In this document: one piece after another, positions 1-34,640 of the stretch | Position numbering within the stretch: the first letter of the stretch is position 1 | Layout of the letters: each line of letters begins with the position of its first letter | IMG/VR virus record: IMGVR_UViG_3300022745_000109 | Span: 1-34,640 of that record | Length of the DNA: 34,640 bases | Source of the DNA: a virus | Strand: one strand, 5' to 3' | The notes under the pieces: generated by a model | The model's database searches: none | What the model saw: the letters and a program-made list of their open reading frames with translations, nothing else | What the model was told of the DNA's origin: nothing | Position numbers and translations under genes: made by a program

Positions 1-2
1 TC

Positions 3-551
3 ATCGGGCGCACATTCGAGAACTTCGAGGCCCGCGCACCGGAGCAGGCTGCCGCGCTGGCGATCTGCCGCGACTACGCAGAGAGCTGGCCTGATCAAGC
101 AAAGTCGGGCGCTGGCCTGGTGCTGAGCGGGAAGCCGGGCACCGGGAAGAGCCATCTGGCGGGGGCCATCATCCAGGCGGTGATATCGCCGAAGCACTGG
201 GCGCGGTATGTGACCTGTGGCGATCTGGTACGGGCCGTGCGCGGCGCGTGGCGCAAGGATTCCGAAAAATCTGAGGCAGACATTCTGCGCATGTTCGGAG
301 AAGAAATTGACCTGCTTGTGATTGACGAAATCGGCGTGCAGTATGGGACGGAGGGCGAGCAAACCGTGATATTCGACGTGCTGGACCGGCGTTACCGCGA
401 AATGCGACCATTCATCCTATTGACGAATGAGGGTAAGGCCGGCCTGAGTCGGTATATCGGCGATCGGGTATTTGATAGGCTGCGCGAGACGTCGCGATGG
501 GTGTCGTTTGACTGGCCGAGCCATCGGCCGCAGATGAGGGGACAGGCATGA
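3..551 (+). CDS. DnaC-like helicase loader / AAA+ ATPase (5' truncated)
   Basis: The reading frame is already open at the left edge of the window, so the N-terminus is missing; about 182 residues remain. A Walker A loop, GKPGTGKSH, begins near position 129. A Walker B, LLVIDEIG, lies near 310, and an arginine-rich sensor region, FDRLRETSR, near 470. This is the order found in DnaC/IstB-type AAA+ proteins, which load the replicative helicase onto single-stranded origin DNA. Phages of this type often carry such a loader in the early operon. The stop overlaps the next start as ATGA, so the two genes are probably translationally coupled. The family call is firm. Whether the partner is the host helicase or a phage helicase cannot be seen here. 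Confidence 0.85.
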   Translation: MGRTFENFEARAPEQAAALAICRDYAESWPDQAKSGAGLVLSGKPGTGKSHLAGAIIQAVISPKHWARYVTCGDLVRAVRGAWRKDSEKSEADILRMFGEEIDLLVIDEIGVQYGTEGEQTVIFDVLDRRYREMRPFILLTNEGKAGLSRYIGDRVFDRLRETSRWVSFDWPSHRPQMRGQA

Positions 552-772
552 CCGACAAAGTGAAAATGATCCCTGTTACCGCATACCGCACGCCAGACGG
601 TGCGCCGACTTGCGCTCGTGATTTCTCGCGCGGCGATGTCTGCCGGTTTTTGACGACGCGCAAACTCGGGTTTATCGAATGCTGCGGCTACCTCGGCATG
701 GATCTGGAGCGTGAAAACGGCAATGGATGGCTTGAGCCGCTGCCGGGCTGCCCGGTTTGGAGTGCAACATGA
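548..772 (+). CDS. Small hypothetical protein in early operon
   Basis: This 74-residue protein starts at the ATGA overlap with the helicase loader and ends in another ATGA with the next gene. It has three cysteines in the middle (one at CARDF and a Cys-Cys pair at IECCGY) but no regular zinc-binding spacing. I do not recognise the family. The tight coupling on both sides supports it as a real gene. Its operon position points to an accessory early function; nothing more can be said. Confidence 0.6.
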   Translation: MTDKVKMIPVTAYRTPDGAPTCARDFSRGDVCRFLTTRKLGFIECCGYLGMDLERENGNGWLEPLPGCPVWSAT

Positions 773-1044
773 CTGCGAAACTCTCTCGCCCGCAACGCCG
801 GGCGCTCGAAGACCTGGAGCGCGGCGCCACGCTGGCCGCGACGCATCCGACCGTTATCACAGCGCTGCTCAAGCGCGGGCTGATCGCCGAGCACGATCAG
901 GGCCGCTGCCACACGATCACCGATGCTGGCCGCGAGCGGCTGCGCCTCAAGAGGGGGCGCAAGTCAGGTGCGGGGCCGGTGCAGCGCGCAGGACGGTCGT
1001 TCCTGGCGCGCCAGCTGGTGCTACCGCTGGAGGTGCCGCGATGA
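769..1044 (+). CDS. Winged-helix-like small DNA-binding protein
   Basis: This is a 91-residue basic protein. I chose the ATG at 769 because it overlaps the preceding stop as ATGA; an upstream TTG at 757 is also in frame but less likely. Residues 5-60 read like a winged helix: an RRALEDLERG helix, a TVITALLKRGLI recognition-type helix, then HTITDAGRERL, which resembles the wing and last helix of MarR-like and similar folds. The C-terminus is rich in Arg and Lys. The fold assignment is from pattern only. It could be a small regulator or an architectural protein. The stop overlaps the next gene by four bases. Confidence 0.6.
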   Translation: MTAKLSRPQRRALEDLERGATLAATHPTVITALLKRGLIAEHDQGRCHTITDAGRERLRLKRGRKSGAGPVQRAGRSFLARQLVLPLEVPR

Positions 1045-1211
1045 GTGAACGCAAGCCAGGCAGCACCGCGCCGACACGCACGCAAGGACCGGCTGCAGGA
1101 TGGCAGATCACTCGACGCTGCGATCGGTGCCTCATGCACCAGTCGCCGGTCGGATTCAGCCGCATCGGGCCGCTGTGGTTCTGCCCGAAATGCAAGGGAG
1201 GCTCGCGATGA
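1041..1211 (+). CDS. Small zinc-ribbon-like protein
   Basis: This 56-residue protein lies between two ATGA overlaps. It contains CDRC and, about 19 residues later, CPKC, the two knuckles of a zinc ribbon. The N-terminal 25 residues look disordered (Ser, Thr, Pro, Gly). Similar zinc-ribbon mini-proteins are common in phage early operons and are usually of unknown function. The coupling and the paired CxxC motifs make it a credible gene despite its size. Confidence 0.6.
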   Translation: MSERKPGSTAPTRTQGPAAGWQITRRCDRCLMHQSPVGFSRIGPLWFCPKCKGGSR

Positions 1212-1582
1212 GCGCGCGTCAAGTGGATGCACTATTTGTCCGCCAGGGTTTTGTACACAGAATCCTGCCCGGCGTCGATGCATGGGATGCCGAGCGAGAC
1301 GCGCGGCTGTGGTCTGGCGGCTGCCCGGTGGTGGCGCATCCGCCGTGCCGCGCATGGGCCACGCTGCGCCATCACGCCAAGCCGCGCGACGGGGAAAAGG
1401 AGCTGGCGCTGCTGGCCGTCGAGCGCGTTCGTCGCTGTGGCGGCGCGCTGGAGCATCCGCACCGGTCTACGCTCTGGCCTGTTGCGGGCCTTCCCGCGCC
1501 CGGCCAGCGCGACGAGTACGAGGCCACACCGCCCAATTTTGCGATCTGGCTCGTCGAGCTGGCGCGGAGGTGTGCGAAATGA
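1208..1582 (+). CDS. Conserved phage hypothetical protein (AHPPCRAW / LEHP motifs)
   Basis: This 124-residue protein starts at an ATGA overlap. It contains VVAHPPCRAWATL near residues 42-54 and GALEHPHRSTLWP about 36 residues later. I recall this pair of motifs from a widespread phage protein family without an assigned function. The PPC segment resembles the catalytic loop of some DNA methyltransferases, but there is no recognisable SAM-binding motif and the protein is short. I therefore do not call it a methylase. It ends in an ATGA overlap with the next gene. Confidence 0.65.
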   Translation: MSARQVDALFVRQGFVHRILPGVDAWDAERDARLWSGGCPVVAHPPCRAWATLRHHAKPRDGEKELALLAVERVRRCGGALEHPHRSTLWPVAGLPAPGQRDEYEATPPNFAIWLVELARRCAK

Positions 1583-1710
1583 GCGCACGCTACGAATTCG
1601 CCGTGCTGGTCTGGGTCGCGGGGTGTCTCGCTCAGGTGGGCTGCTATTGGATGGCGGCTGCAGCAGCTGTCATGGCCGTTGCGGTCGCGTTCGTGGCGGA
1701 TATCGAGTGA
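1579..1710 (+). CDS. Small single-span membrane protein
   Basis: This 43-residue protein is too short for most gene callers but is held between an ATGA overlap upstream and a GTGA overlap downstream. After a short charged start (MSARYEF), nearly all the rest is hydrophobic (Val, Ala, Leu, Met, Trp), enough for one long or two short membrane spans. It ends in an acidic tail, ADIE. Its function is unknown. Its coupling to both neighbours is the main support. Confidence 0.5.
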   Translation: MSARYEFAVLVWVAGCLAQVGCYWMAAAAAVMAVAVAFVADIE

Positions 1711-1910
1711 TCTGCGACACCTGCCGCTACCGCACGCCGAACCGCAACTGCGCGGTTGCGCTGGCCGAGCTGGGCTGCATCTGGTGGTGCGACCTGGAGC
1801 AGCCGAAGCGCTGCCGGCACTACGAGGCAGGCGTGTGGCGCGTGGATAGCTACGGCAGGCGCCAGGACGGCGCAGGATCGACGATCGTGCCGGAGGTGGA
1901 GCAGGGGTAG
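1707..1910 (+). CDS. Small cysteine-rich protein, end of early operon
   Basis: This 67-residue protein starts with GTG inside a GTGA overlap. The N-terminal half has CDTC, a later Cys in NRNC, then GC, WWC and RCRHY. This spacing suggests one compact zinc- or disulfide-bound unit, and I recall small phage proteins of the same type with unknown function. The gene is followed 14 bases later by a GC-rich hairpin with a T run, so it closes the rightward operon. Confidence 0.55.
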   Translation: MICDTCRYRTPNRNCAVALAELGCIWWCDLEQPKRCRHYEAGVWRVDSYGRRQDGAGSTIVPEVEQG

Positions 1911-2065
1911 CCAAAAAAGAAAAGGCCCGCTCTAGGCGGGCTTTGTGGCGCCTGGATGCAAACGCGGATCAGCTCGCGCTTGGCGGGCTTCGACCGGGCG
2001 GGCCACAGCTTGCGGACCTGTGAGCGCACAAATGCGCGGTACTTGGTGATTTCGGTAGTGCTCAT
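1850..2065 (-). CDS. Small hypothetical protein, last gene of the leftward operon
   Basis: This 71-residue protein starts at 2065, with GGAG eight bases upstream and one base after the stop of the preceding leftward gene. The first half, beginning MSTTEITKYRAFVRSQ, is basic and resembles the start of some phage HNH proteins, but no HNH motif follows. The second half is encoded antisense to the terminator hairpin and to the end of the rightward Cys-rich gene. It may therefore be a remnant whose original C-terminus is lost. The N-terminal half is the believable part. Confidence 0.45.
   Translation of the reverse strand: MSTTEITKYRAFVRSQVRKLWPARSKPAKRELIRVCIQAPQSPPRAGLFFFGYPCSTSGTIVDPAPSWRLP
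1925..1944 (+). terminator. Intrinsic terminator of the early operon
   Basis: The arms GCCCGC (1925-1930) and GCGGGC (1936-1941) form a six-pair stem with a five-base loop, followed by TTT and preceded by an A-rich stretch. The symmetry suggests it could act in both directions, which suits its position between two converging operons. The T run is short, so termination may be partial. Confidence 0.6.
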
Positions 2066-2066
2066 G

Positions 2067-2426
2067 TCAAAAGCTCCATGATTTTCCAACAAAAACGCCA
2101 CCAGGAACGGGCGCTAGGATAACGCCCAGCTTCGCACCGGCCGCCGCGCCGATGCACGTCACGGCTGCGTCTTTGTAGCTCGGCGTGCGTGCTGGGCTAC
2201 GCATGTCGTTGACCTCCTTGAGTGCGCCGACAACACAGCCGGCAGCAGCGCCAGCGGCCCAGGAGCCAGTCAGCGCGCCGGCTGTCAGACCGATCGATGC
2301 GCCTGCGATCAGGTGCTTGGTTTTGTCTCGGCCGGTCCAGGAGTCAGATGCGGTCATGCTGGTGGCGCAGGCAGGCATGGCGAGTGCAAAGGCGATCGCG
2401 GCTGCGGAGATATTGATATAGCTCAT
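2067..2426 (-). CDS. YfiM/DUF2279-like exported protein or lipoprotein
   Basis: This 119-residue protein starts at the ATG overlapping the stop of the preceding leftward gene (ATGA). Residues 1-22 form a signal peptide with a hydrophobic core (AAAIAFALA) and a cysteine at PACA, so it may be a lipoprotein. Next comes DSWTGRDKTKHLIAGASIG, then a glycine- and alanine-rich segment (GALTGSWAAGAAAGCVVGALKE). This combination is characteristic of YfiM/DUF2279-like proteins, which are common in phages. It should act at the cell envelope; superinfection exclusion or lysis support are possible but not shown. Confidence 0.65.
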   Translation of the reverse strand: MSYINISAAAIAFALAMPACATSMTASDSWTGRDKTKHLIAGASIGLTAGALTGSWAAGAAAGCVVGALKEVNDMRSPARTPSYKDAAVTCIGAAAGAKLGVILAPVPGGVFVGKSWSF

Positions 2427-2854
2427 GATGCGGCCATCACACTGTAGCCTGCGCGCAGGCGGCGCACTGCCTCGGCATCCTGCTCGGCGTTCAGGATCAG
2501 CACGCCCTTGCCGCCGCCGCTGGCGCCGATCGTGGTGGCGGAGGCCGACAACAGGAGCCAGCCGCTTGGGCGTCGCTGCAGCCGCACTATGGTGGCGGCG
2601 CGGCTGAATGCCTTTTTGGCGTAGCTGTTTGACACCGCTGATCCGCTGGTTTCCTCCCACTGCGCATTGGCGCGTTGGGCCTTCGGCAAACCGATCGCTT
2701 CGAGCTTGGCTTCTGCTGCGGCGGCCAGGGCCTCGATTTCGCTGTAATGGGTGTATGCGTGTGTGGTGGCTCGGCCATTGACCGCCTTCAGTGCCATTTC
2801 AATGGCGGCAGCGTTGGCTTCAGTAATGCGGATCGTGGTCTTGATGGCGCTCAT
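2423..2854 (-). CDS. Hypothetical protein, first gene of the leftward operon
   Basis: This 143-residue protein starts at 2854 with AAGGAAA seven bases upstream. The N-terminal half is Ala-rich and probably helical (TEANAAAIEMALKAVNG). The middle has GYA-like and SGSAVSNSYAKKAF segments. The C-terminal half contains VRLQRRPSGWLLLSAS followed by a Gly/Lys-rich loop and VLILNAEQDAEAVRRLRAGY. I do not recognise the family. The in-frame upstream extension to 2968 crosses the promoter region and has no comparable ribosome binding site, so I left it out. Confidence 0.6.
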   Translation of the reverse strand: MSAIKTTIRITEANAAAIEMALKAVNGRATTHAYTHYSEIEALAAAAEAKLEAIGLPKAQRANAQWEETSGSAVSNSYAKKAFSRAATIVRLQRRPSGWLLLSASATTIGASGGGKGVLILNAEQDAEAVRRLRAGYSVMAAS

Positions 2855-2899
2855 GATCGTTTCCTTGGTTGCTGGCTCTGTTTGCTGAGCCGATGAGTT

Positions 2900-2928
2900 A
2901 ATGTAAGACATTACGCGTAATGAGTCAA
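2900..2928 (-). promoter_or_regulatory. Leftward promoter with palindromic operator in its spacer
   Basis: On the minus strand, TTGACT (2928-2923) and TACATT (2905-2900) are 17 bases apart, a good sigma-70-type pair. The spacer contains the perfect 14-base palindrome CATTACGCGTAATG (2909-2922). A protein bound there would block polymerase. The promoter faces the 2854-1850 operon and leaves a leader of roughly 40 bases. Confidence 0.6.
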
Positions 2929-2962
2929 CAGGAATTTTAGAGTTTGTACTATAAAAAAGCGC

Positions 2963-2990
2963 TTGCACTTACGTGTAATGCATGCATAAT
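2963..2990 (+). promoter_or_regulatory. Rightward promoter with a second operator-like half-palindrome
   Basis: TTGCAC (2963-2968) and CATAAT (2985-2990) are 16 bases apart. The spacer contains TTACGTGTAATG, which matches the palindrome at 2909-2922 in all but one position of its core. The predicted transcript starts near 2997, immediately before the ATG at 2998, so the first mRNA may be leaderless. There is no Shine-Dalgarno sequence before that ATG. Confidence 0.55.
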
Positions 2991-2997
2991 AGAGCCC

Positions 2998-3360
2998 ATG
3001 GACATCACAACACTTCAACAAGCGCAGCGCCAGGCGCATGCCGCATGGTCTGCGGCACCTGAGCGCTCCCGGGCCGAGAAGGCCCGCAAGGCTGAGCTGG
3101 CGGCGGCCTTGTCAGCAGCGTGCACGGCGGTTGCCGCCGCGAAGCGCGCCACGCTGCCTGCTGTCGAAGTGAGCCAGGTCGCGATCAGCCGCGCTGCCGC
3201 CAAGTCTGCGGCAGCAGCGGAAGCCGAGCCGGCGGGCGATTTGCGCCGCCGAGTTGTATCGGCTGCTGGCAGGTACATGGACGGATGCGCGAGCCGAGCG
3301 GATGCCCAGCTGCTGGCCGAGTATGGGGATGCAGTGCTGGGCGAGGGGTGGGAGCAATGA
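2998..3360 (+). CDS. Ala-rich helical hypothetical protein, first gene of the second rightward operon
   Basis: This 120-residue protein starts at 2998 (MDITTLQQAQ). The in-frame extension to 2944 would run through the promoter. Most of the sequence is predicted long helix, very rich in Ala, Arg and Glu (SRAEKARKAELAAALSAAC). It may be a coiled coil. The C-terminal part (SAAGRYMDGC onward) is more compact. No family is recognised. The stop overlaps the next start as ATGA. It is probably the first gene transcribed from the operator-bearing promoter and could be regulated by whatever binds there. Confidence 0.6.
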   Translation: MDITTLQQAQRQAHAAWSAAPERSRAEKARKAELAAALSAACTAVAAAKRATLPAVEVSQVAISRAAAKSAAAAEAEPAGDLRRRVVSAAGRYMDGCASRADAQLLAEYGDAVLGEGWEQ

Positions 3361-3581
3361 GTACTGGATGCACTGCCGGCCAGACGCTGTATCGCATGCG
3401 CCTGGCCGCTGAACGGGCCGGAAGGCTCGCCGAATGGCTGCAGCTCGCGGCTGATTACCAAAACGCGCTGGCGACTGACTCGCACAGCGCGATCGAAAAA
3501 GCGCGCGTGGCGATCCTCGTCGCGCGCATTGGGGCGGGTCACGCGGTGATCCGCGAACTCACGGAAGGAAGAAGCCCATGA
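3357..3581 (+). CDS. Small helical hypothetical protein
   Basis: This 74-residue protein lies between two ATGA overlaps. It is helical in character: LYRMRLAAERAGRLAEWLQ, then KARVAILVARIGAGHAVIRE. Its pattern of Arg and hydrophobic residues resembles small phage accessory proteins of unknown role. Coupling to both neighbours and continuous codon use are the support. Confidence 0.55.
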   Translation: MSTGCTAGQTLYRMRLAAERAGRLAEWLQLAADYQNALATDSHSAIEKARVAILVARIGAGHAVIRELTEGRSP

Positions 3582-4027
3582 ACATCATCAACCTGACCCA
3601 ACACGCGGCCACCGCCGAACAACTGGCGGCCGGCGTTATCGATCCGGTAAGCCGCAAGTCCGTCAGCGCACTGCTGACGTTCGTCGGCGGGCCGACGGTA
3701 GATGACATCCGGCGGCGCGCTGCTGAGCTGGCAATGCTGGCAGCAGAAAGCGGCGCAGAGGCCGCCATGATCGGTGGGGCTGGCTACCTGATGCCTGCCC
3801 TGGAAGCTGCATTGCGGCAGCGCGGCATCAGGCCGCTGCACGCTTTTTCGGCCCGCGTCAGCCGGGACGAGGCCCAGCCTGACGGAAGCGTCCGCAAGAT
3901 CTCGGCGTTCGAGCACCGGGGGTGGGTAGAGACGCCGGACTTGGCAAGGATGGCGTGGCTCGACGGTCATGCCGCTGGGGTCGCCGGGCGCTTCCCAGAC
4001 CTCCCAGGGATTGGGGTGCCGGCATGA
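3578..4027 (+). CDS. Conserved phage hypothetical protein (NLTQHxAT family)
   Basis: This 149-residue protein starts at an ATGA overlap preceded by GGAAG. The opening, MNIINLTQHAATAEQLAAG, is a signature I recall from many phage proteins of unknown function. The middle contains a GGAGYLMPALEAAL segment, which in this family sits where a ligand loop would be. The C-terminal part reads LHAFSARVSRDE, then PDGSVRKISAFEHRGWV. The family is real, but its role has not been assigned as far as I know. The stop overlaps the next gene by four bases. Confidence 0.7.
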   Translation: MNIINLTQHAATAEQLAAGVIDPVSRKSVSALLTFVGGPTVDDIRRRAAELAMLAAESGAEAAMIGGAGYLMPALEAALRQRGIRPLHAFSARVSRDEAQPDGSVRKISAFEHRGWVETPDLARMAWLDGHAAGVAGRFPDLPGIGVPA

Positions 4028-4191
4028 TCGCGCCGGGCAACTCAAACGCCCGCGCTCAGGCGGCGCACCGGCAACGCCGCCGTGATGCGGGGTTCGTCGA
4101 GCTGCGCGGCCTCTGGGCGCCCGTCGAGCTGGTCGAGCTGGCGCGCAAGGCGGTGGCTGAGCTGGTTGAGCAGCACAAGGGGCGGAAATGA
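4024..4191 (+). CDS. Small basic protein, possible ribbon-helix-helix type
   Basis: This 55-residue protein starts at an ATGA overlap. It has a basic N-terminus (HRQRRRDAGF), a short strand-like stretch (VELRGLWAPVEL) and a helix (ARKAVAELVEQH). That order fits a ribbon-helix-helix DNA-binding protein, although a full dimeric signature is not clear at this length. The next gene starts at another ATGA. Function is unknown. Confidence 0.5.
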   Translation: MIAPGNSNARAQAAHRQRRRDAGFVELRGLWAPVELVELARKAVAELVEQHKGRK

Positions 4192-4535
4192 GCAAATCGG
4201 AAATTGAGACGCTGAAGCTAGCGGCGCAGGCCGCCGGCTACCATGTTGCACGGGTGGCGGACGACGGGGCCGCACTGCTGATCGAAGGCATTCAGGAGTC
4301 ATGGGATCCGCTTGCGGATGACGGCGACGCGTTGCGGCTGGCGGTGCGGATTGGCATCAGCCCTGGACGGTGTTTTCAAGTCGTCATCGACAGTGACATC
4401 CAACGAACCGGCGTGAGACACACGGACCGAGGCGGTAAATACGACAGCTTGCAGGAACACACAGCAGACCCCTACGCTGCCACCCGCCGCGCAATCGTCC
4501 GCGCCGCCGCTGAGATTGGCCGGGGGATGGAATGA
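4188..4535 (+). CDS. Conserved phage hypothetical protein (WDPLADDGDALRLA family)
   Basis: This 115-residue protein starts at an ATGA overlap. It contains SWDPLADDGDALRLAVRIGI near residues 38-57 and ends with ATRRAIVRAAAEIGRGME. I recall this pairing from many phage genomes, usually near recombination and NinB-like genes and annotated as hypothetical. No catalytic motif is visible. The C-terminal helix and the central Asp-rich loop are the most conserved-looking parts. It is coupled by ATGA to the RuvC-like gene. Confidence 0.65.
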   Translation: MSKSEIETLKLAAQAAGYHVARVADDGAALLIEGIQESWDPLADDGDALRLAVRIGISPGRCFQVVIDSDIQRTGVRHTDRGGKYDSLQEHTADPYAATRRAIVRAAAEIGRGME

Positions 4536-4996
4536 TCGTGATCGGAATCGATCCAGGTGTGCACACCGGCCTGGCAATCTGCCGCGACGGCGAGCTGATC
4601 CGCTGCGCCAGCCCGGCGCCCGGCATCATCGAAGCGATGGAGATCGTGACTAAGTTGGCGCACTCAGAGCCTGGCCGCGTGCTGGTGGTGTTCGAAGACG
4701 CGCGGCTGATCGGTGGCATCAATGGTGCGCAGCGTGGCAGCAAAGCCGACCGTGCGCGGCTACAGGGCGCCGGCAGCGTCAAGCGCGACTGTGCGATCTG
4801 GGCCGAGCTGCTCGGGCGCCTGGGTGTGCCGTACATCAGCGTCAGCCCACGCGACAAGGGCGCCAAGCTGAGCGCGGCGCAGTTCGAGGCGCTGACTGGC
4901 TGGACCAGCGCATCGAACGAGCACTCGCGCGACGCTGGGGTGCTGGCGTGGCGCTATCGCAACCAGCGCACGGCGTTTGCGAGTCGCGCAAAATAA
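4532..4996 (+). CDS. RuvC-like Holliday junction endonuclease
   Basis: This 154-residue protein has the RNase H fold pattern of RuvC-type resolvases. MIVIGIDPGVHTGLAI provides the first catalytic Asp on strand 1. VLVVFEDAR carries the acidic residue after strand 4. SNEHSRDAGVLA near residue 128 has the closing His/Asp pair. The length is close to the usual 150-175. Such phage enzymes cut branched DNA before packaging or during recombination, which fits the neighbouring packaging genes. This is the last gene before a long gene-free stretch. A non-resolvase RNase H-like role is possible. Confidence 0.75.
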   Translation: MIVIGIDPGVHTGLAICRDGELIRCASPAPGIIEAMEIVTKLAHSEPGRVLVVFEDARLIGGINGAQRGSKADRARLQGAGSVKRDCAIWAELLGRLGVPYISVSPRDKGAKLSAAQFEALTGWTSASNEHSRDAGVLAWRYRNQRTAFASRAK

Positions 4997-4997
4997 G

Positions 4998-5027
4998 TTG
5001 AGTATGTTGCGCGTTATGTGTTAGAGT
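4998..5027 (+). promoter_or_regulatory. Promoter in front of the structured region, with a third operator-like site
   Basis: TTGAGT (4998-5003) and TAGAGT (5022-5027) are 18 bases apart, which is a modest match. The spacer contains TTGCGCGTTATG (5007-5018), resembling the palindrome at 2909-2922. The start would be near 5034, about 30 bases before the first helix of the structured region, so it would transcribe that region and the genes after it. Confidence 0.45.
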
Positions 5028-5064
5028 ATACCCATTGTTGGCGCACATCAGAAATGATCCAATG

Positions 5065-5421
5065 TCCACCGAGGTGCGGTATGGTGGAACTCAAGCTGCA
5101 CGAGTAATTGCGGGCTGTTGTAAGCTCATGAGGCAGTTAATCGCATGACCACCCCGGGAAAGCAGCGGGGGCTATCAGATCAGCAGGCAAGCTTCGCCCG
5201 CCAAGAACCAAGCGAGTGCGGGACGGCTATACCTTGGACGCCGGCTGATCTGATGGCGGACTAAGTGTGCCATCATCACAGCTGGCAGCAGCGGTCAATT
5301 CGTGTGCGGCGGGGCTTCACATCCTCGTTACAAGAACATGCATCCGCACGGCCTTGTTTCCTGTGTGCTCTACCACATGCCAGCTGTGATGATGGCGCTG
5401 CCGGCTTAGCCCCGAGGCAGC
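5065..5421 (+). ncRNA. Candidate structured RNA (chain of abutting helices)
   Basis: No convincing protein is encoded here, but complementary arms follow one another. They are TCCACC/GGTGGA (5065-5070 with 5083-5088), CCCCG/CGGGG (5152-5156 with 5166-5170), a 14-pair helix with one G-U (5171-5184 with 5244-5257), a perfect 19-pair helix (5269-5287 with 5378-5396) enclosing GTGCGG/CCGCAC (5304-5309 with 5344-5349), and GCTGCC/GGCAGC (5397-5402 with 5416-5421) with an inner GGC/GCC. Helices 2 and 3 abut exactly, as do helices 4 and 5, which would favour stacking. It could be a free-standing phage RNA or a long leader controlling the H-NS-like gene. There is no U-run terminator. I do not recognise a known class. 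Confidence 0.5.
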
Positions 5422-5491
5422 AGAGAGTGCGCGGACGAGCAGAAGGAACCCAGCTTCATGGGCCGCCATCAACACATCAACAGGACAACAC
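5422..5491 (+). other. Leader of the H-NS-like gene
   Basis: This 70-base stretch links the last helix of the structured region to the next gene. The only clear element is AGGA at 5482-5485, six bases before the ATG at 5492. No separate promoter is evident, so the gene is probably read from the promoter near 5000. Confidence 0.4.
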
Positions 5492-5869
5492 ATGGACATG
5501 ACGATCGCAGACGAACTGGCCGCAGAAACGCTGGCGGCCGACAGCACGCCCGAAGCGCTGGCGGAGCGCCGCGCCGCGCTGGCTGCGCAGCTGGCCGAGG
5601 TTGATGCCCGGCTGGCGGCTGAGAAGGAGGTCACGCGGTTTGGCGTGATCAAGCGCATCGGCGAGCTGATGCAGCAGCACGGCATCACGGCGGACGAGCT
5701 GACCGGCAAGCCGGCGACGCGCGCAGCCAAGGGCGAGCCGCGCCCGAGCGCACTGACTGGCGTCAAGGTGGCGCCGAAGTACCGCGACCCGGCGACTGGC
5801 AAGACGTGGACTGGCCGTGGTATGCAGCCGGCATGGGTTGACCGCGAAGCGATGCGGATCGCGGCATGA
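5492..5869 (+). CDS. H-NS family nucleoid-associated protein
   Basis: This 125-residue protein has the H-NS layout. An N-terminal helical oligomerisation region runs over residues 1-50 (RRAALAAQLAEVDARLAAEK), followed by a linker and a C-terminal DNA-binding domain. That domain has VAPKYRDPATGKTWTGRGMQP, matching the family motif of a strand, TW and the GRG minor-groove hook. Phage-borne H-NS proteins can silence AT-rich DNA or counter host H-NS. Here it lies just after the structured region and is coupled by ATGA to the dUTPase. The family assignment is strong; the target is unknown. Confidence 0.88.
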   Translation: MDMTIADELAAETLAADSTPEALAERRAALAAQLAEVDARLAAEKEVTRFGVIKRIGELMQQHGITADELTGKPATRAAKGEPRPSALTGVKVAPKYRDPATGKTWTGRGMQPAWVDREAMRIAA

Positions 5870-6294
5870 CAGCGCTGCGCGTCAAACTCGGACCGGGCGC
5901 GAAGATGCCGACGCGCGCCACCGATGGATCGGCCTGCCTGGACATCTGCGCCAGCGCGCCGGCCACTGTGCACGCAGGCGAGATCGCACCGGTAGGCACT
6001 GGCCTGCGTGTGCAGATAGAGCCGGGCTGGTGCATGCTGCTGTTCAGTCGCTCAGGGCACGGCATCAAGTACGGCATTCGGCTCGCAAACGGCGTCGGCG
6101 TGATCGACAGCGACTATCGCGGCGAGATCATCGTCGGCCTGCGCAATGACACCTGGATCCGGTTCGACGTCAGGCCGGGCGACCGCATCGCGCAAGCGCT
6201 GCTGGTGCCAGTGCATGAGGTCGATCTGATCGAGGTGGCCGAGCTGTCGGAGACGGTGCGCGGGGCTGGCGGACTTGGCAGCACGGGGGCGTGA
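5866..6294 (+). CDS. dut: dUTPase (deoxyuridine triphosphate nucleotidohydrolase)
   Basis: This 142-residue protein is the usual length of a trimeric dUTPase. The five motifs occur in order: DGSACLDI (motif 1), SRSGHGIKYGI (motif 2), GVGVIDSDYRGEI with the catalytic Asp (motif 3), PGDRIAQALLVP (motif 4) and RGAGGLGSTG at the C-terminus (motif 5). It hydrolyses dUTP to dUMP and pyrophosphate, keeping uracil out of phage DNA and supplying dUMP for dTTP synthesis. Cys replaces the usual Gly/Phe-type residue in motif 1 (SACLDI), which is a minor variation. It is coupled upstream by ATGA, and its stop directly abuts the small terminase start. Confidence 0.93.
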   Translation: MTALRVKLGPGAKMPTRATDGSACLDICASAPATVHAGEIAPVGTGLRVQIEPGWCMLLFSRSGHGIKYGIRLANGVGVIDSDYRGEIIVGLRNDTWIRFDVRPGDRIAQALLVPVHEVDLIEVAELSETVRGAGGLGSTGA

Positions 6295-6849
6295 ATGGCT
6301 AGGCCGTCAAAGCTGAGCCCCGAGCAGTGGGCGGAGGTTGAGCGGCGGCTTGCCGCTGGCGAGGGCGTGCGCGACCTGGCGCGAGCGTTCGGCGTGAGCC
6401 CTGCTGCCGTAAGTAAACGCGGTGTTTCGAAACAAACTAAACAAGTGCAGGTTGTTGCGAAACAGCTTGCCGAGGCGCAGACCGCGCTGGCCGCGCTGCC
6501 GGTCGCACAGCAGTACACCGCGCTATCGCTCGCCGAGCAGATGCGCCGGATCGGCCGGAGCATGGCAAGCGCCGCGTCACTGAGTGCGGCCACTGCACAC
6601 CGAATGCACGCGCTCGCAAACCAGGAGGCGCAGAAGATCGACGATGCCGACCCGCTGGCAAACCGCGATGCGTTGATGGGCGTGCAGGCGCTCACGAAGA
6701 TGGGCAACGACGCAGCTGTGTTGCCGATGCAGGTGATCAGCATTGCATCCAAGGGCGCAGCCCGGCCGCCGATGGATGGCGACACGATCGAGGATGCGGC
6801 CGACGTGCCCGACGAAGTGCTGATCCGGATCGCAATGGGCCAGCAGTGA
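6295..6849 (+). CDS. terS: Small terminase subunit
   Basis: This 184-residue protein has an N-terminal helix-turn-helix: LSPEQWAEVERRLAAGEGV, then DLARAFGVSPAAVSKR as turn and recognition helix. A long central helical region (QLAEAQTALAAL to QEAQKIDDADP) would support ring oligomerisation. The C-terminal acidic tail ends before a GTGA overlap with the large terminase. Its role is to recognise the packaging site and regulate the large subunit. Position and architecture both support the call, although small terminases diverge too far for a motif-level proof. Confidence 0.8.
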   Translation: MARPSKLSPEQWAEVERRLAAGEGVRDLARAFGVSPAAVSKRGVSKQTKQVQVVAKQLAEAQTALAALPVAQQYTALSLAEQMRRIGRSMASAASLSAATAHRMHALANQEAQKIDDADPLANRDALMGVQALTKMGNDAAVLPMQVISIASKGAARPPMDGDTIEDAADVPDEVLIRIAMGQQ

Positions 6850-9344
6850 CCCCGCAGCAAGCGGCAAGTGTGGTGATGCTGCGCCGCCGAGCGCGCGACG
6901 ATCTGGTGACCTACGCCAGCCGCGTGCCTGTGCCTGGGTCGCCGATCGAGGACGCCGACGAGCGGGCGCCGATCCCGCTGATTGAGAGCCAGCAGGCCGA
7001 CCATCACCGGCTGATGCTGCGCGAGATGCAGCGATGCATGACGACGCCGCACGGGCGCCTGATGATCTTTGCGCCGCCCGGGTCAGCCAAAAGCACTTAT
7101 GCGACGGTGGTCGCCCCCTCGTGGTATCTCGGCCGCCAGCCCGACCGACGCGTAATCCTTGCCAGCTACGGGGATGAGCTGGCGCGCAGGCACGGGCGGC
7201 GAACCCGCCAGCTTGTCAGCAGCCGAGAGCACGCCGGCATCATGCGGTGCAGCCTGCAGGCCGACCAGCGAGCAGCCGAGGCGTTCGCGCTGACGAACGG
7301 CAGCGAATACCTTGCCTGCGGCATCCTGGCGGGGGTGACTGGCAACCGCGCGCATTGCCTTCTTGGGTCAACGATGGTGGCGACTGATGACGGGGAACGG
7401 CGCATAGATTCTATTGTTGAATCAGGTGATTTATGCTATGTTCTGTCGTATGACATGCATACCGGAAGATTGGTTCGTAAACGCATCAAAGCCGTGGCAA
7501 GGAGTGAAGCGAGCGATATCTATCGAGTGCACACTTCCGATGGTGGCGTGGTCGAGTGTACGAGCGATCATCGCTTCTACACCGAAAGAGGATTTGTCGA
7601 GGCGCGCTTTCTTTCCACCGATGATCGGCTCTTGCGATTGGTGCGGGGCGGTGGTGAAGCGGAATGCATTCGAAATGAAGAAGGCGGACAAAAAGGGTTC
7701 GACGGGAATCTATTGCGGGCATTCGTGCCAGCAAATGGATGTGAACAGGAAACTCGGGAAACTCGGGAAATCGTGCAAGGAGTGCGGGGCGCATCTTCCA
7801 AGATATTTTGCGGGGAGCCGGAGCGGAAAGATATTCTGTACGGACATTTGCAAAGCGGCTGGCGCAGAAAAGACGAAGCAATCCCGGGAATATGTGACAA
7901 AAGAAAGGCCGTGCGAAGTCTGCAATATGGTGTTCCGGCCGAAATCAACGAGGCAACCGGGGAGGTTCTGCTCTCGTGCATGCAAGGATCATGGTCATGC
8001 AATGCAGATGCTTGCGGAGAAGAACCCGGGCTGGAGGGATGGCGCAAACAAGGCAAGACTGGACGAGCATTCGGCGAAGAGCTTCCGCGCCGCGAAGCCA
8101 ATGATTATTCAGAGGGATGGCGGAGAATGTGTGGTGTGCGCTGCAAAATCGCAGCTACATGTGCACCACATCGACATGAATGCATCGAACAATCGATGGG
8201 TGAATTTGGTGACACTTTGCTCGAAGTGTCACATGGAGCTTCATGGGGCAGAGAGGCAGAAACCGCGCGTGTTTCTGTGGCCTTGGTTGAGCGCCTATGC
8301 AGGCCAACCACGGTGTATGACATCCAAGTGGATGAAACCGAGTGCTTTTTTGCAAATGGAGTCCTTGTCCACAACTGCATAATAATTGACGACCCAGTAA
8401 AGGGACGCCAACAGGCTGACTCGCCAGCGACGCGCGAGGCGGTATGGTCCGCATATCAAGACGACCTCAAAACCCGATTAGTTCCTGGTGGCTCGATAGT
8501 CATCATCCTCACGCGCTGGCACGAGGATGACCTGGCGGGCCGCATCCTGCCGACCAACTGGAAGGGTGAGAGCGGCGACATCATGTGCAAGGATGGGCAG
8601 GTCTGGCGCGTGCTGTGCTTGCAAGCCGAGTGCCAGACCGACACCGACCCGATGGGGCGCGCTCGTGGCGAGATGTTGTGGTCGGAATGGTTCGATGCGC
8701 GGCACTGGGACCAGTTCAGGCCGGCTGCGCGCACCTGGGCCAGCCTGTACCAGCAGATCCCCGCACCGCTCGATGGCGGCCTGTTCAAGCCACACATGAT
8801 CCAGATCATCGACGCCGCGCCGGCCGGCGTGCATTGGTGCCGAGGGTGGGACTTCGGCGCAACGACGGATGGCGACCCGACTGCGGGCGCGCTGATCGGT
8901 CGGGCGCCTGACGGCCGGTTCGTGATCGGCGGCATGGAGTGGGGCCGGTGGGGGCCGGATGAGCGCGACGCCTGCCTGATCAACACCGCCAAGCGCGACG
9001 GGCGCAGCGTGCGCATCAGCATCCCTCAAGATCCGGGCCAGGCCGGCAAGACTCAAGGCATCTACCTCACCCGCCAGCTGGCCGGATACCGGGTGACGTG
9101 CACGCCGGAGACGGGCGACAAGGTGACTCGGGCTGAACCCTTCGCGGCTCAGGTCAACGTCGGCAACGTGCTGATGGTGCGCGGCGACTACAGCCAGCGC
9201 TTGATGGACGAGATGCGCGTGTTCCCGAACGGGACGCACGATGACCAGGTGGATGCGTGCGGCCGCGCCTTCGCCGAGGTCATGCAGCCGGTGCGACTGC
9301 AGATCAACCAAGCCGCCATCGACAAGGCTATGAGCGGCAGATAG
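6846..9344 (+). CDS. terL: Large terminase subunit interrupted by an intein
   Basis: This is an 832-residue precursor with a GTG start overlapping the small terminase stop. Removing the 340-residue intein (residues 171-510) leaves 492 residues, a normal large terminase size. The ATPase half has PPGSAKST (77-84) as Walker A, IIIDDPVKG directly after the intein as Walker B, and ILTRWHEDD (about 554-562) as the coupling motif. The nuclease half has GWDFGATTDGD with Asp669 and THDDQVDA with Asp799/Asp800. The protein pumps DNA into the prohead and cuts it. The intein separates Walker A from Walker B, so the unspliced protein should be inactive as a motor. Confidence 0.95.
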   Translation: MTPQQAASVVMLRRRARDDLVTYASRVPVPGSPIEDADERAPIPLIESQQADHHRLMLREMQRCMTTPHGRLMIFAPPGSAKSTYATVVAPSWYLGRQPDRRVILASYGDELARRHGRRTRQLVSSREHAGIMRCSLQADQRAAEAFALTNGSEYLACGILAGVTGNRAHCLLGSTMVATDDGERRIDSIVESGDLCYVLSYDMHTGRLVRKRIKAVARSEASDIYRVHTSDGGVVECTSDHRFYTERGFVEARFLSTDDRLLRLVRGGGEAECIRNEEGGQKGFDGNLLRAFVPANGCEQETRETREIVQGVRGASSKIFCGEPERKDILYGHLQSGWRRKDEAIPGICDKRKAVRSLQYGVPAEINEATGEVLLSCMQGSWSCNADACGEEPGLEGWRKQGKTGRAFGEELPRREANDYSEGWRRMCGVRCKIAATCAPHRHECIEQSMGEFGDTLLEVSHGASWGREAETARVSVALVERLCRPTTVYDIQVDETECFFANGVLVHNCIIIDDPVKGRQQADSPATREAVWSAYQDDLKTRLVPGGSIVIILTRWHEDDLAGRILPTNWKGESGDIMCKDGQVWRVLCLQAECQTDTDPMGRARGEMLWSEWFDARHWDQFRPAARTWASLYQQIPAPLDGGLFKPHMIQIIDAAPAGVHWCRGWDFGATTDGDPTAGALIGRAPDGRFVIGGMEWGRWGPDERDACLINTAKRDGRSVRISIPQDPGQAGKTQGIYLTRQLAGYRVTCTPETGDKVTRAEPFAAQVNVGNVLMVRGDYSQRLMDEMRVFPNGTHDDQVDACGRAFAEVMQPVRLQINQAAIDKAMSGR
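7356..8375 (+). mobile_element. Intein in the large terminase, directly before Walker B
   Basis: The 340-residue intein begins with Cys1 (CLLGSTMVATDDGERRIDSI, block A). Block B contains CTSDHRFYT with the TxxH signature. It ends with VYDIQVD, then FFANGVLVHN (blocks F and G), with Cys as the first downstream residue. All residues needed for class 1 splicing are present. The middle, about residues 95-300 of the intein, has no LAGLIDADG or HNH motif in this frame and is an irregular Gly/Glu/Arg/Cys mixture. Read one frame later, the same DNA encodes an HNH endonuclease. The splice site falls at a conserved active-site position, typical for inteins. Confidence 0.93.
7438..8382 (+). CDS. HNH homing endonuclease nested out of frame in the terminase intein
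   Basis: In the +1 frame relative to terminase there is a 314-residue reading frame with three CxxC...CxxxC fingers (Cys66/69/93/97, 113/116/134/138 and 159/162/178/182), then NPGWRDG. An HNH core follows: Cys231/Cys234, HVHHIDMN with the HH pair at 243-244, Asn256, and CSKCH at 261-265. This order is typical of phage HNH endonucleases. AGGTGA lies eight bases before the ATG at 7438. The next ATG, at 7621, would begin just before the first finger but lacks a good binding site. The last 45 or so residues are the shadow of splicing blocks F/G. The TAA lies seven bases beyond the intein, in the Walker B codons. Confidence 0.85.
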   Translation: MFCRMTCIPEDWFVNASKPWQGVKRAISIECTLPMVAWSSVRAIIASTPKEDLSRRAFFPPMIGSCDWCGAVVKRNAFEMKKADKKGSTGIYCGHSCQQMDVNRKLGKLGKSCKECGAHLPRYFAGSRSGKIFCTDICKAAGAEKTKQSREYVTKERPCEVCNMVFRPKSTRQPGRFCSRACKDHGHAMQMLAEKNPGWRDGANKARLDEHSAKSFRAAKPMIIQRDGGECVVCAAKSQLHVHHIDMNASNNRWVNLVTLCSKCHMELHGAERQKPRVFLWPWLSAYAGQPRCMTSKWMKPSAFLQMESLSTTA

Positions 9345-9380
9345 GCGCGATATACTCACGCGCAACCAGGAGCGCAACCA

Positions 9381-11723
9381 GTGCGACGGAAAACACGGCG
9401 ACCAGCGCCACAGCAGATCGAAGCGCCGAAGCTGGCGGGAATGGGCCTGCGCCGCGCTGCCGCCCGCGCGGCCGAGTCCGATCGGCCCGAGAAATCCTAC
9501 GAATGGCCGGTTCAGCCGCCGCAGCTGCTGAAGGGTGTTGTGCCTGCCGGCGTGACCGCGCCAGTGATGGCACAAGACTCGCCCGCCTACACGATGGCCG
9601 CCCACGCATTCCCGGGCGGCGGCTTCCCGGGCTTCGCCTATCTCTCTCAGCTCGCCACCCGGCCCGAGTTCCGGCAGATGGCCGCCGCGCTGAGTACCGA
9701 GCTGACACGAGAATGGATCGAGTTCACGTCTTCGCAGGACGACGGCGCCGGCAGCGCTGACCGCATCACGGCGATCGAGGCCGAGTTCAAACGCCTGAAC
9801 GTGCGCGGCGTGATCCAGCGCGCGGCCGAGCACGACGCCTTTTTCGGCCGCGCTCAGGTGTTCCTTGACATCCGTGGCGCCGACCGAGCAACCCCGCTGA
9901 TTCTCGACCCGCGCACGATCCAGCCTGGCAGCCTGCAGGGCGTGGCGACCGTGGAAGCGGTGTGGACCACGCCGGCCACGTACAACGCACTCGACCCGGT
10001 GGCGCCTGATTTCTACCGGCCGCCGAAGTGGTTCATGCTGGGCCAGGAAGTCCACGCCAGCCGCCTGATGACGGTGGTCACCCGGCCACTGCCAGACATC
10101 CTCAAGCCCGCGTTCAACTTCGCTGGCATGTCGCTGTCACAGCTGGCCGAGCCATATGTTGATAACTGGCTGCGCACGCGCCAGAGCGTGTCGGACCTGC
10201 TCAACAATTTCAGCATCACGGCACTCGCAACGAGCATGGACCAGGTGCTGCAGGGCGATGACGACGGCGCATCGCTGTTTGCGCGCGCCAAGCTGTTCAC
10301 GGCGACGCGCAGCAACAAGGGGCTGATGCTGCTCGACAAGGAGCGCGAAGAGATCGTTCAGATCAACACGCCGTTGTCAGGGCTGCACGAGCTGCAGGCG
10401 CAGAGTCAGGAGCACATGTGCCTTTCAAAGGGGACGCTGATTGAGACGCGGAGAGGTCAAATACCAATCGAATTCGTTAAAGAAAATGATGAAGTCATGA
10501 CCAGAGACGGTTATGCTCCTGTAGAATGGGCGGGTGTCACCGGCACAACGTCTAGCTTTGTCGAGATTGATTCAGGTGGGTCAATCTTGCGAGCAACAAA
10601 GGAGCATCCAATATGGCTGGAAACGACTCAAGAATTTGTACCTGCGAAGAATGTTCATCATTCAAGCTTCCTCAGAAAAAGCCCCGCATGGGAATCTATG
10701 GGCAATCCATTGCATGGCGAGGGCGCTTATGGTGCTACACAAAACAAGGATATTACCGAAATACAAAAGCAGGAGGGCTGTTGCACAGGGTTATTTATGA
10801 AACCCATATCGGCCCCATTCCTGCGGGGCTTGATGTTCATCACAAAGACGAAAACCCGCGCAACAACACAATTGAAAACTTGGTTTTGCTCACAAGAGCA
10901 GAGCACACAGCAGAGCATGACCCAAAAGGTTGGTACATCCAACTTGATGGCACTTTGTATGAAAAAGTTTGTGAACAATGTGGGGCTAATTTTCAAACCG
11001 CATGGCCCAACAGAGGCAAATTTTGCTCAGACAAATGCAAACAAAAAGCATTCAAAATTAGAAAGCGGAATCAAGCAAATCCGTGAACTTCGCTTGTTTC
11101 AAGATGAGCCTGTTTACAACATAAAGGTTAAAGACGGATTTTTACCCGAGTTCTTTGCAAATGGAATCCTTGTCCATAATTGCAGCGTCAGCCGGCTGCC
11201 GTCGGTCATCTTGACCGGCATTTCGCCGAGTGGGCTCAATGCATCCAGCGATGGCGAAATCCGCATCTTCTACGACTGGATTGCAGCGCAGCAGGAGGCG
11301 CACTGGCGCGCGCCGATCGAGGTGATTTTGAAGGCCGTGCAGCTCTCGCTATTTGGTGAGACCGATCCGGACATCGGGTTCGAGTTCGTGCCGCTGTACC
11401 AGATGACGCCGGCCGAAGAAGCGGACATCCGCGCAAAGGATTGCACCACCGCGTGCGCCTACGTTGACCACAGTATTCTCGACCCGTCCGAGGTCCGGCA
11501 GAAGCTGGCGCGCGATCCGGCCAGCGGGTTCCACGGGATTGATGCGGATGCGGAGATCGTGCCGCCCGTTGACCCTGCAAATGGGATGGACCCAGCGCAA
11601 GCTGACGACGAGAGCGTCAGTGAAGCGCAGCGCCGAGCAATGGAGGCCGCAGCACATGGCCGCAGCACAATCGGCATTCCGAAATCAGTTGGCAAGGAAT
11701 TCGCGCGTGCCGACGAAGCCTAA
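9381..11723 (+). CDS. Portal protein (DUF1073 type) interrupted by an intein
   Basis: This 780-residue precursor starts at GTG with AGGAG eight bases upstream. Residues 347-600 are an intein, leaving a 526-residue protein, a normal portal length. The extein has features I associate with DUF1073-type portals: early ALSTELTREWIEF, central FGRAQVFLDI, ASRLMTVV and AEPYVDNWLRTRQSVSDLL. After the intein come SVSRLPSVILTGISPSGLNA and EIRIFYDWIAAQQE. The portal is the dodecameric ring through which DNA enters. The intein sits just before the LPSVILTG segment, a conserved part of this family. The gene overlaps the gpF-like gene. Confidence 0.88.
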   Translation: MRRKTRRPAPQQIEAPKLAGMGLRRAAARAAESDRPEKSYEWPVQPPQLLKGVVPAGVTAPVMAQDSPAYTMAAHAFPGGGFPGFAYLSQLATRPEFRQMAAALSTELTREWIEFTSSQDDGAGSADRITAIEAEFKRLNVRGVIQRAAEHDAFFGRAQVFLDIRGADRATPLILDPRTIQPGSLQGVATVEAVWTTPATYNALDPVAPDFYRPPKWFMLGQEVHASRLMTVVTRPLPDILKPAFNFAGMSLSQLAEPYVDNWLRTRQSVSDLLNNFSITALATSMDQVLQGDDDGASLFARAKLFTATRSNKGLMLLDKEREEIVQINTPLSGLHELQAQSQEHMCLSKGTLIETRRGQIPIEFVKENDEVMTRDGYAPVEWAGVTGTTSSFVEIDSGGSILRATKEHPIWLETTQEFVPAKNVHHSSFLRKSPAWESMGNPLHGEGAYGATQNKDITEIQKQEGCCTGLFMKPISAPFLRGLMFITKTKTRATTQLKTWFCSQEQSTQQSMTQKVGTSNLMALCMKKFVNNVGLIFKPHGPTEANFAQTNANKKHSKLESGIKQIRELRLFQDEPVYNIKVKDGFLPEFFANGILVHNCSVSRLPSVILTGISPSGLNASSDGEIRIFYDWIAAQQEAHWRAPIEVILKAVQLSLFGETDPDIGFEFVPLYQMTPAEEADIRAKDCTTACAYVDHSILDPSEVRQKLARDPASGFHGIDADAEIVPPVDPANGMDPAQADDESVSEAQRRAMEAAAHGRSTIGIPKSVGKEFARADEA
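10419..11180 (+). mobile_element. Intein in the portal protein
   Basis: The 254-residue intein begins with Cys1 (CLSKGTLIETRRGQIPIEFV). Block B is LRATKEHPIWL with TxxH. It ends PVYNIKVKDG, then FFANGILVHN, followed by Cys. The catalytic set for class 1 splicing is complete. The central stretch, about residues 90-225, has no endonuclease motif in this frame. The DNA is clearly more AT-rich than the host gene: 23 of 60 bases are G or C in 10741-10800, against 40 of 60 in 9961-10020. This supports foreign origin. An HNH gene lies in another frame exactly between blocks B and F. Confidence 0.93.
10613..11086 (+). CDS. HNH homing endonuclease nested out of frame in the portal intein
   Basis: In the +2 frame relative to the portal there is a 157-residue protein. 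It contains LLHRVIYETHIGPIPAG, then LDVHHKDENPRNN (HH at 76-77), IENLVLL with Asn89, and EHTAEH with His98/His102. This is a textbook phage HNH_3-type core. A C-terminal finger follows (CEQC at 120-123, CSDKC at 138-142) and a basic tail. AAAGGAG ends nine bases before the ATG, so independent translation is likely. That ribosome binding site is also the Lys-Glu codons of splicing block B. The gene stops about 20 bases before block F, so it fits between the splicing blocks. Confidence 0.9.
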   Translation: MAGNDSRICTCEECSSFKLPQKKPRMGIYGQSIAWRGRLWCYTKQGYYRNTKAGGLLHRVIYETHIGPIPAGLDVHHKDENPRNNTIENLVLLTRAEHTAEHDPKGWYIQLDGTLYEKVCEQCGANFQTAWPNRGKFCSDKCKQKAFKIRKRNQANP

Positions 11724-12492
11724 ACTCGCCCGCGCCGTGCACGCGAATCGCGGCGTTGAAGCTGCGTACCGCAAGGCGCTGCAGTCGCTGATCGCCGAAA
11801 TGCATGGCTCCGTGCAGTATTGGCTGACGGCCGCGTACCGCAAAGACCCGCCGCGCATCGCCGAGCTGGCCCAGGACGCCACACCGGCAAGCAAGCTGCG
11901 CCGCGTGCTGGCCGCGCTGGCCGACCAGTGGACGCAGCGCTTCGATGAGGCCGCCCCAAAGCTGGCCCGCCACTTCGTCAGCCGCGCCACCCAGTCCACC
12001 GACGCGGCATTCCGCCAGGCACTCAAGGATGCTGGGTGGTCGGTGAAATTCACCATGACGCCCGAGATGTTGGACGCCTTCGACGCTGCGCTGTTTGAAA
12101 ACGTCGGCCTGATCAAGTCGATTCCCGCGCAGTATCTGCAGCAGGTCGAAGGCGTCGTGATGCGCGCTTACAGCGCCGGCCGCGACCTTGAGACGATGGT
12201 CAAGGATCTGAAGGCGATCTACCCTGCCGCGAGCCACCGGGCCGAGCTGATCGCCCGAGACCAGTCGAACAAGGCGAATGCCGTCGTCAGCCGGGCCAGA
12301 CAGATGGAACTCGGGATCGAGGAAGCCGTGTGGATGCACAGCCACGCCGGCAAGACGCCGCGCCCCGATCATGTGGCGGCGAATGGCAAGCGGTACAAGA
12401 TTGCCGAAGGGTGCTTGATTTCGGGGGAATACATACTCCCCGGGACAGAAATTAACTGCCGGTGCACAAGCCGGGCGGTATTGCCAATCTAA
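11656..12492 (+). CDS. Mu gpF-like minor head protein
   Basis: This 278-residue protein starts at the ATG at 11656, preceded by GGAGG. A GTG at 11707 with AAGGA is an alternative that would reduce the overlap with the portal gene from 68 to 17 bases. Sequence features fit the gpF/SPP1 gp7 head morphogenesis family: VEAAYRKALQSLIAEM near the start and a long helical middle. RAELIARDQSNKANA and MHSHAGKTPRPDHVAANG come near the end, finishing with PGTEINCRCTSRAVLP. These proteins sit with the portal and are usually encoded just after it. The Asp/His and CRC residues are the family signature. Confidence 0.85.
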   Translation: MAAAQSAFRNQLARNSRVPTKPKLARAVHANRGVEAAYRKALQSLIAEMHGSVQYWLTAAYRKDPPRIAELAQDATPASKLRRVLAALADQWTQRFDEAAPKLARHFVSRATQSTDAAFRQALKDAGWSVKFTMTPEMLDAFDAALFENVGLIKSIPAQYLQQVEGVVMRAYSAGRDLETMVKDLKAIYPAASHRAELIARDQSNKANAVVSRARQMELGIEEAVWMHSHAGKTPRPDHVAANGKRYKIAEGCLISGEYILPGTEINCRCTSRAVLPI

Positions 12493-12505
12493 TTAAGGGC
12501 GTGAC

Positions 12506-12685
12506 ATGTCTCAAATACTGGGGCCAATCAATTCACCGACTCGGCCGCCGATTGCAAGGCCTATTTCAGCGATAACCATCAACCGTGCCCCGGCCACTCC
12601 TGCTCGCACATGGGCTGGCGTGAGCACTACTGGGTGGACCTGGAACGGTCTCCCGACAACCGGGTGGACGTGGAACGGAGTTTGA
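12506..12685 (+). CDS. Small protein with a duplicated TTGWTWNG motif
   Basis: This 59-residue protein is too short for most gene lists. It has AGGG seven bases before the ATG and ends one base before the next start. The N-terminal part is Pro/Ile/Arg-rich (INSPTRPPIARPISAI). The C-terminus repeats TTGWTWNG twice in tandem, separated by two residues. Tryptophan-rich repeats like this could bind carbohydrate or mediate assembly. Its close spacing to the following spike gene suggests the two belong together. I do not recognise the family. Confidence 0.5.
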   Translation: MSQILGPINSPTRPPIARPISAITINRAPATPARTWAGVSTTGWTWNGLPTTGWTWNGV

Positions 12686-12686
12686 T

Positions 12687-14750
12687 ATGGCTGAATTTCT
12701 TACAGCGGCGCAGATCACTGCAGGTCAAGGGCATCAGCTTGTGCCTATGGTGCAGGACACCGTGACGAAGAAAATGATCGACGGGGATGGGAATCAATCC
12801 TCGGTGTTAGGGGGTGGCTACACATCGCAAGGCTTGGGCCTGAGGCATGACGGGACTGTTGAGTCAACGGCCCTGCAGAACGCAATTGATTTTGTGTGGG
12901 CTGTCAACGGTGACCACGGGGCGTGCATAGTATTCCCGAACGGCAAAAAAACCATTGCGGAAGGTATTATCCTACGCCCAGGAGTTTGGCTTGTATCTGA
13001 GTCGGCATTTACAAACCTGACTGAAACGGCAGCGCAGTGGTGGGGGCATCGTTTCGAGCTACCCACCGTGGCAACCATGCCACTGTTCCAAAACGATACG
13101 GCAAATGGGTATATCCGCCAACTATCAAATGATAGCCCGCAGTTAAACCAACGCTACAGCGGCGGTGGGTTGATGGGGCTGACTCTGGCCGGCAGTCAGC
13201 ACGTCACAAACCACACCACCGACTGCGACCTGCTGCGCCTAACGAGGTGCTGGTGTTTCTCGGTTATCGGGTGCTCACTTATTTCTTCGCGCGGCTTTGG
13301 CATGCGGTTGCTTGACTGCAACGTGCTTAATATTTTAGATAGTAATTCGCTCGCTGCTCCGGTTTTCATGGACTCGGTGGCCGACTCGCTTATTCGCGGC
13401 GGACAGTTTGGCCTTGGGAATGGGTTTTCATCAACTCCATTTTGGGTTTCTGATTCGCAGAAGAATCAAATCCAAGGTACGTTTATCTACAACAACCAAG
13501 CGAACGGCGCGCTTGGTATTACTACGCGGTTTTATGCATTCCCGATGGTCGCCGCAACAGTAAACATCAGCACGGACTCAAATCCAAATACTATACTGTT
13601 TGCCACTAACGCAGTCACTGGTGATAATGCGCACCGGTGGACACTGGGCACGCCAGTGACTGTCAGCTCAACAGGTGCACTGCCTGCGCCGCTGGTAGCT
13701 GACCAGACATACTTTGTCAGCCCAATCAACAGCGGCCGGATAGCCGTAGCCACCTCGCGTGAGCGCGCCAATTCCGGGGCTGTGGTCGTGCTCACCACGG
13801 CTGGCAGCGGGACAATTACCGTACAAGTCGGTGAAAATGCAAACCTATATGTGAATAATGGCAGCACTAAAAACCGAATTTCTGGCATTCGTTCCGACCA
13901 AGCTTTTGGGGCGGCAATACTTGTGGGCAAGGCTCCTGCAAATGCCATCAGTGATGTCATCGCACAAGAAAATTCTTTCGGAAACTATGTCGGCTGGCAA
14001 CCTGCGGGGCAACCAGCGCCGAGTATTCCCCCCGTGGCCGGCCCAGCGGTAGTTCTGCGCAACGGCGCTACCGGAACCTCACTAGGCGGCACTTGGTCTG
14101 TAGATGGCACGAAGACCGGTACGTTTGGGCAGGCGACAGGGTTTGAGTCGCGGCAGTTGAATGGCTTTAGTGTTGATTCCTCCAGTCGCCCAGGAACTGT
14201 ATTTGCGACTACGGCGAATGCGTTGAATCACACGACAGCAAACAGCGATACTGGGGCCGAAAACTACACACCAACAGACGTAAACCCAAATAGAATAGCT
14301 TTCCCGGCTGCGCAGTTTGCGAATATCACAGGGTCTACGGTGGCTACGTTCGGCGGGGCTCGTAGGTCTGGCTGGTCAATGGGGACGACAACTGACTGTT
14401 TTGTCGGTACTGAGGTCCAAGTGCCTGCCGGATGGTCAACTGTTCGCGTTACGCTTTACTGGGTGCCATCCGCAGCTGGTGCTGGTAATGTGATGTGGGC
14501 GTCATCCCTTGCTGGGTTCGCAGTTGGCGAAAATACTAATGCGGCTGACCCCGTGACAACTGCGGCAGTAGCCTCTGCAGCTGGTGGGCAGGACATACTG
14601 GCGTCTGCTGTGCTGAGCAGTACGTTGGATTTTTCGAGCTTTGCGGGTAAATCAGTGTACCTGCGGGTAAAACATGCTGGCACGGACGCCGGGAATACGT
14701 TCGCATCGGCGCCGGTGTTCTCGCACATCGTACTAGAAAAGATTGGCTGA
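12687..14750 (+). CDS. Beta-helix tailspike-like protein inside the head module
   Basis: This is a 687-residue protein with GGAG seven bases before the ATG. The first 60 residues look like an attachment region. From about residue 55 there is DGTVESTALQNAID, then ACIVFPNGKKTI, the usual opening of pectate-lyase-like phage spikes. A long run of short strand-forming repeats rich in Asn, Gly, Ser and Thr follows. The last 140 residues resemble a jelly-roll or carbohydrate-binding module (VRVTLYWVPSAAGAG to SVYLRVKHAGTDAGNTF). It probably binds or degrades a surface polysaccharide. Base composition is lower in GC than the neighbours, and the place between gpF and protease is unusual, so it may be acquired cargo. 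Confidence 0.7.
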   Translation: MAEFLTAAQITAGQGHQLVPMVQDTVTKKMIDGDGNQSSVLGGGYTSQGLGLRHDGTVESTALQNAIDFVWAVNGDHGACIVFPNGKKTIAEGIILRPGVWLVSESAFTNLTETAAQWWGHRFELPTVATMPLFQNDTANGYIRQLSNDSPQLNQRYSGGGLMGLTLAGSQHVTNHTTDCDLLRLTRCWCFSVIGCSLISSRGFGMRLLDCNVLNILDSNSLAAPVFMDSVADSLIRGGQFGLGNGFSSTPFWVSDSQKNQIQGTFIYNNQANGALGITTRFYAFPMVAATVNISTDSNPNTILFATNAVTGDNAHRWTLGTPVTVSSTGALPAPLVADQTYFVSPINSGRIAVATSRERANSGAVVVLTTAGSGTITVQVGENANLYVNNGSTKNRISGIRSDQAFGAAILVGKAPANAISDVIAQENSFGNYVGWQPAGQPAPSIPPVAGPAVVLRNGATGTSLGGTWSVDGTKTGTFGQATGFESRQLNGFSVDSSSRPGTVFATTANALNHTTANSDTGAENYTPTDVNPNRIAFPAAQFANITGSTVATFGGARRSGWSMGTTTDCFVGTEVQVPAGWSTVRVTLYWVPSAAGAGNVMWASSLAGFAVGENTNAADPVTTAAVASAAGGQDILASAVLSSTLDFSSFAGKSVYLRVKHAGTDAGNTFASAPVFSHIVLEKIG

Positions 14751-14921
14751 TTTCAAGCCTATGCCGGTGGGTATTGAAAAGCATGGCTGATGCGGCCACC
14801 GAAGGCCGCCCGCGCATTCGGCCGCATCCACGCGCGCGGCGCGCTTGAGGCGCAAGGCGGTCGGCGCGGTCAACGCGATCAGTTGCCACAGCCCCGCCGC
14901 ATGTAGCATAATCCGCCCAAC
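14751..14921 (+). other. Intergenic region with hairpin and candidate promoter
   Basis: This 171-base gap is large for this compact genome. GCGGCC (14792-14797) and GGCCGC (14804-14809) form a six-pair hairpin without a T run. TTGCCA (14883-14888) and CATAAT (14907-14912), 18 bases apart, could be a promoter for the capsid genes. There is no Shine-Dalgarno sequence before the ATG at 14922, so the downstream message may be nearly leaderless. Confidence 0.35.
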
Positions 14922-16193
14922 ATGACAACCATGAAGATCGCCTTCGATAGATCGTCTCGTCATATAGACGCCGACGGGCGCCTGCACGTCATGCGCTCGC
15001 ACATATCGAAGGCGGCCGTGAACCCGTACTATGGCCACGAGATCCCGGGCGCCGCCGAGCTGGGGCTTGATCCTGATCGCGTGTACCGACTGCTCCGCGA
15101 CCCCGTGGAGCTGGAGCGTGCCGCGCCGACGTTTGCCCGGTTGCCGGTGCTGTCGGAGCACGTCCCGGTGACCGTTGACTCGCCGCGATCCGACCTAGTT
15201 GTTGGCGCCATCGGCTCTGACGTCGAGTTCTCGGCGCCCTATCTCGACGCCGATCTGTGCATCTGGGACGCCAAATCAATCGCCGGCATTGAGAGCGACA
15301 CGGTGCGTGAGCTATCGTGCTCATATCGCTATGCCCCGGTCATGGAGCCCGGCCAGTACGAGGGCCAGCCCTACGACGGCCGAATGACCGAGATCCGGGG
15401 GAATCATCTCGCGCTTGTGGAGGTCGGCCGCGCGGGATCTGATGTTATCGTTGCCGATCATGACCCTTTTGCAAGGAAAACCGCTGTGAAAATGAGCAAG
15501 ACGGGCAGGGCCCTGTTTGTCGCACTGTGCGCAGCCTCACCCGTGCTCGCAGCGGATTCCGCTGTCGCCGCGCTGGTGGGGAACGCCAGCCGCAAGACGT
15601 TCGACAAGCCTGCCGCGAGAGCCAAGCTGCTGGCGCTGGATGCTGCGATCGATTCGCAGAAGCTGGACGCCATCCTGGACGCTATCCTGGACGTCGAGCA
15701 AGACCCGACGGCCCCCACGCCGCCGACCGATGTGCCGCCGATCGCAAAGGACGAAACGCCCGCTGACAAGGTTCGCGCCCTGCTGGCCGGCAAGGTGGAT
15801 GACTCGGTGATCAGTGACATCGTTGCCATGATCGCGCCGCCCACTGGCGACGCCGCCCCGGACCCGAAAAAGGAAGAAGGCATGAAGAAGGAAGAAGTCG
15901 GCGCCGCGATGGATGCGATGCGCAAGGAGTTCCGCGAAGCCAACGAAGCGCGCGTTGATGTGCGCCCGGTGGTCGGTGATGTGCTGGGCATGGACTCGGC
16001 CGCCGACGTCTACACCTTCGCGCTGGACCACCTCAAGATCGACCGCAAGGACGTGACCGGCGCCCCGGCGCTGCGCGCCCTGTTCCGCGTCGCCGCCAGC
16101 AAGCAGGCCACCACCCCGGCGCCGATCGTGGCGCAGGATTCTGCCGGCGCCGCCACCAAGTTCCCGGGCCTCGCCCGCATCCGTCAAGCCTGA
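14922..16193 (+). CDS. DUF2213-type prohead protease with scaffold-like C-terminus
   Basis: This is a 423-residue protein; a second in-frame ATG at 14931 (MKIAFD) is an equally possible start. The N-terminal 180 residues fit DUF2213 capsid proteases: NPYYGHEIPG, LPVLSEHVPV, VRELSCSYRYAPV and GNHLALVEVGRAG, which hold the candidate His and Ser residues. The C-terminal half is acidic and helical (SQKLDAILDAILDVEQD; KKEEGMKKEEVGAAMDAMRKE), as expected of a scaffold. Such fusions guide capsid assembly and then cleave internal proteins. An internal ATG (MKKEEV) might give a separate scaffold, as in some phages; this is inference. Confidence 0.8.
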   Translation: MTTMKIAFDRSSRHIDADGRLHVMRSHISKAAVNPYYGHEIPGAAELGLDPDRVYRLLRDPVELERAAPTFARLPVLSEHVPVTVDSPRSDLVVGAIGSDVEFSAPYLDADLCIWDAKSIAGIESDTVRELSCSYRYAPVMEPGQYEGQPYDGRMTEIRGNHLALVEVGRAGSDVIVADHDPFARKTAVKMSKTGRALFVALCAASPVLAADSAVAALVGNASRKTFDKPAARAKLLALDAAIDSQKLDAILDAILDVEQDPTAPTPPTDVPPIAKDETPADKVRALLAGKVDDSVISDIVAMIAPPTGDAAPDPKKEEGMKKEEVGAAMDAMRKEFREANEARVDVRPVVGDVLGMDSAADVYTFALDHLKIDRKDVTGAPALRALFRVAASKQATTPAPIVAQDSAGAATKFPGLARIRQA

Positions 16194-16205
16194 TCGGGGA
16201 TCAAC

Positions 16206-16688
16206 ATGACCTTCCAGACCCAAGTCAATGCCCAGCAGGCTCCGGCCATTGCGGGCGATTTCGCATCCACCAACCCGCGCGCGTCCGTCGTTGCGCCCGA
16301 GGGCGGCTTCGTTGCTGGCGCTGCCGGCGTGACGGTCGGCCGCTTCGCCTGGGTTGGCGCCGATGGCCTGACCGTGCTCAACACCGCCGCATCCGGCGTG
16401 CCGAACGGCTTCGTGCACCGCGAGCAGCAAGCGCTGATTACGACGTATCTCGCCGAGTCGGGCAACGTCATCCCGGTGGGCCGCCCGGTCACGCTGCAGC
16501 GGACTGGCGACTACTTCGTGACCGCCACGGTCGGCGCCGCAGCTGTCGGACAAAAGGCATTTGCCAAGCTGGCAGACGGCACCATTCAGTTTGCCAACGC
16601 TGGCGCCACGGTGCCCGGCTTCGTCGAAACCGCTTTTGTTTGCAGCCAAGCATGCGCCGTCGGCGAGCTGGCCGTCATGACGCTGTAA
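16206..16688 (+). CDS. Head decoration / structural cement protein
   Basis: This 160-residue protein sits between protease and major capsid, the usual place for a decoration protein. It opens MTFQTQVNAQQAPAIAGDF and continues with a beta-rich, Gly/Ala/Val-rich sequence (GGFVAGAAGVTVGRFAWVG) containing GFVHREQQALIT. This matches my recollection of the Gp24-type structural cement family. It would trimerise at capsid three-fold sites and stabilise the shell. There are no transmembrane or catalytic features. Confidence 0.75.
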   Translation: MTFQTQVNAQQAPAIAGDFASTNPRASVVAPEGGFVAGAAGVTVGRFAWVGADGLTVLNTAASGVPNGFVHREQQALITTYLAESGNVIPVGRPVTLQRTGDYFVTATVGAAAVGQKAFAKLADGTIQFANAGATVPGFVETAFVCSQACAVGELAVMTL

Positions 16689-16699
16689 GGAGCAATCAC

Positions 16700-17746
16700 A
16701 TGAATCCGATTCTTCAGTCCCTGGCCGGCCGCGCCGGCATCCATTTCATGGGCGTGCAGCCCGATTTTCAGGTCGAGAACGCTGCGTTCTCGCTGCGCTA
16801 CGCGAACGACGGCTTTGCGTGCGATGCGCAGCCGACGCTGATCACCACCAGCAACAGCGGCATCCCGGCATTCCTGAGTACGTTCGTCGATCCGAAGCTG
16901 ATCGAGGTGCTGGTGTCGCCGATGAAGGCGGCCGAGATCGTCGGCGACGAGGTCAAGAAAGGCGATTGGACGACCGAAACCGTGATGTTCCCGGTGGTTG
17001 AATCGACAGGCGTGACCTCGGCTTACGGCGACTACAGCGAAAGCGGCCGAGCCGGCGCGAACACCAATTTCCCGCAGCGCCAGTCGTTTCACTACCAGGT
17101 GATGACCGAATGGGGTGAGCGCGAGCTTGAGCGCGCCGGCCTGGCCCGGATCGACTGGGCCAACCGCCTGCACATCGCTTGCGCGCTGACGCTGAACAAG
17201 TACCAGAATAAAACCTACTTTTTCGGCGTCTCGGGCCTGCAGAATTACGGTCTGCTGAATGATCCGCTGCTGTCGGCCGCCATCACCCCGATCACCAAGG
17301 CCGCCACCGGCACCGGCTGGACCCTGGCGACGGCTGCCGAGGTGCTGACCGACATCGCCAAGCTGTTCAAGCAGTTGCAGACCCAGGCCAACGGCCAAAT
17401 CGACCGCAACACGCCGATGACGCTGGCGATGTCGCCGCTGTCGGATGCCAACGGCCTGACCAAGGTTTCTGATTTCAATGTCAGCGTGGCGGACCGGCTC
17501 AAGAAGCTGTACCCGAACTTGACCGTCAAGACGGCCCCCGAGTACACCACCGGCTCGGGCGAGCTGCTGCAGCTGATCGCCGAAGAGCTGGAAGGCCAGC
17601 GCACCGCGTCGTGCGCCTTCACCGAAAAGATGCGCGCGCACCCGATCGTGGTCGGCGCGTCGAGCTTCAAGCAGAAGAAGAGCCAGGGCACCTGGGGAAC
17701 GGTCGTGTTCCGCCCGTTCCTCATTGCTCAGATGCTGGGCGTCTGA
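16700..17746 (+). CDS. Major capsid protein (DUF2184 type)
   Basis: This is a 348-residue protein with AAGGAG about six bases before the ATG at 16700. It directly follows the cement gene. The sequence has the order seen in DUF2184 capsid proteins: IPAFLSTFVDPKLIEVL near residue 55, KAAEIVGDEVKKGDWTTE, then NFPQRQSFHYQVMTEWGERE and LNKYQNKTYFFGVSGLQNYG. The C-terminus reads KSQGTWGTVVFRPFLIAQMLGV. Length, position and strong ribosome binding site all suit the most abundant virion protein, with an HK97-like fold expected. Confidence 0.88.
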   Translation: MNPILQSLAGRAGIHFMGVQPDFQVENAAFSLRYANDGFACDAQPTLITTSNSGIPAFLSTFVDPKLIEVLVSPMKAAEIVGDEVKKGDWTTETVMFPVVESTGVTSAYGDYSESGRAGANTNFPQRQSFHYQVMTEWGERELERAGLARIDWANRLHIACALTLNKYQNKTYFFGVSGLQNYGLLNDPLLSAAITPITKAATGTGWTLATAAEVLTDIAKLFKQLQTQANGQIDRNTPMTLAMSPLSDANGLTKVSDFNVSVADRLKKLYPNLTVKTAPEYTTGSGELLQLIAEELEGQRTASCAFTEKMRAHPIVVGASSFKQKKSQGTWGTVVFRPFLIAQMLGV

Positions 17747-17788
17747 TTACCTGCTGGGGCTGCGGCCCTGGCGAACCGAGAAAAACAC

Positions 17789-18130
17789 ATGGCACGAACT
17801 GTCACCATCGGCTGCAAGCTGCCTCACGGCATCGTCATCGAGCACCCGGCCGACCCGGCTAAGGCCGTCACGCTGAACGGCCTGAACAAGACCGTCATCA
17901 TCGGCGCGACCTACGCCACCACCGAGGTGGACGGCGATTTCTGGGATGCCTGGAAGAACGCCAACAAGGGGTCGCCGTTCCTTGAAAGCGGCGCCGTCTT
18001 CGAGGGCAAGACGGCCGCCGATCTGGCTGCTGTCGCCCGCGAGACCGCCAAGCAGCCGACCGGCTTCGAGCCGATGGCGCAGGACGGCACCGACATCCGC
18101 GCGCCCGGCGTCAAGCCCAGCCAGGCGTAA
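17789..18130 (+). CDS. Conserved phage structural-module hypothetical protein
   Basis: This 113-residue protein follows the capsid gene after 42 bases. The N-terminal half is strand-rich (VTIGCKLPHGIVIEHP, VTLNGLNKTVIIGATYATTE). The middle has DGDFWDAWKNANKGSPF, and the tail is proline-rich and flexible (GTDIRAPGVKPSQ). I recall similar proteins between capsid and connector genes of myophages, labelled hypothetical. A minor head or connector role is inferred only from position. Confidence 0.65.
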   Translation: MARTVTIGCKLPHGIVIEHPADPAKAVTLNGLNKTVIIGATYATTEVDGDFWDAWKNANKGSPFLESGAVFEGKTAADLAAVARETAKQPTGFEPMAQDGTDIRAPGVKPSQA

Positions 18131-18133
18131 CGC

Positions 18134-18532
18134 ATGACCGCCGTCACGTTCGACCCCGCCGCGTTTCGGACGCGCTACCCGGTTTTTGCCGGCGCGGCCG
18201 ATGCGGTGCTGTCGGCGTGCTTCGCTGAGGCAGGGCTCTACCTGTCGAACAGCGACGCGAGCCCGGTGCAGGATCTGGCGCGGCGCGCGATGCTGCTCAA
18301 CATGCTGACGGCGCACATCGCTACCCTCGGCGGCGCGCTGTCGGCAGATGGGCAGCCGTTGCCGGTGGGGCGTGTGTCGTCAGCGTCGGAAGGCGCCGTG
18401 TCCGTCTCGACCGACTTCGCGCCGGCCGGCTCTGCGGCGTGGTTTGCGCAGACGCAATATGGCGCCTCGTTCTGGCAGGCCACGACGGCGCTGCGCAGCT
18501 TCGTGTACATCCCGCAGCCGACGAGGTATTGA
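18134..18532 (+). CDS. Head-tail adaptor (DUF4054 type)
   Basis: This 132-residue protein begins with FDPAAFRTRYPVFAG, the typical opening of DUF4054 proteins. ARRAMLLNMLTAHIATL follows as a long helix, then GRVSSASEGAVSVSTDF and WFAQTQYGASFWQAT near the C-terminus. These are the marks of the connector that binds below the portal. Its place directly after the capsid group and before the neck genes agrees. Confidence 0.8.
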   Translation: MTAVTFDPAAFRTRYPVFAGAADAVLSACFAEAGLYLSNSDASPVQDLARRAMLLNMLTAHIATLGGALSADGQPLPVGRVSSASEGAVSVSTDFAPAGSAAWFAQTQYGASFWQATTALRSFVYIPQPTRY

Positions 18533-18533
18533 C

Positions 18534-18980
18534 ATGGCCGGCCAGCTTGACACCAGCAAGATCAAGGCGGCACTCGACCGGATCGCGGACCGGCTCGGGC
18601 ATGGGCATGTCGCGGTTGGCTTCATGGAAAACGCGACCTACCCAGACGGCGAGCTTGTCGCCGGGGTGGCCGCCAAAAATGAGTACGGCGACCCCGCGAA
18701 TCACCAGCCGCCGCGCCCGTTTTTCCGGCAGATGATCGCCAAGGAAAAAACGGGCTGGCCGGACAAGGTGGCGAAGCTCGCCAAGGCCACCGACTACGAC
18801 GGCCCGCGCATCTTGGGCTTGATGGGCGAAGACATCAAAGGCGCCCTGCAACAGAGTATCAACGATCTGACCGACCCACCGCTGGCGGCAAAGACGATTG
18901 AGCTGAAGGGCTTTGAAAAGCCGCTGATCGAAACCAGCCACATGCTGAACTCAGTCGCTGTCGAGGTGCATGATGATTGA
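18534..18980 (+). CDS. Head-tail connector / neck protein (HK97 gp10-like)
   Basis: This 148-residue protein starts at the ATG at 18534, one base after the adaptor stop. It contains HVAVGFMENATYPDG, then VAAKNEYGDPANHQPPRPFF, the family motif in which a small NEYG strand precedes a PPRPFFR loop. The C-terminus has helices and ETSHMLNSVAVEV. Related proteins form neck or tail-completion rings. It overlaps the next gene by 11 bases. Confidence 0.75.
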   Translation: MAGQLDTSKIKAALDRIADRLGHGHVAVGFMENATYPDGELVAGVAAKNEYGDPANHQPPRPFFRQMIAKEKTGWPDKVAKLAKATDYDGPRILGLMGEDIKGALQQSINDLTDPPLAAKTIELKGFEKPLIETSHMLNSVAVEVHDD

Positions 18981-19350
18981 CGTGCACGCCCTGGCGAACC
19001 GCGCCACCTCGCTCGTGAATCCGAACGTTCCCATCACCTGGGTGCGCTCGACCGGCTACACCACGGCCGGCGATGGATCGCGCACGCCGACCACGAACAG
19101 CGCCACACTGGCCGGCCAAGTGCAGGGGCTTACGTCTGAGGATCTACGCCAGACGGACGGGCTCAACATCTCCGGCGTCAAGCGCTCGGTGATCCTGCGC
19201 GGCGATGTCGAAGCTCTGGTGCGCGCCGACGGCAAGGGCGGTGACGTGCTGCAGTTCAGGGACTCGGCCGGCACGGTGCGCGACTGGCTCGTTGTGCTGG
19301 TGCAGGAGACCTGGCCGACGTGGTGCCGGGTGATCGTGGTGCAGCAATGA
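18970..19350 (+). CDS. Head-closure / collar-type neck protein
   Basis: This 126-residue protein has two adjacent starts, at 18970 and 18973. It has VNPNVPITWVRSTGYTTAGD near the N-terminus and SGVKRSVILRGDVEAL in the middle. KGGDVLQF, then VRDWLVVLVQETW and WCRVIVVQQ follow, and the protein ends in strands. This is the pattern of small beta-barrel head-closure proteins of this phage group. It is coupled to the next gene by ATGA. Confidence 0.65.
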   Translation: MMIDVHALANRATSLVNPNVPITWVRSTGYTTAGDGSRTPTTNSATLAGQVQGLTSEDLRQTDGLNISGVKRSVILRGDVEALVRADGKGGDVLQFRDSAGTVRDWLVVLVQETWPTWCRVIVVQQ

Positions 19351-19871
19351 GCGCAACCATTGACACCCCTGACAGCGCCGTGTTCGCGGCCCTGCGCGCG
19401 TGGATGCTTGCCATCCTGCCGACTGGGGCTGAGGTGATCATGACGCAGGACAACCGCGTCCCGATGCCGGCGCGCGGCACGACGTTTGCGACGATGAACA
19501 ACGTCGGCAAGACGCGCTTGTCCGCCAACGCGCGCAGCTACACCAGCTCGACGCAGGTAGCCTCCGATGTCATGGCGACCGAGTACCAAATCCAGATCGA
19601 CATCTACGGCCCGGCCGCCGGCGAGTGGGCGCAGATCGTCCAGACCCTGGCGCGGGCCGTGGACACCAACGATGCATGGCCGGCAGGCATCCAGATGCTC
19701 TACGCCGACGACCCGGTGCAGCTGCCCATGATCGCGGGCGAGCATCAGTTTGAAGCACGCTGGAAACTCCAAGCGCACATCCAGTACAACCCGACGATCT
19801 CGCAGCCGTACCAGAGCGCAACTGCACTGGGCGTCGGCCTGGCCGAGATCGACAAACGATTCCATCCCTGA
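19347..19871 (+). CDS. Neck / tail terminator protein
   Basis: This 174-residue protein starts at an ATGA overlap. Features are ALRAWMLAILPTGAEVIMTQDN near the N-terminus, a central EYQIQIDIYGPAAGEWAQIV, and a C-terminal MIAGEHQFEARWKLQAHIQY followed by the strand that closes the fold. This is the pattern of phage neck terminator proteins, which cap the tail tube before it joins the head. It is followed 10 bases later by the tail sheath. Confidence 0.75.
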   Translation: MSATIDTPDSAVFAALRAWMLAILPTGAEVIMTQDNRVPMPARGTTFATMNNVGKTRLSANARSYTSSTQVASDVMATEYQIQIDIYGPAAGEWAQIVQTLARAVDTNDAWPAGIQMLYADDPVQLPMIAGEHQFEARWKLQAHIQYNPTISQPYQSATALGVGLAEIDKRFHP

Positions 19872-19881
19872 TAGGTGACCC

Positions 19882-21369
19882 ATGGCCGCAGCAATCCCAA
19901 TTTCACAAATCGTTTCGGTCACGCCGTCAGTTTTGACTGCGGCGGGGTCAGCAGTTGACCTCAATGGCCTGCTGCTGACGAACAGCACCTATCCGCCCAT
20001 CGGCTCGGTGCTTCCGTTCGCATCAGCGGCTGACGTCGGCACCTATTTCGGGCTCGCGTCGGCTGAATACGCCTGGGCACAGGTGTATTTCAACGGCTAC
20101 ACCGGGTGCACAAAAACGCCGGGCCTGCTCAACGTCGCGCAGTACAACACGGCCGCCGTGGCGGGCTACATGCGCGGCGGCTCGCTGTCGGCCATGACGC
20201 TGACGCAGCTGCAGGCGCTGTCCGGCGTGTTGACGGTCACCATCGATGGCGGGGCGCCGAAGACCTCGGCCGCGATCACCCTGTCAGGCGCCACCAGCTT
20301 TGCCAATGCCGCAACGCTGATCGCGGCCGGCTTCACGGGCCTGGGCGCTACGGTCACGTTCGATGCCACCAAGTCGGCCTTCATCTTCACCAGCTCGACC
20401 ACGGGCACCACCAGTTCGGTCACGTTCGCTACCGGCACGCTGTCGGCCGGCCTGCTGCTGACGGCCGCCACTGGCGCAGTTACGTCGGCCGGCGCTGCTG
20501 CGGCGGCGCCTGGCACGTTCATGGCTGGCGTCACGGCCATCACGCAGAATTGGGCGCTGTTCGCGCCGCTGTGGGAACCCAGCCTTGCCGACAAGAAGGT
20601 GTTCAGCGACTGGGCAAACACGCAGAACGGCCGGTTCGGTTTCGCGTGCCACGATTCGGACATCAACGCGCTGACCGCAGGCAATGCCACCACCTGGGGC
20701 TACTACCTGCAAGCCGGCAACCTCACAGGCACGGTGCCGGCGTGGGGCACCAGTTCCCACGCGGCGTTGGTGTTGGGCTATGCCGCGTCGCTCGATTTCG
20801 CGCGCCTCAACAGCCGGGCAACCATGGCATTCAAGGCGCAGTCGGGCCTGGTCGCCAGCGTGACCAGCGCCAGCAACGCCAGCGCACTGCAGGTCAATGG
20901 TTACAATTATTTCGGAGCCTATGCCAACGCAAAGCAGGGCTTCAATTTTCTGTACCCTGGCAGCGTGTCAGGCATCTGGAAATGGCTTGACAGTTTCCTG
21001 AATCAGATTTGGCTGAACGCCAATCTGCAGGGAGCAATGATCAACCTGCTTACCTCGGTCGGATCGATCCCGTACAACTCCCAGGGTTACGGGTTGATTC
21101 AGGCTGCCCTGCTTGATCCGATCAACGCCGCAATCAATTTCGGCGCGATCCGCGTCGGCACCACGCTGAGCGATTCGCAGAAGGCTCAGATCCAGTATGC
21201 GGTCGGCCAGGACGTGAGCAGCACAATCAGCGCCAAGGGTTATTACCTGCAGATCGTGCCAGCAACCGCACAGATTCGCGCGGCGCGCACCAGCCCGAGT
21301 ATGACCCTGTACTACGCCGACGGCGGCAGCGTGCACGCGCTGTCACTGGCATCGATCGAAATCCAGTAA
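19882..21369 (+). CDS. Contractile tail sheath protein (DUF3383 type)
   Basis: This 495-residue protein starts MAAAIPISQIVSVTPSVL. Its N-terminal half has LLLTNSTYPPIGSVLPF and YAWAQVYFNGYTGCTKTP. An inserted, repetitive Ser/Thr/Ala-rich domain covers about residues 115-210 (TTGTTSSVTFATGTLSAG). The C-terminal half has FARLNSRATMAFKAQSGLV, the NAALQVNGYNYFGAYA-type segment and KAQIQYAVGQDVSSTISAKG. This is the DUF3383 sheath layout. Presence of a sheath shows the phage has a contractile tail. GGTGACC precedes the ATG. Confidence 0.88.
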   Translation: MAAAIPISQIVSVTPSVLTAAGSAVDLNGLLLTNSTYPPIGSVLPFASAADVGTYFGLASAEYAWAQVYFNGYTGCTKTPGLLNVAQYNTAAVAGYMRGGSLSAMTLTQLQALSGVLTVTIDGGAPKTSAAITLSGATSFANAATLIAAGFTGLGATVTFDATKSAFIFTSSTTGTTSSVTFATGTLSAGLLLTAATGAVTSAGAAAAAPGTFMAGVTAITQNWALFAPLWEPSLADKKVFSDWANTQNGRFGFACHDSDINALTAGNATTWGYYLQAGNLTGTVPAWGTSSHAALVLGYAASLDFARLNSRATMAFKAQSGLVASVTSASNASALQVNGYNYFGAYANAKQGFNFLYPGSVSGIWKWLDSFLNQIWLNANLQGAMINLLTSVGSIPYNSQGYGLIQAALLDPINAAINFGAIRVGTTLSDSQKAQIQYAVGQDVSSTISAKGYYLQIVPATAQIRAARTSPSMTLYYADGGSVHALSLASIEIQ

Positions 21370-21378
21370 GGAGCCGCC

Positions 21379-21810
21379 ATGGCAACCATTACCAGCGCCA
21401 ACAGCACGTTTGCCCTTGCGGTGACGGGCGTTTTCCCGGCCCCGCAGTTTCTGCAAGGCTACGCGGCTGACGACGCATTCACGGCCGACGCCATCGACAT
21501 GGCGGAAACCGTGATCGGCGTGGACGGCCAGATGTCGGCCGGCTTCGTGTTCAACGTCACTCCGATGACGATCACGCTGATGCCGACCAGCCCGAGCCTA
21601 ATTTTGTTCGAGGCGTGGACGAATATCCAGAAAGCGCAGCAGGAGGTTTACCGCTGCGATGGAGTTATTCGTTTGCCGAGTATTGGCCGGAGCTACATTC
21701 TGAAGAATGGCGTTCTGAAACAAGCAAGCCAATTCCCCGCCGTGAAAAAGACTCTGCAGCCGATGACGTTTCAAATCGTCTGGCAATCGATTATCTCCGA
21801 GCCGATTTGA
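21379..21810 (+). CDS. Tail tube protein (DUF3277 type)
   Basis: This 143-residue protein follows the sheath after nine bases, with AAGGAG before its ATG. It has ANSTFALAVTGVFPAPQFLQG, a DDAFTADAIDMAE segment, then GVDGQMSAGFVFN and MTITLMPTSPSLILFEAW. VKKTLQPMTFQIVWQS comes near the end. It matches the DUF3277 pattern of tube proteins encoded after DUF3383 sheaths. It would form stacked hexamers inside the sheath. Confidence 0.82.
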   Translation: MATITSANSTFALAVTGVFPAPQFLQGYAADDAFTADAIDMAETVIGVDGQMSAGFVFNVTPMTITLMPTSPSLILFEAWTNIQKAQQEVYRCDGVIRLPSIGRSYILKNGVLKQASQFPAVKKTLQPMTFQIVWQSIISEPI

Positions 21811-21819
21811 GGGTAACTC

Positions 21820-22107
21820 ATGGCACTCATTGCAGGCACCCAAGTTACGCTCACGAGCGGATCGCCGAGCGTGTCATTTGCGCCGACCGGTACCGCTTTT
21901 GCCGTGAACGTCATCACGCCCGGCGCGCAGGTCCGGCTGACCAAGATGGTCGGCGCCGACGCCACCACGGAAGTCCCGTGCGTCGGCGAAGGCACCGTAC
22001 CGCAGCTGATGACTGGCCCGGCTAGCTACATGGTGATTGCCATCGCTGGCGACACCTACAAACTCACGACCACGGGCGCAAGCTGCGCCGTGGCGTGCTC
22101 ACAGTGA
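21820..22107 (+). CDS. Small tail-module hypothetical protein
   Basis: This 95-residue, strand-rich protein lies between tube and chaperone genes. It has GTQVTLTSGSPSVSFAPTGTA, then a Val/Thr-rich middle, a single Cys in VPCVGEG, and two Cys residues near the end (SCAVACSQ). It has no signal peptide. Position suggests a minor tail component, but no family is recognised. Confidence 0.55.
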   Translation: MALIAGTQVTLTSGSPSVSFAPTGTAFAVNVITPGAQVRLTKMVGADATTEVPCVGEGTVPQLMTGPASYMVIAIAGDTYKLTTTGASCAVACSQ

Positions 22108-22117
22108 TCGGGACACC

Positions 22118-22570
22118 ATGGCACGCCGTCAGCTGACGATCCGCATCGACGCCGAAGGGCGCGACAAGGGCAAGGTTTTTGTGCTCACCGAGCTGCCGGC
22201 CAGTCAGGCCGAGCGGTGGGCACTGCGCGCCGTGATGGCGCTGGGCGCCGCCAATGCCGAGCTGCCGGACGGTATGGAGCTGGCCGGCCTGGCCGGGCTG
22301 GCGCGCGGCATCGGCGTGACCGATGGTGCCTCGCTGCTCGAAGCATTCGCGCGCACGGCGCTGACGCTGTTCACGCGCATCCCATTCGCGCAAGCCGAAG
22401 AGCTGCTCGGCATCATGTGGGCCTGCGTCCAGATCATCCCGGACCCTGGCAACCCCTCGGTGATCCGCTCGCTGATCGAAGACGACATCGAAGAAGTTGC
22501 AACTCGCCTGCGCCTGCGGTCGGAGATCATCAAAATGCACCTGGGTTTTTCGCAGGCCGCCGGGAAATAG
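22118..22570 (+). CDS. Tail assembly chaperone, zero-frame product (G-like)
   Basis: This 150-residue protein lies just before the tape measure gene, the standard position of tail assembly chaperones. It contains FVLTELPASQAERWALRAV and LFTRIPFAQAEELLG, followed by MWACVQIIPDP and SLIEDDIEEVATRLRL. The stop is at 22570, but another open frame overlaps it and can be reached by a -1 shift. By analogy with lambda G and GT, the short form would bind the tape measure during tail assembly. Confidence 0.75.
   Translation: MARRQLTIRIDAEGRDKGKVFVLTELPASQAERWALRAVMALGAANAELPDGMELAGLAGLARGIGVTDGASLLEAFARTALTLFTRIPFAQAEELLGIMWACVQIIPDPGNPSVIRSLIEDDIEEVATRLRLRSEIIKMHLGFSQAAGK
22543..22549 (+). promoter_or_regulatory. 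GGGTTTT -1 ribosomal frameshift site
   Basis: The heptamer is in the correct phase, G GGT TTT, in the chaperone gene 21 bases upstream of its stop. A -1 slip leads into the overlapping frame that ends at 22794. This fits the X XXY YYZ rule (lambda uses GGGAAAG at the corresponding place). Confidence 0.65.
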
Positions 22571-22794
22571 ACTTCGGGCCACCCGTCGGCGATCGCCGCC
22601 CGCGCGGCAGTGTTGACCCGCTCAACATCCCGCGCCCCATCGCTGCCGTGCTGACTGCGCGGCTTGCGACGCTGCACGAACTCGATACGGTGTATGGCTC
22701 GCGTGATCTGTGGGACTTGCTGGAGATCAACGCAGTAAGCAACCATAACCAGCAGATCGCACAGAAAGAGGCTGAACGCTCATGGCAACAGTAA
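22549..22794 (+). CDS. Frameshift extension of the tail assembly chaperone (T-like)
   Basis: This frame has no ATG of its own. Entered by the -1 shift it adds 81 residues, giving a fusion of about 225. It reads FAGRREIDFGPPVGDRRP, then ARLATLHELDTVYGSRDLWD and LLEINAVSNHNQQIAQKE. A helical C-terminal tail rich in charged residues is typical of the T part in G-T chaperones. It overlaps the tape measure start by 13 bases, as usual. An independent GTG start near the middle is possible but less likely. Confidence 0.65.
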   Translation, partial: FAGRREIDFGPPVGDRRPRGSVDPLNIPRPIAAVLTARLATLHELDTVYGSRDLWDLLEINAVSNHNQQIAQKEAERSWQQ

Positions 22795-24377
22795 TTGACT
22801 CGCTGATCGTCACGCTGGGGCTTGACCCGTCCGCGTACAAGAAAGGCGCGAAGGACGTCCAGCAGGATACCGCGAAGATCAACGAAGTCGAGCGCGGCCG
22901 GGCCAAGGTGTCGGCGGAATCTTCAAAGGCGGTGGCAGACGGCTACAACCGCGCACGCAACGAGCTGCTGAGCCTGGCGGCGGCGGCGCTCGGCGCGAAC
23001 AGCATCAAGAGCTTTTTTGCCGGCATGGTGACCGGGCAAGCCACGCTCGGCCGGCTGGCGGTCAACCTGGGCATGACGGCCCGCGAGCTTGATTCATGGG
23101 GCGCTGCGGCCGAGCAGGTTGGCGGGTCTGCAGCCGGCATTCAGGCCAGCTTTCAGCACATCCAAGCCGGGTTCGAGGCATTCAAGCTGGGCGAGCAATC
23201 GCCGGTCGTGACTGCGTTCCGCGCGCTTGGAATCGCTGTCGCAGATGGAAACGGCAAGATCCGGCCAATGAAGGATCTGATGCTGGACCTGGCCGGCGTG
23301 CTGCAGAAGATGCCGGCACAGGACCAGATCCGCGTGGCCGGCATGCTCGGACTCGACGATGGCACGCTGAACTTGCTGCGCCAGGGGCGCGAGCAGGTGC
23401 GGCTGACGCAGGAATCCATGGAGCGCATCAGCGGCGTGTCGGACCAGAGCACGCAGGCGGCGCAGCACGCACAGGCGCAATGGGCGCTGACGAAGCGCGA
23501 ACTTTACAGCGCTGGGCAATCGATTTTCACGGCCCTGATCCCGGCCATGGAGCAGGCGAACGACGGGCTGCACAACCTGTCGGCATGGGTGTCCGACCAC
23601 CGGCAGGAGATTGGCGACTTCGTGGGCGGGTTGGCGACGGCGTTCACGGCGGTTGGCAAGGCCATCGGCGAGGCGTTTGGTTGGTTCACGAAGCTGGGCG
23701 AGAAGCTGGCCGACACGAAGGCCGGCGGCTGGCTTGGTGAAAAGCTGGCGCAGTTCATGGCCTACGGCGGCAGCAAAAACGCGCAAGCCGCGCTGGCAGC
23801 GAACGGGAAGGGTCAGGCGCCGACGTCGGCAACCAGCGCTGCGCCAGCCGGGTCGCCTGGGCAGTTTGCGGACCTTGAGAAGGTCAATGGCCTGCCGCCC
23901 GGCACGCTGGACCGAATCTGGCAGATCGAGTCAGGGCGCGGAAAAAACATGGTCAGCTCAGCGGGGGCGACAGGCCATTTCCAGTTCATGCCCAAGACGG
24001 CGGCCGGGTTTGGGTTGTCGCGCGCCGACACGTTCGATCTCGGCAAGTCTTCAGCGGCCGCAGCCAAGTACCTCGGCAAGCTGCGCCAGATGTTCGGCGG
24101 AGACATGCAGCTGGCAGTGTCGGCTTACAACTGGGGCGAAGGCAACGTGCAGCGCAAGGGGCTGGCCGCCGCGCCGCACGAGACCATGGATTACTGGCGC
24201 AAGTTCGTTTCGCTCGGCGGTGGCCAGGGCGGCGGCGGCTCGAACCGCAGCGAGACGAACATCCAGACGGTCAACATCCAGACGCGCGCCACTGACGCGC
24301 CCGGCATTGCGCGCAGCCTGAGCGACAATCTGGCGCAGACGCAGCGCCTTGCCACGTCATCGCAGGGGATGCGCTGA
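22782..24377 (+). CDS. Tape measure protein with lytic transglycosylase domain
   Basis: This is a 531-residue protein. The N-terminal region (VTLGLDPSAYKKGAKDVQQDT onward) and a long helical middle to about residue 320 are typical of tape measure proteins. From about residue 370 there is an SLT-type transglycosylase: DRIWQIESGRGKNMVSSAG with the catalytic Glu in QIES, then GHFQFMPKTAAGFG, and LAVSAYNWGEGNVQRKG. The protein sets the tail length and probably cuts peptidoglycan during DNA injection. The relatively short length predicts a fairly short tail. It is coupled by TGATG to the next gene. Confidence 0.88.
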   Translation: MATVIDSLIVTLGLDPSAYKKGAKDVQQDTAKINEVERGRAKVSAESSKAVADGYNRARNELLSLAAAALGANSIKSFFAGMVTGQATLGRLAVNLGMTARELDSWGAAAEQVGGSAAGIQASFQHIQAGFEAFKLGEQSPVVTAFRALGIAVADGNGKIRPMKDLMLDLAGVLQKMPAQDQIRVAGMLGLDDGTLNLLRQGREQVRLTQESMERISGVSDQSTQAAQHAQAQWALTKRELYSAGQSIFTALIPAMEQANDGLHNLSAWVSDHRQEIGDFVGGLATAFTAVGKAIGEAFGWFTKLGEKLADTKAGGWLGEKLAQFMAYGGSKNAQAALAANGKGQAPTSATSAAPAGSPGQFADLEKVNGLPPGTLDRIWQIESGRGKNMVSSAGATGHFQFMPKTAAGFGLSRADTFDLGKSSAAAAKYLGKLRQMFGGDMQLAVSAYNWGEGNVQRKGLAAAPHETMDYWRKFVSLGGGQGGGGSNRSETNIQTVNIQTRATDAPGIARSLSDNLAQTQRLATSSQGMR

Positions 24378-25015
24378 TGCCACTGATCCCGTTTCCAAAC
24401 GTGCCGGCCTTGCCCGGTGTGCCGCCGCTCAACCGCGCCGGCTACCAGCAGGCCAGCAACACCGCGCTGAAGATCGTCGCCGCCGCAGCCGGCCTGAAAG
24501 CACTCGGCCTGGTGGCTCGGCCGCGCACATGGCTGGTGCTCGGGCCAGATGGGCGGGAAATACTGTTGCCTGATTCGGTGCTGTCGCTCGAATACCGGGG
24601 CGATGCCAAGATCAGCACGTACCCGGTTGAGGGCGGCGGGTTCGCCAGCTACAACAAAGTGCGCGCGCCGTTCGGCGTGCACATCGTCATGACGTGCACC
24701 GGTACCGGCCGCCAGTCCCGCGCCGCGATGCTGTCGGGGCTCGACAAGCTCAAGGACAGCACCGACCTCGTGAGCATCGTGACGCCCGATGCGGTTTACC
24801 AGTCGCTCAACCTTGTGCAGTACGATTTTCAGCGCACATCCAAATCAGGGGTGACCATGCTCACCATCTCGGCGGGGTTCGAGGAGGTGGCGCAGACGGC
24901 GCAGGCCACCGTGACGACCGCGCAACCGGCCGGCGCGCCAGCCATCAACGCCGGCACCGTGCGGGCCGATGCGCCGACAGCGGCGCAGTCAACTGCCGCA
25001 GCGGGAGTGCAGTGA
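24377..25015 (+). CDS. Baseplate / tail-tip hub-proximal protein
   Basis: This 212-residue protein starts at a TGATG overlap. Features include RPRTWLVLGPDGREILLPDS, then SLEYRGDAKISTYPVEGGGF and SYNKVRAPFGVHIVMTCTG. LVSIVTPDAVYQSLNLVQYDF precedes a disordered Ala/Thr-rich tail. The YPVEGGGFASYNKV segment resembles baseplate proteins that follow the tape measure in this phage type. I consider a distal-tail or hub-linked role likely, without naming the family. Confidence 0.65.
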   Translation: MPLIPFPNVPALPGVPPLNRAGYQQASNTALKIVAAAAGLKALGLVARPRTWLVLGPDGREILLPDSVLSLEYRGDAKISTYPVEGGGFASYNKVRAPFGVHIVMTCTGTGRQSRAAMLSGLDKLKDSTDLVSIVTPDAVYQSLNLVQYDFQRTSKSGVTMLTISAGFEEVAQTAQATVTTAQPAGAPAINAGTVRADAPTAAQSTAAAGVQ

Positions 25016-25314
25016 TGCAGGTCATTCCGCTCCAGGCCATCCCATCCCAGACGTTCACGGTCCAACTCGCGCAGCAGACGTGCACGATGTGGCTGCGCCA
25101 GATCGAAACCGGCACCTATCTGGATTTGACGGTCAATGGCGCCCCGGTGGTGACCGGTAAGCGCGTGCATGACCGGTGCCGCATCGTGCGCCGGCCCCAC
25201 CTGCCGTTCGTCGGCGATCTGGCGATGGTGGACACGCAGGGCGCTGATGAGCCGGACCACGCCGGCCTGGGCGATCGGTGGGTGTTGATGTACTTGGAGG
25301 CAGCCGACCTATGA
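25015..25314 (+). CDS. Baseplate plug protein (DUF6983 type)
   Basis: This 99-residue protein overlaps its upstream neighbour as TGATG. It reads IPSQTFTVQLAQQTCTMWLRQ, then GTYLDLTVNGAPVVTG, HLPFVGDLAMVDTQGADEPD and LGDRWVLMYLE. These segments match the baseplate plug family that closes the tube channel. The stop overlaps the hub gene start as ATGA. Confidence 0.75.
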   Translation: MQVIPLQAIPSQTFTVQLAQQTCTMWLRQIETGTYLDLTVNGAPVVTGKRVHDRCRIVRRPHLPFVGDLAMVDTQGADEPDHAGLGDRWVLMYLEAADL

Positions 25315-26165
25315 GCTACAAGCGACGTGCATTGCGCATCCAGTTCACCGGCGCGGCAGCCGGTACGGTTGACCTGATCGGGCACCGAGCGGAAGCCATC
25401 ATCGAAAACGCTGGCGGGCAGTTGTCGGCCAGCGTGCTGCAGTTGCGCGTTTGGGGTATGCGTCAGCAGCAGATGGATGCATTCGGCACGGGCGGCCTGA
25501 ACGCACTGGCGACGCGCGGCGACATGGTGACCGTGTTCGCTGGCGACGTTGGCAGCCGGCTTAGGCAGGTGTTCGAGGGCACAATCTTCGCGGCGGTCGC
25601 CGACTATGGCGCCGCACCCGAAGTGAGCTTCAACGTCTCGGCGCAATCCGGGTTTGTGCATCGCGTGGTGCCCGCCGCAGCCACCAGCACCCAGGGCAGC
25701 GGCGATGTAGTCGAAATGATCACGGCCATCGCTTCGCCACTCGGCTACGTCGTGCAATCCAACGGCGTCACCGCGCGGCTTGCTGATCAGTACCTGAGTG
25801 GCTCGGCCATCGATCAGATTTACACCATCGCCGACGCCGCGCGAATCGGGATCGCCATCGAAGGCAAAACCATTGCCTTGTGGCAGAACGGCGGCGCGCG
25901 GGATGGCGTCGAGATCGACTTGCGACCCGAAACCGGAATGATCGGTTACCCGACGTTCACGCCGACCGGCATCACCTGCCGCGCCGAGTACAACCCGGAC
26001 ATGCTGATCGGTCGGCGCGTGAAACTCGCCAGCATGGTGCCGCGCACGTCGGGGACGTGGTACACACAGAGCGTTCGTCACGAGCTGTCCACGATGATGC
26101 CGGGCGGTCCGTGGTGGTCTACGATCCAGCTTTCTGACGCGAGTCTGTATGCCGCAGCAAACTGA
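25311..26165 (+). CDS. Baseplate hub protein (gp27-like)
   Basis: This is a 284-residue protein starting at the ATGA overlap (25311). The N-terminal half has RRALRIQFTGAAAGTVDLIG and a strand-rich region with VLQLRVWGMRQQQMDAFG. The C-terminal half ends with YTQSVRHELSTMMPGGPWW, a conserved closing motif of hub proteins. It should form the trimeric adaptor between tube and spike. It overlaps the spike gene by 17 bases. Confidence 0.75.
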   Translation: MSYKRRALRIQFTGAAAGTVDLIGHRAEAIIENAGGQLSASVLQLRVWGMRQQQMDAFGTGGLNALATRGDMVTVFAGDVGSRLRQVFEGTIFAAVADYGAAPEVSFNVSAQSGFVHRVVPAAATSTQGSGDVVEMITAIASPLGYVVQSNGVTARLADQYLSGSAIDQIYTIADAARIGIAIEGKTIALWQNGGARDGVEIDLRPETGMIGYPTFTPTGITCRAEYNPDMLIGRRVKLASMVPRTSGTWYTQSVRHELSTMMPGGPWWSTIQLSDASLYAAAN

Positions 26166-26811
26166 CGTTCTGAGCAGCCGCACGGCGGCGGACAGCGCCA
26201 GTGATCTGGCCGAGCAGCGGTTCCTGATCCTGTCGTTGCTGTCCCGCGTGCGCACCTGCATTCCGGTGCGCGTGATCGCCTGCACAGCATCTGGTGCTGC
26301 TGCTGCGGTCGGCCGGGTTGACGTGCAGCCGCTGGTGCAGCAGGTAGACGGCGACGGTAAAGCCTGGCCGCACGGCACGATCTACAACCTGCCCTATCTG
26401 CGCCAGCAGGGCGGATCGAACGCGGTGATCTGCGATCCTGAGCCGGGCGACATCGGGCTGATTGCCGCGTGCGATCGGGATATCTCGGCGGTCAAGGCGT
26501 CGGGCGGCGAATCACCGCCCGGCAGCAGGCGCCGCCACGATCTGAGCGATTCGGTGTACCTGCACACGATCATCGGCGCGGCGCCGACGCAATTCGTGCG
26601 GTTCCACTCGGGCGGCGTCGAGGTGGTGAGCCCGGGCCAGATCCGCGCGCAGGCGCCGACGATCGTGCTCGACGGCAATGTGAGCATCACCGGTGATCTG
26701 AGTGTGGCCGGCGCAGGAACCGTGTCTGGCGATCTGGTCGCGCAAGGCGCAAGCGTTCATAATCACGTTCATGTCGTTGGAGACGGAACAACATCGCCGC
26801 CGGTTATATGA
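26149..26811 (+). CDS. Baseplate central spike protein (Gp138/gpV-like)
   Basis: This is a 220-residue protein. Residues 30-125 form an OB-like domain, with VRVIACTASGAAAAVGRVDVQP and GTIYNLPYLRQQGG, then the typical EPGDIGLIAACDRDIS. The last 60 residues are beta-helical repeats (IVLDGNVSITGDLSVAGAG), followed by HNHVHVVGDG. The HxH motif binds a metal ion at the sharp tip in this family. The spike pierces the outer membrane on sheath contraction. It is coupled by ATGA to the wedge gene. Confidence 0.85.
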   Translation: MPQQTDVLSSRTAADSASDLAEQRFLILSLLSRVRTCIPVRVIACTASGAAAAVGRVDVQPLVQQVDGDGKAWPHGTIYNLPYLRQQGGSNAVICDPEPGDIGLIAACDRDISAVKASGGESPPGSRRRHDLSDSVYLHTIIGAAPTQFVRFHSGGVEVVSPGQIRAQAPTIVLDGNVSITGDLSVAGAGTVSGDLVAQGASVHNHVHVVGDGTTSPPVI

Positions 26812-27161
26812 AAACCCTCCTGCTTGACCAAACTGCCTGGGATCTGGTGCTTGATGCGTCGGGCAACATCGCTGTTGCGTCCGACAGCTACGCCATCGCC
26901 CAGGATGTCGCGTCGGCGGTGCGCACGTTTGCCGGCGAGTGCATCTACGACACGTCGGTCGGTGTGCCGTACTGGCAGCAGATCCTCGGCCAATACCCGC
27001 CCGTCCAATACGTCGAACAGGTGCTGACCGACGCGGCGTTTTCCGTCCCCGGCGTCGTGGATGCCCAGATGGTGTTCACGGATCTGACGGGGCGCGTTCC
27101 GGCCGGGCAGATACAGGTGATCGACATCAATGACCAGGCGCTCGGCGTCACGCTCTCATGA
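26808..27161 (+). CDS. Baseplate wedge protein (gp25/W-like)
   Basis: This 117-residue protein lies between ATGA overlaps. It has TAWDLVLDASGNIAVASD, then IAQDVASAVRTFAGECIYDT, GVPYWQQILGQYPP and VEQVLTDAAFSVPGV. The IAQDVASAVRTF helix and the VPYW segment are characteristic of gp25-like wedge subunits. It would join the sheath to the baseplate and start contraction. Confidence 0.83.
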   Translation: MKTLLLDQTAWDLVLDASGNIAVASDSYAIAQDVASAVRTFAGECIYDTSVGVPYWQQILGQYPPVQYVEQVLTDAAFSVPGVVDAQMVFTDLTGRVPAGQIQVIDINDQALGVTLS

Positions 27162-28378
27162 CCACTGCAGTGCCATCGATCCAGATCACGTCCACTGGCG
27201 TGACCGTGCCGTCGGAACAGGACATCCTGGCCGGCGTCTGGGCGGACATCAGCAGCGCCTTCGGCGGCGGGCTGAATCAGTCCCTGAGCACGCCGCAGGG
27301 CCAGCTTGCGCAGAGCCTGGCTGCGATCATTGGCGACTGCTACGCCACGATTGCGCAGTTGGTCAACCAAATCGACCCCGACAACGCGGACGGGGCGTTT
27401 CAGGACGCGATCGGCCGAATTTACTACCTCAACCGGGTCGCGGCGGCCGGCACGCTGGTGTCTGCGACTGTGCGCGGGCTGGTGGGCGCCGTCATCCCGG
27501 CCGGCAGCCAGGCGCGTGATTTGAATGGCAACTTGTACGCACTCACGGCCGCAGTGACGATCGGCGCAGGCGGGTCGATCCCGGGGCAGTTCCAGGCGCT
27601 GACAGCTGGCCCGATCGCCTGCCCGGCCGGCACACTGACGACGATCGTCTCGGCTGTGGCTGGGTGGGAGTCGGTCACGAACGCGGCAGACGGCGCGCCG
27701 GGCAACCTGGCTGAAAACCGAATCGCGTTCGAGACGCGCCGCCGAAACTCGGTCGCCATCAACTCGGTGAACACGAACCAAGCCATCCTGGCGGGCTTGC
27801 TCAGCGTCTCGAACGTGCTGGATGCGTTCGTTGTGGATAACCCGACATCTGCGCCAGTGGCCTACGGCTCGACCGGCTACACACTGCCCGCAAACTCGAT
27901 TTGTGCTAGCGTGGCGGGCGGCACATCAGCCGATGTAGCGGCGGCCATCTGGGCGCGCAAGGCCCCAGGATGCGGGTATGCCGGAAACACGACCATCAAT
28001 GTGACAGACGCGGCGAGCCTTGCGACTCCGAAGCCAGTTTATCCGGTCACATACCTCGTGCCCACAGCGAAACTAACTTATTTTCTGGTTCAAATCAAAC
28101 TGGACCCGCGCTTGCCGTCTGATATTTCCAACCAGATCAAGGGGGCGATCGTTTCGGCATTCTCGGGGGCGGATGGCGGCCCGCGCGCTCGCATTGCCTC
28201 GCAGATTTACTCGGGCCGATATTACGCTGCGATTGCCTCGCTTTCTCAGTATCTTCAAATCATATCGATCGGCATAGGTTTTAGTTCAGGTACCGCAACG
28301 CTCCAATCTGTTGCGTATGGCATTGACGAGCTTCCATCAATCAATTCATCGGCCGTCACGGTCGCAATGGTGCCGTGA
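27158..28378 (+). CDS. Baseplate J-like wedge protein
   Basis: This is a 406-residue protein starting at ATGA. The N-terminus reads VPSEQDILAGVWADISSAFGG, then LSTPQGQLAQSLAAIIGDCY and DAIGRIYYLNRVAAAGT, the classic opening of baseplate J. GNLAENRIAFETRRRNSVAI occurs in the middle. The C-terminus has LVPTAKLTYFLVQIKLDP and IDELPSINSSAVTVAMVP. It forms the wedge arms of the baseplate. Its base composition becomes less GC-rich near the end, as does the next gene. Confidence 0.88.
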   Translation: MTTAVPSIQITSTGVTVPSEQDILAGVWADISSAFGGGLNQSLSTPQGQLAQSLAAIIGDCYATIAQLVNQIDPDNADGAFQDAIGRIYYLNRVAAAGTLVSATVRGLVGAVIPAGSQARDLNGNLYALTAAVTIGAGGSIPGQFQALTAGPIACPAGTLTTIVSAVAGWESVTNAADGAPGNLAENRIAFETRRRNSVAINSVNTNQAILAGLLSVSNVLDAFVVDNPTSAPVAYGSTGYTLPANSICASVAGGTSADVAAAIWARKAPGCGYAGNTTINVTDAASLATPKPVYPVTYLVPTAKLTYFLVQIKLDPRLPSDISNQIKGAIVSAFSGADGGPRARIASQIYSGRYYAAIASLSQYLQIISIGIGFSSGTATLQSVAYGIDELPSINSSAVTVAMVP

Positions 28379-29019
28379 TGCAAGATTATAGCCAGACGAT
28401 TCTTGCGCAATATGCAAACTCTCCAACGATCAATGCGCTGATCGATTCTGCGAACTCGGCAATTGACGCATCCGGTGCGGCCAATAGTTTTAGGCAAACC
28501 GTCTGGGATATTTCGTCGGCATCCGGGTTTGGCCTTGATATTTGGGCCAAGATTGTCGGCGTAAGTCGTGTTGTCGGCGTCCAGACAAGCCCGAAGTTTT
28601 TTGGCTTCACGACGAAATACGCACCTTTCGGTAAAGGCCCGTTTTACAGTTCTGGCAGTTCTGTAGGCCTCTATACTCTTACAGATTCAGCACTTAGAAC
28701 CCTGATACTCGTCAAGGCACTCACGAATATCACAAACACTACACCTCCGAATATCAATCGTGCGCTTGAGATTTTGTTTGCGGGGCGCGGCGATGTTTAT
28801 GTGCATGACCTGCAAAACATGAACATGCTGTATACATTCTATTTCCAACCAACAGAGGCAGAATTATACATGCTGAGTAATTCAGGCGCAGTGCCGCGCC
28901 CGTCTGGTGTGCGAATCTCATATCAGGCGATTAGAAAGAGTCATTTCGGCTTCGGCCCATCGGCCCAGGGCTTCGGCCGGGCCACCATGTCACACGGTGC
29001 CATCAATGCAACAATCTAA
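28378..29019 (+). CDS. Tail protein linking baseplate and fibre (DUF2612 type)
   Basis: This 213-residue protein starts at the ATG in TGATG; a GTG three bases upstream is an alternative. It has QYANSPTINALIDSANSAID, then TVWDISSASGFGLDIWAKIV and GVSRVVGV, and ALRTLILVKALTNITNTTPP. This resembles DUF2612 and tail protein I, which attach tail fibres. The C-terminal part ends in FGFGPSAQGFGRATMSHG. It overlaps the fibre gene by 14 bases. Confidence 0.78.
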   Translation: MQDYSQTILAQYANSPTINALIDSANSAIDASGAANSFRQTVWDISSASGFGLDIWAKIVGVSRVVGVQTSPKFFGFTTKYAPFGKGPFYSSGSSVGLYTLTDSALRTLILVKALTNITNTTPPNINRALEILFAGRGDVYVHDLQNMNMLYTFYFQPTEAELYMLSNSGAVPRPSGVRISYQAIRKSHFGFGPSAQGFGRATMSHGAINATI

Positions 29020-31504
29020 CGCCCCCGCCAAAATCCCCACAGCGTTTGCCGCATCTGGCACCAAGCGCGCCCCGGCCGCAACGTCCGGCGGAATCTCCAC
29101 GCCGGAGCAGCCGTCATGGGATGTGGGATGGCCCATCATCACGGAAACTGACCCATTGCTCGGGGGTATCCCGCCAGGCCGACAGGATTTCAACGGGCTC
29201 GGCTACGCCCTTTCCGGCCCGGCGCAGTGGGCGCAGGCTGGCGGCGGCTACCCTTATGACGCGTCGTTTTCTACGACCATTGGCGGCTATCCAAAAGGCG
29301 CCAGAATACTCGCATCAAACGGTGTTGATCATTGGATTAACACCGTTGAAAACAACACCTCAAACCCCGACTCGGGCGGCGCCGGGTGGGAGTTGGTACC
29401 CGTTTATTCAGCAACAAGATGGGTTCTGGCAACTGAAAAACAATTCGGTGGCATTGTTGGCGGGTCGTGGCACACGGCAATCAATGCAGCGGCATCGTAT
29501 GCATTGTCAAACGGCCTTGGCCTGCGCTTACTGCCACAATCTGGCGGGTATCCAACAACCGGCGCAGTCGTGATCCCTGCGGGTGTGCCGTTTGACATGC
29601 GAGGCACGTACCTTAACTTCGTCGGAACCCCATCTGCCACGCTGACGGTTCTGACGATCGGCACGGTTGGCACTGCGAACCTGTACTCGCCCGCGCTCGG
29701 CCTCGACGTGCGCAACGGCGCCAGCACGGCTGCATGGACTAGCCCCACCACCGCCTGGCCGCGAACGATGACCGCAGTCACGGCAACCACGACCAGCGGC
29801 AGCAATCAGCTGACATCTGTCAGTGCGGCGCTGGCAGTCGGGCAGGTGCTGGTCGGCGCGGGCATCCCATTCGGCACGACGGTGACCGGTGGCGGGTCTG
29901 GCACGTACACCATGAGCACCAACGCCACTGCCTCGGCGTCCGGCGTGTCAGTGTCAGCCGAAACCCTGAATTCAGGGTTCACGGCACTCGAAATTATCGA
30001 GGCGAACCACTGCGAGATTGAACACGTCAGCAGCCAGAAATTCACGCGCGGGCTGGTTTTGTCTTCCTACACAAAACCGTTCGAGCAAAACAAACGGTTC
30101 CGCTACGGGCTATTCCAGGACTGCAAATATGGCGTGATGATGCAGACTGTCGGCGCCAATGGTGGAACGCAGTTCGTCAACGAAAACACAGCTACTGGAG
30201 GAGCTTTTGAAAACTCAAGCATATCGAATTCCTGGGGGGATTCCGTAGGTGTCGTGATAACCCGCGACATCGCCAGCAATGCATACAGCGGGCAGAACAA
30301 CAACCACTTCAAGGATTCCTGTTTCGAACTTGGATCAAGCACGCCGTATAACCGAATCCCAATCTGGCTGTGCGGAGCGGGTGGAAACAATAAATTCATC
30401 GATATTCGTAGCGAATCAAACGATGGGTGGTGCGCTGTTATCGACGGCATTGGCCTTACTCTTTCTCAAAACGAGATTGCTTGCTCATTTGATAACTCGG
30501 TTGCGCAGAGTTTTCAGAGCATTCTTGAACTTAATGGCGCAGCGGCAAACCATTATTATTCAGGGTTTGTAGAGCAGCGCTTCAAAACGTGCTGGAACAG
30601 CGGTAATTTACTTGACAGCGTAACGGCTTACGCGGCAAACGCTCCTTACATCAATGGGCCAATGCATTTTGCGTCAAGTGCCGGAGCGACGTTTGCACGC
30701 ACAGTCACGAATGTTGCGCTAAAAACATACAACGATTCCGTTGCGGTGCCTAATGGCGCCGGTATCGGAGTTTTTGTTGACACATCGTCAATTAAGCGGT
30801 TTATTGTCAGAATAGGCGCCAGGTCTGGGTTTGGCGGGAGAATCGTCCTGCAATGCTTTGATGCCTCTGGAGCCATTCTCACTAGCTCCGGTGCAAATTC
30901 ACCATATGTCAGATCAACGGGGCCGCTTGGCTACAGTTCGGGATATGGCGGCGCATGGCTAACCGGATCAGACGGGGCAAACAATTTTCCGATAACCTTT
31001 GGCGCTGACGTGCAAAAAGCCCGGATTATTATCGCTGGCGGGACAAATGATGCAATCTTAAAATCTATCGAGCTAATTGGCTTGATGGATAAGCAGGATT
31101 CAGCAGGATCAAATGCAACGGCGGCCATGGTAGTTTACTCGGGGCTGCCTGGTGACGAGTGCCGAATGGCATTAGCAAAGCCGGATACCGTAGGGCAACA
31201 TGGTTATTACGCGCTCGGTCAGCAGATCCAGAATGCGGCGGCGACAGTTGGACAACCTGGCTACTGGACAGCCATTACCAACGCAATTGGATATCTTGCG
31301 AAAACCTGGGCTATCAGCACAGCGTATGCACGCGCGGGGGATACCGTCGTCAACGGCTCCAATGTCTACTATCTGGTGACGCCCGGGACATCGGCTTCGT
31401 CTGGCGGGCCGACAGGGACTGGCGCCGGTATAACCGATGGAACTTGCGTCTGGAATTACCTTGGGCCTAAGGCTGTTTTTGCTACGGCTCCGAATCTGGT
31501 GTAG
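29006..31504 (+). CDS. Tail fibre / tailspike protein
   Basis: This is an 832-residue protein starting at the ATG at 29006. The N-terminal 130 residues are a typical attachment domain (FAASGTKRAPAATSGGISTP, GGIPPGRQDFNGLGYA, SNGVDHWINTVENN). From about residue 160 comes a beta-helix spike body (SWHTAINAAASYALSNGLGL, then strand repeats). Around residues 255-310 is a separate Gly/Thr-rich module (TTTSGSNQLTSVSAALAVGQ). The C-terminal third looks like a carbohydrate-binding or trimerisation part. Receptor binding, with possible polysaccharide depolymerase activity, is likely. It is the second spike-like protein in the window. Confidence 0.8.
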   Translation: MQQSNAPAKIPTAFAASGTKRAPAATSGGISTPEQPSWDVGWPIITETDPLLGGIPPGRQDFNGLGYALSGPAQWAQAGGGYPYDASFSTTIGGYPKGARILASNGVDHWINTVENNTSNPDSGGAGWELVPVYSATRWVLATEKQFGGIVGGSWHTAINAAASYALSNGLGLRLLPQSGGYPTTGAVVIPAGVPFDMRGTYLNFVGTPSATLTVLTIGTVGTANLYSPALGLDVRNGASTAAWTSPTTAWPRTMTAVTATTTSGSNQLTSVSAALAVGQVLVGAGIPFGTTVTGGGSGTYTMSTNATASASGVSVSAETLNSGFTALEIIEANHCEIEHVSSQKFTRGLVLSSYTKPFEQNKRFRYGLFQDCKYGVMMQTVGANGGTQFVNENTATGGAFENSSISNSWGDSVGVVITRDIASNAYSGQNNNHFKDSCFELGSSTPYNRIPIWLCGAGGNNKFIDIRSESNDGWCAVIDGIGLTLSQNEIACSFDNSVAQSFQSILELNGAAANHYYSGFVEQRFKTCWNSGNLLDSVTAYAANAPYINGPMHFASSAGATFARTVTNVALKTYNDSVAVPNGAGIGVFVDTSSIKRFIVRIGARSGFGGRIVLQCFDASGAILTSSGANSPYVRSTGPLGYSSGYGGAWLTGSDGANNFPITFGADVQKARIIIAGGTNDAILKSIELIGLMDKQDSAGSNATAAMVVYSGLPGDECRMALAKPDTVGQHGYYALGQQIQNAAATVGQPGYWTAITNAIGYLAKTWAISTAYARAGDTVVNGSNVYYLVTPGTSASSGGPTGTGAGITDGTCVWNYLGPKAVFATAPNLV

Positions 31505-31507
31505 TAA

Positions 31508-31954
31508 ATGGCATCCGATACTGCGATATCAATCGGCGGTGCGGCCGCCATGGGGGCGGCAGCCGCTGCGCTGCCGACGTCGCTGCAGGTCGCGGCGGCC
31601 GTCGTCGGCGCGCTGATCGGACTGTGGGCGTCGGCCATCGACACCTGGGGCAGCGAGCCGGCCATGCTGTGGCTCGCGAGGCTGGTCGGCCGCGTGCTGT
31701 CGTCGGTGCTGCTTGGCGTGAGCGGCTCGACCGTGCTGCACGTCGGCGGGCCGTCTGCCTGGAGCTACCTGCACACCGCGCACCCCGGCACCGTGTTCGA
31801 GGACATCGGTGCGGCCGCGCTCGGGCTGGCGCAGCTGCCGCAATGGCTCACGGCCTCGCTGCTCGCCGCCGGCTCGCTGCGCGCGATGCCGGTGCTGTGG
31901 ACATGGGTCAGGCTGCGCCTCGGCGTGCCGGCCGCAGGGGGTCGAGATGAGTGA
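31508..31954 (+). CDS. Holin-like membrane protein
   Basis: This 148-residue protein starts three bases after the fibre stop. It has several hydrophobic stretches: about 8-45 (GAAAMGAAAAALPTS to VVGALIGLWASAID), 60-76, 95-110 and 115-135. A short charged C-terminus follows. Two or more membrane spans and the place after the tail fibre suit a holin, but no lysis enzyme is adjacent in this window. It overlaps the next membrane protein gene by eight bases. Confidence 0.6.
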   Translation: MASDTAISIGGAAAMGAAAAALPTSLQVAAAVVGALIGLWASAIDTWGSEPAMLWLARLVGRVLSSVLLGVSGSTVLHVGGPSAWSYLHTAHPGTVFEDIGAAALGLAQLPQWLTASLLAAGSLRAMPVLWTWVRLRLGVPAAGGRDE

Positions 31955-32246
31955 CGCAATCCTGGTGGTGCAGATCGTGGGCGCCGTCGAGGGGATGGCA
32001 CTGCTGGCCGTGGCGGCTGTCGCCCTGGCCCATGCCGGCCCGCTTGAACTGAGCCTGCGCACGCTGGTCGGCGGACTGTCCGGCGCGTGCTGCGCGGCGG
32101 CCGTGCTGTGCGCGTCAGCCCCGATCCCGCTCGGCGTGGTGTGGCTACTCGCCCCGTCGATCGTCGGCCCCGGGCTGGTGATCTGGTCACGCCAGCCGTG
32201 TGCACCGGGGCCGGTCAAGTCGATTACGGGGTGGGGTGGGCTATGA
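31947..32246 (+). CDS. Second small membrane protein, holin-like
   Basis: This 99-residue protein starts inside the end of its neighbour. It has hydrophobic spans at about 4-30 (ILVVQIVGAVEGMALLAVAA), 42-62 and 65-82. The short C-terminus is polar. It may form a pair with the preceding protein, such as holin and antiholin; this is inference. It overlaps the convergent leftward gene by 23 bases at its 3' end. Confidence 0.55.
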   Translation: MSDAILVVQIVGAVEGMALLAVAAVALAHAGPLELSLRTLVGGLSGACCAAAVLCASAPIPLGVVWLLAPSIVGPGLVIWSRQPCAPGPVKSITGWGGL

Positions 32247-32589
32247 GGGATTGCGCCAGGGCGCTTCCGGCGTAGAGCGGCACAACAAATCCATGCTCAG
32301 CCTGACGGCAGCGCGTCAGTTTTACAATCTGCTCAGACTGATGGTGAGCCGGCATGCGCCACGAAATACCGGTTGACCACGCCACCGGCTCAGGCTCCGG
32401 CTGCGCCATGGCGGCCTCGGCAGCAGCGATGGCCGCATCAATCCGCGCGAGCTGCTGCCGATATTGAGCGACGTACCGGCCCCCCTTTTCTGTGCCCGCG
32501 AGCGCGGCGGCGCAGTTGTGCATGACTTCCTCGACTTCGCCGCGCGCCTCGCTCAGTTCGGCGACGCACAGCTTCAGTGCTTCTTTCAT
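32224..32589 (-). CDS. Phage hypothetical protein with helical N-terminus and EPVAW motif
   Basis: This 121-residue leftward protein has AAGGAT six bases upstream of its ATG. Residues 1-60 are a long charged helix, possibly a coiled coil (ELSEARGEVEEVMHNCAAAL). Then comes EPEPVAWSTG, and near the end FVVPLYAG. The pairing of a PVAW strand with a PLYA strand recurs in many phage proteins of unknown function. It is transcribed against the holin-like genes. Confidence 0.6.
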   Translation of the reverse strand: MKEALKLCVAELSEARGEVEEVMHNCAAALAGTEKGGRYVAQYRQQLARIDAAIAAAEAAMAQPEPEPVAWSTGISWRMPAHHQSEQIVKLTRCRQAEHGFVVPLYAGSALAQSLIAHPTP

Positions 32590-32705
32590 GATCTATCCTT
32601 AATAAAATGTGGGCACTCTTTCTGCTCACTGACAACTACCCCCAGAAGGAGGGGGTTCACGAAGTTGGCGCACACTCTCAAAATGATAGTTTTGGAGGAA
32701 TGCGC
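32590..32705. other. Divergent intergenic region with hairpin
   Basis: These 116 bases separate divergent genes and so should contain promoters for both, but no strong -35/-10 pair is evident. ACCCCC (32638-32643) and GGGGGT (32651-32656) form a six-pair hairpin with a seven-base loop. It may be part of the leader of the rightward gene. Confidence 0.3.
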
Positions 32706-32996
32706 GTGTACTACTCAGAGCCGGCCTTGTGGCTGATGGGCGCCGCTGGCATGTGCGCCGGCATCCCGATCGGGTTTTGCATCCCTGCAGCTTGGGGATG
32801 GGCCGCTGATCACATTGCGCCCCGGCCGCTTGACACTGGCCTTCCGACGTCGAGCTTCGGCTTCGCGCGCCGCCGCTTGTCTCCTGCGGCTATGCAGCGC
32901 CCGTGCCGAAAACTGCGATACCCCGTGATTGACCCCGGGATGATCCCGGTTGATATCGATGTGACCAAGGAGGCGCAGCGTGTTCCGAAAGCGTGA
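32706..32996 (+). CDS. Small membrane-associated hypothetical protein
   Basis: This 96-residue protein is read from a GTG at 32706 with GGAGG seven bases upstream. The nearby ATG at 32700 is too close to that site. There is one clear membrane span (LWLMGAAGMCAGIPIGFCIP, then AAWGWAADHI). The rest is a basic, proline-containing C-terminal tail (FARRRLSPAAMQRP). It may be a lysis accessory or superinfection protein. The family is not recognised. Confidence 0.45.
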   Translation: MYYSEPALWLMGAAGMCAGIPIGFCIPAAWGWAADHIAPRPLDTGLPTSSFGFARRRLSPAAMQRPCRKLRYPVIDPGMIPVDIDVTKEAQRVPKA

Positions 32997-33093
32997 CATC
33001 CTGACGGCGTGGGCGTTCGCATTGGTGGCCGAGCTGCTGGGCGGGTGGCTGGTGCATTTGCTCATCATGTGGGGGTGGCCGCCGGGCGTTTGA
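32980..33093 (+). CDS. Very small membrane protein
   Basis: This 37-residue protein starts at GTG with AAGGAGG six bases upstream, one of the best ribosome binding sites in this part of the window. It has a basic start (FRKRDILTAW), then a single hydrophobic span (FALVAELLGGWLVHLLIMWG) and a short PPGV tail. It overlaps the preceding gene by 17 bases. Such mini membrane proteins in phages often modify lysis or host membrane proteins. Confidence 0.5.
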   Translation: MFRKRDILTAWAFALVAELLGGWLVHLLIMWGWPPGV

Positions 33094-33382
33094 CGAAATG
33101 CACTGATATTCCGTCTGGCCGGTCTTCTGCTTCGCACGGTATGTCATAACAATTCATACCTCGAAACGCGCAACTCTGGCAAGCATATTCTCTCTGAGTA
33201 TCTTGCACAGCGTCGAAACCAATTGGGTCCGGTGGAATCTTGGCCTGCTGATTTTCAAGAATGTATTTCTCCGCCTCAGAAATCACATTCAAATCAATAG
33301 GCCAAATCCCGACATCACGCATAGAAACTTCATTTGCACGCTTCATTTCTGCGAGCATTTGAGCAATCAGTTCTCGACTCAT
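33065..33382 (-). CDS. Cysteine-motif phage hypothetical protein
   Basis: This 105-residue leftward protein starts at 33382, preceded by AAGGGG. The N-terminal half is helical (SRELIAQMLAEMKRANEVSM). The C-terminal half has CQSCAFRGMNCYDIPC, a compact Cys4 unit, followed by DGISVHFVKR. I recall the Cys unit and closing strand from many small phage proteins of unknown function. It belongs to the leftward operon containing NinB. Confidence 0.6.
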   Translation of the reverse strand: MSRELIAQMLAEMKRANEVSMRDVGIWPIDLNVISEAEKYILENQQAKIPPDPIGFDAVQDTQREYACQSCAFRGMNCYDIPCEAEDRPDGISVHFVKRPAATPT

Positions 33383-33447
33383 AAATCCCCTTCCGGCCAT
33401 TCGCGGCCAAGTGACGTTTTCGACCACTTCACGGTCGCTCGTTGGTG

Positions 33448-33735
33448 CTAGGCATTACGGAGCATCTCGCCGAACGACCAAATTTCGCCAGTAAGCGTCC
33501 CCGGCGTTCTGTCCTTCTTCAGTTTTGCGCCGATATACTTCGGCTCGTTGTTGTGGCCAGCGACGATGCTGGTAATTTGCCAAACGTATTTGGCACCGTT
33601 AAATGTCACACGGTCGCCAACCTTGAACTTGGCTTGCGCATTGGCAATCTGCTGGCGCAGTTCTCGGCGTCTATTGTTTATAGCATCGGATTGCTTGTCC
33701 AGCTCGCTCAGTTCGTATTCCATCGCTTCTATCAT
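33448..33735 (-). CDS. Small hypothetical protein with coiled coil and SH3-like end
   Basis: This 95-residue leftward protein begins with a charged helix (ELSELDKQSDAINNRRRELR), probably a coiled coil. From residue 37 there is KVGDRVTFNGAKYVWQITSI, then PKYIGAKLKK, which looks like a small SH3-like barrel. An alternative start is the ATG at 33723. It lies five bases after NinB. Function is unknown. Confidence 0.6.
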   Translation of the reverse strand: MIEAMEYELSELDKQSDAINNRRRELRQQIANAQAKFKVGDRVTFNGAKYVWQITSIVAGHNNEPKYIGAKLKKDRTPGTLTGEIWSFGEMLRNA

Positions 33736-33739
33736 TTCA

Positions 33740-34165
33740 TTATCTTTCCGGCCACTCCCGGCCTAACGACGTTTTGGACCACTTCACGGCGTGTTGATCG
33801 CCGAAAGCCCTGAGAAAATCGACCAGCTCCGACATTTCTGCCTTCGTCATTTTGCTGGTGCGCTGGCCGAGAACCGCAAAGCCGCCATCGATACCCGGCA
33901 CGACGCGCTGCCGCTTGAGTGCCGCCGTCGCCATGTCCTTCCAGGCTTCGGCGTCGAGCTTCTGCCCGTGCCACTCGACCTGGCGGGCCACATCGGCCAG
34001 AGCGCTCCAGAGCAGCCGGTTCTGCGCCGTCGTCCGCGTCTCCGCCCGCAGCTCAAGGCACAGCGTGTGCCCGGCGATCAGCGCGGCCTTGATGTGCCGC
34101 CACAGGTCGGCCAGCAGCGGCGCGGCCTGCTGGGCGTTGATGAGCTTGAGGGATACGCGGTCCAC
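33740..34165 (-). CDS. ninB: NinB/Orf-family recombination mediator
   Basis: This 141-residue protein has the length of lambda NinB (Orf). It has ETRTTAQNRLLWSALADVA, then VEWHGQKLDAEAWKDMATAA and LKRQRVVPGIDGGFAVLGQR. TSKMTKAEMSELVDFLRAFG comes near the end. This matches the family closely. NinB binds single-stranded DNA and helps load recombinase in phage recombination. It fits with the RuvC-like enzyme elsewhere in the window. Confidence 0.88.
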   Translation of the reverse strand: MDRVSLKLINAQQAAPLLADLWRHIKAALIAGHTLCLELRAETRTTAQNRLLWSALADVARQVEWHGQKLDAEAWKDMATAALKRQRVVPGIDGGFAVLGQRTSKMTKAEMSELVDFLRAFGDQHAVKWSKTSLGREWPER

Positions 34166-34187
34166 GGCGTCTAAATTGAGTTAGGTT

Positions 34188-34640
34188 TCACAACAGCCCG
34201 GCCTGCACATGTTCGGCGGCAGGTTCGGGCGGCAGTAGCGTGCCCTGGGCCTGGGCCTGCTCTATGCGGCGGCACGCGATGTCGAAATAGGCGCGCTCAC
34301 GCTCGATCCCAACGAACCGCAGGCCGCGCTGCATGCAGGCCACGCCGGTCGTTCCGGTGCCCATGAACGGGTCGCACACGGTCTGCGCGCTCGGGTGCTT
34401 CTCAAGGCACCACACCATCAGCCGTACCGGCTTCTGCGTGGGGTGTTCCTTACCATCCTTCAGCGCTTCGCTGCGCGGCAGCATCAAGCGCCTGGCCGCG
34501 CCTTGTTTGCTGTTCCACGCCAGCTCGCAGTCTGCGAAATCGTTGTCTCCGTTGAGCTTGTCCCAAACAAGCCAGCACGACGAAGCGGGAAGTCCAAAGT
34601 AGTTCCCGCCAAACAGCGCCTGCCAAGTTCCGGCATCACG
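34188..34640 (-). CDS. DNA methyltransferase, N-terminus beyond window
   Basis: The leftward frame is open to the right edge; 150 residues remain. From the edge it reads GGNYFGLPASSCWLVWDK, then FADCELAWNSK, HPTQKPVRLM and DPFMGTGTTGVACMQRG. FVGIERERAYFDIACRRIEQ follows. This is the C-terminal part of a beta-class N6-adenine or N4-cytosine methyltransferase, with DPFMGTGTTG as SAM-binding motif I. The catalytic (D/S)PPY motif should lie beyond the window. The enzyme may protect phage DNA from host restriction. Confidence 0.88.
   Translation of the reverse strand, partial: RDAGTWQALFGGNYFGLPASSCWLVWDKLNGDNDFADCELAWNSKQGAARRLMLPRSEALKDGKEHPTQKPVRLMVWCLEKHPSAQTVCDPFMGTGTTGVACMQRGLRFVGIERERAYFDIACRRIEQAQAQGTLLPPEPAAEHVQAGLL

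Follow-up and report, generated by a model that had tools for sequence, protein, structure and literature searches.

The described RNAs closest to the element reported here are tRNA and tmRNA, some stable or large structured RNAs of phages, and a phage operon leader. GOLLD and ROOL are large structured phage RNAs, GOLLD having a tRNA near or inside it. The stable RNAs C and D of phage T4 (species 1 and 2) come from the phage tRNA cluster, and we know of no function for them. The put element of phage HK022 acts from the leader of phage operons and consists of two adjacent stem-loops that abut without a spacer (PMC9378689).

Here we describe a locus in a 34,640-nucleotide stretch of viral DNA (the window) that is predicted to encode a member of a widespread and apparently undescribed modular family of structured RNAs of phages, composed of repeated hairpin and tRNA-like modules. 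Its members usually stand at the head of blocks of phage genes, often with tRNA genes as neighbours. The original prediction, that this locus gives a structured RNA which might be abundant or serve as a regulatory leader, is now supported by compensatory change and by the leader position in most relatives; the modular family, the tRNA-like domains and the link with tRNA genes formed no part of it.

Comparison with described RNAs

The window RNA matched none of the 4227 families of Rfam 15 at gathering score, and a permissive search of the same database returned only a chance miRNA hairpin (E 0.0007, 30.5 of 100 bits). The GOLLD and ROOL models had no match in the window and 18 other loci (L026 in part), and no Rfam match was obtained of the kind of bacterial Y RNA (YrlA), in which a Ro60-binding stem is combined with a tRNA-like domain. 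When compared by blastn with phages and plasmids, the window RNA gave a single match, 29 bases within a cas1 gene, which is attributed to chance. No description of the element was found in the literature covered, which included few subscription papers, and a search there for the D-arm string gave no paper. Group I and II introns, the IscB omegaRNA and attC were dropped, with neither a model match nor a partner gene.

The family resembles tRNA (RF00005) and tmRNA in the order of acceptor, D-arm and T-arm, with the T-arm running without a gap into the acceptor 3' strand. It differs from tRNA in that its acceptor is often 12-20 bp long and joined to a hairpin (A), the linker is the 3-nt AAT, the loops are AGGCTGAT and AGATCAGCA, an anticodon arm is usually absent and there is no CCA end; the window copy gave no match to tRNA. 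T4 rnaC shares a canonical T-arm hairpin, which is a generic likeness, and rnaC and rnaD were rejected as homologues, having no module A and neither the D-loop nor the T-loop of the family. HK022 put is about 70 nt long, with two stem-loops next to an early promoter, and brings about readthrough of terminators by way of the beta' zinc-binding domain. The window RNA shows abutting helices and a leader position but not this size, the family RNA being much larger, and put lacks tRNA-like modules; no sequence similarity to putL was seen, and put was likewise rejected as a homologue.

Organization of the window RNA

The window belongs to a tailed phage, with genes for sheath, portal, terminase and major head proteins. 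The stretch predicted to be gene-free is bounded by a RuvC-type gene, which ends at position 4996, and a same-strand H-NS-like gene. The nature of the latter, also anticipated, is borne out by its Pfam match (Table 1). An open reading frame overlapping the stretch (5265-5501) has no support as a gene. As regards an upstream promoter, the promoter-like sequence is present and conserved in the relative L005, whose similarity to the window begins exactly at the TTGAG despite an unrelated upstream gene, but it lies below the threshold of the sigma-70 consensus scan, which returned 0 sites.

The fold of 5030-5491 on the plus strand (-186.4 kcal/mol, z -3.02, 1 of 100 shuffles equally good) is beyond that of shuffled sequences, and that of the minus strand is not (z -1.16, 15 of 100 shuffles equally good). 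The perfect 19-pair helix of the original prediction corresponds to an inverted repeat of 19 nt with 100% complementarity, and the 14-pair helix to the 14 contiguous pairs, counted from the base, of an 18-nt repeat of 89% complementarity (5171-5188/5240-5257); several weaker pairs accompany them. One abutment of helices was also confirmed, hairpin A (5152-5170) running straight into helix B1 with zero bases between.

Table 1. Features of the window RNA and its immediate surroundings
Feature	Position	Strand	Basis
Promoter-like TTGAGT-18-TAGAGT	4998-5027	+	Read off the sequence; conserved in L005 from exactly there
5' domain of the RNA	5030-5145	+	Conserved over its 3' half in L005 and L006; part of the fold
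Module A, TGAC-CA and hairpin CCCCG-GGAAAGCAG-CGGGG	5146-5170	+	Same motif, with intact pattern-free pairs, in 28/33 loci
Module B1, long helix (arms 5171-5184/5244-5257)	5171-5257	+	Inverted repeat; compensated in relatives
B1 strand x1, GCTATCA	5171-5177	+
B1 strand y1, TGATGGC	5251-5257	+
Module B2, 19-bp helix (5269-5287/5378-5396) and cargo	5258-5397	+	Clean 139-nt unit, absent from L005 and L006
y2 TGATGGC, B2 3' strand	5390-5396	+	Complementary to z as well
3' domain, two hairpins (GCTGCC..GGCAGC and CCCAGCTTCATGGG) followed by z	5397-5471	+	Conserved in L005 and L006
z GCCATCA	5465-5471	+	y/z complementarity
H-NS-like, first gene 3' of the RNA	5492-5869	+	Pfam Histone_HNS, E 2.2e-10

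Judging from alignment with close relatives, the RNA region is modular. L005 and L006 have the RNA in common with the window, and module B2, bounded by the direct repeat TGATGGCG, is missing from both; L006 carries one extra module upstream. L026, more distantly related but still within this phage group, has a hairpin A with its helix B ahead of an H-NS-like gene of its own, whose product is 34% identical to that of the window; after A and B come a D-arm-like hairpin and then a tRNA-Tyr gene.

Apart from the RNA, the window contains inteins in the large terminase and portal protein genes (6846-9344 and 9381-11723), identified as Intein_splicing (residues 181-510) and Hint_2 (residues 346-390), respectively. 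L026 aligns on either side of both sites, minus about 1.0 kb and 0.76 kb there.

Covariation in motif A and helix B

Motif A, also met in distant phages, consists of TGAC-x-A and, after it, a stem of 5 bp capped by the loop GGAAAGYAG. Used as the sole search pattern, it was found in 37 viral and 10 genome stretches, giving 33 non-redundant loci. Both stem pairs left free by the pattern were Watson-Crick in 28 of these, against a permutation mean of 11.3, and 28 was attained in 0 of 5000 permutations. The five failing loci, four of them genome contigs (L109, L110, L116, L117) and the fifth L068, resemble chance matches with broken stems, and were retained in the 33-locus counts. Variants of module A with GGAAAGAC loops occur in L006, L026, L084 and phage PhiPLPE.

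In 17 of the 33 loci, but only 17 of 3300 shuffles, A is followed at once by a perfect helix with 12 or more pairs, a count made without the duplicates L001-L003, L005 and L074 and in which L072 and the window are one lineage (16/32 without L072). The first seven positions of this helix B are conserved (RCYATCA/TGATGGY), while positions 8-14 show many pair types that are 99.1% paired within their own locus vs 47.6% when the arms are swapped (16 loci, L072 removed). Compensatory substitutions, whose absence had been named as a reason to abandon the RNA, are thus plentiful in A and helix B, and also in the acceptor stems considered below. The third strand gives a fainter signal, y/z covariation being only suggestive: the pair is C-G or T-A in 10 of 13 loci and wobble or ambiguous in three (Fisher p 0.07). 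A more generic scan, accepting every GGAAAG hairpin that a helix abuts, returned 24/82 vs 4/30 in reversed sequence and is therefore weak alone; three of the 24 matches (L042:5760, L061, L080) look like chance.

tRNA-like modules

tRNA-like elements occur in many relatives. They lie within helix B or in the interval from y, the 3' strand of that helix, to strand z downstream. The Rfam tRNA model (RF00005, cut-off 29 bits) matches inside the RNA in L091 (44.4 bits), L111 (38.7 bits) and L107 (34.9 bits), with L094 just under the cut-off at 26.5 bits; the tRNA-Tyr of L026 also passes it and the window does not. The recurrent order of the module is an acceptor strand, AAT, a 4-bp stem with the loop AGGCTGAT, a spacer, a 5-bp stem with the loop AGATCAGCA and the second acceptor strand. 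A, B and a tRNA-like module occur within one RNA in L084 and, since the recurrent fixed-loop module lies there inside the A-B module, the A-B RNAs and the tRNA-like module are taken as one family.

Scanning viral contigs with the T-arm 17-mer alone gave at least 120 stretches, and the set analysed comprised 80 loci among the matches listed, with 83 places, 68 of them non-redundant. A D-arm was present within 260 nt upstream of the T-arm in 48 of the 68 places and in none of the 68 in the downstream control. Among the 48 places with a D-arm, 41 have an acceptor in which seven or all of the 8 pairs are formed (eight pairs in 29, seven in 12, six in four, and five, four and two in one each), with 25 distinct acceptor sequences, and swapped acceptors average 4.77 of 8 pairs. 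A tRNA topology of D-arm, T-arm and acceptor is therefore present in the family at these frequencies, the window copy being without the loops. A-like hairpins with seven different stems were found within 600 nt upstream in 9/68 places, eight of the nine preceded by TGAC, and in none on the other strand.

No D-arm, T-arm or tRNA-model match was obtained in the window RNA, which keeps the A/B/z skeleton and is missing the conserved D and T loops. Because of this, its membership of the family is assigned through A, the x, y and z strands, L026 and L084. Its connection to the modules of coliphages and Pseudomonas phages would run via L026 and L084, and not through direct sequence similarity.

Genomic context

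The leader position was seen in most relatives examined. In PAJU2 and further D3-like phages of Pseudomonas the modules are part of the PL leader. Elsewhere they stand 3' of an Xre regulator in Acidovorax phage AP1, ahead of the leftward recE/bet block in Iodobacter phage PhiPLPE, and between the Q antiterminator gene and the holin in the E. coli HS prophage. In Klebsiella phage KP591P1 the module is followed by three tRNA genes and then by a gene on the opposite strand. Of 5426 complete E. coli genomes, 1012 had some match to a 37-base query around the D-arm, but in only 2 did the match cover 80% of the query; two such loci were inspected.

tRNA and tmRNA genes are concentrated around the RNA. 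Among 28 loci, six lay near it vs two elsewhere (0.138 vs 0.008 per kb; binomial p 2e-4) and, among the 68 T-arm places, 17 lay within 1 kb vs eight elsewhere (0.134 vs 0.015 per kb; p 2e-7), all 17 on the same strand as the RNA.

Other features were observed in these phages. Permuted tmRNA genes occur in the phage contigs L084 (1217-1453, 79.5 bits), just 3' of a second A-B module, and L105 (605-858, 111 bits), and in phage QDWS595 about 2 kb from the module. The D3-like Pseudomonas PL leaders L108, L119, L120 and L123 share another recurrent hairpin, of the type GATTTCTCAGATGCGC..GCGCATCGAGGAAATC. In the 5 kb behind the RNA, two Comamonas-type prophages (L077, L081) have 8-9 strong intrinsic terminators on its strand, several of them immediately ahead of start codons.

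Possible function

As regards function, a tRNA-mimic stable RNA is our first choice and an antitermination leader the second. What the sequence comparison shows is the compensatory pairing, the strand, the modularity, the tRNA topology and the placement of the RNA with tRNA genes. We tentatively propose that the RNA may be a modular leader of phage transcripts acting as a tRNA-mimic stable RNA. In such a model the small hairpin A would stack directly on the long helix B. The cargo of B varies and is, in many relatives, a tRNA-like domain formed by an acceptor-like helix, a short linker, a D-arm, a spacer and a T-arm leading without a gap into the acceptor 3' strand. The third strand, z, could pair with the 3' strand of B, and these 7 bp would be the acceptor of another tRNA-like domain. 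A tRNA elbow would arise from the D and T loops, which are invariant, leaving the acceptor sequence free to vary. This elbow would mimic tRNA to a host factor that recognises it, whether RNase P or a different enzyme of tRNA, and contact with that factor would free or protect the RNA from the operon transcript. The RNA could then accumulate as a stable phage RNA, occupying tRNA-binding machinery or nucleases, perhaps in trans. The window copy would have retained the A/B/z skeleton, the loop sequences of its tRNA-like part having been replaced. Counting against mimicry are the missing CCA end and, in most modules, the missing anticodon arm, the window copy with neither D-arm, T-arm nor tRNA-model match, the only suggestive y/z covariation, and the connection of the window RNA to the coliphage and Pseudomonas modules by way of L026 and L084. 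Mimicry is favoured because the elbow loops are invariant while the acceptor sequence is free, because tRNA genes keep company with the RNA, and because in DMCA, Pan3 and KP591P1 there is no same-strand protein gene directly behind it.

The last of these observations bears against the second choice, a cis-acting antitermination leader like HK022 put, in which the nascent RNA would bind the elongating polymerase and allow it to pass operon terminators; this we regard as possible but rather less probable. It would fit the position of the RNA at operon starts, including the PL leader of PAJU2 and D3-like phages, and the construction of put, which also consists of two abutting stem-loops (PMC9378689). 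Moreover, the YA3 paper reports that no N homologue was found in a phage close to Ab31 (PMC7326022), and Ab31 carries the element. Strong intrinsic terminators stand directly between the RNA and the first gene in L042, L069, L070, PhiPLPE and others, and downstream terminators number 68 on the same strand vs 33 antisense (125.7 kb, 31 chosen loci), although four related Comamonas-type loci (L073, L077, L081, L099) supply 29 of the 68 and 12 of the 33, leaving 39 vs 21 without them. The window, however, has no terminator between the RNA and the H-NS-like gene and only one in 5 kb, the family RNA is far larger than put and without similarity to putL, and the E. coli HS copy sits behind the Q gene, so that late readthrough there would be served by another factor.

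An unlikely alternative is a regulatory switch in which strand y would choose between two partners, x (giving helix B) and z (giving a tRNA-like acceptor), and thereby control the gene just after z. The three strands do recur, A-C is absent from y/z in all 13 loci but closes x/y in L101 and L114, strands of the TGATGGTG/CACCATC type serve as acceptor in L091 and L169, and z in the window ends 20 bases ahead of the H-NS start codon. The x-y helix, with its 19 bp in B2, is nevertheless much the stronger of the two and prevails in all folds of the window, z is absent from several loci, and the downstream genes differ between loci, so no common output of a switch is visible. It is most improbable that the pairing has no role in RNA and reflects a DNA-level repeat, namely an inserted inverted-repeat element. 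Whole modules are indeed gained or lost among close relatives, with short direct repeats (TGATGGCG or TGACAC) at their flanks, but folding exceeds chance on one strand only, loop conservation is limited to that strand, G-U pairs are tolerated, the tRNA model finds matches, and the tRNA genes within 1 kb all share the strand of the RNA.

Significance

It is quite possible, if a little short of probable, that these elements constitute an unrecognised class of phage RNA, with exchangeable tRNA-mimic modules at the head of transcription units across proteobacterial phages, from D3-like Pseudomonas phages to prophages of many E. coli genomes, their elbow loops being invariant and their acceptors evolving freely, which would serve phages generally as a tool to engage the host tRNA or transcription machinery. 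In well-studied D3-like phages such as PAJU2, and in E. coli prophages, a structured RNA element has apparently gone unannotated so far. The conserved loops and module boundaries suffice for building a covariance model and for designing deletions. The RNA is a candidate for the job of N in those lambdoid phages of Pseudomonas that lack it, and may also bear on the question of why phages make stable tRNA-like RNAs other than tRNAs.

Follow-up and report, generated by a model that had tools for sequence, protein, structure and literature searches.

A predicted HNH endonuclease gene lies out of frame inside the terminase intein of a tailed-phage genome, and similar arrangements recur in other viral contigs

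Canonical large inteins carry an endonuclease between their N- and C-terminal splicing regions, in the same reading frame as both. In split inteins a separate endonuclease protein lies between splicing halves that occupy separate ORFs; such 'fractured genes', in which the endonuclease gene stands on its own between the two halves, were reportedly described by Dassa et al. in 2009. The nearest precedent that we found in print is an insertion in the methylase gene of phage ShiLan, which hides an out-of-frame zinc-finger HNH gene (Arsenault, Gosselin, Gogarten 2025, PMC11855218); as presented in the accessible text, this insertion lacks an intein splicing domain and would, as proposed there, remain part of the protein. 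Another methylase case appears in a later genome note (PMC12613952), and the accessible text of an earlier methylase paper (PMC9957025) does not mention HNH. A survey of mycobacteriophage inteins (PMC5050341) locates those of terminases within the ATPase domain, and its accessible text has no match for 'overlapping' or 'out of frame'. By title and abstract we found no description of an out-of-frame endonuclease within a splicing intein. A possible exception is a preprint by Gosselin et al. (bioRxiv 10.1101/2025.01.02.630785) on actinobacteriophage inteins with 'non-canonical architecture', which PMC11855218 cites, in the part accessible, for frequent overlapping frames; it may describe the same arrangement, and Clown, one of the phages discussed below, is an actinophage.

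The window analyzed here is the whole 34,640-base stretch of IMG/VR virus record IMGVR_UViG_3300022745_000109, in which dUTPase, terminase, portal, head protease and tail sheath genes follow in tailed-phage order. A 687-aa ORF between portal and head protease (12687-14750) has no PHROG match at E≤1e-5. The features discussed below are listed in Table 1. The terL frame is stop-free from end to end and forms one single ORF. Its intein begins with Cys1 at 7356, has a block B TxxH motif (T69/H72) and a C-terminal HN whose Asn (N340) ends at 8375, and is followed by the nucleophile Cys+1 at 8376; the C-IIIDDP downstream is, we presume, a Walker B-like motif. Pfam Intein_splicing (PF14890) matches TerL residues 181-510 above its cut-off (E=8.5e-13), and no endonuclease family of Pfam or PHROG was matched in the TerL frame. 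The HNH gene sits in the +1 frame, which is open from 7414 to 8382. Counted from the ATG at 7438, its product has three CxxC-type zinc fingers plus a full HNH core; it matches the PHROG 1271 HNH endonuclease (E=2.5e-19) and Pfam HNH (22.3 bits, cut-off 21.4). Its first 60 residues matched no Pfam family.

Table 1. Features of the terminase and portal loci in window coordinates
Feature	Coordinates	Strand	Basis
terL (terminase large subunit) ORF, intein-bearing, 832 aa	6846..9344	+	PHROG 38/4758 terminase, Pfam Terminase_6C
TerL intein, 340 aa, directly 5' of C-IIIDDP	7356..8375	+	Pfam PF14890, computed junctions, PDB intein fold matches
N-terminal Hint splicing region (residues 1-98), modelled with confidence	7356..7649	+	AlphaFold; T69, H72 invariant
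AGGTGA, Shine-Dalgarno-like, 8 nt 5' of ATG 7438	7424..7429	+	sequence
Nested HNH endonuclease gene, 314 aa plus stop, phase +1 relative to terL	7438..8382	+	ORF, Pfam, PHROG
Zinc finger 1 (C66, C69, C93, C97)	7633..7728	+	cysteines invariant, 24 sequences
Linker in the TerL frame (residues 99-298), overlapping the HNH gene; no structure predicted	7650..8249	+	pLDDT <50 throughout
Zinc finger 2 (CKEC...CTDIC)	7774..7851	+	varies across TerL-type family
Zinc finger 3 (C159, C162, C178, C182)	7912..7983	+	invariant, 24 sequences
HNH core (C231, C234, H243, H244, N256, C261, C264, H265, H269)	8128..8244	+	invariant in 24 sequences; Pfam HNH
C-terminal Hint blocks F/G, ending HN, then Cys+1	8250..8375	+	junctions, alignment, model
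Portal gene with second intein, 780 aa	9381..11723	+	Pfam Phage_portal_3 and Hint_2
Portal intein, 254 aa	10419..11180	+	Pfam, splicing-block profiles, junctions
AAGGAG, Shine-Dalgarno-like, 8 nt 5' of ATG 10613	10599..10604	+	sequence
Second nested HNH gene, HNH_3 family, 157 aa, phase +2 relative to portal	10613..11086	+	Pfam HNH_3 E=3e-18

These searches bear out what an earlier note had claimed from the sequence: an HNH gene of 314 residues, with three zinc fingers and a complete core, lying out of frame within an intein that has complete splicing blocks and no endonuclease in its own frame. The note's span for this gene and intein, 7356-8382, is right in its start; the last base of the intein itself is 8375, and extein bases supply the HNH stop codon (8380-8382). 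The stretch open in two frames, which the note put at roughly 700 bases, is in fact ~940 nt and takes in much of the N-terminal splicing domain. The locus thus resembles canonical large inteins in the place of its endonuclease, except that the latter lies in another frame and is predicted to be a separate protein. The separate protein is also a feature of split inteins, whereas the TerL intein here is continuous. With the ShiLan insertion, as far as that paper is accessible, it shares a hidden out-of-frame zinc-finger HNH, an open host frame and a predicted spread by homing, but it differs in having a complete splicing domain around the HNH. It amounts to a known pairing, intein and endonuclease, with the endonuclease moved to another frame.

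The openness of both frames was assessed by synonymous shuffling. When the HNH codons were shuffled, 11.1 stops were expected in the terL frame inside the HNH ORF; none is present, and none of 5000 shuffles gave zero, so chance overlap is rejected for the TerL intein. In the reverse test, with terL codons shuffled, 3.4 HNH-frame stops were expected against none observed (P=0.015). The third frame over the same ORF has 15 stops. A sequencing frameshift is likewise rejected, since both frames are open through the insert and the arrangement recurs in isolates, as is a degenerate endonuclease in frame, since no endonuclease family matches in the TerL frame.

AlphaFold places the splicing fold of the TerL intein at residues 1-98 and 299-340, mostly with pLDDT ≥90, and this model matches solved inteins in the PDB (e.g. 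8ubs and 1mi8, with E down to 2e-6). Residues 99-298 are unstructured in the model, with pLDDT <50 throughout, and are predicted to be disordered. The +1 product is modelled better than the TerL-frame linker from the same DNA: its mean pLDDT is 78.7 and its N-terminal 60 residues are mostly above 80, with a low overall pTM of 0.42. A Foldseek search of the HNH model against the PDB returned nothing at E≤0.001; the sensible matches are short HNH cores.

The portal gene next to terL has an intein with a nested HNH gene of its own, which was absent from the earlier note. It belongs to another HNH family and lies in the opposite phase to the TerL-nested one. Shuffling the portal codons gives 6.7 expected stops in the portal-HNH frame, and zero was never reached in 5000 shuffles. 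Shuffling the portal-HNH codons gives only 0.9 expected stops in the portal frame (P=0.28), so that openness of the portal frame is cheap in that direction and could be due to chance. A viral scan with the portal HNH as sole query found no confirmed relative, and the records of four loci (L002, L003, L015 and L016; loci are numbered with L) have no clear second copy of the portal HNH; two of the four have partial matches, one of them to a free-standing HNH gene. A genome scan gave 4 weak HNH matches. PHROG 30251 ('terminase large subunit') matches the portal intein part (10419-11180) weakly and the intein part of an aminotransferase-like gene (L158 2030-4135) strongly; this profile therefore appears to contain some intein sequence, so that genes may be mislabelled by it.

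Similar arrangements occur in many other phages. Scanning with a single sequence brought up L002 (65% identity) and L003 (41%), in both of which the two frames are open. A tblastn search of GenBank phages located HNH relatives within the terL inteins of Gordonia phage Clown and Synechococcus phage S-EIVl, where they occupy the +1 frame; in Tetrasphaera phage TJE1, Acinetobacter phage Highwayman and a Rhodobacteraceae phage, the terL intein has a portal-type HNH in its +2 frame. The HNH is unannotated in all five named phage records examined, which give the terminase call alone. In two of four matching Streptomyces plasmids it is the HNH that is annotated, and the terL ORF is begun too late. 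The terminase ORF is open across the annotated HNH in L181 1387-4200 (pCQ3) and L182 1072-4200 (S. seoulensis plasmid).

Viral contigs were scanned with a profile of each HNH type, with 80 of 89 loci kept in one scan and 80 of at least 522 in the other, and inteins were detected with small home-made N and C profiles. Among the 80 kept TerL-type loci, 53 are out of frame with both splicing blocks and 1 with one block; 2 are in-frame inteins, 6 are covered by another frame that has no intein, and 18 are neither. The corresponding portal-type numbers are 51, 8, 0, 0 and 21; because the profiles were built from out-of-frame HNHs, the out-of-frame share in these counts is a biased frequency. Pooling all loci gives at least 114 cases with both blocks, overlapping copies included, of which at least 82 are distinct (L001, a copy of the window, was excluded before distinct inteins were counted). 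Among the matches listed, the distinct inteins comprise 32 in phase +1 (family A, TerL-type) and 50 in phase +2 (family B, portal-type), and within each family phase is without exception (32/32 and 50/50). Four of the nine one-block loci (L128, L160, L162 and L163) have portal-type HNHs in phase +1. Scanning a sample of ten host ORFs identified eight terminases, a PhoH-terminase reading frame and an ORF that matches an aminotransferase profile. TerL and portal homologues that have no intein align unbroken over the junctions. The signature of homing is mixed: the two inteins resemble each other more than their exteins do in the window-L002 pair and in three of five family B pairs, and not in window-L015 and most S-EIVl-like pairs. 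The in-frame HNH inteins among the matches, L090 and L091, have stop-filled other frames. Another viral contig has two out-of-frame HNH inteins (L096 1-804 and 2794-3556). L074, L078, L081 and L084 have the HNH in a second frame of DNA methylase-like genes that contain no intein, as in ShiLan.

A selected frame varies most at its third codon positions. Substitution rates at intein codon positions 1/2/3, pooled over 9 pairs of family A, are.207/.123/.259 in the N part,.371/.187/.165 in the HNH part and.132/.074/.292 in the C part; those over 8 pairs of family B are.271/.233/.451,.232/.462/.255 and.126/.231/.347, respectively. In both families the fastest position is thus intein 3 in the N and C parts and HNH 3 within the HNH part. 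Four-fold sites agree. In the HNH part of family A (8 pairs), 188 of 453 HNH-silent sites changed (42%), compared with 31 of 409 intein-silent sites (8%); in family B (5 pairs) the numbers are 104 of 223 (47%) and 22 of 205 (11%). For comparison, 44% and 64% of silent sites changed in the first 25 intein codons of families A and B. Between the window and L002, the differences at HNH positions 3, 1 and 2 number 98, 70 and 62 of 223. The contrast at silent sites indicates that the HNH protein is selected in this part, while intein-frame residues show no visible selection other than against stops. The HNH frame is therefore under purifying selection, and the TerL-frame linker can vary freely as long as it avoids stops. 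This pattern, together with the unstructured model of residues 99-298, agrees with the earlier description of the in-frame product as filler. Two outcomes that would have spoken against a retained HNH gene, stops or frameshifts in the +1 frame of relatives and selection on the TerL frame only, were looked for; in relatives both frames remain open, and within the overlap it is the HNH frame that is under selection.

Intein codons 26-85 set the two families apart. In family A they are slow at the silent sites of both frames (19% in the intein frame, 16% in the HNH frame). In family B the intein-silent sites are fast (45%) and the HNH-frame four-fold sites slow (11%), as expected if the intein frame alone counts there. 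HNH-frame stops in family A number 45 up to codon 30 (39.3 expected) and 12 in codons 30-70 (34.6 expected), with none beyond codon 70; stop bins used 7 pairs of family A and 5 of family B, with L062, L066 and L083 left out and everything beyond codon 110 pooled in the last bin. The window's ATG at 7438 is intein codon 28. The dual constraint and the drop in stops suggest that the family A endonuclease gene begins inside the splicing domain and shares its codons. Among 24 aligned sequences (the 27 references less L020, L024 and L063, the reference list itself being without L005, L006, L062, L066 and L083), complete conservation in the HNH frame is confined to cysteines, histidines, N196, N256, V242 and I245; in the intein frame, every residue conserved to that degree falls within the splicing blocks. 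The analysis thus goes beyond the earlier note in two respects: the arrangement forms a large class, and the TerL-family splicing domain is partly constrained in both frames.

Start codons point to how the HNH protein may be made. In 31 of 32 family A inteins (200 shuffles: mean 15.7, maximum 23) and in 46 of the 50 listed in family B (mean 16.8, maximum 23), the stretch from the last stop of the HNH frame to the HNH domain contains an ATG. This excess, two to three times the shuffled mean, favours internal initiation, although it partly restates the lack of stops, because an ATG has less room in shuffles whose stops fall late. Enrichment of Shine-Dalgarno sequences does not reach significance in family A (5/32; shuffle mean 2.4, maximum 7) and is modest in family B, where 7 of the 50 listed have an ATG with 5+ nt (mean 1.4, maximum 5). 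The alternative is that the HNH is made as an N-Hint-HNH fusion, by ribosomes that leave the terL or portal frame through programmed frameshifting. The HNH frame does come straight after the splicing domain, and in family A it is open through much of the N-Hint region. However, the last family A stops fall mostly in the first 65 codons and are then followed by an ATG, the family B frame is stop-filled up to about intein codon 85 before its ATG, and the shift required differs between the window's two genes (+1 versus +2). In L015, moreover, an ATG lies one codon past a stop and aligns with the window's second ATG at 7450 (a column comparison that left out L062, L066 and L083). We consider frameshifting unlikely, and a cis-splicing intein with a homing endonuclease gene in another frame, translated from its own internal start, the probable reading.

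Homing endonucleases are known to decay, and the matches contain apparent examples. L064 (2492-3506) has a stop in the HNH frame alone, and L087 (987-1623) and L089 (2684-3320) have lost most of the HNH gene; the intein frame is intact in all three, which we read as decaying endonuclease copies. Loss of the HNH while the intein stays fits an essential host frame with a dispensable endonuclease. Such cases lend some colour to the suggestion that the window's second frame is itself a relic, once active and now open by coincidence. We give this little credence, since the window's catalytic and zinc residues are intact, its differences from L002 fall mostly at HNH third positions, and the terL frame has 0 stops where 11 are expected. 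Splicing blocks flank the HNH in only one of the 41 checked loci that have no covering intein frame (39 scored 'none' plus L080 and L092), namely L139 (2608-3625), where N and C blocks surround an intact HNH and the intein frame has many stops; this locus resembles a split intein whose endonuclease gene is free. HNH proteins are also known parts of some packaging machines. PMC12613952, in its accessible part, cites them as such, and HNH genes inside terL in many phages could accordingly encode packaging factors and not homing endonucleases. We consider this very unlikely: the zinc-finger HNH architecture matches PHROG HNH endonucleases, HNH copies decay while terL persists, a second copy is inside the portal gene, and relatives occur in methylase-like genes without an intein. 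Finally, HNH genes are common in group I introns (PMC11855218, accessible part), and the insert might be a group I or II intron spliced at the RNA level. This we reject as having a negligible chance, because the insert is open in frame and predicted to fold as an intein, and an Rfam search of window positions 6800-11800 gave 0 matches up to E=1.

In this reading of an intein that splices in cis around a separately started HNH gene, the two frames, their conservation, per-region selection and the contrast in fold are computed results; splicing, internal initiation, cleavage and homing are inferred. Ribosomes from the terL start would make the TerL-intein protein, which would then splice itself out. 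The TerL-frame linker would be a disordered loop between the splicing blocks, presumably kept stop-free because TerL could not be finished otherwise. Ribosomes from an internal ATG (7438 here) on the same mRNA would make the zinc-finger HNH protein, whose most likely role is to cleave the insertion site in terL alleles that have no intein; repair of the cut allele would copy the whole insert across. The HNH enzyme thus probably spreads the insert. The portal intein would follow a like scheme with another HNH family in another phase. It is plausible that a mini-intein came first and the HNH entered later, as the earlier note had supposed.

Two HNH families in two phases point to a repeated solution and not an accident. 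The broader proposition, which we regard as evenly balanced, is that packaging genes host at least two old 'two-frame' intein families in which the endonuclease domain in frame has given way to a phase-locked HNH with a translation start of its own, with ~60 TerL-family splicing codons shared with the endonuclease, and that breakage of such overlaps may be a route to fractured genes. Annotation misses the arrangement, the records examined lacking either the HNH call or the start of the terminase. Textbook mobile inteins combine splicing and endonuclease in one chain; here they appear as two proteins from one DNA. The finding bears on how overlapping genes arise by insertion, on where split inteins originate, and on how a mobile element might tune its nuclease separately from the host protein. 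If true, splicing and mobility would share the same nucleotides in the TerL family.

Follow-up and report, generated by a model that had tools for sequence, protein, structure and literature searches.

The portal gene of this virus encodes an intein in one reading frame and an HNH endonuclease in another, over the same DNA, which raises the question of whether both readings are in use and whether the arrangement is an accident of one phage or one case of a recurring architecture. The stretch of DNA analyzed, here called the window, is an IMG/VR virus contig of 34,640 nucleotides whose portal protein resembles that of Pseudomonas phage Amjad_SA and, more remotely, those of Bcep781-like phages. 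The reading that best fits the locus, which we hold to be very likely and which is inferred from sequence alone, is a mini-intein in the portal gene within which a homing endonuclease gene is nested and translated on its own.

The portal protein gene (positions 9381 to 11723, plus strand; PF06381 Phage_portal_3, 2.1e-70; phrog_146, 2.5e-94) is split by an intein but is one continuous open reading frame (ORF), with the intein in frame and open throughout. The intein comprises 254 amino acids and occupies positions 10419 to 11180 (plus strand; Hint_2, 8.5e-07; N-block HMM, E=2e-22). Its bounds are exact, with the Cys1 codon at 10419, the last Asn codon at 11178 to 11180, and the +1 Cys at 11181. 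The N-terminal splicing half, Hint-N, spans amino acids 1 to 93 (10419 to 10697, plus strand), and the C-terminal half, VYNIKV...FFANGILVHN with conserved V232 and A247 to N254, spans 11112 to 11180 (plus strand). Cys1, the block B motif TKEH (T60 and H63), His253-Asn254, and the +1 Cys are invariant or nearly so among relatives. In an AlphaFold2 model of the in-frame intein, the splicing halves reached a pLDDT of 92 to 98 (94 to 98 over amino acids 1 to 90 and 92 to 96 over the C-terminal half), and its structural matches were solved inteins, with the intein splicing fold recovered by Foldseek at a prob of 1.00. Most of the HNH-coding stretch, translated in the portal frame, reached only 42 to 59 and is predicted to be disordered. 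The hallmarks of a class 1 intein, namely, Cys1, block B TxxH, a terminal His-Asn, a +1 Cys, and the Hint/intein splicing fold, are thus all present, and the GC content of the intein (44%, within exteins of 65%) supports a foreign origin. These data show the anatomy of a class 1 mini-intein with every splicing residue, while actual splicing remains an inference.

The nested gene lies on the same strand at positions 10613 to 11086, in the +2 frame relative to the portal gene [(10613-9381) mod 3 = 2], and encodes 157 amino acids. The protein matched phrog_15471 (1.4e-24) and HNH_3 (3e-18), the latter beyond the Pfam cut-off, and is not a chance ORF because the E-value alone rules chance out. Its HNH_3 core (amino acids 57 to 99; 10781 to 10909, plus strand) contains H76/H77, N85, N89, and H98, which are kept in at least 90% of relatives. 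A C-terminal zinc finger follows at amino acids 120 to 142 (CxxC...CxxxC; 10970 to 11038, plus strand), in which C120, C138, and C142 are invariant and C123 is nearly invariant among 60 relatives. With a core bearing the catalytic His/Asn/His and a zinc finger, the protein has the sequence features of an HNH_3-type homing endonuclease, and its identity as a nuclease is shown at the sequence level. The AlphaFold2 model (pLDDT, 84) had I-HmuI as its best PDB match, with a prob of 0.97 but an E-value of only 0.008. A Shine-Dalgarno sequence, AAGGAG, lies within the block B codons, 8 nucleotides 5' of the nested ATG (10599 to 10604, plus strand). The window copy has limits as evidence. The closest relative found for its HNH protein is approximately 41% identical, so selection could not be measured on this copy itself, and the absence of intein-frame stops in it (0 versus 0.88 expected; P=0.28) is not unusual when taken alone. 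Cleavage by the window HNH protein is likewise inferred, with only indirect support from intein-free portals and a recent insertion in a relative, and its specificity for the portal site is presumed.

The terminase large subunit gene (terL) next door carries its own intein (terL, 6846 to 9344, plus strand; phrog_38, 2.7e-85; Terminase_6C). This intein, of 340 amino acids in the terL frame, lies at 7356 to 8375 (plus strand; PF14890 Intein_splicing, 8.5e-13), and its nested HNH ORF, in the +1 frame, extends in its longest reading from 7414 to 8382 (plus strand; HNH, 1.5e-4; phrog_1271). This is a multi-finger ORF whose recognizable finger/HNH part starts near the ATG at 7621, and it has +1 relatives in Gordonia phage Clown, Synechococcus phage S-EIVl, and two sampled loci (L034 and L073). 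The terL HNH frame continues across the C-terminal splicing block to a stop immediately beyond the intein end (8376 to 8382), unlike the portal HNH gene, which ends before that block. The 3' ends of the two inteins, at 8346 to 8374 and 11152 to 11180, share 90% identity over 29 nucleotides; the inteins are otherwise distant. The original prediction, made from the window without database searches, therefore held in its exact portal intein coordinates, in assigning to the portal intein an out-of-frame HNH_3-like core plus one C-terminal finger in the +2 frame, and in finding the architecture repeated in +1 in the adjacent terL. Its description of the two endonucleases as unrelated held only in part, since both have the HNH fold and belong to different subfamilies (phrog_15471 and phrog_1271).

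The breadth of the architecture was examined in three samples drawn without regard to any nuclease. Single-sequence IMG/VR searches with the nested portal HNH protein and with the portal intein returned no relatives, after which loci were sampled by motif. The first sample comprised 80 IMG/VR loci chosen by a DNA pattern for the intein C-terminal motif ANGxLVHNC, of which 67 had both splicing ends in one open frame and were counted as complete inteins. An out-of-frame nuclease ORF was present in 57 of these 67: 47 encoded HNH_3 proteins (+2), 2 encoded zinc-finger HNH proteins (+1), and 8 encoded EDxHD/Vsr-like nucleases of the DUF559/MTES_1575 type (+1). The remainder consisted of 6 mini-inteins and 4 larger inteins without a nested nuclease. 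When this sample was pooled with the window and three named phages, Intein_splicing matched 67 of 69 in-frame translations, and LAGLIDADG matched only 1. The pipeline demands an open intein frame, and the resulting ascertainment bias was checked on the 13 rejected loci: six run off the contig edge, including one with a nested HNH (L081), and seven look like split inteins. The latter (L022, L029, L037, L046, L054, L065, and L068) have a C-terminal intein half and a separate upstream N-half, with intervening sequence between the two. No nested HNH gene with a broken intein frame was seen among the sampled loci, these 13 included.

Because the first sample was biased by its motif, a second motif, VYDLTVE..H.F, was used, yielding 53 distinct complete inteins. 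Nested nucleases were found in 15 (13 HNH_3 and 2 Endonuclease VII, all +2), in-frame LAGLIDADG_3 in 11, and in-frame HNH_3 in 4. Two mutually similar inteins with +2 ORFs (L156:2911-3438 and L180:6024-6551) are likely the Endonuclease VII members. In the third sample, of 66 inteins from GTDB prokaryote genomes carrying the first motif, 21 were nested: 12 DnaX-type cyanobacterial inteins with LAGLIDADG_2 (+2), 4 with HNH_3 (+2), 3 with EDxHD (+1), and 2 with HNH (+1). Of the 12 DnaX-type members, which include L285:277-1281, L278:2143-3204, L282:3186-4037, and their relatives, three were scanned against Pfam (E-values of 4e-20 to 2e-21) and the others were assigned by similarity to those three; the host gene is taken to be dnaX from the extein motif VYVIDE, without a domain search. 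Named phages also carry the arrangement. Tetrasphaera phage TJE1, Acinetobacter phage Highwayman, and Rhodobacteraceae phage LS06 have HNH_3 in +2 within terL; Clown and S-EIVl have HNH in +1 within terL; and Vibrio phages CP-T1 and K391, Pseudomonas phage MR14, and Corynebacterium phage phi673 have EDxHD nucleases in +1 within a helicase gene. In the sampled loci, EDxHD-like (DUF559/MTES_1575) +1 nucleases occur in inteins at the DE|CHH helicase motif (L130, L131, L132, L134, L055, L061, and others). Long alternative ORFs without a nuclease match, such as those of L023, L161, L169, L196, L214, and L270, were left out of all counts. The nested fractions vary with the motif and are not global frequencies.

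Each of the five nuclease types occupied one frame: HNH_3, LAGLIDADG_2, and Endonuclease VII in +2, and zinc-finger HNH and EDxHD-like (DUF559) in +1. For HNH_3, 65 of 65 nested copies were in +2, as were 4 more in prokaryote genomes, and no family departed from its single frame in the three samples or the named phages. This frame conservation is shown. Collectively, the samples support the proposal in the original prediction that the mechanism recurs and that inteins with nested endonucleases form a class; the two outcomes that would have refuted it, an absence of further cases and a lack of frame conservation, were both tested, and neither occurred. Its suggested count of frames by motif scan placed every family member in the same frame, and the two frames seen in the window therefore represent two lineages rather than random outcomes. 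It did not foresee that EDxHD-like, LAGLIDADG, and Endonuclease VII nucleases would also be nested, or that cellular genes (cyanobacterial dnaX) would be reached. The expected number of stops for HNH_3 is approximately 1 to 5 in the register used versus approximately 10 to 30 in the other, and most +1 members also sit in the stop-poorer register. The simplest account of the frame lock, which is an inference, is a filter in which only a stop-poor register could be fused without killing the host gene.

Whether both frames are in use was addressed with a stop test, in which the nuclease protein sequences of 62 nested loci were fixed and synonymous codons were shuffled. The intein frame contained 0 stops versus 250.9 expected, while the third frame, as a control, contained 1126 versus 1120.3 expected. 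Eight free-standing relatives showed no avoidance in the register used by inteins (52 stops versus 51.6 expected), and the copy in BP10, an Obolenskvirus with a terL neighborhood like that of Highwayman, contains 12 stops, compared with 0 in the nested copy of Highwayman. The intein frame is therefore kept open when the nuclease gene is nested and not when it is free, and this stop avoidance is shown. In pairwise comparisons, the nuclease frame had an excess of third-position changes and a higher amino acid identity than the other two frames, and the intein-frame reading of the same DNA was barely more conserved than the unused third frame. In a Nostoc/Desmonostoc DnaX pair (L318 and L319), substitutions in the LAGLIDADG frame numbered 1 at first, 2 at second, and 18 at third codon positions (binomial p=1e-6). 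Purifying selection on the nuclease frame is thus shown in relatives, not in the window copy, and selection acts mainly against stops in the outer reading and on the sequence itself in the inner reading.

Evidence of mobility came from intein-free relatives. Related phages have intein-free portals, and that of Amjad_SA aligns across the junction. Highwayman (L004) and Acba_21 (L382) are identical across the first 1000 bases of terL and another 1200 of portal; the intein is present in Highwayman only, identity drops solely towards the insertion site (0.97, 0.96, and 0.92), and the +1 residue in Highwayman is the Cys needed for splicing in place of the Leu of Acba_21. A recent, precise insertion in this relative is shown by the comparison, and the pattern looks like co-conversion after homing, which is inferred. 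The two phages, near-identical, with and without the intein and with changed flanks at the site, make up a naturally occurring pair suited to testing homing. Among DnaX inteins of related strains, some have an intact nested LAGLIDADG gene, two (L299 and L323) have a LAGLIDADG frame interrupted by stops and an intein frame that is still open, and two (L287 and L315) have internal deletions. A 148-amino-acid Microcystis mini-intein (L295) is identical to a 430-amino-acid form (L262) over 292 bases at the start and 128 at the end. This range of intact, decayed, and deleted forms fits a homing cycle in which the nuclease decays independently.

Free-standing relatives of the nested HNH proteins adjoin terminase genes in BP10, PAE1, SN1, FBPa53, EauM-23, CL2, Shemara, and Poludnitsa. 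At loci L007, L133, and L256 to L260, from unrelated phages, free-standing HNH relatives lie beside terL, mostly between terL and portal. In the HNH tree, nested copies are interleaved with three free-standing copies (BP10, FBPa53, and Poludnitsa) and one in-frame copy, L142. Distances between splicing domains correlate with those between HNH proteins (r=0.53; 0 of 2000 permutations). Both long association and occasional exchange between intein and HNH gene are indicated.

These observations suggest the following mechanism, for which there is no experiment. A homing endonuclease gene would have been inserted, in another reading frame, into the loop between the splicing halves. Ribosomes in the portal frame would read the stretch of nuclease DNA as an unstructured linker free of stops, and the intein would then excise itself to leave an intact portal protein. 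Other ribosomes would initiate at the internal ATG at 10613, behind AAGGAG, and produce the HNH protein, which may cut intein-free portal genes, such that repair would copy intein and nuclease in together. The two products share DNA but no amino acid sequence, so either may evolve or decay without harm to the other. In line with internal initiation, the first start codon was ATG in 58 of 65 HNH_3 loci and followed the nearest preceding HNH-frame stop by a median of 4 codons, in most cases falling at intein codon 72 or 83 to 93. A Shine-Dalgarno match of at least 4 preceded 25 of 66 early ATGs (background, 15%; p=2e-5), and a visible one is absent in many AT-rich members. Internal initiation is favored over frameshifting but is not shown.

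Two rival explanations are very unlikely, and a third is all but excluded. First, two compensating indels may have shifted a conventional in-frame endonuclease intein out of register, or programmed frameshifting may yield a Hint-N/HNH fusion. In-frame HNH_3 inteins do exist, in cyanophage CL131 (PMC6293099) and in L142, L182, L191, and L206, and the in-frame L142 copy falls inside the nested clade. However, the frame is constant over a deep tree, with every nested HNH_3 copy in +2, and the free-standing HNH copies beside terL provide a direct source. Against frameshifting in particular, -1 slippery heptamers were not enriched at the entry to the HNH frame (5 of 65 loci versus approximately 0.24 expected per locus), and the short distance between the last HNH-frame stop and the first start leaves little room for a shift. 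Second, the HNH frame may be a dead remnant and the element now a mere mini-intein. Decayed nested nucleases are known in this class, as the stops and deletions among DnaX inteins show, but the window HNH gene is full length, none of the conserved catalytic or zinc-binding residues is missing from its product, and its Shine-Dalgarno sequence is strong. Third, phage introns often bear HNH ORFs, and a group I or II intron could carry this one with the likeness to an intein being accidental, but no Rfam family, and hence no conserved intron RNA structure, reached its gathering score anywhere in the window, the insert does not interrupt the host frame, and the splicing motifs and intein fold are specific.

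With the nested, independently translated gene as the preferred reading, a bolder one, which we consider likely, is that inteins have a second general architecture, out-of-frame nesting, which in phages is on a par with the in-frame type, and that at least five nuclease families entered inteins by this route, every family being confined to a single alternative frame, usually the stop-poorer one. If true, this would account for many inteins thought to be endonuclease-free, including cyanobacterial DnaX inteins. If inteins are scored for endonucleases in the host frame only, the nested class is counted as endonuclease-free and mobility is underestimated; the nested gene within terL is unannotated in TJE1, Highwayman, LS06, Clown, and S-EIVl. 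Since HNH proteins related to one another are found next to terL as well as within terL inteins as nested genes, the class also offers a concrete route by which a free-standing homing endonuclease may join a self-splicing element. It further supplies many natural examples of gene overlap in which the main constraint on one frame is to stay free of stops, while the other codes for an enzyme.

A 2016 survey covered the terL and portal inteins of mycobacteriophages, and its relevant passages describe no out-of-frame endonuclease (PMC5050341). No description of nested out-of-frame intein endonucleases was found in the accessible literature; a preprint (10.1101/2025.01.02.630785; cited in PMC11855218, from the same group), whose title on "non-canonical" intein architecture may overlap, and older work on DnaX inteins lie outside this scope, and priority is therefore open.

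Among known systems, free-standing HNH genes beside terminase genes encode related proteins but lie outside inteins and show no stop avoidance in the intein register. Split inteins, reported from fractured genes whose halves flank an endonuclease gene (Dassa 2009), likewise have an independent gene between intein halves, but their host gene is divided into two ORFs, whereas the portal gene is one continuous ORF overlapping the endonuclease gene. Conventional large inteins, whether with LAGLIDADG or with HNH_3, also have the endonuclease between the splicing halves, and the in-frame intein of the CL131 dCTP deaminase, which splices, even uses the same Pfam family; in these, however, the endonuclease domain is in the intein frame and is part of the spliced-out protein, whereas the portal HNH is a separate product in +2. 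The cyanobacterial DnaX intein has the same architecture, with a hidden LAGLIDADG_2 ORF in +2 (2e-21), and differs in its cellular host gene and nuclease family. Out-of-frame HNH insertions in phage methylases, the ShiLan domain and the Pacc40 insertion, were published in 2025 (PMC11855218) and resemble the portal insert in having an HNH gene in another frame of the insertion, an open host frame, and a homing-like distribution. The authors found no splicing domains there, so the prediction is that the host protein retains the insert. The portal insert, in contrast, has splicing domains, and what it encodes in the host frame is a complete intein, which should excise itself.
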